DNA of 49,060 nt from assembly GCA_001777515.1 (NCBI GenBank), contig MFEF01000022.1:1-49060 (forward strand), given 5' to 3'. How positions within the stretch are numbered: position 1 is the first letter of the stretch; each line of letters begins with the position of its first letter. The position numbers and the translations under genes are program-made. The notes under the pieces are model-generated. The model did not search any database. It saw only the letters and a list, made by a program, of their open reading frames with translations, and was not told where the DNA came from. Positions 1 to 49,060 of the stretch are shown here, in pieces. This DNA is from Candidatus Doudnabacteria bacterium RIFCSPHIGHO2_01_48_18 (GTDB lineage Bacteria > Patescibacteriota > Doudnabacteria > UBA920 > 2-01-FULL-46-14).

Positions 1-305
1 CATTAACCCCAAGAAAGGAGCCAGCTAGGGTTACATTTCCTGTGATAGATCGAACCCCTGCATAGTTACATTTCTAAATGATTTGATTCGGACTTTGGGC
101 GGTTGCCCAAAACTGTTTATAAAACACGCGATTATACACCACGCTTTTGTGGGATTTTATAATCCTTAAGGCTGATGTTACAAATTGAGCAGTAAAATTC
201 GTTACAAACTTGGATGACGGCACAGTCGTACTCCACATCATGATTTATTACATTACGAGTATGCGTGATTAATCATTAATGTCCTAGGCAAGGGAGGTGA
301 AACAA
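1..305. other. gene-poor region with GTTACA repeats
   Basis: I see no convincing protein or RNA gene here. The stretch holds four copies of a GTTACA motif: GTTACATTTC at 30 and 65, and GTTACAAA at 177 and 201. It also has a small hairpin with TTGGGC/GCCCAA arms at 105-120 and a GGATT/AATCC hairpin near 152. It lies downstream of the PBP1A gene and upstream of the 14-residue reading frame at 306, so it may carry that peptide's promoter and leader, but no clear -35/-10 pair could be fixed. Confidence 0.35.
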
Positions 306-350
306 ATGGTGCAGCAAAACCAGCAACAGCAAAATCAGTTCCAAATCTAA
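306..350 (+). CDS. possible 14-residue Gln-rich peptide
   Basis: A short frame, MVQQNQQQQNQFQI, is preceded by a strong ribosome binding site (AGGGAGGTGA at 291-300, five bases before ATG) and followed within 25 bases by a large terminator hairpin. The quality of the Shine-Dalgarno sequence and the isolated position argue for real translation. The product is almost only Gln and Asn, has no membrane segment, and I do not recognise it. It could be a small protein or a leader peptide of a short transcript. No homology evidence is available here. Confidence 0.4.
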   Translation: MVQQNQQQQNQFQI

Positions 351-373
351 ATAATGGCTAGGATTGTTCTTGA

Positions 374-424
374 AAACTCCCGGTGATCTAAACAGACTGT
401 GTTTAGGAAACCGGGAGTTTCATT
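374..424. terminator. large two-tier terminator hairpin
   Basis: The arms AAACTCCCGG (374-383) and CCGGGAGTTT (411-420) pair perfectly, and inside them CTAAAC (388-393) pairs with GTTTAG (401-406). T/A-rich sequence on both sides lets it act for the small frame at 306-350 on the plus strand and for the PBP1A gene ending at 450 on the minus strand. Confidence 0.7.
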
Positions 425-449
425 TCGAGAAATTATTTTTTTGAAGCAG

Positions 450-3041
450 TTACAAATTTTCCTGAGGCGTGGTTGAGGAAACAGGTTCGCCTTGTGGCGG
501 AGGAGTGTTTTCCGCAAACACTGGCGGTTCCGGGGTTGGGCCGGGGACTGTCTCTGTGTTCAAGGCGAACTGGATCGGGATAGCTCTGACATCACTGTGA
601 CCCTGCTCAGTGAGGATCTCAACAGTCATGAGATGGGATCCGTCTTGGTAAGAATTTCTGCTGTCGTACGAGAGTTCACTGCCAAAATGAACGATTTCGG
701 TTTTGTCGTCGATTTTGACGGTGATTTGCACAACCGGATCGGCTGAAGAGGTTTGCACGGCCATACTCCATGGCACAGAGGAGATTTTGGGATGGACTCG
801 CACCTGGACAGCGAGGCCTTCGTTCGCGCCGCCCAAATCTTCCTCTGGCTTGTCTTCTTCTGGCGGCGGCTCATCTAAGACAATATAAGTTCCAGTAGTG
901 AATCCAAACCCGTGAGTCTGCGCCCAGGCGCGGACCGGACCATCCCAGGCTGGATCACCAGGTTTTTCTGAGCGAAATATTGTGGCCACTCTGGAGTTTT
1001 CACCAAAACCCGCTGGGATATGGAAATCATCCTGCTCCGTAGGAATATTGTAATCCATCGCAAAGATTTCTGTTTTGGTGGAAGGCGTGTACGCAGTCGG
1101 CAGTTTGCCAGTCAGCTTATCAACCGCGACTTCAACTATGCCGGGGGGCCGGATGAACTGCTCGGGGGGCGTGTTTGCCAGAGCCTTGGCCATAAATTCG
1201 TTCCAAATCGGAGCAGCTACATACAAACCGTCAGCTCCCGGCCGCATTGGCATGTTGTCATTGTTGCCAACCCAGACCCCTGTGGCCAAGGACGGAGTGT
1301 AACCAACTGTCCAGGCGTCGCGAAACTCTTGCGTGGTGCCAGTTTTTACCGCTACCGGCCGCTCATCAGGCAGCATCAGCTTATGTTTTCTGCTGGAGAA
1401 GATAAACATGCGAGCCTCATTGTCAGAGAGGACATGGCTGATCTGGTAGGCGATCTGCGGGTCAATAACCTGTTTGCCATACGTTCGGTCAATAGTTTCC
1501 AAGACTTTTCCGTTACGATCAGTTACCTCGAGAATAGGGGTTGTCTCGTGCAAGATGCCGCTCGCGCCAAACGCGCCAAACGCCGCGGTGTGTTCGAGAA
1601 GCTTAACCTCAGCGCCTCCCAGCACCAAAGCCGGGCCGTATCGTTTTCTGTCAGCCAGGGTGGTTAGACCCATAGCCTCTGCGGTATTGATCGCATTATC
1701 AATACCGACCAGCATTAACGTTTTTACCGCGGGGATGTTCAGTGACCCCTGGAGGGCCTGCCTGAGGGAGAGGGGGCCATAGGTACGGCCGCTGTAGTTA
1801 TTGGGAATATAGTCGCGGCTGCCGTAGCGACCAAAATTGGTGGTAACATCCATAACCAGGGAAGCAGGACTCATGCCTCGCTGGAAAGCAGTCGCGTAAA
1901 CATAAGGCTTGAAAGATGACCCTGGTTGGCGTGGCCGCAATGCCACGTTGACCTCACCGTCATTTTCTTTATCAAAATAATCTTTACCTCCAACCATAGC
2001 CATGACCTCACCGGTTTTTGGGTTTACAGCCACCAGCGCCGCGTTACTGCCGCGCCAGTTTTTTTGATTGATGGCCGCGTTTTTAGTGATGATCTCTTCG
2101 GCTATCCGTTGCAGACGCAGATCAAGAGTAGTGCGTACCCGCAAGCCTCCCTCGCGCACGGCCTTTTCCCCGTATCTTTGCACCAGAAAATCCTGAACGT
2201 AAAACACAAAATGCGGAGCGATGATCGGTGCGGTCAGTTTTTGGAAAGCTACCTTTTCTTGTTTCGCGCTTTCCAGCTGCTCAGCGCTGATAAAGCCCTG
2301 CTCATGCATTTTTTGCAAAACCATTTGTACCCGGGCGTCGAGCTCATCTATGTGCGGGCCATAAGGAGAATAATAGGTGGGGGCCTTAGGAAGCGCGGCG
2401 AGGTACGCGGCCTCGGCCACAGTCAGGTCTTTTGGGTCTTTGGCGAAATATCCTTGGCTCGCGGCCTGGATACCATATAGATTAGAGCCATAGGGAATCT
2501 CGTTGAAATAGAGCTCCAGGATTTTTTCCTTGGAATAGCGCATCTCCAGGTTAAAAGCCAATACCAGCTCTTTGAATTTGCGGGCAAAAGTTTTTTCACG
2601 GGTCAAAACCGCGTTGCGGACAAACTGCTGAGTGATAGTTGATGCTCCTTGGGTTTTGGTGCCGGTTTTCCAGTTTATATAGCTGGCACGAGCAATACCC
2701 TCTGGATCAAAGCCGACATGCCGGTAGAAATTCTTGTCCTCGACCGCGATCGTGGCCTGTCTGACTACTTCGGGAATTTGGTTCAGGGGGATGACCGTGC
2801 GCTTGGCATCGCCATGAAATTCATAGAGGAGAGTGCCTTCCCGATCGAAGATTTTGGTTGACTCTGGAATATCCCTGTTAACCAGGGCGTTGGCCCCCGG
2901 CAGGGTAGCCGAATAGTAACCATACATGCCAAACAGCAGACCGGAGACAATAGCCACAGTGAAAAACGCGATCGAAAAAAATGCTTTTCGAACTTTAGCA
3001 AAAACACCCCGCCCAAATTTTGTTTCTTGTTTGAGTGCCAT
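450..3041 (-). CDS. class A penicillin-binding protein (PBP1A type)
   Basis: Bifunctional murein synthase: it polymerises glycan from lipid II and cross-links stem peptides outside the membrane. From the start chosen here it is 863 aa: a short cytoplasmic tail, one membrane anchor (about residues 20-45), a GT51 glycosyltransferase domain with the EDKNFYRH motif (Glu near 101) and GASTITQQ, then a transpeptidase domain with SSFK (Ser near 375), SLN (433) and KTGT (566), and a C-terminal beta-like domain with a Pro-rich tail. I chose ATG at 3041 rather than the TTG at 3092 because a TTGACA-17-TAATGC promoter lies between them and puts the ATG at the predicted transcription start. Divergent from dedA. 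Confidence 0.95.
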   Translation of the reverse strand: MALKQETKFGRGVFAKVRKAFFSIAFFTVAIVSGLLFGMYGYYSATLPGANALVNRDIPESTKIFDREGTLLYEFHGDAKRTVIPLNQIPEVVRQATIAVEDKNFYRHVGFDPEGIARASYINWKTGTKTQGASTITQQFVRNAVLTREKTFARKFKELVLAFNLEMRYSKEKILELYFNEIPYGSNLYGIQAASQGYFAKDPKDLTVAEAAYLAALPKAPTYYSPYGPHIDELDARVQMVLQKMHEQGFISAEQLESAKQEKVAFQKLTAPIIAPHFVFYVQDFLVQRYGEKAVREGGLRVRTTLDLRLQRIAEEIITKNAAINQKNWRGSNAALVAVNPKTGEVMAMVGGKDYFDKENDGEVNVALRPRQPGSSFKPYVYATAFQRGMSPASLVMDVTTNFGRYGSRDYIPNNYSGRTYGPLSLRQALQGSLNIPAVKTLMLVGIDNAINTAEAMGLTTLADRKRYGPALVLGGAEVKLLEHTAAFGAFGASGILHETTPILEVTDRNGKVLETIDRTYGKQVIDPQIAYQISHVLSDNEARMFIFSSRKHKLMLPDERPVAVKTGTTQEFRDAWTVGYTPSLATGVWVGNNDNMPMRPGADGLYVAAPIWNEFMAKALANTPPEQFIRPPGIVEVAVDKLTGKLPTAYTPSTKTEIFAMDYNIPTEQDDFHIPAGFGENSRVATIFRSEKPGDPAWDGPVRAWAQTHGFGFTTGTYIVLDEPPPEEDKPEEDLGGANEGLAVQVRVHPKISSVPWSMAVQTSSADPVVQITVKIDDKTEIVHFGSELSYDSRNSYQDGSHLMTVEILTEQGHSDVRAIPIQFALNTETVPGPTPEPPVFAENTPPPQGEPVSSTTPQENL

Positions 3042-3045
3042 AAAT

Positions 3046-3090
3046 GCATTACACCAGTCTATGACGGTTGTCAAAATGGATTGTGACAAC
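3046..3090 (-). promoter_or_regulatory. PBP1A promoter with inverted repeat
   Basis: TTGACA (3074-3069), 17-base spacer, TAATGC (3051-3046), then four bases before the ATG at 3041, which predicts a leaderless mRNA. An inverted repeat, GTTGTCA (3067-3073) and TGACAAC (3084-3090), covers the -35 box and could be an operator. Confidence 0.6.
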
Positions 3091-3136
3091 AATTATCGAT
3101 TCTTCAAAACCTGGGTTTATGTCAAAAAACAACAAA

Positions 3137-3168
3137 GGAGCAGTGACCTTACGGTGACTGCTCCTTTT
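3137..3168 (+). terminator. terminator-like hairpin upstream of dedA
   Basis: GGAGCAGT (3137-3144) pairs with ACTGCTCC (3157-3164), followed by TTTT. It stands in the space between the divergent PBP1A and dedA genes, where no complete gene precedes it on the plus strand. It may therefore end a short transcript or attenuate dedA. Confidence 0.55.
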
Positions 3169-3270
3169 ACTGTTTACTGCCGAAAAGTGTTTGTATTGCA
3201 TACACTTCGTATTTTACCGAAGTGTTGCACTTACTTGTTGAACTTACTCAGTTGCAATATGATACCTGAT

Positions 3271-3906
3271 ATGCCTCATTTGGATTTAATAGTGCTTATC
3301 AAAACCGCGGGATATCTTGGGTTGTTCGCAATTATTTTTGCAGAGTCCGGATTGTTTTTTGGTTTTTTTCTTCCCGGGGATAGTTTGCTTTTTACAGCCG
3401 GAGTTCTGGCGTCCCAGGACTTCCTGAATATCTGGCTTCTGGTCGGGCTAGTCGTCATCGGGGCAATCTTGGGGGATAGCGTGGGGTACGCTTTTGGCAA
3501 TAAAATTGGCTACAGGATTTTTTATAAAGATGATTCGATTTTTTTCAACAAGAAGCACATTGAGCGGGCCAGCATGTTTTTTGAAAAGCACGGCCGCAAA
3601 ACGATCATTCTCGCTCGGTTTCTGCCGGTGATTAGAACCTTTGTGCCTATTTTGGCCGGCGTAGGTAAAATGCATTATTCTACTTTTTTGTCATTTAATA
3701 TCATTGGCGGCATTCTCTGGGGTGCCGGCGTGACTTTGATCGGGTTTTTCTTTGGCAGTATTGTTCCTGATGGCGAGCGCTATTTGCTGCCGATCGTGAT
3801 AGCGATTATTGTTGTTACTACTCTACCCACGGCTGTCGAGATATTAAAAGATCCGGAGACAAGAGACCGTTTGCTCCGGATATTGGGACTGCGCAAGAAA
3901 AATTAA
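3271..3906 (+). CDS. DedA family membrane protein
   Basis: Member of the DedA/SNARE-associated (VTT) family, inner-membrane proteins linked to undecaprenyl phosphate or phospholipid flipping and to membrane homeostasis. The 211-aa product shows the family order: an N-terminal hydrophobic segment, the re-entrant region with ESGLFFGFFLPGDSLLF, a Gly-rich GDSVGYAFG stretch, the FEKHGRKTIILARFLPVIRTF block, and C-terminal membrane segments with GxGxxWG-like spacing. ATG at 3271 fits the family best; ATG at 3259 is also in frame. The upstream part of the open frame back to 2926 is not DedA-like. Its end overlaps the converging AI-2E-type gene by four bases. Confidence 0.9.
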   Translation: MPHLDLIVLIKTAGYLGLFAIIFAESGLFFGFFLPGDSLLFTAGVLASQDFLNIWLLVGLVVIGAILGDSVGYAFGNKIGYRIFYKDDSIFFNKKHIERASMFFEKHGRKTIILARFLPVIRTFVPILAGVGKMHYSTFLSFNIIGGILWGAGVTLIGFFFGSIVPDGERYLLPIVIAIIVVTTLPTAVEILKDPETRDRLLRILGLRKKN

Positions 3907-4928
3907 TCAGCTCTGCCGACAGTTTCGAAATGAATATCGATCAGCGCAAAGAGCAGGCTGATGATGAGCGGACCGAGCAAAAATCCAACCGGACCAAACA
4001 ATCCCAGGCCGCCGATGACGGAAAGCAAGATAAGCAAGGGATGGATTTTCACGCCGCGGTTGATGAGATAAGGCCCGAGAATGTTATCGATCAAGCCCAC
4101 CGCAGTGATGCTCCATATCCCAAGGCCGATGGCTTGAGCAACCTCTCCGTTGAGATACAAAAATCCAATCGCCGGCACCAGCACCAGCGCGGTTCCAATG
4201 TTTGGAACGAGCGCGGCAATGGCAGCAGTGCTGCCCCACAGCACTGGGTTTGGCACGCCAAAGATCCAAAAACCAATCCCGGTGAGGAACCCTTGGATTA
4301 ACGCAATGGATAGGGCGCCTTTGATGACCGAGTTAACCGCGACAAAAAGCCGCGACAATATTTTTTCATCCTGCCGATCAGAGAGCGGGCTAAGGATCTT
4401 GAGATATTGTGTAAAGCTTTTACCGTCTCGCAGGAAATAAAACAGCGAAATCAAAAACAAGAAAAAGCTTAGCGCGGTGCCAAACAGGCTCGAAAAAATA
4501 TTGTTCAGATTTTGCATTATCCAATCGAGCGCTTGCCGGCCGACACGTTCCAGGTCCAGGGAAAAATTAGGGCTCAGCGTTGTGATCTGGCCGCGGATGC
4601 CTTCCGGTAGTTTATCTGGAAGAGATCCAGCCCCGCCCTCGCTGAGAGTGTGAAAAAGTTGCTGCGCCTCCCGGAAGATCTGAAGCCCAAACAAGGTCAA
4701 AGGAATCAGGAGAATGAGCGCCACAGCCACCACACTGATCAGAGCCGCCGCAGATGGCGAATGAGGCAGGGCTTTTTCTACGCGGCGGTGCATTGGTTGA
4801 AAAATCACGGCAAAAGTCGCAGCGACCACGAGCGGCGCCAAAAATGGCCGGAAAATGAAAAACGTCAAAATCAGGGTTACACCCATCATGGCCAGGAAGA
4901 AAATTAGCTGCAATTTTGATCTTTCCAT
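3903..4928 (-). CDS. AI-2E family transporter (PerM/YdiK type)
   Basis: Polytopic inner-membrane protein of 341 aa in the AI-2E transporter superfamily (UPF0118). Several members export small molecules or act as Na+/H+ antiporters, so the substrate cannot be named from sequence. It has paired N-terminal membrane segments, a central soluble part (about residues 90-140), and the conserved C-terminal half with GVPNPVLWGSTAAIAALVP and a terminal GPVGFLLGPLIISLL segment. It converges on dedA with a four-base overlap and is divergent from the glutaredoxin gene. Confidence 0.9.
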   Translation of the reverse strand: MERSKLQLIFFLAMMGVTLILTFFIFRPFLAPLVVAATFAVIFQPMHRRVEKALPHSPSAAALISVVAVALILLIPLTLFGLQIFREAQQLFHTLSEGGAGSLPDKLPEGIRGQITTLSPNFSLDLERVGRQALDWIMQNLNNIFSSLFGTALSFFLFLISLFYFLRDGKSFTQYLKILSPLSDRQDEKILSRLFVAVNSVIKGALSIALIQGFLTGIGFWIFGVPNPVLWGSTAAIAALVPNIGTALVLVPAIGFLYLNGEVAQAIGLGIWSITAVGLIDNILGPYLINRGVKIHPLLILLSVIGGLGLFGPVGFLLGPLIISLLFALIDIHFETVGRAD

Positions 4929-5078
4929 AAAGGTATTTTATTTCATCTGGCATTTTTTGTCAGGTCCGTCTGTAACAGAACGGTGTAAAAGCCTTGTTGT
5001 TCCAGGAAACCTAGAAAAAGCTCTTGAGAAATTGAACCGCTTCAGGTAAAATTGAAAAAGGAGATTAAATTTCAACCG

Positions 5079-5315
5079 ATGATGAAACCGACGATATACA
5101 CGACGTTGACCTGTCCTTTCTGTAAAATGGCGAAAGCCTTTTTTCAGGAAAAAGGGGTCGAGTATGAAGAAAAAGACGTAACTCACGATGAGGCGCTGCA
5201 GGAGGAAATGATCAAGAAATCAGGACAGTTTGCCGTGCCTGTCATTGATATTGGTGGCCAAATTATTGTCGGTTTTCAGAAAGAAAAAATCGAAGCAGCG
5301 CTAACCGCTAAATAA
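5079..5315 (+). CDS. glutaredoxin-like protein, CPFC motif
   Basis: Small thiol-disulfide oxidoreductase of the glutaredoxin/NrdH/YruB group, 78 aa, with the CPFC active site near residues 12-15, a FFQEKGVEYEEKDV strand-helix, the cis-Pro segment AVPVIDIGG and a C-terminal GFQKEKIEAAL helix. A TTG at 5052 is in frame, but the AGGAG at 5059-5063 lies between it and the ATG pair at 5079/5082, so the ATG is preferred. It is followed closely by a HAD hydrolase and thioredoxin reductase on the same strand; TrxB is a plausible electron donor for it (inference). Confidence 0.9.
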   Translation: MMKPTIYTTLTCPFCKMAKAFFQEKGVEYEEKDVTHDEALQEEMIKKSGQFAVPVIDIGGQIIVGFQKEKIEAALTAK

Positions 5316-5319
5316 CACA

Positions 5320-5925
5320 ATGGCAAAAAAAATCACCATCAAGGCCATCATCTTTGATCTCGGGGGCGTGGTAGTCCACGGCGGGTATATGGATTTCATA
5401 AAGCATTATTGCAAAGAGTGTTTGACTACGCTTGGGAAAAAGCGTCTGGCCCGGCTCGAACGGCAGGTAAACCTCGGGGAGATAACAGAAAATGAATTTT
5501 ATCGGCAAATACAGAAAATTTTCGGCGTCAAAGCCAATCCTGGGAAAATGCATGAGCTCATTGTCAGTAAGATGAAGACTGACCGGGGACTCGCTCATCT
5601 CATTCCGCATTTAAAAAAAGCCAAGGTGGCCATGTTTACTAACTCCATCGGCCATATGGCCCAGGATGTCCTCGACAGGCGCCGCCTCAATCACCACAAA
5701 TTTTTTGAAAAAGTTTTTGATTCGAGCGACCTCCATATAGCCAAGCCAGACGCTACTGCTTATCGGTTTGTTTTGCACAAGCTGGGGGTCAAACCGCACC
5801 AGGCAATCATGGTTGATGATCGTCCCCTCAACATCCGTGGAGCAAAGCGCGTGGGTATGCACGGCATTGTTTACAAAAATTCTCGTCAGTTCAAAACGGC
5901 CTTGAAAAAATATGAGCTCGTCTAA
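5320..5925 (+). CDS. HAD superfamily hydrolase (subfamily IA)
   Basis: 201-aa haloacid-dehalogenase-like phosphatase. Motif I is IIFDLGGVVV, with the nucleophilic Asp but Gly at the usual second acidic position, as in YihX-like members. A small helical cap follows, then motif II (MFTNS), the motif III Lys in AKPDATAY, and motif IV VDDRPLNIRGA. The family dephosphorylates sugar phosphates, nucleotides or similar small molecules; the substrate is not visible. It starts five bases after the glutaredoxin gene and overlaps trxB by 14 bases, so the three are probably one operon. Confidence 0.88.
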   Translation: MAKKITIKAIIFDLGGVVVHGGYMDFIKHYCKECLTTLGKKRLARLERQVNLGEITENEFYRQIQKIFGVKANPGKMHELIVSKMKTDRGLAHLIPHLKKAKVAMFTNSIGHMAQDVLDRRRLNHHKFFEKVFDSSDLHIAKPDATAYRFVLHKLGVKPHQAIMVDDRPLNIRGAKRVGMHGIVYKNSRQFKTALKKYELV

Positions 5926-6871
5926 CCAGGAAGCAAAACTAGCAATCATCGGATCCGGCCCGGCTGGTCTAACCGCCGGGATTTATGCGAGCCGCGCAGA
6001 GCTCGCGCCGCTGCTGTTTGCCGGCACTGCTTTTGGCGGTCAGCTGATGCTCACTACTGAGGTGGGCAACTACCCGGGCCATGAAACAGATATTATGGGG
6101 CCGGATCTCATACAAAAAATGATCGCCCAGGCCAAGCGTTTCGGCACAGAGATAATTTTTCAGAATGTAGACAAGGTAGATTTCACTGGCAGGCCCTTCA
6201 AGCTGTGGTCAGATAACAAAGAATATCAGGCTGAAGCAGTAATCATTGCCACGGGTGCCAATGCCATGTGGCTGGGTTTGAAATCAGAACAAAAGCTGAT
6301 TGGCCGCGGCGTCTCGTCCTGCGCTCCTTGCGACGGCTTCTTTTTCAAAAACAAAAAAGTCGCCGTGGTTGGTGGGGGAGATACCGCCATGGAAGAGGCC
6401 ACATTCCTGACCAAATTTGCCTCAGAGGTCACAGTGATTCACCGTCGCGACAGCTTGCGCGCCAGCAAAATCATGCAAAAGCGCGCCATGGATAACCCCA
6501 AGATCAAATGGATCTGGGACACGACTGTCGAAGAGGTTTTGGGCGCGGATGCAGTTAGTGGATTGAAACTCAAGAACCTAAAAACTGGCGCAGAATCAAA
6601 TTTCGAAGCGGATGGCCTATTTGTGGCCATCGGTCATATTCCGAACACGAAATTCCTCGAAGGCTCTGGCGTGGAGCTTGATGAAAAAGGGTATATCAAA
6701 GTTTTTGAGGGCAGCCCCTCGACTTCGCTCGGGACAAGCAAAACCAGCACCGAAGGCGTATTTGTTGCCGGCGACGTGCATGACCATGTATACCGCCAAG
6801 CCATCACCGCCGCCGCAGCCGGCTGTAAGGCAGCAATGGATGCAGAACGCTGGCTCGCGGAAAACAATTAA
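5912..6871 (+). CDS. trxB: thioredoxin reductase
   Basis: NADPH-dependent flavoenzyme that reduces thioredoxin or glutaredoxin-like partners in the cytoplasm. The 319-aa protein has the FAD-binding GSGPAGLTAGIYASRA (residues 14-29), the redox pair CAPC (137-140), the NADPH motif VVGGGDTAMEEA, and the C-terminal FAD motif GVFVAGDV. Between GYIKV and TEGVF there are about eight to ten extra residues (SPSTSLGTS and neighbours, near 268-277) encoded by a short repeat. The site is a surface loop in known TrxB folds, so activity is likely kept. It overlaps the HAD gene by 14 bases and converges with efp, overlapping by four. Confidence 0.95.
   Translation: MSSSNQEAKLAIIGSGPAGLTAGIYASRAELAPLLFAGTAFGGQLMLTTEVGNYPGHETDIMGPDLIQKMIAQAKRFGTEIIFQNVDKVDFTGRPFKLWSDNKEYQAEAVIIATGANAMWLGLKSEQKLIGRGVSSCAPCDGFFFKNKKVAVVGGGDTAMEEATFLTKFASEVTVIHRRDSLRASKIMQKRAMDNPKIKWIWDTTVEEVLGADAVSGLKLKNLKTGAESNFEADGLFVAIGHIPNTKFLEGSGVELDEKGYIKVFEGSPSTSLGTSKTSTEGVFVAGDVHDHVYRQAITAAAAGCKAAMDAERWLAENN
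6713..6739 (+). repeat. short in-frame repeat inside trxB
   Basis: The segment carries CCTCGACTTCGCTC and GGGACAAGC and encodes SPSTSLGTS, which has no counterpart in typical thioredoxin reductases. Its composition and the TTCGCT...CAAGC layout resemble the short dispersed repeats I associate with Patescibacteria genomes, and also the repeat before hrcA at 37805. Confidence 0.5.
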
Positions 6872-7434
6872 TTTGCTCGTTCGACGTATTCGCCTGTGTC
6901 AGTGTTGACCCGGATGCGGTCGCCTTCGTTGATGAACAGGGGAACGTTCACTGTCAGGCCGGTTTCCAGGGTCGCTGGCTTGGTGCCGCCAGTGGCTGTA
7001 TCGCCTTTGATCCCAGGAGGGGTAGACTTTACTTCTAAATCCACCTTGATCGGCAGCTCAATGCTGATTGGCTTTTCATCAAAATAGATAAGATGCACGT
7101 CAGTACTTTCCTTGAGATAACCGATTTTGTCAGCGGAAAGCTCTTGTCCGATGTCGATCGTCTCAAAGGTTTCGTTGTTCATAAAATGCGCGCCTTCGTG
7201 GTCAGCATAAAGGAATTGGGCTTTTTGCCTGGTAATGTCCGCGCGCTCAAAACTTTCACCTGATTTGGCAGAATACTCGACAACCTTGCCCGTGAGCAGG
7301 TTGCGCATTTTCATTTGCATAACAGGCTTGCGCTGCTGCATGCGCACAAACTGGGCGTGCATGATTTCGTGCGGCTGGCGGTTAAATACCATAACCACGC
7401 CTTTTTTGAGTTCAGAAAAGTCTAAATTCGACAT
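6868..7434 (-). CDS. efp: elongation factor P
   Basis: Translation factor that relieves ribosome stalling at consecutive prolines. 188 aa in three beta-barrel domains, with the C-terminal signature VNVPLFINEGDRIRVNTDTGEY. In the N-terminal domain the loop that reaches the peptidyl-transferase centre reads VRMQQRKPV, where canonical proteins have VKPGKGQA. Aligned without gaps, the normally modified Lys34 is Gln34 and Pro32 is Met, so lysylation by EpmA-type enzymes is impossible at that position. It follows rpsR with no intergenic bases and is the last gene of rpsF-ssb-rpsR-efp. Confidence 0.93.
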   Translation of the reverse strand: MSNLDFSELKKGVVMVFNRQPHEIMHAQFVRMQQRKPVMQMKMRNLLTGKVVEYSAKSGESFERADITRQKAQFLYADHEGAHFMNNETFETIDIGQELSADKIGYLKESTDVHLIYFDEKPISIELPIKVDLEVKSTPPGIKGDTATGGTKPATLETGLTVNVPLFINEGDRIRVNTDTGEYVERAN

Positions 7435-7656
7435 TTATGTGCTGGCGACAAACGGAAGGAGAGCCATATGGCGTGCGCGCTTGAGGCCTTGGGTAATCAG
7501 TTTTTGGTGTTTCTGGCAGGAACCAGTGCGCTTGCGGCCAAGGATCTTGGCGTGCGGAGACATAAACCGGCGCAAGAACTGGGTGTCCTTGTAATCAACA
7601 TACGAGATTTTACCCTCGCAGAGGATACAGTTTTTAGAAATTGGATTTAATGGCAT
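7435..7656 (-). CDS. rpsR: 30S ribosomal protein S18
   Basis: Small-subunit protein that binds 16S rRNA as a heterodimer with S6. 73 aa, with CILCEGKISYVDYKDT near the N terminus, the FLRRFMSPHAKILGRKRTG core and a basic LITQGLKRARHMALLPFV tail, which is the usual length and pattern for S18. Cysteines at about 10, 13 and 47 suggest a zinc-site-like N terminus. It lies directly before efp and 34 bases after ssb, in the conserved rpsF-ssb-rpsR order. Confidence 0.96.
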   Translation of the reverse strand: MPLNPISKNCILCEGKISYVDYKDTQFLRRFMSPHAKILGRKRTGSCQKHQKLITQGLKRARHMALLPFVAST

Positions 7657-7690
7657 TGTTACTTGTTGTCTGTTACTTGTTAGTAGTTAA

Positions 7691-8158
7691 TCAAAACGGG
7701 ATATCTTCTACGCTTATTTCTTCAGTGTCACTCGGTGTCGCTGGTTTAGCAGCAGGAGCACTGGGGGCTTCGTATCTTATCTCGCTGCCTGCGGCTGGGG
7801 CCGAACTGGCAGCCGAGCTGCTGGCCGGCCGGCCATCCAGCATGATGATGTTGTCGGCGATGATTTCGGTGCGGTATTTTTTGGTGCCGTCCTGGCCGTC
7901 ATAGGAACGGGTTTGGATGCGGCCCTCCACATAAATCTGCCTGCCTTTTTTCATGTATTGGGCGACGATTTCTCCCAATTTTCTCCAGGCGACTACATTG
8001 TGAAACTCCGTGGTTTCTTTTTTTTCGCCGGTGGTTTTATCCACCCATGCCGAGCCTGTTGCAACTGTGAATGAAGTGACGCTTATTCCCGAAGTCGTGG
8101 TGCGGGTCTCGGGATCTTTGGTGAGCCTGCCGATCAATGTCGCGCGATTTAGGTCCAT
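7691..8158 (-). CDS. ssb: single-stranded DNA-binding protein
   Basis: Protects single-stranded DNA and recruits repair and replication partners. 155 aa: an OB fold of about 110 residues starting MDLNRATLIGRLTKDPE with YVEGRIQTRSYDGQDG, then a disordered Ala/Pro/Ser linker and an acidic tip EEISVEDIPF, the usual partner-binding tail. It sits between rpsF and rpsR as in many bacteria, so it is expressed with the ribosomal genes. Confidence 0.96.
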   Translation of the reverse strand: MDLNRATLIGRLTKDPETRTTTSGISVTSFTVATGSAWVDKTTGEKKETTEFHNVVAWRKLGEIVAQYMKKGRQIYVEGRIQTRSYDGQDGTKKYRTEIIADNIIMLDGRPASSSAASSAPAAGSEIRYEAPSAPAAKPATPSDTEEISVEDIPF

Positions 8159-8177
8159 ATTGGTTGGAACTTAATAC

Positions 8178-8636
8178 TTATTTCAAATCTTTTGAATCCA
8201 GGGCTTTTTCGATTTCGGCATCGAGGTCGATTTCAATCTTTTTACCTTCGGTTCGCGGTTTGCCAGCTTCAACAGGCTTTGCTTCCTCTTGCGGGATTCT
8301 TCGCTTGAGTTTCGCCTGAAGCGCTTTGTCTTTTTCCATCCTGATCAAACCTTCGTCCATATTGATAATCATATGACGAATCACGTTTTGATAGGTACGG
8401 ATGCGGTGTTCGATTTCATTAATTTTGTCCGCGGGCGCGGAAAAATTGTCGAGCACGTAAACAGCGTTGCGGGTTTTCTTGATAGGATAGGCAAGTTTCT
8501 TTTTACCCAAATCCTCATGCTTTTCTACGATTCCGCCTGCGGTTTCGATATATTTTTTTACTTCTTCGGTGATTTTTGGCACCTCGTCATCAGACACATT
8601 ATTGCTGATGATATACATTAACTCGTATTTTGCCAC
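8178..8636 (-). CDS. rpsF: 30S ribosomal protein S6
   Basis: Binds 16S rRNA with S18. 152 aa from a GTG start (VAKYELMYIISNN). The GTG is chosen because AAAAAAGGAG lies four bases before it and the family begins at this point; the longer open frame back to 8690 is leader. The core ends near residue 100 and is followed by a charged extension (KPRTEGKKIEIDLDAEIEKAL) not found in short S6 proteins. First gene of the rpsF-ssb-rpsR-efp operon, with a promoter at 8798-8770 and a structured leader between. Confidence 0.94.
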   Translation of the reverse strand: MAKYELMYIISNNVSDDEVPKITEEVKKYIETAGGIVEKHEDLGKKKLAYPIKKTRNAVYVLDNFSAPADKINEIEHRIRTYQNVIRHMIINMDEGLIRMEKDKALQAKLKRRIPQEEAKPVEAGKPRTEGKKIEIDLDAEIEKALDSKDLK

Positions 8637-8700
8637 GTTGCTCCTTTTTTCCAAAACAAAAACCGTTCTGGAACTTAATTTTAAATACAATTTACAGCCT

Positions 8701-8748
8701 TATATTCTGGAATCGCTTCTGGCGATCTCCTCCGCAGAGGAGAATATA
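8701..8748 (-). promoter_or_regulatory. three-way-junction leader RNA of the rpsF operon
   Basis: In the minus-strand transcript the segment closes on itself: an outer stem (8743-8748 with 8701-8706), a perfect 6-bp hairpin CTCCTC/GAGGAG with a four-base loop (8727-8742) and a second hairpin ATCGC/GCGAT (8712-8726). It lies in the roughly 125-base leader between promoter and rpsF. S6:S18 autoregulatory leaders are known in this position in other bacteria; whether this is one is inference. Confidence 0.55.
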
Positions 8749-8769
8749 TGACTATTAATTTGTTTGAAC

Positions 8770-8798
8770 AGTATAACAAGGATAAAGCGTCTGGTCAA
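8770..8798 (-). promoter_or_regulatory. rpsF operon promoter
   Basis: TTGACC (8798-8793), 17-base spacer, TATACT (8775-8770). The predicted start near 8763 gives a leader of about 125 bases before the GTG of rpsF, unlike the leaderless promoters elsewhere in the window. Confidence 0.65.
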
Positions 8799-8828
8799 GA
8801 CCGATTTTTGGCTGATTTTTGGCAACAA

Positions 8829-8852
8829 AAAGAGGCATCCTTGCCTCTTTTA
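8829..8852 (-). terminator. terminator after ychF
   Basis: GAGGCA and TGCCTC arms with an AGGA loop, followed on the minus strand by TTTTT. It lies about 20 bases past the ychF stop. Read on the plus strand it also ends in a T run, so it can work both ways. Confidence 0.75.
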
Positions 8853-8870
8853 CTACTGCGCAATTTCATC

Positions 8871-9926
8871 CTAGACGTTGAACTTGAACAGCATTATATC
8901 TCCATCCTGAACCACATACTCCTTGCCTTCAGATCTGGCCCAACCCTTTTCGCGCGCTTTAACCCAGCCCGGCGCTTCAACGAATTTATCATAGGCGACC
9001 ACGTCTGCTTTGATAAAGCCTTTTTCAAAATCCGTATGAATTTTGCCGGCCGCCTGTGGGGTTTTGTCGCCTTTTGTTATAGTCCAGGCTCTTGTTTCTT
9101 GTTCCCCGGCTGTGAAAAAAGTCTGCAAGCCCAGGGTTTGGTAGGCGGCTTTGATCAGGCGATCCAGCCCCGATTCTGCAAGACCCAGCTCTTTGAGATA
9201 ATGCTTGCGTTCATTTTCCGGGATTTGTGCGATTTCCGATTCAATCTGGGCATCGAGCGCGAGGAAATTGTCCGGCGCTGTCTCGCCCGATTTTACATTA
9301 GCCACGTACAGAATCGGTTTGTTCGTAAGAAATGGAAACTCAAACATGAATTTTTGTTCCTCTTCCGTTATCGAAACAGAGCTAGCCAGTCTCCCAGCGG
9401 ATAGCGCGTCAAAATATTTTTGAGCGAGCGCGGCTTTCACAATGTCTTCGTGCTTTCCAGATCTCGCCGATTTTTTGAAATTTTCATTTTTTTTCTCCAC
9501 AAGCTGCAGGTCCGCAAGAATCAGTTCGGTTTCAATGGTTTCGATATCGCGCTTGGGATCCACGTTGCCAGAAACGTGCGTGATATTTTTGTCTTCAAAA
9601 AACCGCACAACCTCAACGATCGCGTCCACCTCTCTGACGTGCGCCAAGAACTGGTTACCGAGACCTTCGCCTTTGTGCGCGCCGGCAACAAGGCCGGCAA
9701 TATCCTTGAACTCGATGACTGTGGGCACAGTCTTTTTGGATTTTTCAATCCTAGCCAGCACATCAAGCCGCGGTTCTGGCACGGTCACTACCCCGACGTT
9801 CGGCTCAATAGTGGCAAAGGGATAATTGGCAGCCTCAACCTGCAGCCCGGAAATGGCATTAAAAAGCGTGGATTTCCCCACGTTCGGCAGTCCGACGATT
9901 CCGACCGATAGTTTTGAACTCGACAT
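8871..9926 (-). CDS. ychF: ribosome-associated ATPase YchF/OLA1
   Basis: Obg-family P-loop protein that prefers ATP, binds ribosomes and affects translation and stress responses. 351 aa: P-loop GLPNVGKST (residues 12-20), switch region with [14 protein letters not shown], the DIAGLV G3 motif, a coiled insertion, YVANV in place of a GTPase NKxD motif, and a C-terminal TGS domain ending in DGDIMLFKF. Full length for the family. Its first 23 codons are also read, in another frame, as the C terminus of the adjacent serine recombinase, so the gene's 5' end seems to be the integration target of the neighbouring element while coding capacity is kept. Confidence 0.96.
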
Positions 9927-11502
9927 TTTGATTAGTTAAAGGGATATAACCAGATACTTGTAAAAGCTGTTTAGTGCCAATGATTTTTTCGACAGTATTC
10001 AGTAGTATCGCCCGTTTTGCTCCAAAGTTCAAGCCTTGTAAAGTCAGCTTTGCTTTTTGAGCGAATGTCTGTATTTCGCGCTGGCTTGGCAATTCGTTGA
10101 CTTGGCTTTGGCTGGCTTCACTCGCGGCATTTGCGATTTGCGTTTCCAACGCGCTAATCTTTTCTCTTACCGGCATAGTGTAGCCTTTGAGCTGTTCCAG
10201 AGTAAACAGGCTTGCGCCGTATGCTTTGTTATATCGTTCTTCCTGTCCTTTTAGCTTTTCAATCTCTTTTTTCAATGCCTCAATGTCCACAAAAGCAGTT
10301 TTGGCTTTGCTGTGCCTGGCCTTGAACCAGCGATTGACTTGCTCCGCCATGAGTTTTGACGAACTCATAAGCTGGGCAATCTTTTGCCAGACGAGCTGGT
10401 CGGCCAGTCTCGCATTGATACCTTTTTCCTCACAATTCGGCGGCAATGGGAAATTCAAAACTCTGTCGCTACAGCGATAATATAAGTTTGGTTTGTTTAC
10501 ATAGCCTTCGCCATGCCTCGGCCTACCACAAGGGCATACAATGCGTCCTGCGAGCAGGTAGTCATTCTTTTTGTTGCGCTGGCAAAGTGCAAAGTTTGTT
10601 TCCAGTTGCTTTCGGGCTTTCTGAAATATCTCTGGAGCAATAATCGCTGGCACAGGAATTGTTATCCATTCCTCTTTGGGTCTTTTCCTGCGGCTGGTCT
10701 TCTTCATTTTTTTGTATTTCTCATTTTTGAGCGGGTGTTCAGGAACTACGGCATAGGAACTGCCCCAGTGGGTCTCTCCGATATAAGCTCTATGTCGTAA
10801 AAGAGTGCTCAATGTGCTGGTGTTCCAAACGCCTCACTTGCTTTTGCGCGGCTTAATTTTCATTTCCTGTAATCTCCTAACTACGCCTCGCAAGGTCATG
10901 CCTTCGTTGGCAACCCACGAAAATATCATTGTGATAATCCGAGCTTCCTCTGGATTGATTTCATAATAGCCGTGCCTGTTGTCCAGCTTTGGGATATAGG
11001 TGTAGCCGTATAGAGGTTCACTAACCAAAATGTGTCCTTCTCTGACTTTGCGGAGCTTGCCGAGCCGAAAACGCTCGGTGATTTTTGCTCGTTCATATTC
11101 AGCAAACAAGCCTCTCACGCCATGCAAAATTTTGTCCTCGCTGTTTTTTGGAGCGGCAACAGTGATAAACATTATCTCAATGTCAGCTTCCCGCAATTCG
11201 TCCATAACGAGTTCCTGATATGAATAGCGGCGAGCCAAGCGGTCTGGGTCATAAATAAGCACTGCTTCCCAGACTTTGCTTTTTGCGTCTTGCCGCAGTT
11301 TATCAAGAGCGGGTCTGGCTAAAATGTCGCCGCTCCAGCCGTCGTCTGTATATTCCTCGACTATGGTATAGCTGTTTTTCTGGGCAAATTCCTGAAGCGA
11401 GTTTATCTGGTTTTGTATAGTTTGCTGTTCCTCTTGGGCTGACGTGGACACACGGGCATAAGTGGCAATCAGTCTTATTTGTTTGTCGGTTGTAGGATTC
11501 AT
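9859..11502 (-). pseudogene. large serine recombinase, interrupted by one TGA
   Basis: Site-specific recombinase of the resolvase/integrase type. The N-terminal part (10834-11502, 222 aa) has the catalytic resolvase fold, with YARVSTSAQEEQQT holding the nucleophilic Ser and YDPDRLARR. The rest (to 9859) has the recombinase domain (LRHRAYIGE), a zinc ribbon (CPCGRPRHGEGY...YRC) and a coiled coil. Both parts are in one frame, separated only by TGA at 10836-10834 after KPRKSK, where a CGA Arg codon would fit. The last 20 or so residues (ending [16 protein letters not shown]) are encoded inside ychF. Either a recent nonsense mutation or strain variation; the element is probably immobile unless read through. 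Confidence 0.85.
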
Positions 11503-11678
11503 TTTATTTTATGTTTTTCCATAAACTTTTTTATCTCGGACTTGGGTATGCGAAGCAAAGCTGTCTTGCCTGTGCCCAATTTGTAGCCCTTGAGACTGCC
11601 TTGTTTGAGCCAGCGCATTACAGTGCGGGGATGAACTCTAAAGAATTTTGCGACTTCTTCTCTTGTAAGAAATTCCAT
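11499..11678 (-). CDS. small excisionase-like HTH protein
   Basis: 59 aa, beginning MEFLTREEVAKFFRV, followed by RTVMRWLKQGSLKGYKLG and a short wing, which is the MerR/excisionase-type helix-turn-helix (HTH_17). Such proteins act as recombination directionality factors or regulators. The stop codon overlaps the recombinase start (ATGA at 11502-11499), so the two are translationally coupled. The ATG lies six bases after a TATAAT box, so the mRNA is probably leaderless. Confidence 0.85.
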   Translation of the reverse strand: MEFLTREEVAKFFRVHPRTVMRWLKQGSLKGYKLGTGKTALLRIPKSEIKKFMEKHKIK

Positions 11679-11684
11679 AAATTC

Positions 11685-11714
11685 ATTATAATCCTAATTG
11701 TTCATAGCTGTCAA
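11685..11714 (-). promoter_or_regulatory. consensus promoter of the HTH-recombinase operon
   Basis: TTGACA (11714-11709), 18-base spacer, TATAAT (11690-11685): both hexamers match consensus. The ATG follows six bases later. The promoter lies within the 3' end of the upstream 50-aa gene. Confidence 0.75.
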
Positions 11715-11846
11715 GTCGCTATCTTGCTTTAATGTTTCTTCAAAAAGAATGTCAAAAGCGTTATCCAGCCTCTCGCTATTGTCTGTATCGGCAAGCTGAT
11801 AACTCACACGCGGTTGATTTCGTTTTGTAGCTTTATTTGAAGTCAT
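11694..11846 (-). CDS. small protein of the element, 50 aa
   Basis: A frame of 50 codons starting ATG at 11846 overlaps the end of the replication-protein gene by 14 bases and ends just before the HTH gene. The protein starts basic and polar (MTSNKATKRNQPRVSYQLA) and becomes acidic and helical (NAFDILFEETLKQDSD). I do not recognise it. Tight overlap with the upstream gene supports translation by coupling; a role in control of replication or excision is only a guess from position. Confidence 0.5.
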   Translation of the reverse strand: MTSNKATKRNQPRVSYQLADTDNSERLDNAFDILFEETLKQDSDLTAMNN

Positions 11847-12999
11847 ACCTTTCAAACCTCTCTAATGCCGATTGTATGTCGCTGATGGCGTGCGATGGTG
11901 GCAAATCTTTGAGGGTCGTTGCCGAGGTTTTTATTTTGTCGGACAAGCGTGTCCAGCTTTTGCCTGTCCAGTTTTTTTCAATCTTGTTTCTGGTTTTTCT
12001 TACGCCACAGCGGTTTATGAGCGTATAGAGGCCGAGACTCGCCAACGCCGTATTTAGGGAATGTGCCTGTTTTTTCTTTTTTGAGTTTACGTCCCCAATC
12101 ATCGCGTCAAAAATTTCTTCAAGCGGCCGCTCCAATTTGAAAGCAAGCTGACTTGCTGGCGATTTTATTATCTCTTTCCAGCTCGCAAGCAACGCTTTTT
12201 TACAAAACTCCTTGTTAAACAACGCTTCAAAAGTTATACCCTTAATTTTTTCTCCCATCACCCTTGAAAGGAAAGTATTGAGACTTGGCTGTATTGCGAG
12301 CCGAACCTCAAAGCGCAGTATCTCTGGTTTTTGTTCGCCGCTCATGTTTTTAATCAGAGACTTCTCGTGTTGCAGTTTATCTTTATCTAAAGCCCTGTTC
12401 TTCGAGGCTTCAACGTCTTTGATTTTGTCGTAAAAAATGATGTTTGCAGACGAGGCGTAAAAATACAGAGCTTGGCCATCGTTGCCATAGTGCCTGACAT
12501 TCACGTCCTTTCGCTTGCCCACATCAGCCTTGTAAAGCGTGGAAATTGCGTCTTGGACAGTCAGGGGATGAGGAAGCGATATATTCTTGCCAAAATGGGC
12601 TTTTGCGACAACGGCCTTGCGGAGCATGGTTTCAAAAATTTTTATACCCATTCGGGACAGCCGAGATTTTAGCTCGCTAATAACTTTGTCAAAATCCGCA
12701 TCGTCCAATTCCTGAAGGCTGTTGTTGAACAGAAGCTTTGGGATTGAAAATTCGATATGCAGCTCATAAGTGGCCTTTATCCCGTCAAAACGCTGGTAGA
12801 CCGTGAGGCGAGGCATATAAATGCCTGCCTTTTTATCCGCAAGCGTTCTGTTCTGTTGGTATTTCATAAATTTGTGTCGGCCATATTGATGATTGAAACC
12901 TGCTTGGTTTTCTTGAATTATCAGCGCAGGGGTAAACAGGTTAGGGTCGCTAACCATAAAGTTCGGATATGCAATTTTGATAGCAATAGTATCGAGCAT
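11833..12999 (-). CDS. gene II-like phage/plasmid replication protein
   Basis: 388 aa, resembling the rolling-circle replication initiators of filamentous phages and related plasmids (gene II/X family). Supporting pattern: the start MLDTIAIKIAYPNF, a central SSANIIFYDKIKDVE block and an EILRFEVRLAI strand, in the order seen in that family. I could not assign the catalytic Tyr with certainty. It lies directly beside a region with a nested palindrome and direct repeats that could be its origin. Probably the maintenance or replication gene of the integrated element. Confidence 0.6.
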   Translation of the reverse strand: MLDTIAIKIAYPNFMVSDPNLFTPALIIQENQAGFNHQYGRHKFMKYQQNRTLADKKAGIYMPRLTVYQRFDGIKATYELHIEFSIPKLLFNNSLQELDDADFDKVISELKSRLSRMGIKIFETMLRKAVVAKAHFGKNISLPHPLTVQDAISTLYKADVGKRKDVNVRHYGNDGQALYFYASSANIIFYDKIKDVEASKNRALDKDKLQHEKSLIKNMSGEQKPEILRFEVRLAIQPSLNTFLSRVMGEKIKGITFEALFNKEFCKKALLASWKEIIKSPASQLAFKLERPLEEIFDAMIGDVNSKKKKQAHSLNTALASLGLYTLINRCGVRKTRNKIEKNWTGKSWTRLSDKIKTSATTLKDLPPSHAISDIQSALERFERYDFK

Positions 13000-13010
13000 A
13001 TAATCCTGCG

Positions 13011-13086
13011 TTTGTTGTCCTTTGGAGTATTCATATCTGTCTTTAGTTCCTCATTTGTTGTCCCGCAATTGCGGGGAATACTCCAA
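13011..13086. other. origin-like nested palindrome and direct repeats
   Basis: The 11-bp arms TTGGAGTATTC (13022-13032) and GAATACTCCAA (13076-13086) enclose a perfect 14-bp palindrome CCCGCAATTGCGGG (13062-13075). A 10-bp direct repeat TTTGTTGTCC lies at 13011-13020 and 13054-13063, the second copy running into the palindrome. Placed directly upstream of the replication-protein gene, this looks like a double-strand origin or an operator for that gene. Confidence 0.5.
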
Positions 13087-13100
13087 GCAAAAATTTCAGG

Positions 13101-13391
13101 TCATTCGCTGTATAGGCGATTCTTTAACATTTTCAGGTTGTCAAAAAACGACCGCGCTTTAACTTCAAGGCGGTCTGACCAGTAATCATCAACGACCTTT
13201 TCGATACCGATTTCTCGGCGAAAGATGAACTGGACTTTTTTGCGGTTGGTTTTATCCAATGAGACAAGTTCAAAGCCAGCCGAAACTAACGAAGCGGCCG
13301 CTCCTAAATCAAAGGTATGGAGATAGTTGTTGTAGTCGTCAGCAGAATTGCCGTTATCTTCTGCCCGACCTTTCTTTATTTTTTTGGCCAT
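13101..13391 (-). CDS. DUF5659-like protein
   Basis: 96 aa with a Lys-rich start and the block FDLGAAASLVSAGFELVSLDK followed by KKVQFIFRRE, the pattern of the small DUF5659 family found on phages, plasmids and integrated elements. Function unknown. The start codon lies within an inverted repeat (CCATAGAT at 13389-13396 and ATCTATGG at 13430-13437) that may be an operator. It precedes the origin-like region and the replication gene on the same strand. Confidence 0.7.
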   Translation of the reverse strand: MAKKIKKGRAEDNGNSADDYNNYLHTFDLGAAASLVSAGFELVSLDKTNRKKVQFIFRREIGIEKVVDDYWSDRLEVKARSFFDNLKMLKNRLYSE

Positions 13392-13466
13392 AGATAGTAA
13401 TGGTCTTTAATGATAATTTAGTAGCATTTATCTATGGCGAATTTCACGCACTGAAATATAAAATCA

Positions 13467-13497
13467 AAAAACCCCCCGTTTTATGGGGAGTTTTTGT
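13467..13497 (-). terminator. terminator after the 530-aa gene
   Basis: CCCC and GGGG arms around GTTTTAT; on the minus strand the GGGG arm side is followed by TTTTTTG. It lies about 35 bases beyond the stop of the 530-aa gene and about 75 bases before the DUF5659 start. Confidence 0.65.
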
Positions 13498-13532
13498 GGG
13501 TTTGATTAGCCTTCGGCTATAAACGAATTTCG

Positions 13533-15125
13533 CTATTGTTCTTCATAGACCTGGGGAGATTGCTTGTCCAAGTATTCTTTTACCCCTAAATCATCTTCGT
13601 TTTCGTCTATATTTTTTTTTCCGCTTTGTTCAGGCGGCGGAATTAAAGTAATTTTGATTTTATATGAATTTCCTTCCTTTTCGGGCGATGAGCGATAGGG
13701 ATAGAATGGGTCATAATCAAGCAAGAAGTAATTTTGCAGAGCTTTCGCTAACACCTCTTTTTGTTTTTTGTATTTATCCCTTGCTTCAGCGTCTTTAATT
13801 GTAAGCTCGCCGTTTACCTTTGCTAATACCTTTAAGAATACCCACGCCTCGCTTGGATTAGGATTTTTGCCTTTACCGACAAACCACATTTCTTTGTAAT
13901 TTACTTCGTGTTTAATATGCTTGACCTGAATGAAAATGTTTTCATCATCCAAAAATTTTATGGTAAAATTTTCCCATTTTGTTCCTGCTGGTAATTTATA
14001 TGGAAACCTATTAGTATTTTCTTTTTTAGCTTGGGCGATGGCTTTTAGCCCTTCTGGCAAGCCACCAATTTCCATTTGGCCTTTAATAATTTCAATTTTA
14101 TGTATTATTTCTTGGTCAGATTTACTACTCTCACTACCAGCTCTCTCTTGGTAAGTTTTTGCAAATTTGTCGTAAATTAGTTGAACTTTTCTGTAGGTCT
14201 CCGCAAAAAAATTGTGCTGAATGTCCTTAATCTCGTAATTCTCTGTTCCCTTGTGCCAATCAAAACAGCCATCCTTTTTGAAACCATCCAGTATGCCGTT
14301 AATTTCGGAAATCTTAAGTCCCGTAGTGGTAAGACGAGAAATGGGAACGAGTAATTTCGGTGGTTTATTGCTGTTTTCATAAATTCTCCATATCTCCTTC
14401 AAGACAAACAACTTATCGAACCACGCTTTTCGGGAAGTTGTATCAGTGAAATCCAAATTATTCACGGAGTTTCCGCTAACATGCGTTTCATCTTTGACCC
14501 GCTTTTTATAAACATCCATGAGCTTCTCATAAAATTTGGTAAATTTTATCCTATCAACCGGCACACTGACCTCGCTCTCCCACCGGTGGACATAATTATC
14601 TACAATATCAAACTCTCCTATATAGTGGTTATCTTTGAAATAACCAAGAGCTTTCCATCGGAACTCACAATACCTATCTCTCATATTGATTCCATCACCA
14701 GGCATAAGAGAAGAAAATCTGACAATCGAGGGTAGCAGAGGGATGATGACTTCACTTCCCGATGTCATTTGCAGTTCGTTCATTATGTCCGAAGCAACAT
14801 CAACAACTGCCAAAAAATTATCGCCCACCAGCATTTCCAAACTGCCGAAATGTCTAATATGGGCGTTGTTTAATGCTTGACGAAATTCATCAAGATTGAG
14901 GATTTTTACGCTGTAATTAAAACCTGTTTGATAATCCGGCTTTTTTAATATCTCAATCAGTCTATAATCCTTTGCCAACTTCTCGAAAATCTGGTCGTTG
15001 TCTTCCCTGGAAACAGATTTTTCCAATTCTCTGGTGTCAACCAAAACTGGACGGTCGCTCGGAGCTATCGCAAGCATTTCGTCTATAGTCTTGAGGATTA
15101 TCCAAATTTTGCCCTCTGGTGTCAT
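13533..15125 (-). CDS. unknown 530-aa protein of the mobile element
   Basis: I do not recognise this protein. From the ATG at 15125 (MTPEGKIWIILKTIDEML) it has a possible winged-helix-like N terminus, a middle part rich in aromatic and charged residues with VPVDRIKFTKFYEKLMDVY, a second helical region (WRIYENSNKPPKLLVPISRL), and a C-terminal half with KEMWFVGKGKNPNPSEAW and a charged tail. There is no signal peptide or membrane segment. An upstream in-frame ATG at 15185 would add 20 residues over the promoter region and is less likely. It is divergent from the HTH gene at 15204 and adjoins the restriction-modification genes, so a defence or regulatory role is possible but unproven. Confidence 0.6.
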   Translation of the reverse strand: MTPEGKIWIILKTIDEMLAIAPSDRPVLVDTRELEKSVSREDNDQIFEKLAKDYRLIEILKKPDYQTGFNYSVKILNLDEFRQALNNAHIRHFGSLEMLVGDNFLAVVDVASDIMNELQMTSGSEVIIPLLPSIVRFSSLMPGDGINMRDRYCEFRWKALGYFKDNHYIGEFDIVDNYVHRWESEVSVPVDRIKFTKFYEKLMDVYKKRVKDETHVSGNSVNNLDFTDTTSRKAWFDKLFVLKEIWRIYENSNKPPKLLVPISRLTTTGLKISEINGILDGFKKDGCFDWHKGTENYEIKDIQHNFFAETYRKVQLIYDKFAKTYQERAGSESSKSDQEIIHKIEIIKGQMEIGGLPEGLKAIAQAKKENTNRFPYKLPAGTKWENFTIKFLDDENIFIQVKHIKHEVNYKEMWFVGKGKNPNPSEAWVFLKVLAKVNGELTIKDAEARDKYKKQKEVLAKALQNYFLLDYDPFYPYRSSPEKEGNSYKIKITLIPPPEQSGKKNIDENEDDLGVKEYLDKQSPQVYEEQ

Positions 15126-15145
15126 CGTAATTTTTATAGTAATTC

Positions 15146-15174
15146 TTGCTTGTAAAAGTTTTATACTATATACT
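15146..15174 (+). promoter_or_regulatory. promoter of the HTH gene
   Basis: TTGCTT (15146-15151), 17-base spacer, TATACT (15169-15174), then a short leader with a GAGG ribosome site before ATG at 15204. It lies in the space shared with the divergent 530-aa gene. Confidence 0.6.
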
Positions 15175-15203
15175 GATGTTATCAAATGTGAGGTAAAAAA
15201 TCA

Positions 15204-15401
15204 ATGCCGAAAAAGCATAATTCAAACAAAATTCCAGAGCTACTCACCCTTAAAGAAGCGTGTGATATTTTGAAATGTCATCCGAATACCTTGCGGCAAT
15301 GGGACAAAAAAGGAATTTTGCCAGCTATCCGAATTGGGATTAAAAGAGTAATGCGGTATAGAAAACAGGATATAATGAAGCTATTAAAGCAGAAAAAATG
15401 A
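15204..15401 (+). CDS. MerR-like HTH DNA-binding protein
   Basis: 65 aa: a basic start, LLTLKEACDILKCHPNTLRQWDKKGILPAIRIG as a helix-turn-helix with wing, then KRVMRYRKQDIMKLLKQKK. This is the HTH_17/excisionase fold, a little different from the one beside the recombinase. It precedes the structured RNA and mod on the same strand and is divergent from the 530-aa gene, so it may control either the restriction-modification operon or its own intergenic region (inference). Confidence 0.8.
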   Translation: MPKKHNSNKIPELLTLKEACDILKCHPNTLRQWDKKGILPAIRIGIKRVMRYRKQDIMKLLKQKK

Positions 15402-15423
15402 ACTAAACTACAACTAATTTGTA

Positions 15424-15557
15424 TTTGCCTAAACCCTGTAGAGATACAGGGCATGGCAGAAAGTCCACTCTCATGCAGAGACGGTCATCCGTCTTGTCTA
15501 AGCCATGAGAGTGGCCGCTACCCGAAAGGGTGGTGGGGCAAGCGGGTGGCCTTTTTT
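15424..15557 (+). ncRNA. structured RNA upstream of mod (family not recognised)
   Basis: Four stems can be drawn without conflict: an outer TTGCC/GGCAA stem (15425-15429 with 15537-15541), a 7-bp hairpin with a GAGA loop (15434-15451), a perfect 11-bp stem CCACTCTCATG/CATGAGAGTGG (15465-15475 with 15504-15514) capped by a 6-bp hairpin (15479-15494), and a CTACCC/GGGTGG hairpin with a GAAA loop (15518-15533). Two GNRA loops favour the plus strand. GGCC (15513-15516) plus ACCC (15520-15523) can instead pair with GGGTGGCC (15544-15551), just before TTTTTT, forming a terminator that competes with the 11-bp and outer stems. It may be a free RNA or an attenuator of mod. Confidence 0.65.
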
Positions 15558-15585
15558 GTGCCCGAAAAAAATTATAATTACAATA

Positions 15586-17442
15586 ATGCCCAAAAATTAT
15601 AAAAAAGTTCAACTTACATCTTCTAATCTTGGTGAGAAAAAGATAGAGAAATTGCGTCATGTCCTGCCCGAAGCATTCAGCGAAAACAAAATTGACTGGG
15701 ACAAGCTCAAAGCCGCCTTGGACGGCCAGATTGACGGCAGGACGGAGAAGTTCAGCTTTGCCTGGGCGGGTAAAGGCAACGCCATCAAAAACGTGCTTGT
15801 GCCCAGTAAAGCCACGCTCCGACCCGCCAATGATGAAAGCGTGGATTTTGATAAAAGCAAAAATCTGTTCATTGAAGGCGACAACCTGGAAGTCCTAAAA
15901 CTCTTACAGAAAGCCTATTTTGAGCAGATAAAAATGATATACATTGACCCCCCGTATAACACAGGTGGTGATTTTGTCTACCACGATGATTTCAAAGCCC
16001 CGATTAAGGGTTATCTGGAACAGACGGGACAGGCCGATGCCGAGGGTAATAAACTCCAGACCAATACCGAAACGAGTGGCAGATACCATAGCGACTGGCT
16101 GACGATGATGTATCCTCGCCTTAAACTGGCGTGGAGTCTATTAAAACCCGATGGAGTAATCTTTATCAGCATAGACGATAACGAAGTCCATCACTTGCAG
16201 ATGATGTTGAATGAAATTTTTGGGGAAGAAAATGTAGAAACAATGGTTTGGCATAAGGTTGGTGATGATTCTGGAAGAATGAAAGTTACGTATAGATTTA
16301 GGTTGGAACACGAATACATACTCGTTGCCTACAAGAACAAAAATCAAGTTTTTTTCAAAAAATATAAAGAGGACAGAAATTATAAAAACATTTATACCAA
16401 TCCCGATAGCGACCGGCGTGGTGAGTATAAACAAGGGATAATTTCTAATACGGAAGAAAAGTCTAATAAAAAAAGTGAGAGATATTACACAGTTATTACA
16501 CCGTCTGGTAAGGAAATCACAAGACAATGGCGTGTTATTAAAGAAGAATTTGATAAGTTAAGAGCAGACAACCGAATTTACTTTGGTAAAAAAGGCGATT
16601 CTGTCCCGTCCCTTAAGGTGTTTATTAACGAACAAAAAGACGCAACGCCCATATCTATATTACAGGGACTGGGAACTGCAAAGACTGCGGGTATGGCACT
16701 GCTTAACATTTTTGATGGTAAAAGAGTTTTTGATTACCCAAAGCCAGTTGAACTTATTAAAAGGTTAATACAAATTTCCACGAAAGGGAGCGATTTAATT
16801 CTTGACTTTTTTGCTGGTTCTGGAGTTACCGCCCAGGCAATCCTTGAATTAAATCAAGAAGATAAAAACCATCGTAAATTTATTCTTGTTCAATTGCCAG
16901 AGCAGACCGAAATTAAAAGTGAAGCATATAGGGCTGGATATAAAACCATTGCCGATATTGCCAAAGAACGCATCCGCCGAGTTATTAAAGGTTATGGCAA
17001 CAAACCGACACCAATCAATGACGGCTTTAAGGTTTTTAAGCTGGGGCAGTCCAATTACGTGGAAAATCAGTTTGAGTATGACCCAGAAAAATCCGATGAA
17101 GAAAACCAAGCCGCCTTTGCCAAATACCTGGAAAAAGCGAAACAGTCATCGCTATTCCCCAAAGTCAAAGACCTGGATGTGGTGTATGAAAATATCGTCA
17201 AAGATGGTTTGTCTTTGAACTCTGTCATTACACAAAATAAATTAGGAAAGAACAGCATCTGCCAAGTTAAAGATGGCGACAGAGAGCTTTTAATCTCGCT
17301 GGATGCCAAGCTGGACAAGGACACGATAAAACTGCTGACGGACAAAGAATATAAGGGCAAGACCTTTGTTTGTCTGGACAACGCTTTGGATGACACTGCT
17401 AAAGCGAATTTAGGTTTGCACGTGGAATTGAAGACGATATAG
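15586..17442 (+). CDS. mod: type III restriction-modification DNA methyltransferase (Mod)
   Basis: Adenine-N6 methyltransferase that also carries target recognition for the type III enzyme. 618 aa from ATG at 15586; an upstream in-frame extension to 15505 runs through the structured RNA and is rejected. The catalytic DPPYNTGG (near residue 121) precedes the SAM-binding DFFAGSGVT (near 407), the beta-class order, with a long recognition region between. The C-terminal part (KVFKLGQSNYVENQF) is typical of Mod. It ends three bases before res, so the two are one operon. Confidence 0.93.
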   Translation: MPKNYKKVQLTSSNLGEKKIEKLRHVLPEAFSENKIDWDKLKAALDGQIDGRTEKFSFAWAGKGNAIKNVLVPSKATLRPANDESVDFDKSKNLFIEGDNLEVLKLLQKAYFEQIKMIYIDPPYNTGGDFVYHDDFKAPIKGYLEQTGQADAEGNKLQTNTETSGRYHSDWLTMMYPRLKLAWSLLKPDGVIFISIDDNEVHHLQMMLNEIFGEENVETMVWHKVGDDSGRMKVTYRFRLEHEYILVAYKNKNQVFFKKYKEDRNYKNIYTNPDSDRRGEYKQGIISNTEEKSNKKSERYYTVITPSGKEITRQWRVIKEEFDKLRADNRIYFGKKGDSVPSLKVFINEQKDATPISILQGLGTAKTAGMALLNIFDGKRVFDYPKPVELIKRLIQISTKGSDLILDFFAGSGVTAQAILELNQEDKNHRKFILVQLPEQTEIKSEAYRAGYKTIADIAKERIRRVIKGYGNKPTPINDGFKVFKLGQSNYVENQFEYDPEKSDEENQAAFAKYLEKAKQSSLFPKVKDLDVVYENIVKDGLSLNSVITQNKLGKNSICQVKDGDRELLISLDAKLDKDTIKLLTDKEYKGKTFVCLDNALDDTAKANLGLHVELKTI

Positions 17443-17445
17443 CTG

Positions 17446-20049
17446 ATGAAATTCCAATTTGACCCCAACCAAACATTTCAAATAGACGCCATCAAATCCA
17501 TCGTTGATGTTTTTGAAGGGCAGGAGAAAAATACATCCGCCCGCAATTTGGCTGGCGACTTGTTTGGTATTTACCCGAATTTTCTAAGCCTATCGGTAAA
17601 AGAAGTTTTGGCGAACGTAAAAAAAATCCAAGAGAAGAATGCAATTAAAAACGGCGGGATAATGCAGGACTTGGATTTTTCTATTGAAATGGAAACAGGG
17701 ACAGGTAAGACTTACGTTTACCTCCGCACGATATTTGAGCTTAACAAAAAATACGGCTGGAAAAAATTTATCGTGATTGTCCCGTCCGTCGCTATCCGCG
17801 AGGGCGTGATTAAGACCTTGCAGATTACCCAGGAACATTTTAAGGGACTTTATGATAGCGTGCCGTATCGTTTTTACGAATACCAGTCCAAGAACATCTC
17901 CCAGGTGCGGCATTTTGCCGCAAGTGGCAACATTGAAATAATGGTGATGACTATCCAATCTTTTAATGCGGACGCAAGGGTATTGTATACAGAAAGAGAC
18001 CAGATGCAGGGCGAACAGCCAATTACTTTTTTGCAGAAGGCCAACCCGATACTGATTCTCGATGAGCCACAGAATATGGAAGGCGACGCCACGCAGGAAC
18101 GGTTAAAGCGGTTTAATTCTTTGTTCCGTTTGCGGTATTCTGCCACCCACAAAACCTTACATAACCTGATGTATCAGCTTGCTCCTCACCACGCCTATAA
18201 GATGGGTTTGGTAAAAAAGATTGAAGTGTTTTCCGTGTTGGATAGCGACGATGCTCCCAGTGTTTACGTAAATTTGATTGATGTAACCTCTCTCCGCAAT
18301 ACTTTAAAGGCCAAACTGGGGGTTACTGCGATTGATGCGACAGGCAAAGTCGCCAAGAAGAAAATTACAGTTAAACAAGGCGATGACTTAAAAGAAAAGG
18401 CCAACAATCCTGCTTACAAAGGTTTTGTAGTGGAAGCTCTAACTGCCAATGCTCCTGACTTTGGCTCTGTTGGCTCAATCCGTTTTACAAATAACATTAC
18501 AGTTAAGATTGGCGATAGCATAGGCGGCAACAAGGAAGAGATAATGAAGCGGCAGATTGCCGAAACCGTGCGACTACATTTTGAAAAAAAGCAGAAAATG
18601 ACTGAACTGGGTATTAAAGTATTGTCTCTGTTCTTCATTGACCGAGTGGACAGTTACGTGAAAAATGATGGCTTTATTCGAAAAACCTTTATTATGGAAT
18701 TTAATCGTCAGAAAAAAGAATTTGGGTTTGATAGTTTAGATGTGGATACTGTGCACAAAGGCTATTTTGCGATGAGAAATAACGAGTATTTAGAACGAGA
18801 GGCGGCCATAGCTGAAAATCAGGAAGCCTACGAACTGATAATGAAAGAAAAGGAGCGTCTACTGTCCTTTGATGAGCCGACAGAATTTATTTTTTCCCAC
18901 TCCGCACTAAAGGAAGGCTGGGACAATCCGAATGTATTTAATATCTGCACGCTAAATGCCACGGCTTCCGTTATGAAAAAACGACAAGAGATTGGCCGTG
19001 GTATGCGACTATGCGTCAACCAAGAAGGAATAAGGCAGTTTGTCAGACAAATCAATCTCTTGTCTGTTGTGGCAAATGAAAGCTATAGCGATTATGTCGG
19101 CCAGTTGCAAGCCGAGTTTATAGAAGATGGTATCTACAAAGCCCCACCCGCTCCCAGCAATGCCAGGGGCAGGATTCCCATAAAACTCAAAAAGAACTTT
19201 CAAAAGGATAATAATTTTAAGCAACTATGGAACAGAATATCTCGCAAGACCCGCTACTTTGTTACGGTGAACAGCCAAAAGCTCATTGATGGATGTGCTG
19301 AACATATTGCCAGACTTAACATTCCCAAGCCACAAATCAAGGTGGAGCGGGCAGGACTGGATATTACAATCGAAGGCATAGAAGCCCGTCGTTTAGGCAG
19401 TGATTCGCAAAAAATCACAGACAAGAAAAAACTGATTGATTGCATTAACTTTATCAAAGAAGAAACCAAGCTAACCCGTAACAGCGTAGTCGAAATTCTG
19501 GCTAAAGCAGGTAACTTTAACTCTTTAATCAACAATCCCGACAGGTTCAGTTTTGACGCCGCCCAAATTATAAAAACTGAACTGATAAAAAATTATATTG
19601 AACAAATAGCTTACGAGATAATTCCCGAAATCTACCATGCAGACGAGTTTAAGGATGACGATGGTTATCAAGATTCGGTGTGTAATGTTGACCGCTCTAT
19701 TTACGATGCAATAGTCTACGACTCCAACGTGGAAAAAGACTTTGCCCTTAAACTTAATGGCGATGAGCGGATAAAGCTATTTATCAAATTGCCTAATTGG
19801 TTCAAGATAGAAACCCCGCTCGGCGGCTACAATCCCGATTGGGCGATTGTTACGGTGAAGCGTGATTTGCACGGTCAGGAAAGCGACGAGAAAATCTTTT
19901 TTGTCATTGAAACCAAAGGCGATGTTGACAATTTAAGACCTATTGAAGCAGGTAAAATCCATTCAGCCAAAAAGCACTTTGAAGTCATACACGTTAAATA
20001 CAGCGAAGTAGAAAGTTACCAGCAGTTTACCGAACAACTAATTGTATGA
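17446..20049 (+). CDS. res: type III restriction enzyme, helicase-nuclease subunit (Res)
   Basis: ATP-dependent subunit that translocates or switches on DNA and cleaves when two unmethylated sites are met. 867 aa: SF2 helicase with Walker A ETGTGKT (83-89), DEPQ box (206), motif VI EIGRGMRL, then a C-terminal PD-(D/E)xK nuclease with NPDWAIV (Asp near 798) and IETKG (Glu near 822, Lys 824). All key residues are present, so the enzyme looks intact. It is coupled to mod and followed after 13 bases by a small acidic gene. Confidence 0.93.
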   Translation: MKFQFDPNQTFQIDAIKSIVDVFEGQEKNTSARNLAGDLFGIYPNFLSLSVKEVLANVKKIQEKNAIKNGGIMQDLDFSIEMETGTGKTYVYLRTIFELNKKYGWKKFIVIVPSVAIREGVIKTLQITQEHFKGLYDSVPYRFYEYQSKNISQVRHFAASGNIEIMVMTIQSFNADARVLYTERDQMQGEQPITFLQKANPILILDEPQNMEGDATQERLKRFNSLFRLRYSATHKTLHNLMYQLAPHHAYKMGLVKKIEVFSVLDSDDAPSVYVNLIDVTSLRNTLKAKLGVTAIDATGKVAKKKITVKQGDDLKEKANNPAYKGFVVEALTANAPDFGSVGSIRFTNNITVKIGDSIGGNKEEIMKRQIAETVRLHFEKKQKMTELGIKVLSLFFIDRVDSYVKNDGFIRKTFIMEFNRQKKEFGFDSLDVDTVHKGYFAMRNNEYLEREAAIAENQEAYELIMKEKERLLSFDEPTEFIFSHSALKEGWDNPNVFNICTLNATASVMKKRQEIGRGMRLCVNQEGIRQFVRQINLLSVVANESYSDYVGQLQAEFIEDGIYKAPPAPSNARGRIPIKLKKNFQKDNNFKQLWNRISRKTRYFVTVNSQKLIDGCAEHIARLNIPKPQIKVERAGLDITIEGIEARRLGSDSQKITDKKKLIDCINFIKEETKLTRNSVVEILAKAGNFNSLINNPDRFSFDAAQIIKTELIKNYIEQIAYEIIPEIYHADEFKDDDGYQDSVCNVDRSIYDAIVYDSNVEKDFALKLNGDERIKLFIKLPNWFKIETPLGGYNPDWAIVTVKRDLHGQESDEKIFFVIETKGDVDNLRPIEAGKIHSAKKHFEVIHVKYSEVESYQQFTEQLIV

Positions 20050-20062
20050 CTAAAAAAATAAT

Positions 20063-20224
20063 ATGGAAAATGAGTTTTCGGATGACGAAATAGACGAAGA
20101 TATTGCCGAACTGATGGAAACTTACGATTTGGATGAGGACACGGCCGAACGGGTCAGGGATATTATGGACGAATACGGCGTTGACGAGGATGACGCCGTT
20201 GAACTTGAGGACGCTGGGTTGTAA
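20063..20224 (+). CDS. highly acidic 53-aa protein with internal repeat
   Basis: MENEFSDDEIDEDIAELM begins a 53-residue protein with 25 Asp/Glu and only two Arg (net charge about -23). Two similar helical units can be aligned: ELMETYDLDEDTAERV and DIMDEYGVDEDDAVELE. It starts 13 bases after res and is followed by a terminator, so it is the last gene of the mod-res operon. I do not know the family. Such charge suits a DNA-mimic or a binding partner of Res; this is speculation from composition and position. Confidence 0.65.
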   Translation: MENEFSDDEIDEDIAELMETYDLDEDTAERVRDIMDEYGVDEDDAVELEDAGL

Positions 20225-20243
20225 ATAACGCTATTCTAACAAA

Positions 20244-20265
20244 GGCTCCCAAATGGGAGTTTTTG
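20244..20265 (+). terminator. terminator of the mod-res operon
   Basis: CTCCC (20246-20250) pairs with GGGAG (20255-20259) around AAAT and is followed by TTTTTG. Confidence 0.75.
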
Positions 20266-20299
20266 ATTTGTGGAAAACGGTAGCGACGTTAGGTGATTT

Positions 20300-20317
20300 T
20301 TGATAAAATGGTATCAA
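20300..20317 (+). promoter_or_regulatory. operator-like repeat and extended -10 before dinD
   Basis: The inverted repeat TTGATA (20300-20305) and TATCAA (20312-20317) overlaps a TGATAAAAT extended -10 (TAAAAT at 20304-20309). A repressor bound here would cover the promoter. The start codon of dinD lies 26 bases downstream of the -10 box. Confidence 0.45.
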
Positions 20318-20335
20318 CATTAAAAATTACAATTT

Positions 20336-21169
20336 ATGACTAACGAAATTACGGCACCTCACAAAGACTTTGAGAGCATAAAAAAAATTGACGAGAATGG
20401 AGTTGAGTATTGGGAAGCTCGTGAATTGCTACCTATTTTAGGCTATGAAAAGTGGGAAAAAGCAGAGGAAGTTATTGCAAGAGCCGCTCGCGCCTGCCTA
20501 AATAGCGGCCAGAATGTGGATAACCATTTTCACCAAACGGGGAAAATGGTCAAAATTGGCTCAAATACAGTAAGAAAAGTAAGGGATTATAAGCTCGACC
20601 GCTATGCTTGCTATTTAGTCGCCCAGAACGGAGACTCCAATAAACCTGAAATAGCGATGGCTCAAACCTACTTTGCTATTCAGACCAGAAGGCAGGAGAT
20701 TTTTGACCAACTGCCAGATGTTGCAAAGAGATTATTCATCAGGAACGAAGTGTCTGACCATAATAAAAAATTGTTCAAAACAGCCAAAGAAGCAGGGGTA
20801 AATAAATTCGGTTTGTTTAATGATGCTGGTTATCAAGGTCTATACGGCTCGTCATTGTCCGAGGTTGAACAAAAGAAAGGAATTAAAAAAGGAGAGTTAT
20901 TGGATAGGGCTGGCTCAACAGAACTGGCCGCAAATCTATTTCGTATTACACAAACTGACGAAAAGATTAAGAAGGGCAATATCAAAGGCGAGACTGCGGC
21001 CACGAGTGCTCATTTTATGGTTGGAGGCAAAGTAAGGCAGACTATAAAAGATATTGGCGGAGAGACACCAGAAAACTTGCCAGCCGAAAGGCATATCAAA
21101 GAGGTAAAGAAAGAGTTGAGGCAACTTGAAAAAGTGGAAAGAAAAAAACTCAAAGGCCAGTCAGTGTGA
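20336..21169 (+). CDS. dinD: DinD-like DNA-damage-inducible protein D
   Basis: 277 aa of the DinD family. The N-terminal half is BRO-N/KilA-N-like, with EYWEARELLPILGYEKWEKAEEVI and KLDRYACYLVAQNGD. The C-terminal half holds DHNKKLFKTAKEAGV, GLYGSSLSEVEQKKGIKKGELLDRAGSTEL and a basic coiled tail. E. coli DinD inhibits RecA-mediated strand exchange and is SOS-induced; the same is inferred, not shown, here. Homologues often accompany restriction-modification genes on mobile elements, as here. A clear terminator follows. Confidence 0.88.
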   Translation: MTNEITAPHKDFESIKKIDENGVEYWEARELLPILGYEKWEKAEEVIARAARACLNSGQNVDNHFHQTGKMVKIGSNTVRKVRDYKLDRYACYLVAQNGDSNKPEIAMAQTYFAIQTRRQEIFDQLPDVAKRLFIRNEVSDHNKKLFKTAKEAGVNKFGLFNDAGYQGLYGSSLSEVEQKKGIKKGELLDRAGSTELAANLFRITQTDEKIKKGNIKGETAATSAHFMVGGKVRQTIKDIGGETPENLPAERHIKEVKKELRQLEKVERKKLKGQSV

Positions 21170-21198
21170 AGGATGGCTCGATTGCCCTTGAGACAACC

Positions 21199-21223
21199 AA
21201 AAAAGCGCGATATGCGCTTTTTT
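21199..21223 (+). terminator. terminator after dinD
   Basis: AAAAGCGC and GCGCTTTT arms around GATAT, with T/A runs on both sides, 30 bases after the dinD stop. It is the last recognisable feature of the element. Confidence 0.75.
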
Positions 21224-21330
21224 CATACTAATGCCGCTTGTAGGCAGGGATTTTGATTTCAAAGGAAAAGGGTATCAATTTGGGGTTTGTTTCAATAACT
21301 TGATGTCGGTTTGTGTCCTTACCATACCGA

Positions 21331-21360
21331 TTGATAGTGGCATGGTCAATACATTATAAT
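21331..21360 (+). promoter_or_regulatory. phosphohexomutase promoter
   Basis: TTGATA (21331-21336), 18-base spacer, perfect TATAAT (21355-21360), then seven bases to the ATG. This predicts a leaderless transcript. Confidence 0.7.
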
Positions 21361-21367
21361 AAAGCGC

Positions 21368-22747
21368 ATGAAAGAAACAAGTATATTCCACGCTTACGAT
21401 ATAAGAGGAGTCTATCCTAAGGAGATTAGTATAGAGGACGCTTACCGCATTGGCTGGGCGTTTGCCAAGTTTCTTAAAACTAACCTGAAAATAAAACCGC
21501 CATCTGGTGGACCGCTAGAGGTTGTCCTTGGCATGGATATGCGCGGCTCTTCGCCGTTTTTGGCGCGTGAGCTGATCCGCAGTTTCAATGATCAGGGGAT
21601 TGATGTGGCAGAGATCGGCAAGGTGCCAACCCCGGCTTTTTATCACGCAGTTGCGTTCAAAGATTTTCCAGCTGGCGTAATGGTCACTGCCTCGCACAAT
21701 CCCAAAGAGTACAATGGCATGAAATTCTGCGGCCCCAAGGCATCGGCAATCGGCCTCGGGTCAGGGCTTGAGAAAATCCAAGAATATTTTGAATCTTCAG
21801 AAACGCCACAGCCGGTAAAGCCGCGCGGAAAAATGCGCTCGGTAGAGGGAATCAATTCGTCCTATGTCAATCAGGAGCTTTCTTATCTCAATCCGGCCAA
21901 AATTAAAAAAATCAAGATTGCCGCTGATCCTGCCAACACCATGGGGGCGCTTGAGCTGGAGGAGCTGTTCGCGCGCATAGATTGCGAGCCTATCAAGGTT
22001 AATTGGGAACTGAATGGCAACATGCCGGTCCATGAAGCTAACCCCATCAAACCAGAAACGCTCAGGCAGCTGCAGCAGATAATCTTGAACGAAAAAGCAG
22101 ATTTTGGCATCGCTACTGACGGCGACGGCGACCGTATTGCTTTTCTCGATGAAAAAGCACAGATCATACCTTCAGCGATCGTGCTCGGATTGGTGGCGCA
22201 GGAGCTGCTCAAAAAGCGGCCAGGCGCGAAAATCGGCTATGATCTGCGCTCCAGCAAGATCACTCGCGAAATGATCGAGCGGGCCGGGGGCGAGCCAGTG
22301 GAAACCATGGTCGGACATTCGCTCATCAAAAAGCTGATGGTAGAAAAAGACGTGTTGTTTTCCGGCGAGCTGTCGAGCCACTATTATTTCCGGGAAAATT
22401 TTAACTATGAATCGCCGATTTTTGTGGCTGCTGTGCTTCTGCTCATCCGATCAGATCTCGACAAGCCGTTTTCAGAAATCTGGCAGCCGTTCAACAAATA
22501 TTTTCATTCGGGCGAGTTGAATTTTCAGGTGGAAGACAAGGCAGGTATGATGGAAAAATTGGAAAAAAAATACGCTGACGGGAAAGCCAGCAAACTAGAC
22601 GGATTAAAAGTTGAATACAAAGACTGGTGGTTTTCAGTCCGGCCCTCAAACACTGAGCCGTATCTTCGCCTTAATCTCGAAGCTGATACAGAAGCGATAA
22701 TGAAGAACAAGGTAGAGAAAATTTCCAAAGAAATTTCCTCTCAATAA
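21368..22747 (+). CDS. phosphomannomutase/phosphoglucomutase
   Basis: Alpha-D-phosphohexomutase of 459 aa that interconverts hexose 1- and 6-phosphates for nucleotide-sugar and envelope synthesis. Four domains are visible: substrate entry with YDIRGVYP, the phosphoserine loop VTASHNPKEYNG, the metal loop TDGDGDRIAF, the sugar loop GELSSHYYF, and the phosphate-binding C-terminal RPSNTEPYLRLN. All active-site motifs are intact. Mannose versus glucose preference cannot be settled from sequence; the GELSSHYYF loop fits the dual ManB/AlgC type. Confidence 0.93.
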   Translation: MKETSIFHAYDIRGVYPKEISIEDAYRIGWAFAKFLKTNLKIKPPSGGPLEVVLGMDMRGSSPFLARELIRSFNDQGIDVAEIGKVPTPAFYHAVAFKDFPAGVMVTASHNPKEYNGMKFCGPKASAIGLGSGLEKIQEYFESSETPQPVKPRGKMRSVEGINSSYVNQELSYLNPAKIKKIKIAADPANTMGALELEELFARIDCEPIKVNWELNGNMPVHEANPIKPETLRQLQQIILNEKADFGIATDGDGDRIAFLDEKAQIIPSAIVLGLVAQELLKKRPGAKIGYDLRSSKITREMIERAGGEPVETMVGHSLIKKLMVEKDVLFSGELSSHYYFRENFNYESPIFVAAVLLLIRSDLDKPFSEIWQPFNKYFHSGELNFQVEDKAGMMEKLEKKYADGKASKLDGLKVEYKDWWFSVRPSNTEPYLRLNLEADTEAIMKNKVEKISKEISSQ

Positions 22748-22754
22748 GGATTTT

Positions 22755-22787
22755 CTCCCCTTGAGAGGGGAGGGTAGGGAGAGGTAG
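22755..22787 (+). repeat. left hairpin and inverted repeat of the DUF559 unit
   Basis: CTCCCC (22755-22760) pairs with GGGGAG (22767-22772); directly after comes GGGAGAGGTAG (22777-22787), up to the start codon. The last part is an inverted match to CTACCTCTCTCC at 23269, on the other side of the gene. Confidence 0.55.
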
Positions 22788-23243
22788 ATGGTCCGTATTA
22801 TACCAGAAAATTATAAAAGGCTGACCAGATTGCTTTGAACCAATCAGACGCCTTGGGAAACAAAGCTATGGTATTATCTTCGCGGAAACCGTTTCAAAGG
22901 GTTAAAATTTAAACGACAGTATAAAATCGGCAATTTTATTGCTGATTTTTATCCAGCACCTTCCAGAATACCCCGCAGCTTGCTGCGGGGATGAATGGCT
23001 CAATATAGCCTTCCTGCGGGGTGCAATACCCCGACAGGAAGGTGCTGGATTTATTGCTCCGAAAAAAAATTGATTATTGAAATCGATGGCGGACAACACA
23101 ACGCGGATCAGAATAAATCCGCGGATGCCACACGAACAGAATTTTTAGGAAATGAAGGATTTAAAGTATTGAGATTCTGGAATAGTGAGATAGATAATAA
23201 TATTGAAGGCGTTTTGGAACAAATAAAAAGAGAGGTGTCTTGA
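22788..23243 (+). pseudogene. DUF559 endonuclease-like protein, broken
   Basis: Reassembled, the frame reads ENYKRLTRLL, then LWYYLRGNRFKGLKFKRQ, IGNFIADFY, and after an insertion KKLIIEIDGGQH and FKVLRFWN. This is the DUF559 family, a PD-(D/E)xK fold related to very-short-patch repair nucleases. Two lesions are visible: TGA after RLTRLL, where CGA Arg would fit, and the 98-bp palindromic element inserted at DFY|CSEKK, which brings a stop in this frame. The original TTTATTGC site can be read across both junctions. The gene is flanked by inverted hairpin repeats. Confidence 0.85.
22952..23049 (+). mobile_element. 98-bp palindromic element, copy 1 (in DUF559)
   Basis: The terminal inverted repeats TCCAGCACCTTCC and GGAAGGTGCTGGA are 13 bp long. 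Inside are a CCCCGCAGC/GCTGCGGGG hairpin and a second GGGGT/ACCCC hairpin. Direct TTTA lies on both sides (22948-22951 and 23050-23053). Deleting element plus one TTTA restores a clean DUF559 reading frame at this point, which proves insertion. Confidence 0.9.
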
Positions 23244-23257
23244 CTACCTCTTTGCCC

Positions 23258-23320
23258 TTTCAAGCCAACTACCTCTCTCCCCAAGAGTACTTGGGACTCT
23301 CTCCTCACAAGGAGAGAGTA
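23258..23320. repeat. right hairpins of the DUF559 unit
   Basis: CTACCTCTCTCC (23269-23280) mirrors the sequence before the gene. Two hairpins follow: CCCAAG/CTTGGG (23280-23295) and ACTCTCTCC/GGAGAGAGT (23296-23319). They also sit just past the trpS stop and could end its minus-strand transcript. Confidence 0.55.
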
Positions 23321-23332
23321 ATAGGTTGTTCA

Positions 23333-24313
23333 TTACAGTACCAAGCCCATTTTGGTTTTGACCTCTGTCAGGGTCCTGGCGGCCACCGCCTGGGCTTTTT
23401 CTTTTCCTTCCGCCAGGATGCGCATGACTTGCTCTGGATTTTTTTCGAGTTCTTTGCGTCGCCGACGGTAATCAGCAAAATGATGGGCAATGAGCTTTGC
23501 CAGGTTCTTTTTGAGATCAGAATACTTGATGTTGCCTGAGGCAAACGCTTCCTTGAAGAAATTGAACTCTTCTGGCTCGCCGAAATTTTCAAGCAAAGTA
23601 AAAAGATTTTTCGTACCAGCACTCATCTGCTTGGTGCTGCCAGTGTCAGTAACAGCTTTGGAGATTTTTTTCTCGATCACCGCTGCCTCGTCGTTCATAT
23701 TGATAACATGTCCTTCGCCCAGTGATTTGCTCATTTTTTTGCTTGGCTCAAGGAGGCTCATCACCCGGGGGGTTTTGGTCAGAAGCGGTTTGATTTGTTC
23801 AAAGGTAGAGCCAAAGCGGGCGTTGAATTTGCGCGCAATGTCATTGGCAAGCTCGAGGTGCTGCAGCTGATCCTCGCCAACCGGCACCCCAAACGGCTTG
23901 TACAGTAAAATATCCGCGGCCTGCAGGACCGGATAGGTGAAGAGTCCAGCGTTGATGTTTTCCTTTTGCCGGGCCGCCTTGTCTTTGTACTGGGTCATCC
24001 GTTCCAGAAACGAAACCGGAGTCAGCGTTGCAAAATACCAGGCCAGCTCCGCGTGCTGCGGTACCTGAGACTGGATGAAGATCGTTGATTTTTTTGGATC
24101 AATACCCGAGGCCAGCAGCTCGATGACAGTAGCCATGATCTGCTCCCGTTTTTCGGCTGGTTTATAATCAGCCGTGAGTGAATGCATGTCGACCACGGCA
24201 AAATAGGTTTCGTATTGGTCTTGCAGTTTTATCCAGTTGGCAACCGCGCCGAGGTAGTTGCCAATATGCAGTTTGCCGGTAGGCTGGATTCCCGAAAGTA
24301 CGCGCTGGTTCAT
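23333..24313 (-). CDS. trpS: tryptophanyl-tRNA synthetase
   Basis: Class I aminoacyl-tRNA synthetase that charges tRNA-Trp. 326 aa, the normal bacterial length. It starts MNQRVLSGIQPTGKLHIGNYLG with the HIGH-type motif HIGN, has the Trp-binding region with AVVDMHSLTADY, GEDQLQHLELANDIARKFN, and the KMSKS loop (SKKMSKSLGE). A perfect TATAAT (24327-24322) lies eight bases before the ATG, so the mRNA may be leaderless; the -35 box is weak. Confidence 0.97.
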   Translation of the reverse strand: MNQRVLSGIQPTGKLHIGNYLGAVANWIKLQDQYETYFAVVDMHSLTADYKPAEKREQIMATVIELLASGIDPKKSTIFIQSQVPQHAELAWYFATLTPVSFLERMTQYKDKAARQKENINAGLFTYPVLQAADILLYKPFGVPVGEDQLQHLELANDIARKFNARFGSTFEQIKPLLTKTPRVMSLLEPSKKMSKSLGEGHVINMNDEAAVIEKKISKAVTDTGSTKQMSAGTKNLFTLLENFGEPEEFNFFKEAFASGNIKYSDLKKNLAKLIAHHFADYRRRRKELEKNPEQVMRILAEGKEKAQAVAARTLTEVKTKMGLVL

Positions 24314-24385
24314 ATGGATTGATTATACTGTAACAATTTACAAAACAAAAGGATCCGAACTAGTCGCCGGATCCTCTGCGCGGTA

Positions 24386-24889
24386 TTACGCGATTTTCTT
24401 TCTTATGATCTTGGTTAAAACTTTCAGCCAAGACCATAGGTTGGGAATTTCTTTATCCTCGATTTTTTCCTCATCGAAATCCCAAACGATTCCTTCCCGC
24501 TTTGCCACCTCATCCGTGGTAACTATTCGTTTGACGTCAGATTGCGCAAATTCATGAGTTGCATCGTCAATGCGGATACCGAAAGTTCCTCTCGAATCGC
24601 TTTTTGCACAAAGCATCCCAATAACAACTTCGCCAGTCTTCAACCAGAACTGCACGCCCTTTATCCTACGATAATGGTTCAGCGCTTTACTCATTGATGG
24701 CGCAAGTGCGTGCCATTTGTCGATTGTTACCCATATGGTAACCGGATCGAGGATGAGACTGATACTCAGCACCGCCAAGGTGAAGGTGCAGAATACCCAG
24801 TAATGCAGCCACGACCATTGGGTAAGGCTTATGTAATTCCATACCGCTAGACTGATAAGAATCAAGAAAGTCAAAACTGCCCGTGCCAT
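24386..24889 (-). CDS. hypothetical membrane-anchored protein, 167 aa
   Basis: I do not recognise this protein. From the ATG at 24889, preceded by a strong GGAGGAG site, it has two N-terminal membrane segments (VLTFLILISLAVWNY and a second ending SISLILDPVTIW), then a soluble part with HYRRIKGVQFWLKTGEVVIGML, a possible small beta domain (GTFGIRIDDATHEF) and a basic C-terminal tail. A longer open frame to 25057 runs across the RNase J terminator and is rejected. It lies between RNase J and trpS on the same strand; function unknown. Confidence 0.7.
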   Translation of the reverse strand: MARAVLTFLILISLAVWNYISLTQWSWLHYWVFCTFTLAVLSISLILDPVTIWVTIDKWHALAPSMSKALNHYRRIKGVQFWLKTGEVVIGMLCAKSDSRGTFGIRIDDATHEFAQSDVKRIVTTDEVAKREGIVWDFDEEKIEDKEIPNLWSWLKVLTKIIRKKIA

Positions 24890-25002
24890 TGCTCCTCCTC
24901 CTTTTTGGTGAGGATTAATCATATAGAAAATTTCGGACAAGTCAAGGTTGGCAGTGTTAGTAGGAAACTTTGGCTTTATACTACGAATATTGAGGCCAGG
25001 TG

Positions 25003-25039
25003 CAACAAAAAAGAACCCCCAAGGTTCCCTTTTTTGTTG
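25003..25039 (-). terminator. terminator after RNase J
   Basis: CAACAAAAAAG (25003-25013) pairs with CTTTTTTGTTG (25029-25039), with AACC/GGTT inside; it works in both directions. The 80 bases between it and the RNase J stop hold no frame with a usable start. Confidence 0.7.
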
Positions 25040-25120
25040 ATTGGATATAGATTTCAATCACGACAGGCAGGACCACCCCAGTAGTAGATCGGAGCGCCGC
25101 TCACTACGGGGCAAGTTGGT

Positions 25121-26944
25121 CTAAACTTCTATTACCACAGGAAGTATCATCGGGCGTCTTTCGGTGCGTTGAAATAGAAATTCGCCCATCTGGTCTCTGA
25201 TCTGGTTTCTGATGTAGGTGTAATTTGCTTCGTGCGGTTTATGGTTTTGCGTTTCCACGACTTTTCTAACCTCGTGTTTCATTTCGCGGATGAGGTCCTC
25301 AGCGCCTTTCATGTACACGAAGCCGCGCGAGATGATGTCAGGGGCGTTCACCAGCCGGCCGTCTCGGCGAGAAACCTGCATGATGATCACTACCATGCCG
25401 TCCTTGGCCATGACTTGGCGGTCCCTGAGGACCACTTCGCCAATATCACCAACACCGAGCCCGTCCACAAAGATCAATCCCGAGGCTAGCTTGGCGTCGA
25501 TCTTTTTCGCGGTGTTTTTACCAATCTCCAGAATCGAACCGTTATCCATGAGGAAAATGTTTTCCCTCGGCACGCCAATTGATGCGGCTAAATCTCCGTG
25601 AGCAACCAAAAGGTAATGCTCGCCATGGATTGGCATGAAATATTTCGGTTTGATAAGCGAGATCATAAGCTTTAAATCTTCCTGGTTTCCGTGTCCCGAG
25701 GAGTGCACGTCCAGAATCTTCTGGTATAACACGTGCGCGCCTTGCCGCGTCAGGTCATTCATGACCGCTGCGACCGCGCGTTCGTTCCCTGGGATCGGTG
25801 AGCTCGACAGCACAACTGTGTCGCCCGCTTTGATGCGAATAAATTTGTGTTCTTGTCTCGCAATTCGGGCCAGAGCGGCCGCTTCCTCACCTTGGGATCC
25901 AGTGGTAAGAATTAAAACTTTGTTGTCAGGTAATTTTTTGGCGCTTTCCGCGGTGATCACGGTTTTTTTCGGAATACGCATGTAGCCAAGGCCATGCGCC
26001 ACCTCCACGGTTTCGATCATGCTGCGTCCGGCAATGACCACCTTGCGGTCGGTTTTTACGGCCGCGTCGATCGCCTGCTGCAGGCGGGACACCAGGCTCG
26101 AAAAGGTCGCGAAGATCACCCGGCCTTGTGCGCTTTTGATAATATTGAGAATCGTGTGTCCGAGGTCCTTTTCCGAGAGAGTATAGCCGGGCTTGGTGGC
26201 ATTGGTGGAATCAGACAGGAGCAGGTCCACGCCCTCCGCGCCAAAATGCGCGATTTTGCCAAACTCGGCCGGCTTTTCGTCCACCGGGGTGTGGTCGAAT
26301 TTCCAGTCAGTGGTATAGACCATGTGATGCGCCGGGGTTTTTATGGAAAAGCCAACGCAGTCAGGAATGTTATGGTTGAGGCGGAACGGGCGGATCGTAA
26401 ACGCACCCAGCTGCAGCACGTCATCCTTGCTGATGACATGGATGCGCGAGCGGCCCTTCAAATGATATTCCTCGAGGCGGCGTTCGATCATGGCCGCGGT
26501 AAGCGGCATGGTGTAGATTGGCGGATCGCCGAGCTTTGGCAAAATAAACGGCGTAGCGCCAATGTGGTCGAGGTGCCCGTGGGTGAACAAAACCCCACGG
26601 ATCTTTTTCTTGTTGTCCTGCAGGTATTTGGTGTCAGGAATCACGTAATCGATTCCTGGCATGTTTTCGTCTGGGAAAGCAAACCCCATATCCACCACGA
26701 TGATGTCATCGCCGTATTCGATCGCGGTAATATTTTTTCCAACCTCTTCCACGCCGCCCAGCGGTATAACCTTGAGCACGGCGTCGCCACTCGGTTTTTT
26801 TATTTCGATTCTATTTTCGACCGGCCGCGGATTCCCGTTTACTGGTGCCTGTGCTGGCATGGCTGGCCTTTGCGGTATCGGCCGGCGCACTGCCGGAGTT
26901 TCATACCGAGCTGTCCTGATCGGCACTCTTTTTCTTTGTATCAT
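25121..26944 (-). CDS. rnj: ribonuclease J
   Basis: Metallo-beta-lactamase/beta-CASP RNase with 5'-3' exonuclease and endonuclease activity in mRNA decay and rRNA processing. 607 aa: a Pro/Arg-rich N-terminal extension of about 50 residues, then the zinc motif THGHLDHIG (His122, His124, Asp126, His127), a beta-CASP domain with TGSQGEE, PIPGNE and the HSSGHG motif, and a C-terminal domain ending RRPMILPVVIEV. The long N-terminal tail is of the kind seen in actinobacterial and CPR forms. The mRNA has a structured leader of about 145 bases. Confidence 0.95.
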   Translation of the reverse strand: MIQRKRVPIRTARYETPAVRRPIPQRPAMPAQAPVNGNPRPVENRIEIKKPSGDAVLKVIPLGGVEEVGKNITAIEYGDDIIVVDMGFAFPDENMPGIDYVIPDTKYLQDNKKKIRGVLFTHGHLDHIGATPFILPKLGDPPIYTMPLTAAMIERRLEEYHLKGRSRIHVISKDDVLQLGAFTIRPFRLNHNIPDCVGFSIKTPAHHMVYTTDWKFDHTPVDEKPAEFGKIAHFGAEGVDLLLSDSTNATKPGYTLSEKDLGHTILNIIKSAQGRVIFATFSSLVSRLQQAIDAAVKTDRKVVIAGRSMIETVEVAHGLGYMRIPKKTVITAESAKKLPDNKVLILTTGSQGEEAAALARIARQEHKFIRIKAGDTVVLSSSPIPGNERAVAAVMNDLTRQGAHVLYQKILDVHSSGHGNQEDLKLMISLIKPKYFMPIHGEHYLLVAHGDLAASIGVPRENIFLMDNGSILEIGKNTAKKIDAKLASGLIFVDGLGVGDIGEVVLRDRQVMAKDGMVVIIMQVSRRDGRLVNAPDIISRGFVYMKGAEDLIREMKHEVRKVVETQNHKPHEANYTYIRNQIRDQMGEFLFQRTERRPMILPVVIEV

Positions 26945-27019
26945 TTAATTTCTACTTTCGAGAATTTATAGCAAATTTTATTGCCGTTTTTTAAACGACA
27001 AAAGAAAAATTAGCTTAAC

Positions 27020-27124
27020 TCTTTCCTTTATTTCGCTTCACCCGAATGAGCCGTAACGCTCAGGTCCAGAGTGAAAATTTATTATTGGTAAATATATTGT
27101 AGCAAATTTGAGGGAAACTGTCAA
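27020..27124 (-). promoter_or_regulatory. RNase J promoter and structured leader
   Basis: TTGACA (27124-27119), 17-base spacer, TACAAT (27101-27096). The predicted leader runs about 145 bases to the ATG. Its first part folds: TTCAC/GTGAA arms enclose a GAGC/GCTC hairpin around 27035-27070. A long leader is unusual in this window, and RNase J or a ribosomal signal could act on it. Confidence 0.55.
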
Positions 27125-27174
27125 ATCTATTGCTTGAAACTAAGGTTTTTGCCGCTTTCACGGTTCCGCCGATT

Positions 27175-27261
27175 TGGTGGGCACGAGAGGACTTGAACCT
27201 CCACGGGATTGCTCCCATACGCTCCTGAAGCGTACGCGTATGCCAGTTCCGCCACGTGCCC
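27175..27261 (-). tRNA. tRNA-Leu (CAG anticodon)
   Basis: The minus strand reads a 7-bp acceptor stem GGGCACG/CGTGCCC, a D arm, an anticodon stem ACGCT/AGCGT with loop TTCAGGA (anticodon CAG), a long variable arm as in class II tRNAs, GGTTCAAGTCC for the T arm, and an encoded CCA at 27177-27175. It lies 36 bases past the substrate-binding protein gene on the same strand. Confidence 0.96.
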
Positions 27262-27297
27262 CCCAGGTCGGAAGAATAAATCAGATTGAGTTTTATT

Positions 27298-28995
27298 TTA
27301 CTTCTTTATGCGTTTTGTTTCAATATACCATTCGTGAACGTCAGCGAACCGGTCAGCAGGGGTCACTACGGTAGTGAGATTTATGCCTTTTGTATTAGTG
27401 GTGACATTGTAAACATATTGACTGCGGGAAAGAAATATCGCTGGCACAACACCGACAAATATTTCCTGGAACTGTTTGTATTTGGCGGCGCGGGCCGCTG
27501 GATCGCCATTGCTTCGCCCCTCCACCAGCAGCTGGTCAACTTGCTGATTCGAGAAGGTTGTGAGGTTCAGGCCCGGGTCGCGGCGCTGGGAAGAATGCCA
27601 GAAGGGATACGGGTCGGGGTCGGCGCCCACATTTTCGGAAAACAGCAATAGCTCGTAGTTACGCGGTTTGATGTATTTTTCTTCCAAATCAATGGTGGTC
27701 TGGATGCTCAAAATAATCTTGACACCGATACTTTCCCACATTTGCTTTAGCATCTCAGCCGCGCGGATGTTTGGCGTAAAATCGTTGGTCACCAGGCTTA
27801 GGGTAATGTAGCGGCCCTGGTTGTCTTTGCGAAAGCCGGTTTCGTCCGCTATCCATCCTGCTTGGTCAAGCAGGACTTTCGCCGCTTCAACATCATAGAT
27901 ATTCATCGGCGCTCCCGGGATCTGTTCATGGTAACCAAGGTGTCCAGGCAGGATCGGGCCGTAGGCTTCGCTAGACTGCCCCGCGTAGACTTCGGAGATG
28001 ATTTTTTTCTTGTCCACGGATTTAGCAAGGGCGGTGCGCACGCGCGCGTCCCCGAGCGGCGCTGGATTTTTCACATCATTGATGAATACGGCCTGATACT
28101 GCGGCAACTCAAGCTTGATTTGCTGCAGTTTTTTTTTGGCTTCGATAAACAGCCCGCGGTCAAACGGTTCATAACCCAAGCCCGAGATATCCCGGCTGTG
28201 GTAAGCGTCGATGATCTCGTCCGTGGTTTCGTAAAAACGGAAGGTCAGCGTATCTATATAAGGCTCGCCCAGATGGTATTTTTTGTTGCGCTCGAGCGAC
28301 AGTGAGCGGATCTCGCCGGAGCTGCCGCGTTTGATTTCAGCCACCTGATATGGTCCGGACCCCACGGGTTCAAGGTTAAATTTGGAAAGCGCGAACGAAG
28401 CAGCCGGCACTCCTTCCCAAATATACCGCGGCATAATGCCGACCGTGAGGTTGGCGATAAATGTCGCGGATAGTTCTCGGGTGATAAATCTGACTGTGCG
28501 GTCGTCGATTTTTTCCACGCCGACGCGATTCCAGGAAAGCCGCAACGGACTTTGGTAATCCGCATTTTGGATGGTTCGGAATGTAAACACCACATCATCG
28601 GCAGTGACTTTTTGCTTATCCTTGCCGTGCCAAAAAACATTATCTCGCAGCCTGACAGTATACTCTCTGCCGTCAGCGGACACCACAGGCAGGCTCTCGG
28701 CCAAATCAGGGGCAATGTTCAGGTTCTTATCAAATTTTAACAAGCCGGAATAAACAATGCGCGCCAGATCCAGGTCAACATTGTTTGCCGGAGCGAGGAG
28801 CGGATTGATGCGCTGAGGCTGCCCAACTAAGCCTTCGACGTATTCACCGCCGATCTTGGGAGCGAGGTCCATGTGTTTTCTGGCGTAACTTTCGTAAGCG
28901 ATAAAGCTGCCAGCAAGCACCGCAAACAAAAGCAGGAGTAGTTTTTTTTCTACCCTGGAAAAGCGATTCCAGTAATTTTTAAGACGAGATAACAA
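27298..28995 (-). CDS. peptide ABC transporter substrate-binding protein (family 5)
   Basis: Extracytoplasmic solute-binding protein of the DppA/OppA family (SBP_bac_5), 565 aa. An uncleaved-looking anchor (KKLLLLLFAVLAGSFIAY, about residues 18-35) lacks a lipobox Cys, so it is probably held by a membrane helix. Family blocks: ARIVYSGLLKFDKNLNIAPDLAES, YTVRLRDNVFWHGKDK, LNLEPVGSGPYQV-like spacing and the C-terminal PFWHSSQRRDPGLNLTTFSN. No permease or ATPase genes are in the window, so the transporter partner is elsewhere or absent. The start overlaps secG by 17 bases. Confidence 0.9.
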   Translation of the reverse strand: MLSRLKNYWNRFSRVEKKLLLLLFAVLAGSFIAYESYARKHMDLAPKIGGEYVEGLVGQPQRINPLLAPANNVDLDLARIVYSGLLKFDKNLNIAPDLAESLPVVSADGREYTVRLRDNVFWHGKDKQKVTADDVVFTFRTIQNADYQSPLRLSWNRVGVEKIDDRTVRFITRELSATFIANLTVGIMPRYIWEGVPAASFALSKFNLEPVGSGPYQVAEIKRGSSGEIRSLSLERNKKYHLGEPYIDTLTFRFYETTDEIIDAYHSRDISGLGYEPFDRGLFIEAKKKLQQIKLELPQYQAVFINDVKNPAPLGDARVRTALAKSVDKKKIISEVYAGQSSEAYGPILPGHLGYHEQIPGAPMNIYDVEAAKVLLDQAGWIADETGFRKDNQGRYITLSLVTNDFTPNIRAAEMLKQMWESIGVKIILSIQTTIDLEEKYIKPRNYELLLFSENVGADPDPYPFWHSSQRRDPGLNLTTFSNQQVDQLLVEGRSNGDPAARAAKYKQFQEIFVGVVPAIFLSRSQYVYNVTTNTKGINLTTVVTPADRFADVHEWYIETKRIKK

Positions 28996-29197
28996 GGTTT
29001 AAAGCACCAATGGCGATAAACAGTATTACCAATATAACTGTCAGGATAAACAGCCCTCTTTCCAGGCCGCGTTTTGTTCGATAAATGTTGCCGCCGCCGA
29101 AGACTGAAGACAGGCCGCTGCCGCGATTTTGAATCAGTACCGAAATGATGATCAGAACGGAAACTGCGATTTGAGCGATGACAATAACTTGTTTCAT
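28979..29197 (-). CDS. secG: SecG preprotein translocase subunit
   Basis: Small membrane subunit of SecYEG. 72 aa with two hydrophobic helices (VIVIAQIAVSVLIIISVLIQ and LFILTVILVILFIAIGALNL) around a polar loop with NRGSGLSSVFGGGNIYRTKRGLE, the family signature. It is coupled to the solute-binding protein gene by a 17-base overlap and driven by a strong promoter nine bases upstream of the ATG. Confidence 0.94.
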   Translation of the reverse strand: MKQVIVIAQIAVSVLIIISVLIQNRGSGLSSVFGGGNIYRTKRGLERGLFILTVILVILFIAIGALNLVISS

Positions 29198-29206
29198 AAC
29201 TAATTT

Positions 29207-29235
29207 ATGATACGGAAGAATCTGGATAAAGTCAA
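29207..29235 (-). promoter_or_regulatory. secG promoter
   Basis: TTGACT (29235-29230), 17-base spacer, TATCAT (29212-29207), then nine bases to ATG: nearly leaderless. The -35 box touches the edge of a long hairpin. Confidence 0.65.
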
Positions 29236-29303
29236 CCCAGCACCCACTTCAGGGAATCTTCGAAAACTGGAAGTGGCGTGGAAGATTAAAAGTGGTGCCG
29301 GGT
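29235..29303. other. long branched hairpin between uvrC and secG
   Basis: The outer arms ACCCaGCACCcACTT (29235-29249) and AAGTGGTGCcGGGT (29290-29303) pair with two one-base bulges. Inside, AATCTTC (29255-29261) can pair with GAAGATT (29281-29287). It could be the uvrC terminator (though without a T run), a small RNA or a relic of a palindromic repeat. Confidence 0.45.
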
Positions 29304-29325
29304 CAACACCGGCGCAGCTCTGAAG

Positions 29326-31215
29326 CTACAGGTTTTCTTTAATTTTTTTCGCCTGCGCCATGCCAACCTCTGCGGCAATGGCCTGAAGCGAAGCACCGCG
29401 AATAGCTGAAACACTGCCGAATTTTTTTATAAGCTTGCGGCGGGTCACCGGACCGATACCGGGTACATCCTCGAGCCTGGAGACGACTCCGGATTTTCTG
29501 TGGCGTGTGCGGTAAAAAGTAATAGCAAAGCGGTGCGCTTCGTCGCGGATGCGTTGCAGCAGAAATAAAACCGGGTTGTCGAGCGCCAGCAGGATCGGTT
29601 CTTTGGCGCGGGGCAGGAAGATTTCCTCGAGGCGTTTAGCCAGGCCGATGATGGGAAGCTGTAAATTGTAAGTCGTCAGTACCTCGGTCGCCACGTTCAA
29701 TTGTCCCTTGCCGCCGTCGATGACGATGAGGTCTGGAGTGGGCCATTTTTCCTCCGCCGTAGAATTTATCCAGCACCTTCCAGAATACCCCGCAGCTTGC
29801 TGCGGGGATGAATGGCTCAATATAGCCTTCCTGCGGGGTGCAATACCCCGACAGGAAGGTGCTGGATTTATTCTGGCAAATCTCCGTGTGAGCATCTCCT
29901 TCATCATGGCAAAATCATCCGGCGTGTCTTTGATATTTATTTTAAATTTGCGGTACTGCGATCTGTCAGGCCGTCCGTTTGTGAACACAACCATGGAGCC
30001 AACCGGATTGGTTCCCTGGATGTTTGAGATATCAAAACCTTCGACGCGTTTGGGAAGCGCGGGCAGATTTAACAAAATCTGCAGCTCGGACAGAACATGA
30101 GGAAGATTTTTTTCAAAACTCGAGAGGGCCCGCTCATAAAACAGGGCAGCGTTTTCCGCGGCAAGCTTCACTAATCCTTTTTTGCGGCCGCGGGTTGGTA
30201 CTCGCAGCCTCACGCCCGCCTGGTTTAGGGCAGCCCAGTTGTTTTCGATAATGATTTGGTTGGGAAGCGCTTCAGGCAAGTTGATTTCTTTCGGCAGATC
30301 TGACGCGTCTGTATAGTACTGCAGGATAAAACGCTGCATTATTTCCGCGGCAGCCGCGTTCTCATGCTCCAGGGTGAAATGCTCAGTATGAATCAGCTTG
30401 CCTTCTCTGACCATAAACAAGCTGACTACTGCTTCCTTTGCGGTCAGGTGAATGCCAAGGTAATCATTGTTTTCGCTTCTGGAGGAAACGATTTTTTGCC
30501 GCTGCCAGAGATGCTCGAGGTTGCGGATATTGTCGCGTAAAATTCCGGCTCTTTCAAACCGCTTGCCGCGGGCCGTTTCCCGCATCTCTGTCTTCAGCGA
30601 TTTGAGGACCGCGCTCTGCCGGTGACGCAAAAATTCCTCGATCTGTTTAAAGGTTTGCCGATAATCAACCAGCGGTATGCGGCCAATGCAAACGCCGGTA
30701 CAGCGCCCCAGATGATAGGCAAAGCACGGGCGGTCAGTGACCTTGTTGTTGCGGCACAAGCGAAACACGCTCTTGATCAGACGCAGGGTTTCCTTCACAG
30801 ACAGTCCCGAAGTATAAGGACCGAAATATTTGTTTTTATTGCGGAAATTTTTTTCAATGCTGCGAACCGGATAGATTTGCGGAATCTGCGTGCTGTAATC
30901 AATCTTGATAAACTGATAATTTTTGTCGTCGCGCATTCGCACATTGAACCGCGGCTGGTACTGTTTAATGAGGTTGTTTTCCAAAATCAGGCTCTCGATC
31001 TCTGAGGAAACCACAGTGTAATCAAGATCGGCGATATTTTTTATCATGACTTGCAAGCGCGGTTCATGATCTCGCCCGTTCAGGAAGTAAGACTTAACCC
31101 GATTTTTTAGATTCTTGGCTTTGCCCACATACAATACTTCTCCCCGGTCATTTTTGAAAACGTAAATACCAGGGAGATTGGGCAGGTGCTTCAATTTTTG
31201 TGCTAGTTCTACCAT
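29326..31215 (-). CDS. uvrC: excinuclease UvrC with a 34-residue element insertion
   Basis: Dual-incision nuclease of nucleotide excision repair, acting with UvrA and UvrB. 629 aa: GIY-YIG domain (10-90, LPGIYVFKNDRGEVLYVGKA), Cys cluster near 155-176, UVR helices (about 195-235), RNase H-like nuclease with EGFDISNIQG (Asp 395), VIDGGKGQ (Asp 500) and DEAHRF, and C-terminal HhH motifs (VPGIGPVTRRKLI). Residues about 450-483 are encoded by a 98-bp palindromic element plus its TTTA duplication, in frame, in the loop just before the VIDGGKGQ strand. Without it, RFARINSTAEEKW reads like normal UvrC. Catalytic residues are intact, so the protein may be active with the extra loop. Confidence 0.95.
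   Translation of the reverse strand: MVELAQKLKHLPNLPGIYVFKNDRGEVLYVGKAKNLKNRVKSYFLNGRDHEPRLQVMIKNIADLDYTVVSSEIESLILENNLIKQYQPRFNVRMRDDKNYQFIKIDYSTQIPQIYPVRSIEKNFRNKNKYFGPYTSGLSVKETLRLIKSVFRLCRNNKVTDRPCFAYHLGRCTGVCIGRIPLVDYRQTFKQIEEFLRHRQSAVLKSLKTEMRETARGKRFERAGILRDNIRNLEHLWQRQKIVSSRSENNDYLGIHLTAKEAVVSLFMVREGKLIHTEHFTLEHENAAAAEIMQRFILQYYTDASDLPKEINLPEALPNQIIIENNWAALNQAGVRLRVPTRGRKKGLVKLAAENAALFYERALSSFEKNLPHVLSELQILLNLPALPKRVEGFDISNIQGTNPVGSMVVFTNGRPDRSQYRKFKINIKDTPDDFAMMKEMLTRRFARINPAPSCRGIAPRRKAILSHSSPQQAAGYSGRCWINSTAEEKWPTPDLIVIDGGKGQLNVATEVLTTYNLQLPIIGLAKRLEEIFLPRAKEPILLALDNPVLFLLQRIRDEAHRFAITFYRTRHRKSGVVSRLEDVPGIGPVTRRKLIKKFGSVSAIRGASLQAIAAEVGMAQAKKIKENL
29769..29866 (+). mobile_element. 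98-bp palindromic element, copy 2 (in uvrC)
   Basis: Reads the same as copy 1, with TTTA at 29765-29768 and 29867-29870. In the uvrC frame (minus strand) it is open and encodes NPAPSCRGIAPRRK, HSSPQQAAGYSG and RCWI, adding 34 codons with the duplication. Confidence 0.92.
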
Positions 31216-31243
31216 AAATGTAATTATATGCTATTCTGAAAAT

Positions 31244-32383
31244 ATGAAAAAAGCTTTATTGATCGCGATTTTGCTACTGATGCCGTTTGGGGCATTTGCC
31301 CAGGAACAAGAAGAAGGGCAACCACTCATTGAAACCCCAGTTGTTGATTCTCTGCCGATTGAAAAATACGCGCTTGGGAAAGTGGTGGAAATATTGCAGG
31401 AAAGAAAAAGCGAGGCGGGCGGCTATACTCAGCTCGAGCAGGAAATTCGTGTTGAGATTTTGACTGGTGAAGAAAAAGGGCAAACCGTGTCCTTAGTGCA
31501 CGGCGGCGCGTTTGTGATCTCTGATGACCAAAAGGTCAAAGTGGGCGAAAAAATCGTCCTCGGCAAAACCGAAGGGGCGCAGGGCGTAATCTATTTTGTC
31601 GCGGAAACTTTTCGCCTGCCGTGGATCGCCGCGATTTTTTTGCTGTTTGTGGGACTCGTCGTATTTTTTGCCAGAAAAAAAGGCTTTGGATCAATACTGG
31701 GGCTTACCGTAAGTATTGTGGTTTTGACTCTGTATGTAGTGCCGCGGATCCTCGAGGGAAGCGATCCGCTGGCCGCGAGCCTTGTGGGGGCTCTCATTAC
31801 CGCGGTGATTTCTCTTTATTTTGCGCATGGTTTTTCCAAGCAAACCAGCATTGCCTTGGCAAGCACAGTCCTGACCTTGGCGCTCGCAACTGGCATCGCG
31901 ATTTTGTTTGTCACTGTGTCCCGGCTATTTGGCCTCGGATCAGAAGAGGCGTATTATTTGCGAATGCTGCAGTATGATTCGATTGATCTGCGGGGACTAC
32001 TCTTAGGTGGCATCATAATTGGCGCGCTGGGCGTGCTCGATGATATCACCTCGTCACAAACAGCAACGATATTTGAACTCTCCAAAGCCAATCCCGAGCT
32101 TTCTTTTCCCGAGCTCTATCATTCAGGTTTGCGGGTCGGTCGGGAGCACATCGCCTCGCTGGTTAATACGCTGGTTTTGGCTTACGCTGGCGCGTCTTTT
32201 CCACTCCTGCTGATTTTCACGGTCAACAAAAATATTCCGATATGGGCGACGCTCAACAGCGAACTGGTCGCCGAAGAGGTGATCCGGACTCTGGTAGGCA
32301 GCGTCACGCTCGTGCTGGCGGTGCCGATCGCGACCGCGATCGCCGCTTATTTTGCTTCCCACGGAGCAAAGCGGCCAGTTTAG
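31244..32383 (+). CDS. YibE/F family membrane protein
   Basis: 379 aa: a signal peptide (MKKALLIAILLLMPFGAFAQ), an extracytoplasmic beta-rich part (about 25-120) and then seven or so membrane helices with GLTVSIVVLTLYVVPRILEG, LGVLDDITSSQ and GREHIASLVNTLVLAYAGA, the conserved blocks of the YibE/F family, whose function is unknown. I prefer the ATG at 31244 because the signal peptide begins there; a TATTCT box (31232-31237) lies six bases before it. The gene is divergent from uvrC and ends just before the uvrA promoter. Confidence 0.9.
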   Translation: MKKALLIAILLLMPFGAFAQEQEEGQPLIETPVVDSLPIEKYALGKVVEILQERKSEAGGYTQLEQEIRVEILTGEEKGQTVSLVHGGAFVISDDQKVKVGEKIVLGKTEGAQGVIYFVAETFRLPWIAAIFLLFVGLVVFFARKKGFGSILGLTVSIVVLTLYVVPRILEGSDPLAASLVGALITAVISLYFAHGFSKQTSIALASTVLTLALATGIAILFVTVSRLFGLGSEEAYYLRMLQYDSIDLRGLLLGGIIIGALGVLDDITSSQTATIFELSKANPELSFPELYHSGLRVGREHIASLVNTLVLAYAGASFPLLLIFTVNKNIPIWATLNSELVAEEVIRTLVGSVTLVLAVPIATAIAAYFASHGAKRPV

Positions 32384-32395
32384 ACCCGCTATTGA

Positions 32396-32435
32396 TTGAC
32401 TCCACCTTACTTAAGTGCTAGAATGGCACTTAAGT
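32396..32435 (+). promoter_or_regulatory. uvrA promoter with perfect palindromic operator
   Basis: TTGACT (32396-32401), 17-base spacer, TAGAAT (32419-32424). The 10-bp arms ACTTAAGTGC (32409-32418) and GCACTTAAGT (32426-32435) lie exactly on either side of the -10 box. A dimeric repressor, for example a LexA-like protein, would block the promoter. The 80-base leader that follows contains two more hairpins (GGCCCTT/AAGGGCC and GGTAGTTT/AAACTACC). Confidence 0.65.
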
Positions 32436-32518
32436 TTATTTTTATAGATATTTGGCCCTTTGAACCCCAAGGGCCTGCTCCTCTTTGGTAGTTTTTCATT
32501 TACTAAACTACCCTCCAT

Positions 32519-35335
32519 ATGACAAAAAAATCAGAGAAGAAAATAGAGCAGGATTTTGGCCAGATAAAAATCCGCGGCGCCAAGGTGCATAACCTCAAAA
32601 ATATTGATCTTGATTTGCCGCGCAATAAATTGATCGTGCTCACGGGCATATCAGGAAGCGGTAAATCTTCTCTGGCTTTTGATACGATTTACGCGGAAGG
32701 TCAAAGGCGCTACGTGGAGAGCTTGTCTGCTTACGCCCGCCAATTCCTCGGCCTGATGGACAAGCCAGATGTCGAACAAATCGAAGGTCTCAGCCCAGCG
32801 ATTTCCATTGACCAGAAATCTGCATCGCACAACCCGCGTTCCACGGTGGGAACAGTGACTGAGATTTATGATTATTTACGTTTGCTGTTCGCGCGCATTG
32901 GCGTGCCTCATTGCCCTGTTTGCGGCAAAAAAATCGCCGGTCAAACCGTAACGAGCATGGTTGATCAAATCATGGAGCTGCCCGAAAACACAAAGCTTAT
33001 GATTTTGGCCCCGTTTATCGCCGACCGCAAAGGAGAACATCGCCATGTGCTGGAGGAAATAAAAAAAGCCGGCTACGCGCGGGTTCGCGTGGATGGCATA
33101 TTTATGGATTTGGACGAAGCTTTGAACCTGAGCTTGGATAAAAAGAAGAAACATTCAATCGATGTCGTCGTGGATCGCATTACCGTAGACAAAAGCGAAC
33201 GCGCGCGGATCAGTGATTCCCTGGAAACCGCCCTCGATCTTGGCAACGAGACCGCTCTGGTATATCTGCCTGACGAGGACCGCGCGATTACTTTTTCCCA
33301 AAAATTTTCCTGTCCCGAGGGACACATGTCTCTGGCAGAGCTTCATCCGCGCAATTTTTCGTTCAACTCGCCGCATGGCGCTTGCCCGGATTGCACTGGC
33401 CTTGGCACTAAGCTTGAGGTCGATCCCGAACTGGTGATCCCAAATCCGCGCCTGTCGCTCGCGGAAGGCGCGATTCGGCCGTGGAGCAAAACCACTGCTC
33501 GGCTGTCTTGGTATGATCAGATACTTGAGCACATCGCCGGCGAGTTTGGCTTTTCGATTAACGTCCCAGTAAAAGTGCTCGACAAAAAATATCTCGAGAT
33601 TGTTTTGCGCGGCTCCAAAGAGAAGGATTTCGAGGGGGTTATCCCGAACCTGGAGCGCCGCTACAAAGAAACTGACTCTGATTACATGCGCCAGGAGATA
33701 GAACAGTACATGCGGCTCAAGGTCTGTCCGACCTGCCAAGGCAAGCGGTTGCGCCCTGAGGTTTTGAGTGTGACAATCATGGATAAATCAATAATGGACG
33801 TAGCTTCGCTGACGGTTGATAATCTGCAGAAATTTTTTGAAGAATTTTCCGCGAAGCTTTCGGAAAAAGACAAAAAAATCGGCAAACAGATTATAAAGGA
33901 GATCACATCTCGTCTTAGATTTCTATCAAATGTGGGTTTGGAATATTTGACCCTAAACCGCAGCGCTGACACTCTGTCCGGCGGGGAGGCGCAGCGCATT
34001 AGGCTTGCCACGCAGATTGGTTCCGGCCTCACCGGTGTTTTGTATATATTAGATGAACCATCTATTGGCTTGCATCAACGCGACAACGATCGTTTGTTGT
34101 CCACGCTTATGGCCCTTCGCGATCTAGGTAATACGGTAATCGTGGTGGAGCACGACGAGGACACAATCATGGCGGCCAACTGGGTCGTGGACATTGGTCC
34201 TGGCGCCGGGAAACACGGCGGAGAAGTGGTAGCGTTTGGCACCCCGGAAGAAATCAAAAAAAACCCCGCTTCGCTGACTGGCCGTTATCTTTCTGGCCAG
34301 GAACAAATCGCGATTCCGGGCAAGCGCCGCCCTGGCAATGGCAAAAAGATTACCATTTACGGTGCCAAAGAGCATAATCTGCGCAATCTCGATGTGGACA
34401 TCCCGCTGGGGAAATTTATTTGCATCACCGGAGTTTCGGGCAGCGGCAAATCAACCCTGCTAAATGATATTCTTGCCAAAGCTCTGTCCGCGTATTTTTA
34501 CAATGCCAAGGAAATTCCCGGAGAACATAAAAAAATCCTTGGCCTGGATAACATCGATAAGGTTATAAATATTGACCAGTCGCCAATTGGTCGCACGCCG
34601 CGATCCAACCCGGCAACTTATACTGGCGTATTTACGTATATCCGTGATTTGTTCGCGGAGACCCCGGAAGCAAAAATGCGCGGCTATGCCCCGGGCCGGT
34701 TTTCCTTTAACGTAAAAGGCGGCCGCTGCGAGGCGTGTGCGGGTGACGGCGTGATTCAAATAGAAATGCATTTCCTTCCGGATGTTTATGTGGCCTGTGA
34801 AGAATGCAAAGGCAAGCGCTACAACAAAGAAGCGCTCGACATCCATTATAAAGGCAAAAATATTTTTGACTGTTTGGAAATGACCGTGGATGAAGCTCGG
34901 ATATTTTTCCGTAACATCCCCATCATTTACCGCAAGCTGGATGTGCTGTCCCTCGTGGGACTCGGCTACATGCATCTCGGGCAGTCAGCCACGACTCTGT
35001 CCGGCGGGGAAGCGCAGCGCATTAAACTCGCTACTGAACTGGCGCGCACGCAGACCGGCAAAACTCTGTATATTTTAGATGAGCCAACCACCGGGCTGCA
35101 TTTTGAGGATGTAAAACGGCTGCTCACTGTGCTTGGTAAGCTGGTTGACAAAGGGAATACAGTAATCGTTATCGAACATAATTTGCATGTCATCAAATAT
35201 GCGGACTGGATCATTGACCTGGGTCCCGAGGGTGGCGACAAGGGCGGAGAAATCATTGCCGAAGGCACGCCAGAAGAAGTGGCGCGCGTAAAAAAATCTT
35301 ACACTGGACAGTATCTGGCCAAATATTTGAAATAG
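32519..35335 (+). CDS. uvrA: excinuclease UvrA
   Basis: Damage-sensing ATPase of nucleotide excision repair. 938 aa with two ABC modules: Walker [10 protein letters not shown] and GVSGSGKST, signatures [13 protein letters not shown] and [13 protein letters not shown], and Walker [12 protein letters not shown] and [11 protein letters not shown]. Zinc-binding Cys pairs are in [23 protein letters not shown] and [18 protein letters not shown]. Full length and intact. It has its own promoter and operator and is followed by a terminator. uvrC is nearby on the other strand; uvrB is not in the window. Confidence 0.98.
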
Positions 35336-35375
35336 CCAAATATATTTAGAGATAAGCCCAAAAAAGTTGTTACTG

Positions 35376-35401
35376 AGCCACCGGAATTCTGGTGGCTTTT
35401 G
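35376..35401 (+). terminator. terminator after uvrA
   Basis: GCCACC (35377-35382) pairs with GGTGGC (35391-35396) around GGAATTCT and is followed by TTTTG. Confidence 0.75.
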
Positions 35402-35486
35402 ATATTTCCTGAGTATAGACTCGGACCTATAGTGAGATTCTAATCATTTAGCATTAATTAATCATTAACAAGAAAGGAACAATCCT

Positions 35487-36089
35487 ATGAAATTTGTACG
35501 CAATCTTGCTGCTATTGGTGGCGGTGCGAGCATTATGCTCGCCAGCGCGGCTGTTGCCTTTGCTTCTCACGGCGGACCGCATACTGTCATGAGATATTTT
35601 GCGCCAACTGAAAAAATGGTGGGACAAGAGTACGTCGAGACCATCGAGATTACCAACACTTCGTCGCACGCGCTCGCCGTGGGCAATTTGCAGGTTGAAT
35701 TGCCGGCACAAGTCCAATTGGTCAGCTCTAGTCCTTCTGGAACGGGGACTGGCGCCATGACTACCATTCCTGCGCCGAGCATTCCGGTTAACGGAAGGTT
35801 TTTCGCCAATGTAGTCGTGAAAGCGGTTCTTCCGGGCGAGTTTGTTATCTCAAGCGCGACGTATTTTGTGAACGGAGAACGATACGGCTTTATGTCAGCG
35901 CCGGAAAATATCAGCGCTACGGCGACGGGAGTCGGGGTGGGCGACGATGACGCGGGAGGAGTAGGCGATGACGAGGGCGCTGGTGTAACTGATTTACCGC
36001 GCACTGGTGCAGCCGCTGGTCCAACACTCTTTACGCTTGGTTTGCTGCTATTGTCCTGGGGAGCCGTGCGTTCGAAGATGGTTTCCTAG
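35487..36089 (+). CDS. secreted surface protein with LPRTG sorting signal
   Basis: 200 aa. Signal peptide MKFVRNLAAIGGGASIMLASAAVAFA, then a beta-sandwich-like domain (about 28-145) with YVETIEITNTSSHALAVGNL and EFVISSATYFVNGERY, a flexible Gly/Asp/Ala linker, LPRTG at 170-174, a hydrophobic stretch (LFTLGLLLLSWGAV) and a short basic tail. This is a complete cell-wall sorting signal, which sortases cut between Thr and Gly. The sortase-like gene lies 85 bases downstream past a terminator, so the pair is probably enzyme and substrate. What the protein is attached to in this kind of cell is unknown. Confidence 0.85.
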   Translation: MKFVRNLAAIGGGASIMLASAAVAFASHGGPHTVMRYFAPTEKMVGQEYVETIEITNTSSHALAVGNLQVELPAQVQLVSSSPSGTGTGAMTTIPAPSIPVNGRFFANVVVKAVLPGEFVISSATYFVNGERYGFMSAPENISATATGVGVGDDDAGGVGDDEGAGVTDLPRTGAAAGPTLFTLGLLLLSWGAVRSKMVS

Positions 36090-36103
36090 AGAACGAATTC
36101 AAA

Positions 36104-36138
36104 AATAACCCCGATGAGTAGAGTCGGGGTTATTTTTT
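36104..36138 (+). terminator. terminator after the LPRTG protein
   Basis: AATAACCCCGA (36104-36114) pairs with TCGGGGTTATT (36124-36134), followed by TTTT. Confidence 0.8.
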
Positions 36139-36174
36139 GCCCGTCTGCCAACCGGCACGCTAAAATATATATCT

Positions 36175-36750
36175 ATGAAAAGAATAATTTTGATCATCAT
36201 TCTGGCTGCTGTCGTTTATGTGGCAATGAATTTTGATTTTTTTCGCAAAAATATCGAATATAAAATCAAAAAAGAAACCGGACAGAGTGTCGAGATTCCG
36301 AATCCGCGGGAAAAAATGCAGCCAAATCAGCTGCTGATTCCAGCGCTGTCGATTGAAACGCCGGTGTTGTATGCGGAAAGGGTGGACGAGGATCATTTTC
36401 AGGAGCTGCTCATTGAGGGTGTAGTGCATTATCCAGGAACCGCGAAAATCGGCGAGCCGGGGAACATGTATATCTTTGGTCACTCTTCAGACAATGTCTG
36501 GGCAAAAGGGAATTACAAAACAGTTTTTGCCCTCCTGCCAAAAATAAAAAAAGGCGACAAAATAATTGTCTCCGATCACTTAGGAAATAAATTTGTATAC
36601 GAGGCGCGCGAAACCAAAGTGGTCGCCCCTGATGATTTGAGTGTTTTGGATCAAGGGCAAGGCGGGAAAAAATTGCTCACGCTGCAAACTTCTTACCCGG
36701 TCGGTACGGCACTGAAAAGATTTGTGGTTATCGCGGAATTAATCAAATGA
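36175..36750 (+). CDS. sortase-like protein with Ser in place of catalytic Cys
   Basis: 191 aa: an N-terminal membrane anchor (IILIIILAAVVYVAM) and a sortase beta barrel with IPALSIETPVLY, the catalytic His in YIFGHSSDN (His103), and the last block LLTLQTSYPVGTALKR. Sortases have TLxTC here; this one has TLQTS, so Ser173 (codon TCT, one base from TGT) replaces the nucleophilic Cys, while the conserved Arg (Arg182) is present. It may be a Ser-dependent transpeptidase, a binding-only protein or inactive. It lies next to an LPRTG protein and converges with a pilin gene, leaving five bases between. Confidence 0.85.
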   Translation: MKRIILIIILAAVVYVAMNFDFFRKNIEYKIKKETGQSVEIPNPREKMQPNQLLIPALSIETPVLYAERVDEDHFQELLIEGVVHYPGTAKIGEPGNMYIFGHSSDNVWAKGNYKTVFALLPKIKKGDKIIVSDHLGNKFVYEARETKVVAPDDLSVLDQGQGGKKLLTLQTSYPVGTALKRFVVIAELIK

Positions 36751-36755
36751 AAATT

Positions 36756-37280
36756 TTACCAAGCTGCAGCACCTGGGCTGTATCGAGAAAATGTACATTG
36801 TCCGTTTCGAGGAGCATCCCAATATGGATCAGTGGATGGCACCGGGCAAACACTTTCCGTGGTTTGGTGTGCAAGGAGTTTATAATTCACCCCGTCAGAA
36901 GTATACAAATAACATCCCCCCGCACCGTTAGGTTTAGGATCCAAAGGAAGCTGAGCTACGTACGTTGGCGCCAGATTGGGAATCCAGCCACCCGGACCAG
37001 AAGTTCCACGGTTACCGTACTCTGAACAGTTCCCCCACCAACTACTACTACCATTACCCGTAAAGGGGTAAGCACTGTTTGCATCATAGTAAAGCTCGAG
37101 TGCTGTAACCAGTGATCGAATATCACCCCTTCGCTTTGTATCCCGCGCCTTGGCTCTTGCAGAGTTTAGGCTAATCAAAACCACGCTCGCGAGGAACCCG
37201 ATTATGGCAATTACTACCAAAAGTTCAATTAAAGTAAAGCCAAACACCCTTTGATATTTAGCCGGCGAGATATTTGTCAT
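36756..37280 (-). CDS. type IV pilin-like protein (prepilin)
   Basis: 174 aa with a class III signal: a short basic leader then GFTLIELLVVIAIIGFLAS, where a prepilin peptidase would cut before Phe. The long hydrophobic helix continues into ARAKARDTKRRGDIRSLVTALELYYDANSAYP, and the C-terminal head has four Cys (CSEY, GCYLY, VCPVP, QCTF) that may form disulfides. It could be a DNA-uptake or adhesion pilus subunit or a pseudopilin. It overlaps the end of the 66-aa membrane gene by 23 bases. Assembly genes (PilB, PilC, PilD) are not in the window. Confidence 0.9.
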   Translation of the reverse strand: MTNISPAKYQRVFGFTLIELLVVIAIIGFLASVVLISLNSARAKARDTKRRGDIRSLVTALELYYDANSAYPFTGNGSSSWWGNCSEYGNRGTSGPGGWIPNLAPTYVAQLPLDPKPNGAGGCYLYTSDGVNYKLLAHQTTESVCPVPSTDPYWDAPRNGQCTFSRYSPGAAAW

Positions 37281-37458
37281 AAATAAGGGCAGGTTTTGGG
37301 TTGGCGAGAAAGTTAGCTTGTAAATAGTTGTAAATATAAAACACCACCATGATGATGAGTAAACCGCCGATAACGATTTCCGATAGCGAATAGGTGATCA
37401 CGATTTTTCCTTTATGTTCAGTTTTTTTATGATGAGTTCTTTTGATGAATTTGAGCAT
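37258..37458 (-). CDS. small membrane protein upstream of the pilin, 66 aa
   Basis: A basic N terminus (KFIKRTHHKKTEHKGK), one membrane helix (EIVIGGLLIIMVVFYIYNYL), then a short tail ANPKPALIYDKYLAG. I do not recognise it. The 23-base overlap with the pilin gene suggests coupled translation and a role beside the pilin, for instance in the membrane. A palindromic element sits only eight bases upstream of the start codon, where it may affect expression. Confidence 0.6.
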   Translation of the reverse strand: MLKFIKRTHHKKTEHKGKIVITYSLSEIVIGGLLIIMVVFYIYNYLQANFLANPKPALIYDKYLAG

Positions 37459-37466
37459 TTATTTTA

Positions 37467-37533
37467 TCCAGCACCTTCCAGAATACCCCGCAGCTTGCTG
37501 CGGGGTGCAATACCCCGACAGGAAGGTGCTGGA
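37467..37533 (+). mobile_element. 67-bp deletion derivative of the palindromic element, copy 3
   Basis: Identical to the 98-bp copies except that 31 bp are missing between two CTGCGGGG repeats. The terminal repeats and both TTTA flanks (37463-37466, 37534-37537) are intact. It sits just upstream of the 66-aa gene, in the 393-bp stretch before hrcA. Confidence 0.9.
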
Positions 37534-37537
37534 TTTA

Positions 37538-37730
37538 TTTAGTTTAGTACCTACGCAAATACTACCAAATCAATGAATTTCATGCAATAATATGTTGTCC
37601 GCTAACCAGGACACCCTATGGCACATGAATTTACTGACCCTCCTTCGCTAAAGCTGTGGACGGCGAGTGTGTATAATTTTAGCGGTTGCTACAAGAACCA
37701 CATCCTTCCGTAGCCTTGGCACAGGAGGAT
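37538..37730 (+). other. intergenic stretch with half-repeat
   Basis: No gene that I can support. It holds CCTTCGCTAAAGCT (37642-37655), which recurs at 37805-37818 in the hrcA leader, a TATAAT at 37672-37677 without a good -35 box, and a 31-codon frame from 37618 without a ribosome site. Confidence 0.4.
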
Positions 37731-37766
37731 TTAGCACTTGACAATGTCGAGTGCTAATTTTATTAT
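37731..37766 (+). promoter_or_regulatory. CIRCE operator and promoter of hrcA-grpE-dnaK-dnaJ
   Basis: TTAGCACTT-N9-GAGTGCTAA (37731-37757) matches the CIRCE consensus apart from one base in the left arm. TTGACA (37738-37743), a 17-base spacer and TATTAT (37761-37766) form the promoter, with the -35 box inside the operator. HrcA, encoded next, should bind here and repress. Confidence 0.93.
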
Positions 37767-37800
37767 GCTTAAGCAAATATGGCAGAAATTACACCAAGGC

Positions 37801-37832
37801 CCAGCCTTCGCTAAAGCTTCGGTGGGCAAGCA
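37801..37832 (+). repeat. short repeat in the hrcA leader
   Basis: CCTTCGCTAAAGC, then TTCGGTGGGCAAGC: a compact imperfect hairpin (GCCCA/TGGGC at its base) of a dispersed type. It lies between promoter and hrcA start, and its first half is repeated at 37642. Confidence 0.5.
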
Positions 37833-37851
37833 AGCTAAGTTATTTTATATT

Positions 37852-38613
37852 ATGAATCAACAGAACCAAATTACTAATCGTCAAGCAAAGATACTAGCGG
37901 CAATCATCAAAGAATACTCAACGACTGGACTCCCGGTCGGTTCAGGTGAATTGTCGGAAAAATACGGTTTCAGCGTGAGCGCGGCTACGATTCGCAACGA
38001 AATGCAAGCTCTTGAGAAAGCCGGATACATTTTCCAGCCGCATACCTCCGCAGGACGAGTACCCACAGACGCAGGGTTTCGGTTCTTTGTAAACAAGCTC
38101 ATGAAGCATTTGGAGCTTACTCAAATTGAGCAACAGCGGCTGCAGCAGGAGCTGAAGACCTTGCAGAAGCAATACATTGAACTCGGCAAAAGTCTTACCA
38201 AGCTTTTGGCCAAACAAGCGCAAGGCGCCGCGTTTGCCCTTCTGCCAGGAAATGCCAGTGTGACTGGCCTTTCCAATGTCATTGATAGTAGTGTCAGTAC
38301 CGAAGAAGTCCGGGAGATAGCAAAGTTTCTCGAAGATGTTTCCGAATACGGCGGCCAGCTAGTTAAAACTGACGAGGTCAAAGCATACATCGGGAGTGAA
38401 GCGCCGGTGCCCTTGGCAAAGGATTTCAGCCTGGTAGTGACAAAGGTCAATTTGCCGCACGGCGAAAAAGGCGTGATTGGCATCATTGGACCGAAGCGCA
38501 TGAAATACGCCAGAAATATCAGTTTACTTGAGTATGTGAAAAAACTGCTTGCAACAGGACTCAGTGCAATTATTATCGTTTCAATTCCCCAATTAACCCA
38601 ATTTCCCTCATGA
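37852..38613 (+). CDS. hrcA: heat-inducible transcription repressor HrcA
   Basis: Repressor of the chaperone operon that binds CIRCE and is helped to fold by chaperonin. 253 aa from ATG at 37852: winged-helix DNA-binding domain with ILAAIIKEYSTTGLPVGSGEL and VSAATIRNEMQALEKAGYI, HTSAGRVPTDAGFRFFVN, then a GAF-like domain and the C-terminal VIGIIGPKRMKYARNISLLEYV. Somewhat shorter than the roughly 340-aa Bacillus protein, mainly in the middle. Upstream in-frame codons cross the promoter and are not used. It overlaps grpE by four bases (ATGA). Confidence 0.95.
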   Translation: MNQQNQITNRQAKILAAIIKEYSTTGLPVGSGELSEKYGFSVSAATIRNEMQALEKAGYIFQPHTSAGRVPTDAGFRFFVNKLMKHLELTQIEQQRLQQELKTLQKQYIELGKSLTKLLAKQAQGAAFALLPGNASVTGLSNVIDSSVSTEEVREIAKFLEDVSEYGGQLVKTDEVKAYIGSEAPVPLAKDFSLVVTKVNLPHGEKGVIGIIGPKRMKYARNISLLEYVKKLLATGLSAIIIVSIPQLTQFPS

Positions 38614-39065
38614 GCAATGACGAATTAGAAGAATACAAGCAGAAGACCGAGCAGTATCTCAATAACTGGAAGCGCACCGCGGCAGATTTTGAAAACTACA
38701 AGAAGCGCCAGGAAAAAGAGAACCGCGAGCTGATCCAGTTTGCGCAGGAGGTAACAGTGGTAAAGATTCTCCCAACGCTCGAGAGTCTCGAGCAAGCGCT
38801 CAAAACCTCGCCGCCTGACGAACGATTCCAAAACTGGTCACAAGGCGTTCTGAAAATCGTGCAGCAGCTGGAAAAAACTTTGCTCGAGATGGGGGTAGAA
38901 AAAATCAAAACCGCGGGTGAAAAATTTAACTACGAGCTTCATGAAGCAGTGGAAATGGTAGACGGGACGGATCAAGAGTCAGGAACCATTACCGAAGAAA
39001 TCCAGTCAGGCTATAAGCTTAATAACAAGGTTATAAGACCAGCGAAAGTGAAAGTTAAGAAATGA
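38610..39065 (+). CDS. grpE: nucleotide exchange factor GrpE
   Basis: Releases ADP from DnaK. 151 aa: an N-terminal coiled coil (EEYKQKTEQYLNNWKRTAADFENYKKRQEKE split over the dimer helices), the PTLESLEQAL segment, and a beta-wing domain ending SGYKLNNKVIRPAKVKVKK. It lacks the long acidic N terminus of many homologues, as is usual in small genomes. Translationally coupled to hrcA and 22 bases before dnaK. Confidence 0.95.
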   Translation: MSNDELEEYKQKTEQYLNNWKRTAADFENYKKRQEKENRELIQFAQEVTVVKILPTLESLEQALKTSPPDERFQNWSQGVLKIVQQLEKTLLEMGVEKIKTAGEKFNYELHEAVEMVDGTDQESGTITEEIQSGYKLNNKVIRPAKVKVKK

Positions 39066-39087
39066 TTAATCAAAAAGGACAATAACA

Positions 39088-40926
39088 ATGCCAAAAATTA
39101 TCGGAATAGATTTAGGAACTTCAAATAGCGCCGCTTCAGTGCTGGAGGGCGGCAAACCGGTAATGATTCCTTCCGCGGAAGGAACAACGGTCGGGGGCGG
39201 TAAGGCTTTTCCCTCTTATGTGGCGATGACTAAGGACAGCGAGCTGCTTGTCGGTGAACCGGCCAGGCGCCAGGCTGTTACCAACCCGGAAGGAACTGTT
39301 TACGCGGTCAAACGCAAAATGGGGACCAAGGAAAAAGTGAAAATGCTTGATAAAGAATACACGCCGGAACAAATTTCCGCGTTTATTCTCCAGAAAATCA
39401 AAAAAGACGCGGAAAGTTATCTGGGCGGGACTGTTACCAAAGCTGTCGTAACCGTGCCGGCGTATTTTGACGATTCGCAGCGCCAGGCCACCAAGAACGC
39501 GGGAGAAATCGCTGGCCTCGAGATCGTCCGCATTATCAACGAGCCAACTGCGGCGGCCTTGGCCTATGGCCTTGATAAAGCTGATCACGAACAGAAGATT
39601 TTAGTTTTCGATTTGGGCGGCGGTACTCTCGACGTCACGATCATGGATTTCGGGCAAGGCGTGTTTGAGGTTGTGTCCACATCCGGTGACACCAAGCTTG
39701 GTGGCACAGATATGGACAATCAGATTATGGATTACGTGGCCGAGGAATTTAAAAACCAATCAGGCATCGATATTAGAAATGACAAAATGGCTTACAACCG
39801 CCTCAAGGAATCTGCGGAAAAAGCCAAGATTGAGCTCTCCACGACTCTTGAAACCGAGATTAATCTGCCGTTTATTACGGCGGATGCCTCTGGCCCCAAG
39901 CATTTAAGCTTAAAGATCACCAGAGCGAAGCTGGAAGAGCTGGTTCGGACGATCGTTGAGCGGACACGAGTTTCTTTGGAGCAGTCACTCACCGACGCAA
40001 AACTTGCGCCAAAAGATATCGATAAGATCATCATGGTTGGCGGTCCGACTCGCATGCCGATCGTGCAAAAATTCGTCGAGGAATATATTGGCAAGCCAGT
40101 GGAACGCGGCGTTGATCCGATGGAGGCTGTGGCCAAAGGCGCGGCTGTGCAAGCCGGGGTGCTCGGCGGCGAAGTCAAAGATGTTTTGCTTTTGGATGTA
40201 ACTCCGCTGACTTTAGGTATTGAAACTCTGGGCGGCGTATCCACGCCTTTGATCGAACGCAATACCACGATTCCGACCTCGAAATCTCAGGTCTTCTCCA
40301 CCGCGGCGGATAACCAGACCTCGGTTGAGATCCATATTTTGCAAGGAGAGCGCCCTATGGCCGCGGATAATAAATCTCTCGGCCGGTTTATTCTCGACGG
40401 GTTGCCGCCATCTCCGCGTGGCGTGCCGCAGGTCGAGGTTATCTTTGACATTGACGCGAATGGTATTTTGAAAGTAACCGCCAAAGACAAGGCGACGAGC
40501 AAAGAGCAGCACATCACGATCAGCGGTTCGTCGAATCTTTCCAAAGATGAGATCGAGCGCATGCGAAAAGAAGCGGAAGCGCACGCGGAAGAAGACCGCA
40601 GGCGCAAAGAGCTGGTGGACGCGCGCAATCAGGCGGATCAGCTGGCGGCAGTGGCAGAGAAAACCCTCAAGGACGGGGGTGATAAAATCGAAGCAGGCCT
40701 GAAAACTTCTCTGGAAGCAAAAGTTGCTGAGCTGAAAAAAATCAAAGAAGGCAGCGACGCGGACGCGATCAAGAAACAAATGGAAGCCATCTCTCAGGAA
40801 ATCCAAAAGGTGGGTGCGGCCATGTATTCACAGAAGCCCCCGGAAGGGCAAACTGAAGCCAAAACAGACGAACCCAAAGACGACAAAGACAAAGCCCAAG
40901 ACGCAGAGTTTGAAGAAAAGAAATAA
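39088..40926 (+). CDS. dnaK: chaperone DnaK (Hsp70)
   Basis: ATP-dependent chaperone. 612 aa: nucleotide-binding domain from [19 protein letters not shown] through [32 protein letters not shown] and [11 protein letters not shown], linker [15 protein letters not shown], substrate-binding domain with [14 protein letters not shown], a helical lid and a charged, Lys/Asp/Glu-rich tail. Standard length. The ribosome site AAAGGA lies before the ATG. Third gene of the CIRCE-controlled operon, 12 bases before dnaJ. Confidence 0.98.
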
Positions 40927-40938
40927 TTATCCAGGATA

Positions 40939-42120
40939 ATGTCAAAAAGAGACTACTATGAAATACTTGGAGTCTCAAAAGGCGCGTCCAAAGACGATAT
41001 CCGCCGCGCTTACCGTAAATTAGCGCACGAATACCACCCTGATAAGCAGGGAGGCAAGGCAGATAAATTCCGTGAAGTAAACGAAGCGTATGAAGTGCTT
41101 TCTGACGAAAGCAAGCGCTCGCAGTATGACCGTTTTGGACAAACTTTTGAGCAATCCGCCCGTGGCGGACAAGGTCGGTCCGCTTCAGGCGGATTTAATG
41201 GTTTCTCTGGATTTTCCGATTTCGCGGATTTTGCTCGCGGTTTTGGCGACAATTTTTCGCGGGGTCCTTATTCCGGGGCAGAGTTTGATTTTGGCGATAT
41301 TTTTTCTGATATCTTCGGCGGGCAGCGCAAGGCTCGGCGGCAGCAGGGCGTCGATCTTGAAATGCAGATTACGATTGATTTTTTGGATAGCGTATTTGGG
41401 ACTGAGCGAGAAATCACCCTGGAAAAAAGAGACAGTTGTCAGGCCTGCAAAGGCGAGGGAGCTGCTCCCGGCAGCAAAGTCGTAACCTGCCCAAAATGCC
41501 ATGGTCAAGGACAGATCATTACCCGCAGGCAAACTATTCTTGGCAATTTTCAGCAAGCTACGACCTGCGACCGCTGTCAGGGCACCGGCAAGGTTCCGGA
41601 AAAAGAGTGCCCGGAATGCGCGGGCATAGGCACGAAAAAGCAATCAAAAAAGATTAAGGTAATCACCCCCCCAGGCATAGATTCCGGGCAGCGTTTACGG
41701 CTCTCGGGCGAGGGAGAAATGGGCTACCGCGGCAGCCGGCCTGGTGATTTGTACATTGAGATCCGCGTCAAACCGCATCCGCATTTCAAACGCGAGGGTG
41801 TAAATATTCTGTCTGAAGTACCAATCAGTTTCTATCAAGCCGCGCTTGGGGGCGAGATAGAGGTAGAGACTGTTGATGGACCGGTCATGCTCAAGATTCC
41901 TTCTGGCATACAGTCAGGCAAGGTATTGCGCCTCAGCGGCAAAGGCGTGCCCCATCTGGAAACTAAAGGCCGGGGTGATCACCTCATCACGGTGAGGATT
42001 GTCACGCCGCAAAAATTAACTAAAAAAGAAAAAGAGCTTCTGAAGGCCCTATCGGATGAAAGCGGCGAATCGGTAAAGGTTAACAAAAGTTTTTGGGATA
42101 AAATAAAAGACTCGTTTTAG
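40939..42120 (+). CDS. dnaJ: chaperone DnaJ (Hsp40)
   Basis: Co-chaperone that stimulates DnaK ATPase and delivers clients. 393 aa: J domain with the HPD motif (EYHPDKQGG), a Gly/Phe-rich region, four CxxCxGxG zinc repeats ([32 protein letters not shown]) and the C-terminal beta domains with [19 protein letters not shown]. All zinc Cys are present. Last gene of hrcA-grpE-dnaK-dnaJ; the next transcription unit is tRNA-Lys. Confidence 0.97.
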
Positions 42121-42122
42121 AC

Positions 42123-42150
42123 TTGAAAAATTTAGTAATTTCTGTATAAT
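42123..42150 (+). promoter_or_regulatory. tRNA-Lys promoter
   Basis: TTGAAA (42123-42128), 16-base spacer, perfect TATAAT (42145-42150), 22 bases before the mature tRNA. Confidence 0.7.
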
Positions 42151-42172
42151 GAGCAAACAATAGTTGCGACGC

Positions 42173-42248
42173 GGGAACGTAGCTCAGTCGGTAGAGCAAC
42201 AGCCTTTTAAGCTGATGGTCGTGGGTTCGATTCCCACCGTTCCCACCA
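42173..42248 (+). tRNA. tRNA-Lys (TTT anticodon)
   Basis: Acceptor GGGAACG/CGTTCCC, D arm AGCTCAGTCGGTAGAGC, anticodon loop CTTTTAA (anticodon TTT), T arm GTGGGTTCGATTCCCAC and encoded CCA at the 3' end: a normal 76-base class I cloverleaf. Confidence 0.97.
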
Positions 42249-42283
42249 GAACACAACTCAAAGGTTTTTCTAAAGCTATTTGA

Positions 42284-42318
42284 TGGGCGGCCTCCAAGGC
42301 CGCCCATTGAGTTTTTTT
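42284..42318 (+). terminator. terminator after tRNA-Lys
   Basis: TGGGCGGCC (42284-42292) pairs with GGCCGCCCA (42298-42306), followed by TTGAG and seven T. Confidence 0.85.
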
Positions 42319-42360
42319 AGTGCTATACTATTTATCCATTCCCATTTTCAAGGAGGCTCT

Positions 42361-43746
42361 ATGTGTGGAATTTTTGGGATTGCAAACCACGTTGAGGCAG
42401 TCCCCATGTCTTATCTTGGCCTCTATGCACTTCAACACAGGGGACAAGAAAGCTGCGGGATTTCGTCCTCTGACGGAACAGGGGTCTATACTCAGAAAGG
42501 GCGTGGATTCGTTAGAGATTTTTTCTCTGAATCGGTAATCGGAAAGCTTAAGGGTTATAGCGCCATTGGGCATGATCGGTATTCGACTGCCGGCGATAAA
42601 GAAGACGGGGCTGAAAAAAACGCCCAACCAATTGTTGTGAAATGCAAGTTTGGAACGATAAGCTTGGCACACAACGGCAATCTAAATAATTTTCAACCCA
42701 TCCGTGCAGCATTGGAGCAGGCAGGAGCCACTTTTCAATGCACAAGCGACAGCGAAATAATCCTCAATCTGATCGCCCGGTCAGAAAAAGACAATATTAT
42801 CGAAGCAATCAAAGATGTCCTTCCCAGAATCAAGGGAGCCTACTCACTCTTGATTTTGACGGAGAAATTGCTGATCGCGGTTCGCGATCCATTGGGAATC
42901 CGCCCCTTGGCGATCGGTCAGTTGAACGGTTCTTATGTATTTTCTTCGGAGACGTGCGCGTTTGATCTGATCAAGGCCGAGGAAGACGATGATCTGTATC
43001 TGCGCGACGTGGAACCCGGAGAAATCATATGGGTGGAGAATGGCGAGCTGCATTCCGAAAGATTTGCACGCAGTCCGTTTTTGGCCCAATGTAGTTTCGA
43101 GCACGTTTATTTCTCCCGTCCGGATAGCGATGTATTTTCCGGGCGCAACGTGGCCGACAGTCGCGACCTAATGGGCCGGCTCTTGGCCCGTGAGCATCCG
43201 ATAGACGCAGATATAGTGGTTCCCGTTCAGGCTTCCGGGGCGCAGGCGGCACTGGGATTCGCAGAGGAGTCAGGTATCCGTTTCACGCTTGACCTCATCC
43301 GCAATCACTATGTCGCGCGCACTTTTATTGAGCCAAAAACAACGATCAGACACTTTGGCGTAAAGCTGAAGCATAATCCAATCAGGAAGCGAATACGCGG
43401 CAAGCGCGTGGTACTCGTGGATGATTCAATCATGCGCAGTACGACCATGCGCAAGCTCGTCCGTTTGATTCGAGCGGCTGGTGCTGTTGAGGTGCATGTG
43501 CGGATCAGTTGTCCACCCACTATCTCACCCTGTTTTTATGGGGTGGATACGCCAACGCATGAGGAACTGATAGCCGCCACCCACAGCCAAGAAGAGATTT
43601 GCAAGATCATAGAAGCAGATTCGTTGGGTTATCTCAGTCAGCGGTATCTTACGATGGCGTTGGGCCGCAGGCCGAAACAGTGGTGCTTCGCCTGCTGGGA
43701 TAAAAACTATCCAGCAGGCACGCCACAAGAATTCCAAGTAGTTTGA
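42361..43746 (+). CDS. purF: amidophosphoribosyltransferase
   Basis: First committed step of purine synthesis: PRPP plus glutamine give phosphoribosylamine. 461 aa from ATG at 42361, after AAGGAGG. The second codon is Cys (MCGIFGI), the N-terminal nucleophile of the glutaminase domain with HRGQESCGI, GHDRYSTAG and LAHNGNL. The C-terminal phosphoribosyltransferase domain has the PRPP loop VVLVDDSIMRSTTMRKLV and a C-terminal CFACWD. The upstream in-frame extension runs over the tRNA terminator and would remove the N-terminal Cys, so it is rejected. No other pur genes are in the window. Confidence 0.95.
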   Translation: MCGIFGIANHVEAVPMSYLGLYALQHRGQESCGISSSDGTGVYTQKGRGFVRDFFSESVIGKLKGYSAIGHDRYSTAGDKEDGAEKNAQPIVVKCKFGTISLAHNGNLNNFQPIRAALEQAGATFQCTSDSEIILNLIARSEKDNIIEAIKDVLPRIKGAYSLLILTEKLLIAVRDPLGIRPLAIGQLNGSYVFSSETCAFDLIKAEEDDDLYLRDVEPGEIIWVENGELHSERFARSPFLAQCSFEHVYFSRPDSDVFSGRNVADSRDLMGRLLAREHPIDADIVVPVQASGAQAALGFAEESGIRFTLDLIRNHYVARTFIEPKTTIRHFGVKLKHNPIRKRIRGKRVVLVDDSIMRSTTMRKLVRLIRAAGAVEVHVRISCPPTISPCFYGVDTPTHEELIAATHSQEEICKIIEADSLGYLSQRYLTMALGRRPKQWCFACWDKNYPAGTPQEFQVV

Positions 43747-43767
43747 AAATCCAAAGCGGCCGAGGTT

Positions 43768-45960
43768 TTATTCCTCTGCCGCTTCTTTTTTTTCTTCAGT
43801 TTTTTCCGTTGATCCATCCGCTGTCGGGAATTTCCAGGTAGCGTATTCGCAATCTGGGTAGCGGTTGCAGCCCCAGAATTTGCGGCCGCCCTTGCGAGCC
43901 TTCTTTTCTATGAGATCGCCTCGGTCGCACTGCGGACATTTAACGCCAGTTTTTTTCTCAATTTTTTCAATATGTTTGCACTCGGGATATTTATCACAGC
44001 CAATGAAAAAGCCAAAACGGCCTTTTTTCACAACGAGGTGGCCATGCTCGCAAACCGGGCAAGCCCCGCCGATTTGTTTATTCTCTTCTTTGATCTTTTT
44101 CTCTGCCGCCTCTTCTTCCGGCAGTTGTTTGGTGCCTTTGCATTCTGGGTAATCTACGCAAGCCATGAACTGCCCGAATCGCCCGAATTTTATCACCATG
44201 TGTTTGCCGCAAATCGGGCAGGGGACATTGGTCTGTTGCACCTGCTTTTTCACAGAGGTTTTCTTTTCCTCAAGATTTTCCTTGAAGGGCGCGTAAAATT
44301 CTTTGATGACCGGCTGCCATTTCAGTTTCCCCTCGGCAATTTCATCGAGATATTCTTCCATTTTCGCGGTAAATTCATAATCCACGATTTTCGGGAAATG
44401 CTCGACAAGGATGTCATTGACCAGCAGGCCGATGGTCGTGGGTTTGAATTTCTTTTCTTCTTTTTCCACGTAACCGCGCTCGAGGATGGTGGAAATGGTG
44501 GGGGCATAGGTAGAAGGACGGCCAATGCCATATGATTCGAGCGCTTTCACGAGCGACGCGTCGGTGAATCTCGGCGGCGGCTCAGTAAAATGTTGCTTGC
44601 CTGCCAGCTCATGCAGGGCGAGCCACTGATTTTTGGAAAGCTCAGGGAGATGGCCTTCTGGAAGCTCATCTGTTTCTTCATCTTCGTCGCGGTCTTCCAT
44701 ATAGGCCTTGATAAACCCGTCAAATTTCATAACCTGGCCTGATGCGCGGAACATATATTTTGCGCCAGTACTAATGTCGACGCTGGTTTGATCAAAAATT
44801 GCTTCCGGCATTTGGCTTGCCAGGGTGCGCTTCCAGATAAGGTCATAAAGTTTGGCGTGTTTCGCATCCAAATCTTCACCTTCGAGATTACCAGCCTCCA
44901 CAGAAAGATCCGTCGGGCGGATGCCTTCATGGGCTTCCTGCGCCCCTTTGCTCTTGGTTTTATATCGGCGGGTGCTGCCCACATAATCTTTGCCGTACTT
45001 TTTTGAGATAACGGATTGTGCTTGCGTAAGCGCGGATTCGGCCAGGTTCACGGAATCTGTTCTCATGTAGGTAATGTAGCCAAGCTCATAGAGCTTTTGG
45101 GCGAGGGTCATGGTTTGTTTGGCAGACATCCCAAGCTTGCGGGCGGCTTCCTGCTGCAACGTCGAGGTAGTGAAAGGCGCGGCGGGTGAGCGTTTGACCT
45201 CTTTTTTGGTAATCTCTTCTACTGTATATGCAGCGCCCTTCAGGTCAGCGACGATTTTATCGCCCTGCTCTTTGGAAGGGATATCGAATTTTTTCAAAGC
45301 AGCGCCATCAATACTGTGCAGCTTCGCGCCAAAAATCTCGTGCTGTTTTCCGCCAGTTGGCGGATTCGGAGACAGCTTGGCTTCTATGGTCCAGTATTCC
45401 TGGGTTTTAAATTTCTCAATCTCGCGTTCGCGCTCCACGATCAAACGCATGGCCACTGATTGCACCCTGCCCGCGGAGAGGCCGTATTTAACCTTGGTCC
45501 ACAGGAAAGGCGAGAGTTCATAGCCAACCAGGCGGTCGAGAACACGTCTGGCCTGCTGCGCGTCTACGAGGTGCAGATAAATGTGGCGAGGATTTTCAAG
45601 AGCCTTTTCAATGGCGGTTTTGGTGATCTCGTGGAACACTATTCTTTTGGCTTGTTTTTCATCCAGCTTCAGGGCGTGCACGAGGTGCCAGGCGATTGCC
45701 TCGCCTTCGCGGTCCTCATCAGTTGCGAGAATCACTTCGTCGGCTTTTTTCGCGAGGGCTTGGAGCTCCTTCACGTGTTTAGATTTGTCGCGAGGGATAA
45801 GGTACTCTGGTTCGAAATCTTTCTCGATATCAATGCCCATTTTGCTTTTCGGCAGGTCCCGGATATGACCAAAAGAGGATTCAATCTTGAATTCTTTCCC
45901 TAAAAATTTAGAAATGGTTTTTGCTTTCGTCGGCGACTCGACGATAACCAATTTAGACAT
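43768..45960 (-). CDS. topA: DNA topoisomerase I
   Basis: Relaxes negative supercoils by single-strand passage. 730 aa: Toprim domain (KLVIVESPTKAKTI, ATDEDREGEAIAWH), the catalytic Tyr in YITYMRTDSV, the RPSTYAPTI region, and three C-terminal Cys4 zinc ribbons (CPICGKHM...CVDYPEC, CPVCEHGH...CDKYPEC, CPQCDRGD...CNRYPDC). Intact and of usual length. It converges with purF, whose likely terminator (AGCGGC/GCCGCT) lies in the last codons of topA. A TTGACA-17-TAAAAC promoter lies seven bases before the ATG. topA often follows dprA, and dprA is indeed nearby upstream. Confidence 0.97.
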   Translation of the reverse strand: MSKLVIVESPTKAKTISKFLGKEFKIESSFGHIRDLPKSKMGIDIEKDFEPEYLIPRDKSKHVKELQALAKKADEVILATDEDREGEAIAWHLVHALKLDEKQAKRIVFHEITKTAIEKALENPRHIYLHLVDAQQARRVLDRLVGYELSPFLWTKVKYGLSAGRVQSVAMRLIVEREREIEKFKTQEYWTIEAKLSPNPPTGGKQHEIFGAKLHSIDGAALKKFDIPSKEQGDKIVADLKGAAYTVEEITKKEVKRSPAAPFTTSTLQQEAARKLGMSAKQTMTLAQKLYELGYITYMRTDSVNLAESALTQAQSVISKKYGKDYVGSTRRYKTKSKGAQEAHEGIRPTDLSVEAGNLEGEDLDAKHAKLYDLIWKRTLASQMPEAIFDQTSVDISTGAKYMFRASGQVMKFDGFIKAYMEDRDEDEETDELPEGHLPELSKNQWLALHELAGKQHFTEPPPRFTDASLVKALESYGIGRPSTYAPTISTILERGYVEKEEKKFKPTTIGLLVNDILVEHFPKIVDYEFTAKMEEYLDEIAEGKLKWQPVIKEFYAPFKENLEEKKTSVKKQVQQTNVPCPICGKHMVIKFGRFGQFMACVDYPECKGTKQLPEEEAAEKKIKEENKQIGGACPVCEHGHLVVKKGRFGFFIGCDKYPECKHIEKIEKKTGVKCPQCDRGDLIEKKARKGGRKFWGCNRYPDCEYATWKFPTADGSTEKTEEKKEAAEE

Positions 45961-45967
45961 GTGCTAA

Positions 45968-45996
45968 GTTTTAACAAACAAATTATATTCTGTCAA
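45968..45996 (-). promoter_or_regulatory. topA promoter
   Basis: TTGACA (45996-45991), 17-base spacer, TAAAAC (45973-45968), then seven bases to the ATG: a leaderless layout. A long palindrome (46017-46056) lies about 20 bases upstream. Confidence 0.55.
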
Positions 45997-46016
45997 GAAT
46001 TTATAGCAAAAAAATA

Positions 46017-46056
46017 ATGTACCATATTTTAACCGATCGGTTAATTCATGGTACAT
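46017..46056. repeat. 40-bp palindrome at the 3' end of the PaaX/Cas2-like gene
   Basis: Outer arms ATGTACCAT and ATGGTACAT, centre TTAACCGATCGGTTAA (perfect), with three mismatched pairs between. It is homologous to the palindrome at 46664 (shared ATGTACCA, TTTAACCGATCG, TGGTACAT). The reconstructed stop codon of the PaaX/Cas2-like gene lies in one arm. On the minus strand it is followed by TTATTTTTTT, so it could also terminate that gene. Confidence 0.75.
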
Positions 46057-46656
46057 GCAAATTAAAATTTTTAATTAATTCCTTGTCGCCAAAAAACCGA
46101 TTTGCCTGCAATAAATCCAGCACCTTCCTGTCGGGGTATTGCACCCCGCAGGAAGGCTATATTGAGCCATTCATCCCCGCAGCAAGCTGCGGGGTATTCT
46201 GGAAGGTGCTGGATAAATGTACGCACGATGTTATTTTTAGATAGTCAGTTATTAAATTGAGTTCTGTTTCACACTCGTAAGGAAGCACAAATACGCTTCT
46301 TTGAAAATGAAAAAAACCAAGCTCTTTCAATTTCCGTCGAAAAGTTTGTCTCGTCCCACTGTTTTTTTTCGGGATATCAAAGGTTAATAACCGCCATTTA
46401 CCATCCCACGGAGCCTTTTTAATCCCAGCTTTGTGAGCAGAACCTGTCCTTTTGGAGACCGCGCTGGAAAGGCGATAAATTTTTTGTTCTTGAGATAGTA
46501 CAGTCTTCTCTGGATTTCTCGTCGGTTATACTTCTCCATGTACTTTTCTGGATCTAAAATCAGCTCCATTGTCGCATCCTTCATTGAGACGAGCTTTAGT
46601 ATTATATCCTCTACATCCCAGCGATTTCTGCTTCGAAATGATCCTTGATATCCCAT
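46046..46656 (-). pseudogene. PaaX/Cas2-like protein, broken by frameshift and insertion
   Basis: The first 80 residues (46656 to about 46417) form a winged-helix-like N terminus with NRREIQRRLYYLKNKKFIAF. One A seems lost from a run (five A at 46420-46416). Restoring it continues as KAPWDGKWRLLTFDIPKK, then TFRRKLKELGFFHFQRSVFV, PYECETELNLITDYL. This is the ferredoxin-like Cas2/PaaX C-terminal domain common in CPR genomes. The palindromic element (copy 4) then interrupts the last strand; beyond it ANRFFGDKELIKNFNLHVP ends the gene. Without repair the product stops after 90 residues. Related palindromes lie immediately before the start and at the stop. Confidence 0.8.
46116..46213 (-). mobile_element. 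98-bp palindromic element, copy 4 (in the PaaX/Cas2-like gene)
   Basis: Same sequence as copies 1 and 2 but in the opposite orientation on the plus strand, flanked by TAAA (46112-46115 and 46214-46217), which is TTTA on the other strand. Removing element plus one TTTA joins VHL to LQANRFF in frame. Confidence 0.92.
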
Positions 46657-46663
46657 ATATTTC

Positions 46664-46707
46664 TAATGTACCACAGTTTAACCGATCGCGTAAACTGTGG
46701 TACATTA
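46664..46707. repeat. 44-bp palindrome upstream of the PaaX/Cas2-like gene
   Basis: Perfect 17-bp arms TAATGTACCACAGTTTA and TAAACTGTGGTACATTA around a 10-base centre ACCGATCGCG, seven bases before the start codon of the gene. An extended -10-like TGGTACATT lies in the arm nearest the gene, so a protein bound here would control it. Homologous to the palindrome at 46017. Confidence 0.85.
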
Positions 46708-46722
46708 GGGAAATAAAAAACA

Positions 46723-46748
46723 CGGCGGTCTCAATGACGAGACCGCCG
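46723..46748 (-). terminator. terminator after the 222-aa secreted protein gene
   Basis: CGGCGGTCTC (46723-46732) pairs with GAGACCGCCG (46739-46748); on the minus strand GTGTTTTTT follows. Confidence 0.8.
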
Positions 46749-46774
46749 GTTAGAGTCATACTGGCTGACGCGAT

Positions 46775-47443
46775 TCATTTCGGAGGCCAGCCAGGAACCA
46801 GGTCGCGGTAGCACTGCGCTGCGGATTTGCGGGACTTTAAACAGGCACTGAATTTTTCCGAAAATTCATCATTAGCGCGGCCGCCCAGATCTGCGATCTT
46901 TCCATGAATGATTGGCAGTAGAAAATAGTTAATTTCATCTACGATTTTTTCCGCTTGACTATTTTCCTTTGTTGCCGAGTCTATTATCTTGTATACGTCT
47001 TGAGCATCGAGCCAGGTACGAAAATTGCCCCATAGCGCTTGATATTTGTTCCAGTCGCTTTGGTTTTGTTCCAACGCTGTTGTCTGCATAATCACGGGGG
47101 TTTTTACTAACGTATCAAACAGACTTCTGGCTGCAGATTCGAGGGTGCTGCAAGTTCCGTAAAGCTCCGGCCTGCGGTTAGACAATTCGGAATACTCGAA
47201 GAACAGCTCCTCCATCCTTTTCACGTGCGGGGTAGATGGTACTATATTGAGAATCTGTTTGAGCTCGGCAGCGATTTGTTGCTGACGGGCAGTCCGGCTT
47301 TCTGCCAGAGATTTACATTGCTCTGCCTCTGTCATTTTGGATTTGAGTTTATCCGGCAGGCCATCTCTCCAGGTTTCAGTTTGGCTAATCGCCAGGCACG
47401 GCACTGCAAGCAAAATTACCACGGCGTAAGCCACCTTTTTCAT
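46775..47443 (-). CDS. secreted protein of unknown function, 222 aa
   Basis: Signal peptide MKKVAYAVVILLAVPCLAIS with a likely cut before QTETW, then an all-helical, charged mature part with four Cys (EQCKSL, GTCSTL, SACLKS, AQCYRD) that could form two disulfides, and a GWPPK end. The ribosome site AAAGGAGC precedes the ATG. I do not recognise the family. The gene has its own terminator and follows the CapA-like gene by 26 bases on the same strand. Confidence 0.75.
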   Translation of the reverse strand: MKKVAYAVVILLAVPCLAISQTETWRDGLPDKLKSKMTEAEQCKSLAESRTARQQQIAAELKQILNIVPSTPHVKRMEELFFEYSELSNRRPELYGTCSTLESAARSLFDTLVKTPVIMQTTALEQNQSDWNKYQALWGNFRTWLDAQDVYKIIDSATKENSQAEKIVDEINYFLLPIIHGKIADLGGRANDEFSEKFSACLKSRKSAAQCYRDLVPGWPPK

Positions 47444-47469
47444 AGCTCGCTCCTTTGGGATGTCAAAAT

Positions 47470-48495
47470 TCAGAATTTAATATAACTCTTTGCCTTGATT
47501 TTGGAAAGGATACTGATTTTTTCTTTTTCTGTCGCAGGGCGCGGACAGCAGTAGTTGTCGATCACAACCGGGATTAATTCGGCAGACTTTAATTTGCTGG
47601 CTTGGAATTCCAGTTTGACTGCCAACCCCTCGCGAGTATCCTGCGACCACATTTGGTCAAACACGAAATTGCCCAAGGAGTAAAAAATGGGTTTGCCTTG
47701 GTAGATTTCTATTTCCTGGATCCAGTGCGGGTGATGGCCGATAACAATGTCTGCTCCCGCGTCGATGGCGGCGTGCGCAAAATCAATTTGCCCCTGATTT
47801 GGTTTACGAGTATATTCCGTACCGGCATGCATACTTGCGATGATGGCATCGGATTTGTTTTTTAGATCCGCAATATCTTCATTCATTTGAGATATGTCCA
47901 TGGTTGCGATTTGCGGGTGCGTGCTCTTGCCGCCGTCATTATGGGCTGTGTAGCTGTAGGCAAGAAATCCGAATCTGATCCCGTTTCGCTCAATTACCGC
48001 ACTTTTACTGGATTCGTTTACTTTCGAAGTGCCTACTGGGGCGATAGCGAGTGAATTTAAATGCTCGATTGTAAAATCAACATTGTCTGCTCCCTGGTCC
48101 ATAGAATGATTGTTCGCGGTCGATAGCGCGTCAAAGCCTGCTTGCTTTATTCCCGCGGCGTGTTGTGTGAGACAGCGAAAGACTATTCCTTCACGGATCG
48201 GCACATTCGAATCCGACAAGGGGCATTCGAGGTTGCCAAACGTGATGTCAGCGCCCGAGAGAATATCAGCAACTTTTAGAAACGGCAGATTGGGATTGCC
48301 AGCCTCGTTGATTTTCGTACCAACATGGCGCGAAAACATAATGTCGCCAACAGCAACAAGAGTTGTGGTTGGCAAAAACTTAGTTTGGTTTCGTAATACT
48401 TCAGTTGGGGCGAGTACTGGACTACCCCAGGAAACTACCAGCACTGCCAGTATGATGATTATGAGAAAATTTTTTAGTTTACCGTGAAATGACAT
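47470..48495 (-). CDS. CapA family protein (PGA_cap metallophosphatase fold)
   Basis: 341 aa with an N-terminal anchor or signal (FLIIIILAVLVVSWGSPVLA) and the CapA/PgsA calcineurin-like domain: VAVGDIMFSRHVG, FGNLECPLSD, STANNHSMDQGADN, ASMHAGTEY and GHHPHWIQEIEIYQGKPIFYSLGNFVFDQ. The Bacillus homologue takes part in polyglutamate capsule synthesis, but many CapA proteins have other or unknown substrates and no other capsule genes are here. It overlaps dprA by 17 bases. Confidence 0.88.
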   Translation of the reverse strand: MSFHGKLKNFLIIIILAVLVVSWGSPVLAPTEVLRNQTKFLPTTTLVAVGDIMFSRHVGTKINEAGNPNLPFLKVADILSGADITFGNLECPLSDSNVPIREGIVFRCLTQHAAGIKQAGFDALSTANNHSMDQGADNVDFTIEHLNSLAIAPVGTSKVNESSKSAVIERNGIRFGFLAYSYTAHNDGGKSTHPQIATMDISQMNEDIADLKNKSDAIIASMHAGTEYTRKPNQGQIDFAHAAIDAGADIVIGHHPHWIQEIEIYQGKPIFYSLGNFVFDQMWSQDTREGLAVKLEFQASKLKSAELIPVVIDNYCCPRPATEKEKISILSKIKAKSYIKF

Positions 48496-49060
48496 ATTGG
48501 TTGGCGCCGAGGTTTCGAACTTTACCTTTCATCTCCATGATTGTCAATGTAGCCGCGACTGTGGCGGCCGGCAGACCCGTAGTTTTTACCACAATATCAA
48601 CGTGCGTTGGTTCACGTTTGAGAAGCCCCAGGATCACGGCTTCTTCTTCGTTGTCAGGAGCGATTTCCTGCGTGATAAGCTCAGTTTGTATCGAATCCAG
48701 GTTTAAATCTTCGAGGATATCCGAAGCGCGGGTTACAGCCTTTGCTCCCATTTTCAGGAGATTGTTCGGGCCTTCTGAGCCAGGATTGAAAATCGAGCCG
48801 GGCACCGCAAAAATCTGGCGGTTCTGGTCAAGGGCGTGCTGCGCTGTGATGAGCGATCCGCTTTCTGCCGCTGCCTCGATGACAAGCGTGCCCAGAGACA
48901 TTCCTGAGATGATTCGGTTGCGATTGGGAAAATGATGTTTGAGCGGCGGGGTCCCCAGTGGCAGCTCGGAAATGATCGCGCCGCCACTATCGAGAATTTG
49001 CTGCGCGACATGGCGGTTCAAGGCCGGATAAATGTTATCTACGCCGCAGGCCAGAACCGC
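48479..49060 (-). CDS. dprA: DNA processing protein DprA (3' part)
   Basis: Loads RecA on incoming single-stranded DNA during natural transformation. The gene runs off the window; 193 residues are seen, beginning AVLACGVDNIYPALN. The Rossmann-type DNA-binding part has GAIISELPLGT, HHFPNRNRIISGMS and VIEAAAESGSLITA, followed by FAVPGSIFNPGSEGPNNLL and a C-terminal winged helix (ILGLLKREPTHVDIVVKTTG). The TTG at 49021 is not the start, since the conserved frame continues to the edge. With the pilin gene nearby, competence is possible. Confidence 0.95.
   Translation of the reverse strand, partial: AVLACGVDNIYPALNRHVAQQILDSGGAIISELPLGTPPLKHHFPNRNRIISGMSLGTLVIEAAAESGSLITAQHALDQNRQIFAVPGSIFNPGSEGPNNLLKMGAKAVTRASDILEDLNLDSIQTELITQEIAPDNEEEAVILGLLKREPTHVDIVVKTTGLPAATVAATLTIMEMKGKVRNLGANQYVISR

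Follow-up and report, generated by a model that had tools for sequence, protein, structure and literature searches.

Closest described systems

In transcription attenuators and in riboswitches with a terminator platform, the leader of a gene can fold into competing helices, one of which is a terminator helix directly before a U-tract. The RNA considered here belongs to a family, LOOT, whose original description is said to be a 2017 paper in Nucleic Acids Research. LOOT is catalogued in Rfam as RF03000, where its type is 'Gene; sRNA' and not a cis-regulator, and it is also mentioned in Rfam papers. Rivas (2020) reported 28 'cross-covariations' in LOOT, that is, extra covarying pairs inside a helix; we rejected them as evidence of a switch because their definition does not say so. 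In the literature searched (the original LOOT paper lay outside the search), we found neither a published LOOT function nor any account of LOOT as a cis switch whose exchanged strand is programmable.

At the level of tertiary structure, the closest described element is the 11-nt GAAA-tetraloop receptor, CCUAAG/UAUGG (PMC11381326). LOOT resembles it in the CCUAA and AUGG strands, which are near-invariant in our alignment A4 (see below), and in the GAAA loop of hairpin P4, which is part of the Rfam consensus. The receptor variant studied with U-to-C at position 9 (UACGG; PMC11381326) also occurs in some LOOT copies. In contrast, the receptor G-U pair is A-C or C-U in LOOT: motif positions 6 and 7 co-vary, and of 175 copies, 132 have A-C and 25 have C-U. 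By analogy with the receptor, the P4 GAAA loop may dock into the receptor-like motif formed by P1 and P2.

A LOOT copy without a separate P5 hairpin

The window (the whole 49,060-nt stretch of Candidatus Doudnabacteria DNA that was analysed) matches RF03000 at positions 15426–15551 of the plus strand. The score is 73.3 bits against a cut-off of 46.4 (E 5e-12; cmscan, Rfam 15), the score test for LOOT is passed and the model is aligned end to end. By its score and core structure, this RNA is a member of the already catalogued LOOT family. The original prediction had described an RNA without a known class, a view that the confident RF03000 match overturns by that prediction's own reckoning. The fold that it reported is real: the region 15424–15557 folds with −66.4 kcal/mol (z = −6.4) and none of 200 shuffled sequences was equally stable. 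The perfect 11-bp stem, the two GNRA loops and the run of six T residues at 15552–15557 had been seen correctly as well.

The copy in the window shares with the family the whole model and all of its core elements (RF03000 alignment). Helix P1 (15426–15429 with 15455–15458) and helix P2 (15434–15440 with 15445–15451, GAGA loop) enclose the conserved internal loop CCUAAA/CAUGG, present here as CCUAAaC...GCAUGG, and this P1/P2 region spans 15426–15458 and corresponds to near-invariant A4 columns. The 5′ strand of P3, denoted A1 (CCACUCUCAUG, 15465–15475), forms the 11-bp stem with the 3′ strand, A′ (15504–15514), both in the RF03000 alignment and in folding of the window. Hairpin P4 (15515–15536), a covarying 8-bp helix in relatives, carries the GAAA tetraloop at 15524–15527. 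A separate P5 hairpin with a stable tetraloop is absent from the window copy according to the RF03000 alignment; the P5 columns fall instead on the strand 15536–15551, and several of the resulting pairs are non-standard. The same layout is found in other LOOT copies (L002 and L163). Since the curated score is still well exceeded without P5, we treated this hairpin as an optional part of LOOT, and the window copy is a LOOT subclass that does without it.

The region had also been proposed to be non-coding. No coding signal is apparent across relatives, although open frames do cross the window RNA on both strands. Coding inside LOOT was rejected, as the three forward frames starting from the P1 AUGG are open equally often in relatives.

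Distribution of LOOT

All of the approximately 180 LOOT relatives are found in Patescibacteria or in unnamed metagenome-assembled genomes. Among 379 genomes sampled across the phylum, 83 have LOOT, with at most seven copies per genome, as do 31 of 98 genomes nearer to that of the window; none of the 14 control genomes has it. The genome of the window (0.92 Mb) has three copies, one of which (on contig C18) scores lower and, as judged by inspection of its sequence, is without the normal 5′ motif. In named genomes, matches to a strict DNA pattern are mostly in Patescibacteria (Parcubacteria, Microgenomates, Doudnabacteria and others), and none of the pattern matches in loci named as other phyla passed the structural filter. 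Three IMG/VR viral contigs match the LOOT pattern and two of these pass the structural finder.

For comparative analysis, 187 distinct copies were gathered by a pattern requiring the 5′ motif, a P3 of at least 8 bp and the P4 GAAA loop; these three features are therefore not usable as evidence on this set. Covariation was assessed on A4, a MAFFT alignment of 28 diverse copies that was not fitted to structure. The A4 rows were picked among copies that passed a duplex-energy filter (175 of 187), which introduces a mild bias toward pairing; the strand-swap test on 186 copies described below is free of this bias.

A covarying helix before the U-tract

The family itself is known from Rfam; the comparison of relatives adds a long-range helix, the leader position of LOOT, a repeat at the start codon and a proposed cis-switch role. 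The helix, the U-tract, the spacing to the start codon and the repeat all lie outside the Rfam model. In the helix, which we call the T-helix, the strand at the tip of P3 pairs with the strand just 5′ of the conserved U-tract. In the window these are the T5′ arm GGUCAUCCGUCUUGUC (15483–15498) and the T3′ arm GGGCAAGCGGGUGGCC (15536–15551), onto which Rfam aligns P5, and the U6 tract follows directly at 15552–15557. A competing terminator-like helix had indeed been anticipated here, but with a different and shorter pairing: the T-helix has −22.6 kcal/mol, or some −29 to −31 when its flanks are included, versus −12.5 kcal/mol for the GGCC/ACCC hairpin, which we rejected as the weaker of the two.

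Comparison of relatives supports the T-helix. In 186 copies, the two strands of the same copy pair with −24.1 kcal/mol, as against −14.6 when strands are swapped between copies and −11.4 when they are shuffled. In A4 the helix comprises nine consecutive column pairs that are 98% paired, with two-sided changes in seven of the nine, and its covariation is 0.69 compared to 0.26 ± 0.03 for shuffled and at most 0.18 for slid columns. The 8-bp P4 helix covaries in the same alignment. The U-tract is near-invariant (at least four U among the first five nucleotides in 149 of 159 copies). With its GC-rich core followed by the U-tract, the T-helix form thus looks like an intrinsic terminator in sequence. 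A terminator scan called no site at LOOT, because the two arms of the T-helix are far apart.

As one arm of the T-helix lies inside the P3 loop, the two helices are either mutually exclusive or combined in a pseudoknot. Their energies are fairly balanced: with the two states folded separately, the T-helix minus P3 difference has a median of +2.2 kcal/mol and a middle half of about −1 to +4.4 kcal/mol over 175 copies, and the window values are −67.0 (T-helix) and −64.3 kcal/mol (P3), all by nested folding, which cannot tell exclusion from a pseudoknot. Coexistence of P3 and the T-helix as a pseudoknot could make the latter part of one stable fold.

A repeat of the P3 strand at the start codon

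In part of the family, the P3 5′ strand recurs downstream. An exact piece of at least 9 nt of a copy's own P3 5′ strand is repeated in 37 of 183 copies, while about one is expected from swapping strands between copies. Most of these repeats, denoted A2, have their ends at −3 to +6 nt relative to the ATG, and when the search is anchored at the start codon, 42 of 161 copies reach a score of 6 versus 5.7 expected. Overall, A2 is present in about a fifth to a quarter of LOOT copies and about three quarters are without it; in the window copy none was found. Identity between A1 and A2 stops at the P3 borders, and the 37 aligned cases have 36 different cores. Where A2 exists, its pairing with A′ is nearly as strong as P3 itself (−17.8 versus −18.0 kcal/mol). 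With A1 present a second time as A2, A′ has two possible partners, which is the logic of strand exchange.

Elsewhere in the loci, A2-like sites are not clearly in excess (28 versus 17 at 10 nt and 9 versus 5 at 11 nt), which argues for action in cis; trans targets of the P3 strand were set aside, as the DNA flanking LOOT is not clearly enriched in them. A search of the genome to which the window belongs for P3-strand sites returned nothing except LOOT itself and one site with one mismatch. At one locus (L113), part of the P3 strand (AAAACTGGTCA) precedes the ATG of a divergent frame on the minus strand, some 0.4 kb upstream, possibly by chance.

LOOT as the probable leader of a transcription unit

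Of 175 copies, 163 have a same-strand ATG frame of at least 40 codons that begins soon after LOOT. For rough comparison, 74 of the 175 have a divergent frame beginning in the 150 nt upstream. The start codon lies a median of 84 nt past the P4 GAAA (middle half 75–93 nt) and a median of 40 nt past the U-tract. In 54 of 105 copies, a TATAAT-like box followed after 6–7 nt by a conserved ACAAYT stands just upstream of LOOT. Of 156 copies, 111 have a nearest upstream gene that is directed away from LOOT. Taken together, the start-codon spacing, the promoter and the divergent upstream genes indicate that in most cases a transcription unit begins with LOOT and carries it as a leader.

In the window, LOOT precedes the gene for a type III modification methyltransferase, mod (15586–17442, plus strand; PADLOC MTase_III, E 4e-175; PF01555). 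Its start codon lies 35 nt past the LOOT match and is supported by the MTase_III alignment, which begins at residue 6. The gene for the restriction subunit, res, follows at 17446–20049 (plus strand; PF04851, PF19778). Just upstream of LOOT is a gene for a small HTH_17/MerR-like protein (15204–15401, plus strand; PF12728, E 4e-13), ending 25 nt before it. Given this gene and the lack of a clear −10 box at the usual spacing, the window copy may sit inside an operon and may be part of the HTH_17 transcript.

Integrated element and downstream genes

The LOOT copy in the window is located on an insertion of about 11.3 kb that relatives lack: in a relative of the same family, about 60 bp separate the genes that flank it here, ychF and a phosphomannomutase-like gene. 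Based on blastn synteny with two related genomes (G001 and G003), the element spans approximately 9925–21258. Between the flanking genes it holds a recombinase, DUF5659, HTH_17, LOOT, type III mod and res, and Bro-N. The large serine recombinase (9859–11502, minus strand; PF00239, PF07508, PF13408) is spread over two ORFs (9859–10812 and 10834–11502), as if frameshifted or misassembled. A 9-nt direct repeat, ATTTTGATT, is present at both ends of the insertion (9925 and 21250) and may be either the attachment core or a chance occurrence.

Genes downstream of LOOT are diverse (n = 139). They include eight N6_N4 and three D12 methyltransferases, as well as zinc-ribbon, lipoprotein, nuclease and membrane proteins, and one recurring type, of which one member was searched, matches the PADLOC candidate PDC-S11. 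The original prediction had tied the RNA to the type III methyltransferase. A specific link with mod was rejected, since methyltransferases are a minority of downstream genes (8 of 139 for the N6_N4 type) and mod is only one of many types. Among 239 proteins encoded by the two nearest upstream ORFs of each locus, large serine recombinases occur 27 times and RVT_1 in four proteins. On one viral contig (L073), a reverse transcriptase (PADLOC RT/DRT-like, RVT_1; 5794–7071, minus strand) stands directly upstream of LOOT and a PDC-S11-like gene downstream.

LOOT as a putative cis-acting switch

A cis-acting attenuator or translational switch is the reading of LOOT best supported by these comparisons, which suggest that LOOT is probably a 5′ leader controlling the next gene in cis, in the window the type III mod/res operon of the integrated element. 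The attenuator or leader layout proposed earlier is thus backed by some 180 relatives, but that reading was incomplete. In one state, P3 would be formed, with the GAAA loop of P4 docked in the receptor-like motif of P1 and P2, so that polymerase would read on and the start codon would be free. In the other, the T-helix would form and transcription would end at the U-tract; where A2 is present, the release of A′ from P3 would in addition let it pair with A2 and block the translation start. Because A2 is absent from the window copy, only the transcription-stop half could operate there. Any signal that sets the balance is presumably read through a protein or folding kinetics rather than a classic small-molecule pocket, given how few bases are conserved outside the tertiary motif and the helices.

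Like attenuators and riboswitches, LOOT has apparently competing helices, a terminator-like helix before a U-tract, a leader position and the strand-exchange logic of A1, A′ and A2. It differs in that its terminator arms are about 40–70 nt of structured RNA apart and cross P3, in that the exchanged strand varies freely from copy to copy, and in that the downstream genes have no common pathway. A broader reading, in which mobile elements of Patescibacteria use LOOT as a portable, sequence-programmable switch set before varied cargo, with the split-arm terminator opposed to P3 and strand exchange added where A2 is present, is tentative, and we consider it somewhat less than an even bet. If LOOT is a true cis switch, it would be a regulatory device defined by base-pairing logic, the exchanged strand being different in every copy, and would govern accessory genes: those for DNA methyltransferases, those for surface and zinc-ribbon proteins, and candidates for phage defence. 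The hosts are Patescibacteria, in which gene regulation is almost unknown, and the cargo in the window is a DNA-modifying phage-defence gene. The switch model predicts the effects of specific mutations, which are open to a reporter assay.

The pseudoknot geometry also fits a free-standing sRNA, in which LOOT's own promoter and the U-tract would bound a transcript of about 150 nt and P3 and the T-helix would form a stable pseudoknot acting in trans or as an RNP scaffold. We regard this as less likely, even though many copies have a promoter with the ACAAYT start, nearly all have a terminator-like 3′ end, the tertiary-contact motif is present and Rfam assigns the sRNA type: the short distance from the U-tract to the start codon is in most copies too tight for a second promoter, A2 is local to the start codon without a clear excess of sites elsewhere in the loci, and a repeat bounded by P3 is not explained by a trans function. 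The same docking motif, combined with the leader position, two balanced competing helices and the terminator-like platform, would suit a ligand-binding riboswitch whose aptamer is the docked P1/P2–P4 fold and which controls cargo genes of mobile elements. Here the conservation pattern points the other way, as the conserved bases are confined almost entirely to the receptor-like motif, the GAAA loop, an A-rich linker, helix ends and the U-tract, so that no pocket is apparent from A4; together with the unrelated pathways of the downstream genes, this makes such a riboswitch quite improbable.

Least probable, and already disfavoured, is a DNA-level feature of integrative elements, that is, a recombination site or repeat, with the A1/A2 repeat as a by-product of insertion. 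The position of the window copy inside an insertion agrees with it, as do about 27 loci with a large serine recombinase gene as one of the two closest upstream. Most loci, however, have no adjacent recombinase, the A2 identity ends at the P3 borders, and the compensatory changes in P4 and the T-helix indicate selection on RNA pairing.

Multiple and contig-terminal copies

Several loci carry more than one copy. An Uhrbacteria contig (L149) has three LOOT pattern matches within about 3 kb, and one genome (G373) has seven copies. At 14600–15400 of locus L069, two LOOT copies stand in tandem, each before a small paralogous gene (products beginning MPKFKIDFWF and MPKYKIDIWF), like duplicated LOOT-plus-gene units; a third paralogue of these genes follows LOOT in L052. 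In another genome (G139), LOOT is found at both ends of one contig (C25, locus L262), and a second contig (C88) begins at a LOOT of equal score, a layout that looks as if LOOT marked the edge of a repeated element.

Follow-up and report, generated by a model that had tools for sequence, protein, structure and literature searches.

Near one end of the analysed window (49,060 nucleotides, one whole contig of a 919-kb Patescibacteria genome) a small gene coding for a winged-helix/Cas2-like protein lies between two related palindromes, one just upstream of the start codon and the other over the stop codon. One such site could be an operator. A matching site at the far end of the gene raises the question whether the pair delimits a self-contained unit, as was proposed in the initial annotation of this DNA.

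A dead gene between two palindromes

The features of the locus are collected in Table 1. Both palindromes described in the initial annotation were found at their places, and they share 81% identity over 42 bp. In a pattern search, TGTACCA-N18..34-TGGTACA occurred only at these two places of the 919-kb genome and the reversed control gave 0 matches. The Cas2-like (PaaX) domain attributed to the encoded protein was recognised by profile searches, in which the second half of the gene matched PaaX_M (7e-19) and also CRISPR_Cas2, both above the curated cut-offs.

Table 1. Positions in the window of the gene, its palindromes and the lesions that interrupt it.
Feature	Position	Strand	Remark
Upstream palindrome, 44 bp, core CGATCG	46664..46707	.	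seven bases 5' of start codon; recurs at intact ortholog
Gene 5' part, winged-helix/Cas2-like	46411..46656	-	start codon at 46656
40-bp deletion junction	46410..46411	.	reading frame broken; nucleotide alignment with L051
Gene 3' part, PaaX_M/Cas2-like domain	46046..46410	-	shifted frame; split by insertion
Inserted ~96-bp MITE	46117..46212	.	CCAGCACCTTCC terminal inverted repeats
ATAAAT flanks of inserted MITE	46111-46116 + 46213-46218		both sides
Stop codon	46046-46048	-	inside downstream palindrome
Downstream palindrome, 40 bp, core CGATCG	46017..46056	.	contains stop codon; 57 bp 5' of topA start

An intact ortholog is present in a sister genome (Candidatus Doudnabacteria RIFCSPHIGHO2_01_FULL_46_14; MFEK01000010.1, loci L038/L051), also 5' of topA, and carries both window palindromes at the same places. 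The 5' part of the window gene is 88% identical to it over residues 2-85 and the Cas2-like stretch 87% identical, and the upstream homology stops near the outer edge of the upstream palindrome. The window gene had been described as dying by a frameshift and an element insertion. The alignment confirmed and refined this description: the gene is dead because a 40-bp deletion shifts the frame and a MITE is inserted, the latter being one of ~42 near-identical copies in the genome, which are the product of a very recent burst. Where this MITE has ATAAAT on both sides, the ortholog has ATTTAT once; the same flanks recur at other copies of the element, so they may represent a target preference or the element ends and not a pure duplication. 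Both palindromes persist around the dead gene, and the locus is a decayed copy of the widespread arrangement described below.

Two further observations were made in the window. The MITE, a hairpin of ~100 bp with ends CCAGCACCTTCC, occurs at 22948-23056, 29764-29872, 37463-37539 and 46110-46218, and LOOT RNA (RF03000), a family of small RNAs, is matched at 15426-15551 (Rfam, 73 bits).

Pairing of the gene with its palindromes in Patescibacteria

Of 60 relatives, 46 contain PaaX_M genes, with a maximum of 11 per genome; in a sample of 380 genomes from the whole phylum, 122 contain them. All of these genomes appear to be draft assemblies, many of them from metagenomes. From 120 fetched regions, 127 distinct PaaX_M genes were obtained and the pairing was counted on those with full flanks. 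Matched palindromes, the first near the start and the second at the stop, accompanied 64 of 119 PaaX_M genes; for the other genes encoded in this DNA the count was 3 of 811. When imperfect palindromes were allowed, two related sites were found around 91 of 118 PaaX_M genes and in 7 of 356 shifted control windows. About three quarters of the winged-helix/Cas2-like genes of Patescibacteria are bracketed by two matching palindromes of ~36 bp. The paired palindromes for which the initial annotation proposed to test genes of this type are a property of most PaaX_M genes of the order, each with its own pair, and they also surround some PaaX_M genes from further families of the phylum (L239, L246, L247, L251). 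The arms vary from unit to unit (ACCATGCCACTTTTTCACGGCCGTGAAAAAGTGGCATGGT, CCACAGATTTCATGATCATGAAATCTGTGG, GTATCACTTTTGAGCGGCCGCTCAAAAGTGATAC) and the two copies around one gene agree; the downstream site lies just past the stop codon (median +3 bp). The similarity of the proteins is correlated with that of their half-sites (Mantel r 0.217; maximum 0.146 in 1000 permutations).

The expectation that intact homologues carry the downstream palindrome held for most members and failed for one clade of PaaX_M genes, which has conserved neighbours, no palindromes and the look of an ordinary resident gene. The genes of this palindrome-free clade (L085, L101, L115, L154, L091, L079, L074 and L095) are short and share their neighbourhood across genera; they are probably a domesticated or ancestral regulator.

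Each palindrome consists of two arms of ~18 bp around CGGCCG, CGATCG or a similar centre. In 55 sites picked by the core TCACGGCCGTGA alone, whose arm sequences are very diverse, self-complementarity was 84-98% out to arm position 17, 0.71 at position 18 and 0.64 at position 19, with background (~0.3) beyond position 20; the element is therefore ~36-38 bp long and has no loop. No target-site duplication was found flanking these 55 sites. Paired copies are most alike at the centre and in an outer motif (positions ~12-17) and least alike in the A/T-rich spacer. In the spacer, 86 positions have changed together in both arms, a count which is biased because the pairs were found by palindromicity, the set of 55 core-picked sites being free of that bias. 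The imperfections of imperfect palindromes are common to both copies, in direct orientation in 22 cases and in inverted orientation in 3; one palindrome is thus a copy of the other, and the two are not operators that were selected independently. Mismatches of the G.T and A.C types are about equally frequent (25 vs 26 and 23 vs 25), without G.T excess, and a T-run follows 12 of 67 downstream palindromes.

The protein has ~180 residues, with an N-terminal winged helix followed by a Cas2-like ferredoxin domain. A structure model built from 60 relatives (mean pLDDT 90.6) shows the same order, and a fold search with this model returned E. coli PaaX (8a39, E 6e-5) first and Rv0674 next, followed at weak E-values by many Cas2 structures. 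No solved relative was found by sequence search. Asp110, located where the first ferredoxin strand ends, is invariant in the alignments (67/67 and 60/60 proteins); 8 of the 67 proteins are missed by the strict string [FYVIL]DIP, and the alignment still puts an Asp in that column in all of them. Cas2 has its metal-binding Asp at this strand end.

The PaaX_M domain was recognised in 60/60 proteins and PF09827 (CRISPR_Cas2) in 42 of 60 at E<=0.01, representatives lying just at the Pfam cut-off, and TIGR01573 (Cas2) was matched with 27.3 bits for a cut-off of 24.5. The score for the full-length PaaX equivalog of NCBIfam was 28.8 bits, below the cut-off of 264.55, and the PaaX C-terminal domain was not found in these proteins. 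An HUH motif was sought as H-hydrophobic-H and found in 0 of 67 proteins, and the 60 proteins searched contain no transposase domain, Y1 included, apart from one weak helix-turn-helix match. Cas1 is present in 2 of the 60 genomes, and G002 is the only one of these two that contains PaaX_M as well. The known PaaX proteins act as repressors of transcription, and Cas2 plays in CRISPR adaptation a structural role beside Cas1 and is not the integrase.

Solo palindromes and the presence or absence of units

Palindromes of this kind are also found alone, their counts resting on pattern searches with one core type and on ~1.85 Mb of fetched DNA. A search with the fixed 12-bp core TCACGGCCGTGA gave 40 sites, spread over 8 genomes of a single genus (reversed control 0), and many sites of this core are far from any PaaX_M gene, both within and between genes. 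Across the sampled genomes, 85 such sites belong to the 122 genomes that have PaaX_M genes and 7 to the 258 that have none, and the reversed control gave 4 and 13, respectively (both tallied by hand); the number per genome is small, from 0 to ~13. The best arm match of 42 solos to the units of their own genome was on average 9.26 of 13, compared with 7.69 +/- 0.24 when genomes were shuffled (maximum 8.36 in 500 permutations). Clear matches to L080, L064 and L088 were obtained for solos of G035, G020 and G039, among others. For 22 of the 42, above all in the families of G044, the best match is not a detected unit of the same genome, and the cognacy of dispersed palindromes to units is statistical and does not extend to every solo. 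Five copies of GACCTRTAAAATTCACGGCCGTGAATTTTAYAGGTC are present in G044, some with arm changes (L214, L215, L217, L219, L221), and no cognate unit was detected in that genome; this is an orphan family or one whose gene is missing.

Some solos of ~36 bp are in-frame insertions inside tsaD, miaA, mnmA and mutM, where they usually read H-G-R-(D/E), so that even essential genes are affected; these gene names, and that of the O-antigen-ligase-like gene below, are our own reading of the sequences. The solo of tsaD corresponds to ~13 residues absent from six relatives; in mutM and in the O-antigen-ligase-like gene it is the other open frame that runs through the palindrome. In miaA, one and the same loop contains a palindrome in G039 (L200), G043 and G044 (loci L205/L230 and L207), each time with different arms. 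Other insertions occur in this loop in further relatives, and it is an insertion-tolerant hot spot. In two genera (L106:16062, L185:1506) the O-antigen-ligase-like gene has a palindrome at equivalent positions, again with different arms; this palindrome was therefore either kept and rewritten or inserted twice. A further perfect palindrome, CCACGTCGTTCGCGAACGACGTGG, is common to two genera (L112:1715, L152:13923) and lies away from PaaX_M genes.

Comparison of orthologous loci, which the initial annotation had put forward as a check, revealed that a unit is either there in its entirety or missing in its entirety. Empty sites flanked by the same genes were found for L107 in G039, L078/L088 in G037, L103 in G001 and L049 in G000, and no leftover palindrome was detected at any of them. 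The differences could reflect either insertion or loss of units. The closest unit pairs mostly have common neighbours; many units are therefore vertically inherited and transposition must be rare. The neighbours differ for L136/L145 (72% identical), L082/L087 (69%) and L120/L121 (67%, same genome). No locus was found at which one genome has a solo palindrome where another has a full unit, and a solo-palindrome region sought as an empty site in a sister genome was not conserved there. Base-exact insertion points were not obtained because the genomes are too diverged (~70-80%). None of the viral contigs contained the motif of this Cas2-like protein, the pattern being narrow and this evidence weak.

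A Cas2-like protein and its palindrome: explanations and known systems

The pairing across the family and the presence or absence of units as blocks suggest that the far-end palindrome marks a self-contained unit and not an operator, as the initial annotation had it. The best reading is a system similar to RAYT/REP and not homologous to it, in which the Cas2-like protein would bind, probably cut, and spread its own palindrome; its mobility and its catalysis we infer. For the window itself, a dead self-bracketed unit (palindrome-gene-palindrome), whose Cas2-like protein would read the palindrome as a dimer, could cleave it and would spread it, is given a probability of about 0.55. Two copies of the protein would bind the palindrome symmetrically as a dimer. 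The outer motif, at arm positions ~12-17, would be read by the winged helices, and the CGRYCG-type centre would be covered by the pair of Cas2-like domains, whose invariant Asp could bind a metal there for DNA cleavage. Cleavage or nicking at the centre would lead to copying of the ~36-bp palindrome to new places, giving the non-autonomous solo sites, and more rarely the whole palindrome-gene-palindrome unit may move. That this constitutes a new minimal class of mobile element, in which a Cas2-like protein without Cas1 would cut a long palindrome that has no loop and copy it to other places of the genome, with the gene of the protein moving between two such palindromes, is a tentative proposal to which we give somewhat less than an even chance.

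The sites could instead be paired operators. In that case a PaaX-like repressor would autoregulate through the upstream palindrome, the downstream copy would form a loop or a roadblock and the solos would be operators of other genes; the E. coli repressor PaaX as best fold match, the operator-like position of the upstream site at the start codon, the co-variation of half-sites with the protein and the clade resembling a resident regulator are all compatible with this. It is nevertheless unlikely, since a cognate site right after the stop codon in most members is not operator-like and direct readout does not need spacers that differ between copies and yet stay self-complementary. The in-frame insertions in four genes, the imperfections common to both copies in direct orientation and the units that come and go as blocks also speak against it. 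A further proposal is a site-specific recombination cassette, with the palindrome as attachment site and a circular form which integrates and is excised between direct copies, leaving one palindrome behind. The direct orientation of asymmetric copies and the solos cognate to units would fit, but the leftover palindrome that this model predicts was not found at the empty sites, no locus is solo in one genome and occupied in another, and we know of no recombinase-type active site in the fold of the protein; we consider it improbable.

The palindromes might also serve for genome addressing or defence, as host tags or as nucleoid or segregation sites read by the protein and spread by an unrelated process. 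Sites that stay palindromic while diverging, and their similar placement in miaA (three genomes) and in the O-antigen-ligase-like gene (two genera), are in agreement with such a role, to which the different arms among units of one genome, the low number of sites of one core and the bracketing of the protein's own gene leave little likelihood. RNA hairpins, acting as terminators or as mRNA-protecting stems around a small gene, are very improbable: a T-run does follow the downstream copy of the window on the gene strand, but the scarcity of T-runs in the family and the lack of G.T bias largely refute this reading, and the centres are self-complementary without loop. The lone palindromes are in part located within genes, and they are not the ordinary terminators that, according to the initial annotation, would have spoken against a self-contained unit.

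Among known systems, RAYT/REP (PMC2817692) is also a single small gene between two short palindromes with cognate palindromes dispersed elsewhere, and it shares the co-variation of protein and palindrome, the compensating changes that keep palindromicity and orthologs that are often in place. It differs from the present units, which have a winged helix and a Cas2-like fold without HUH motif or Y1 transposase domain, palindromes usually loop-free, of ~36 bp and without GTRG head, copies that are direct and not inverted where distinguishable, arms that differ per unit, and far fewer solos. The Rickettsia palindromic elements (RPE, PMC10969869) are likewise in-frame palindromic insertions at tolerant positions of protein-coding genes, but they measure ~150 bp instead of ~36 bp, and the present palindromes come with a candidate cognate protein. 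Repressors of the PaaX family (E. coli PaaX, PDB 8a39) have the same succession of winged helix and Cas2-like domain, whereas the present proteins score far under the NCBIfam PaaX cut-off, are without the PaaX C-terminal domain, occur in several copies per genome and, in the loci read, show no association with phenylacetate genes. With CRISPR Cas2 they have in common the ferredoxin fold, an Asp at the catalytic position and Pfam/NCBIfam Cas2 matches at or just above cut-off, but they are fused to a winged helix, their genomes have almost no Cas1 and no link to CRISPR was seen. Unlike DDE-type insertion sequences, the core-picked sites have no flanking target-site duplication, and the T-runs of intrinsic terminators are mostly missing. 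No description of the arrangement was found in the open-access literature, preprints and most subscription papers lying outside the search. What is new here is the pairing of protein and palindrome, and it looks like an undescribed self-bracketed mobile unit, whose movement we infer from the sequences.

If the sites prove to be operators, this would be a variant of a regulator rather than a new kind of system. Palindromes that are dispersed through genomes or inserted in frame into genes have been a puzzle for a long time, and few enzymes are known for them. Here each type of palindrome indicates a particular small protein, so that binding, cutting and mobility are directly testable. The arrangement may explain the stand-alone 'Cas2' and 'PaaX' annotations in CRISPR-free genomes. 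If the preferred reading is true, a major bacterial branch would harbour a type of mobile element with a protein unrelated to known transposases, Cas2-fold proteins would gain a role in mobility outside CRISPR, and in-frame palindromic insertions of the Rickettsia kind would have a candidate enzyme.
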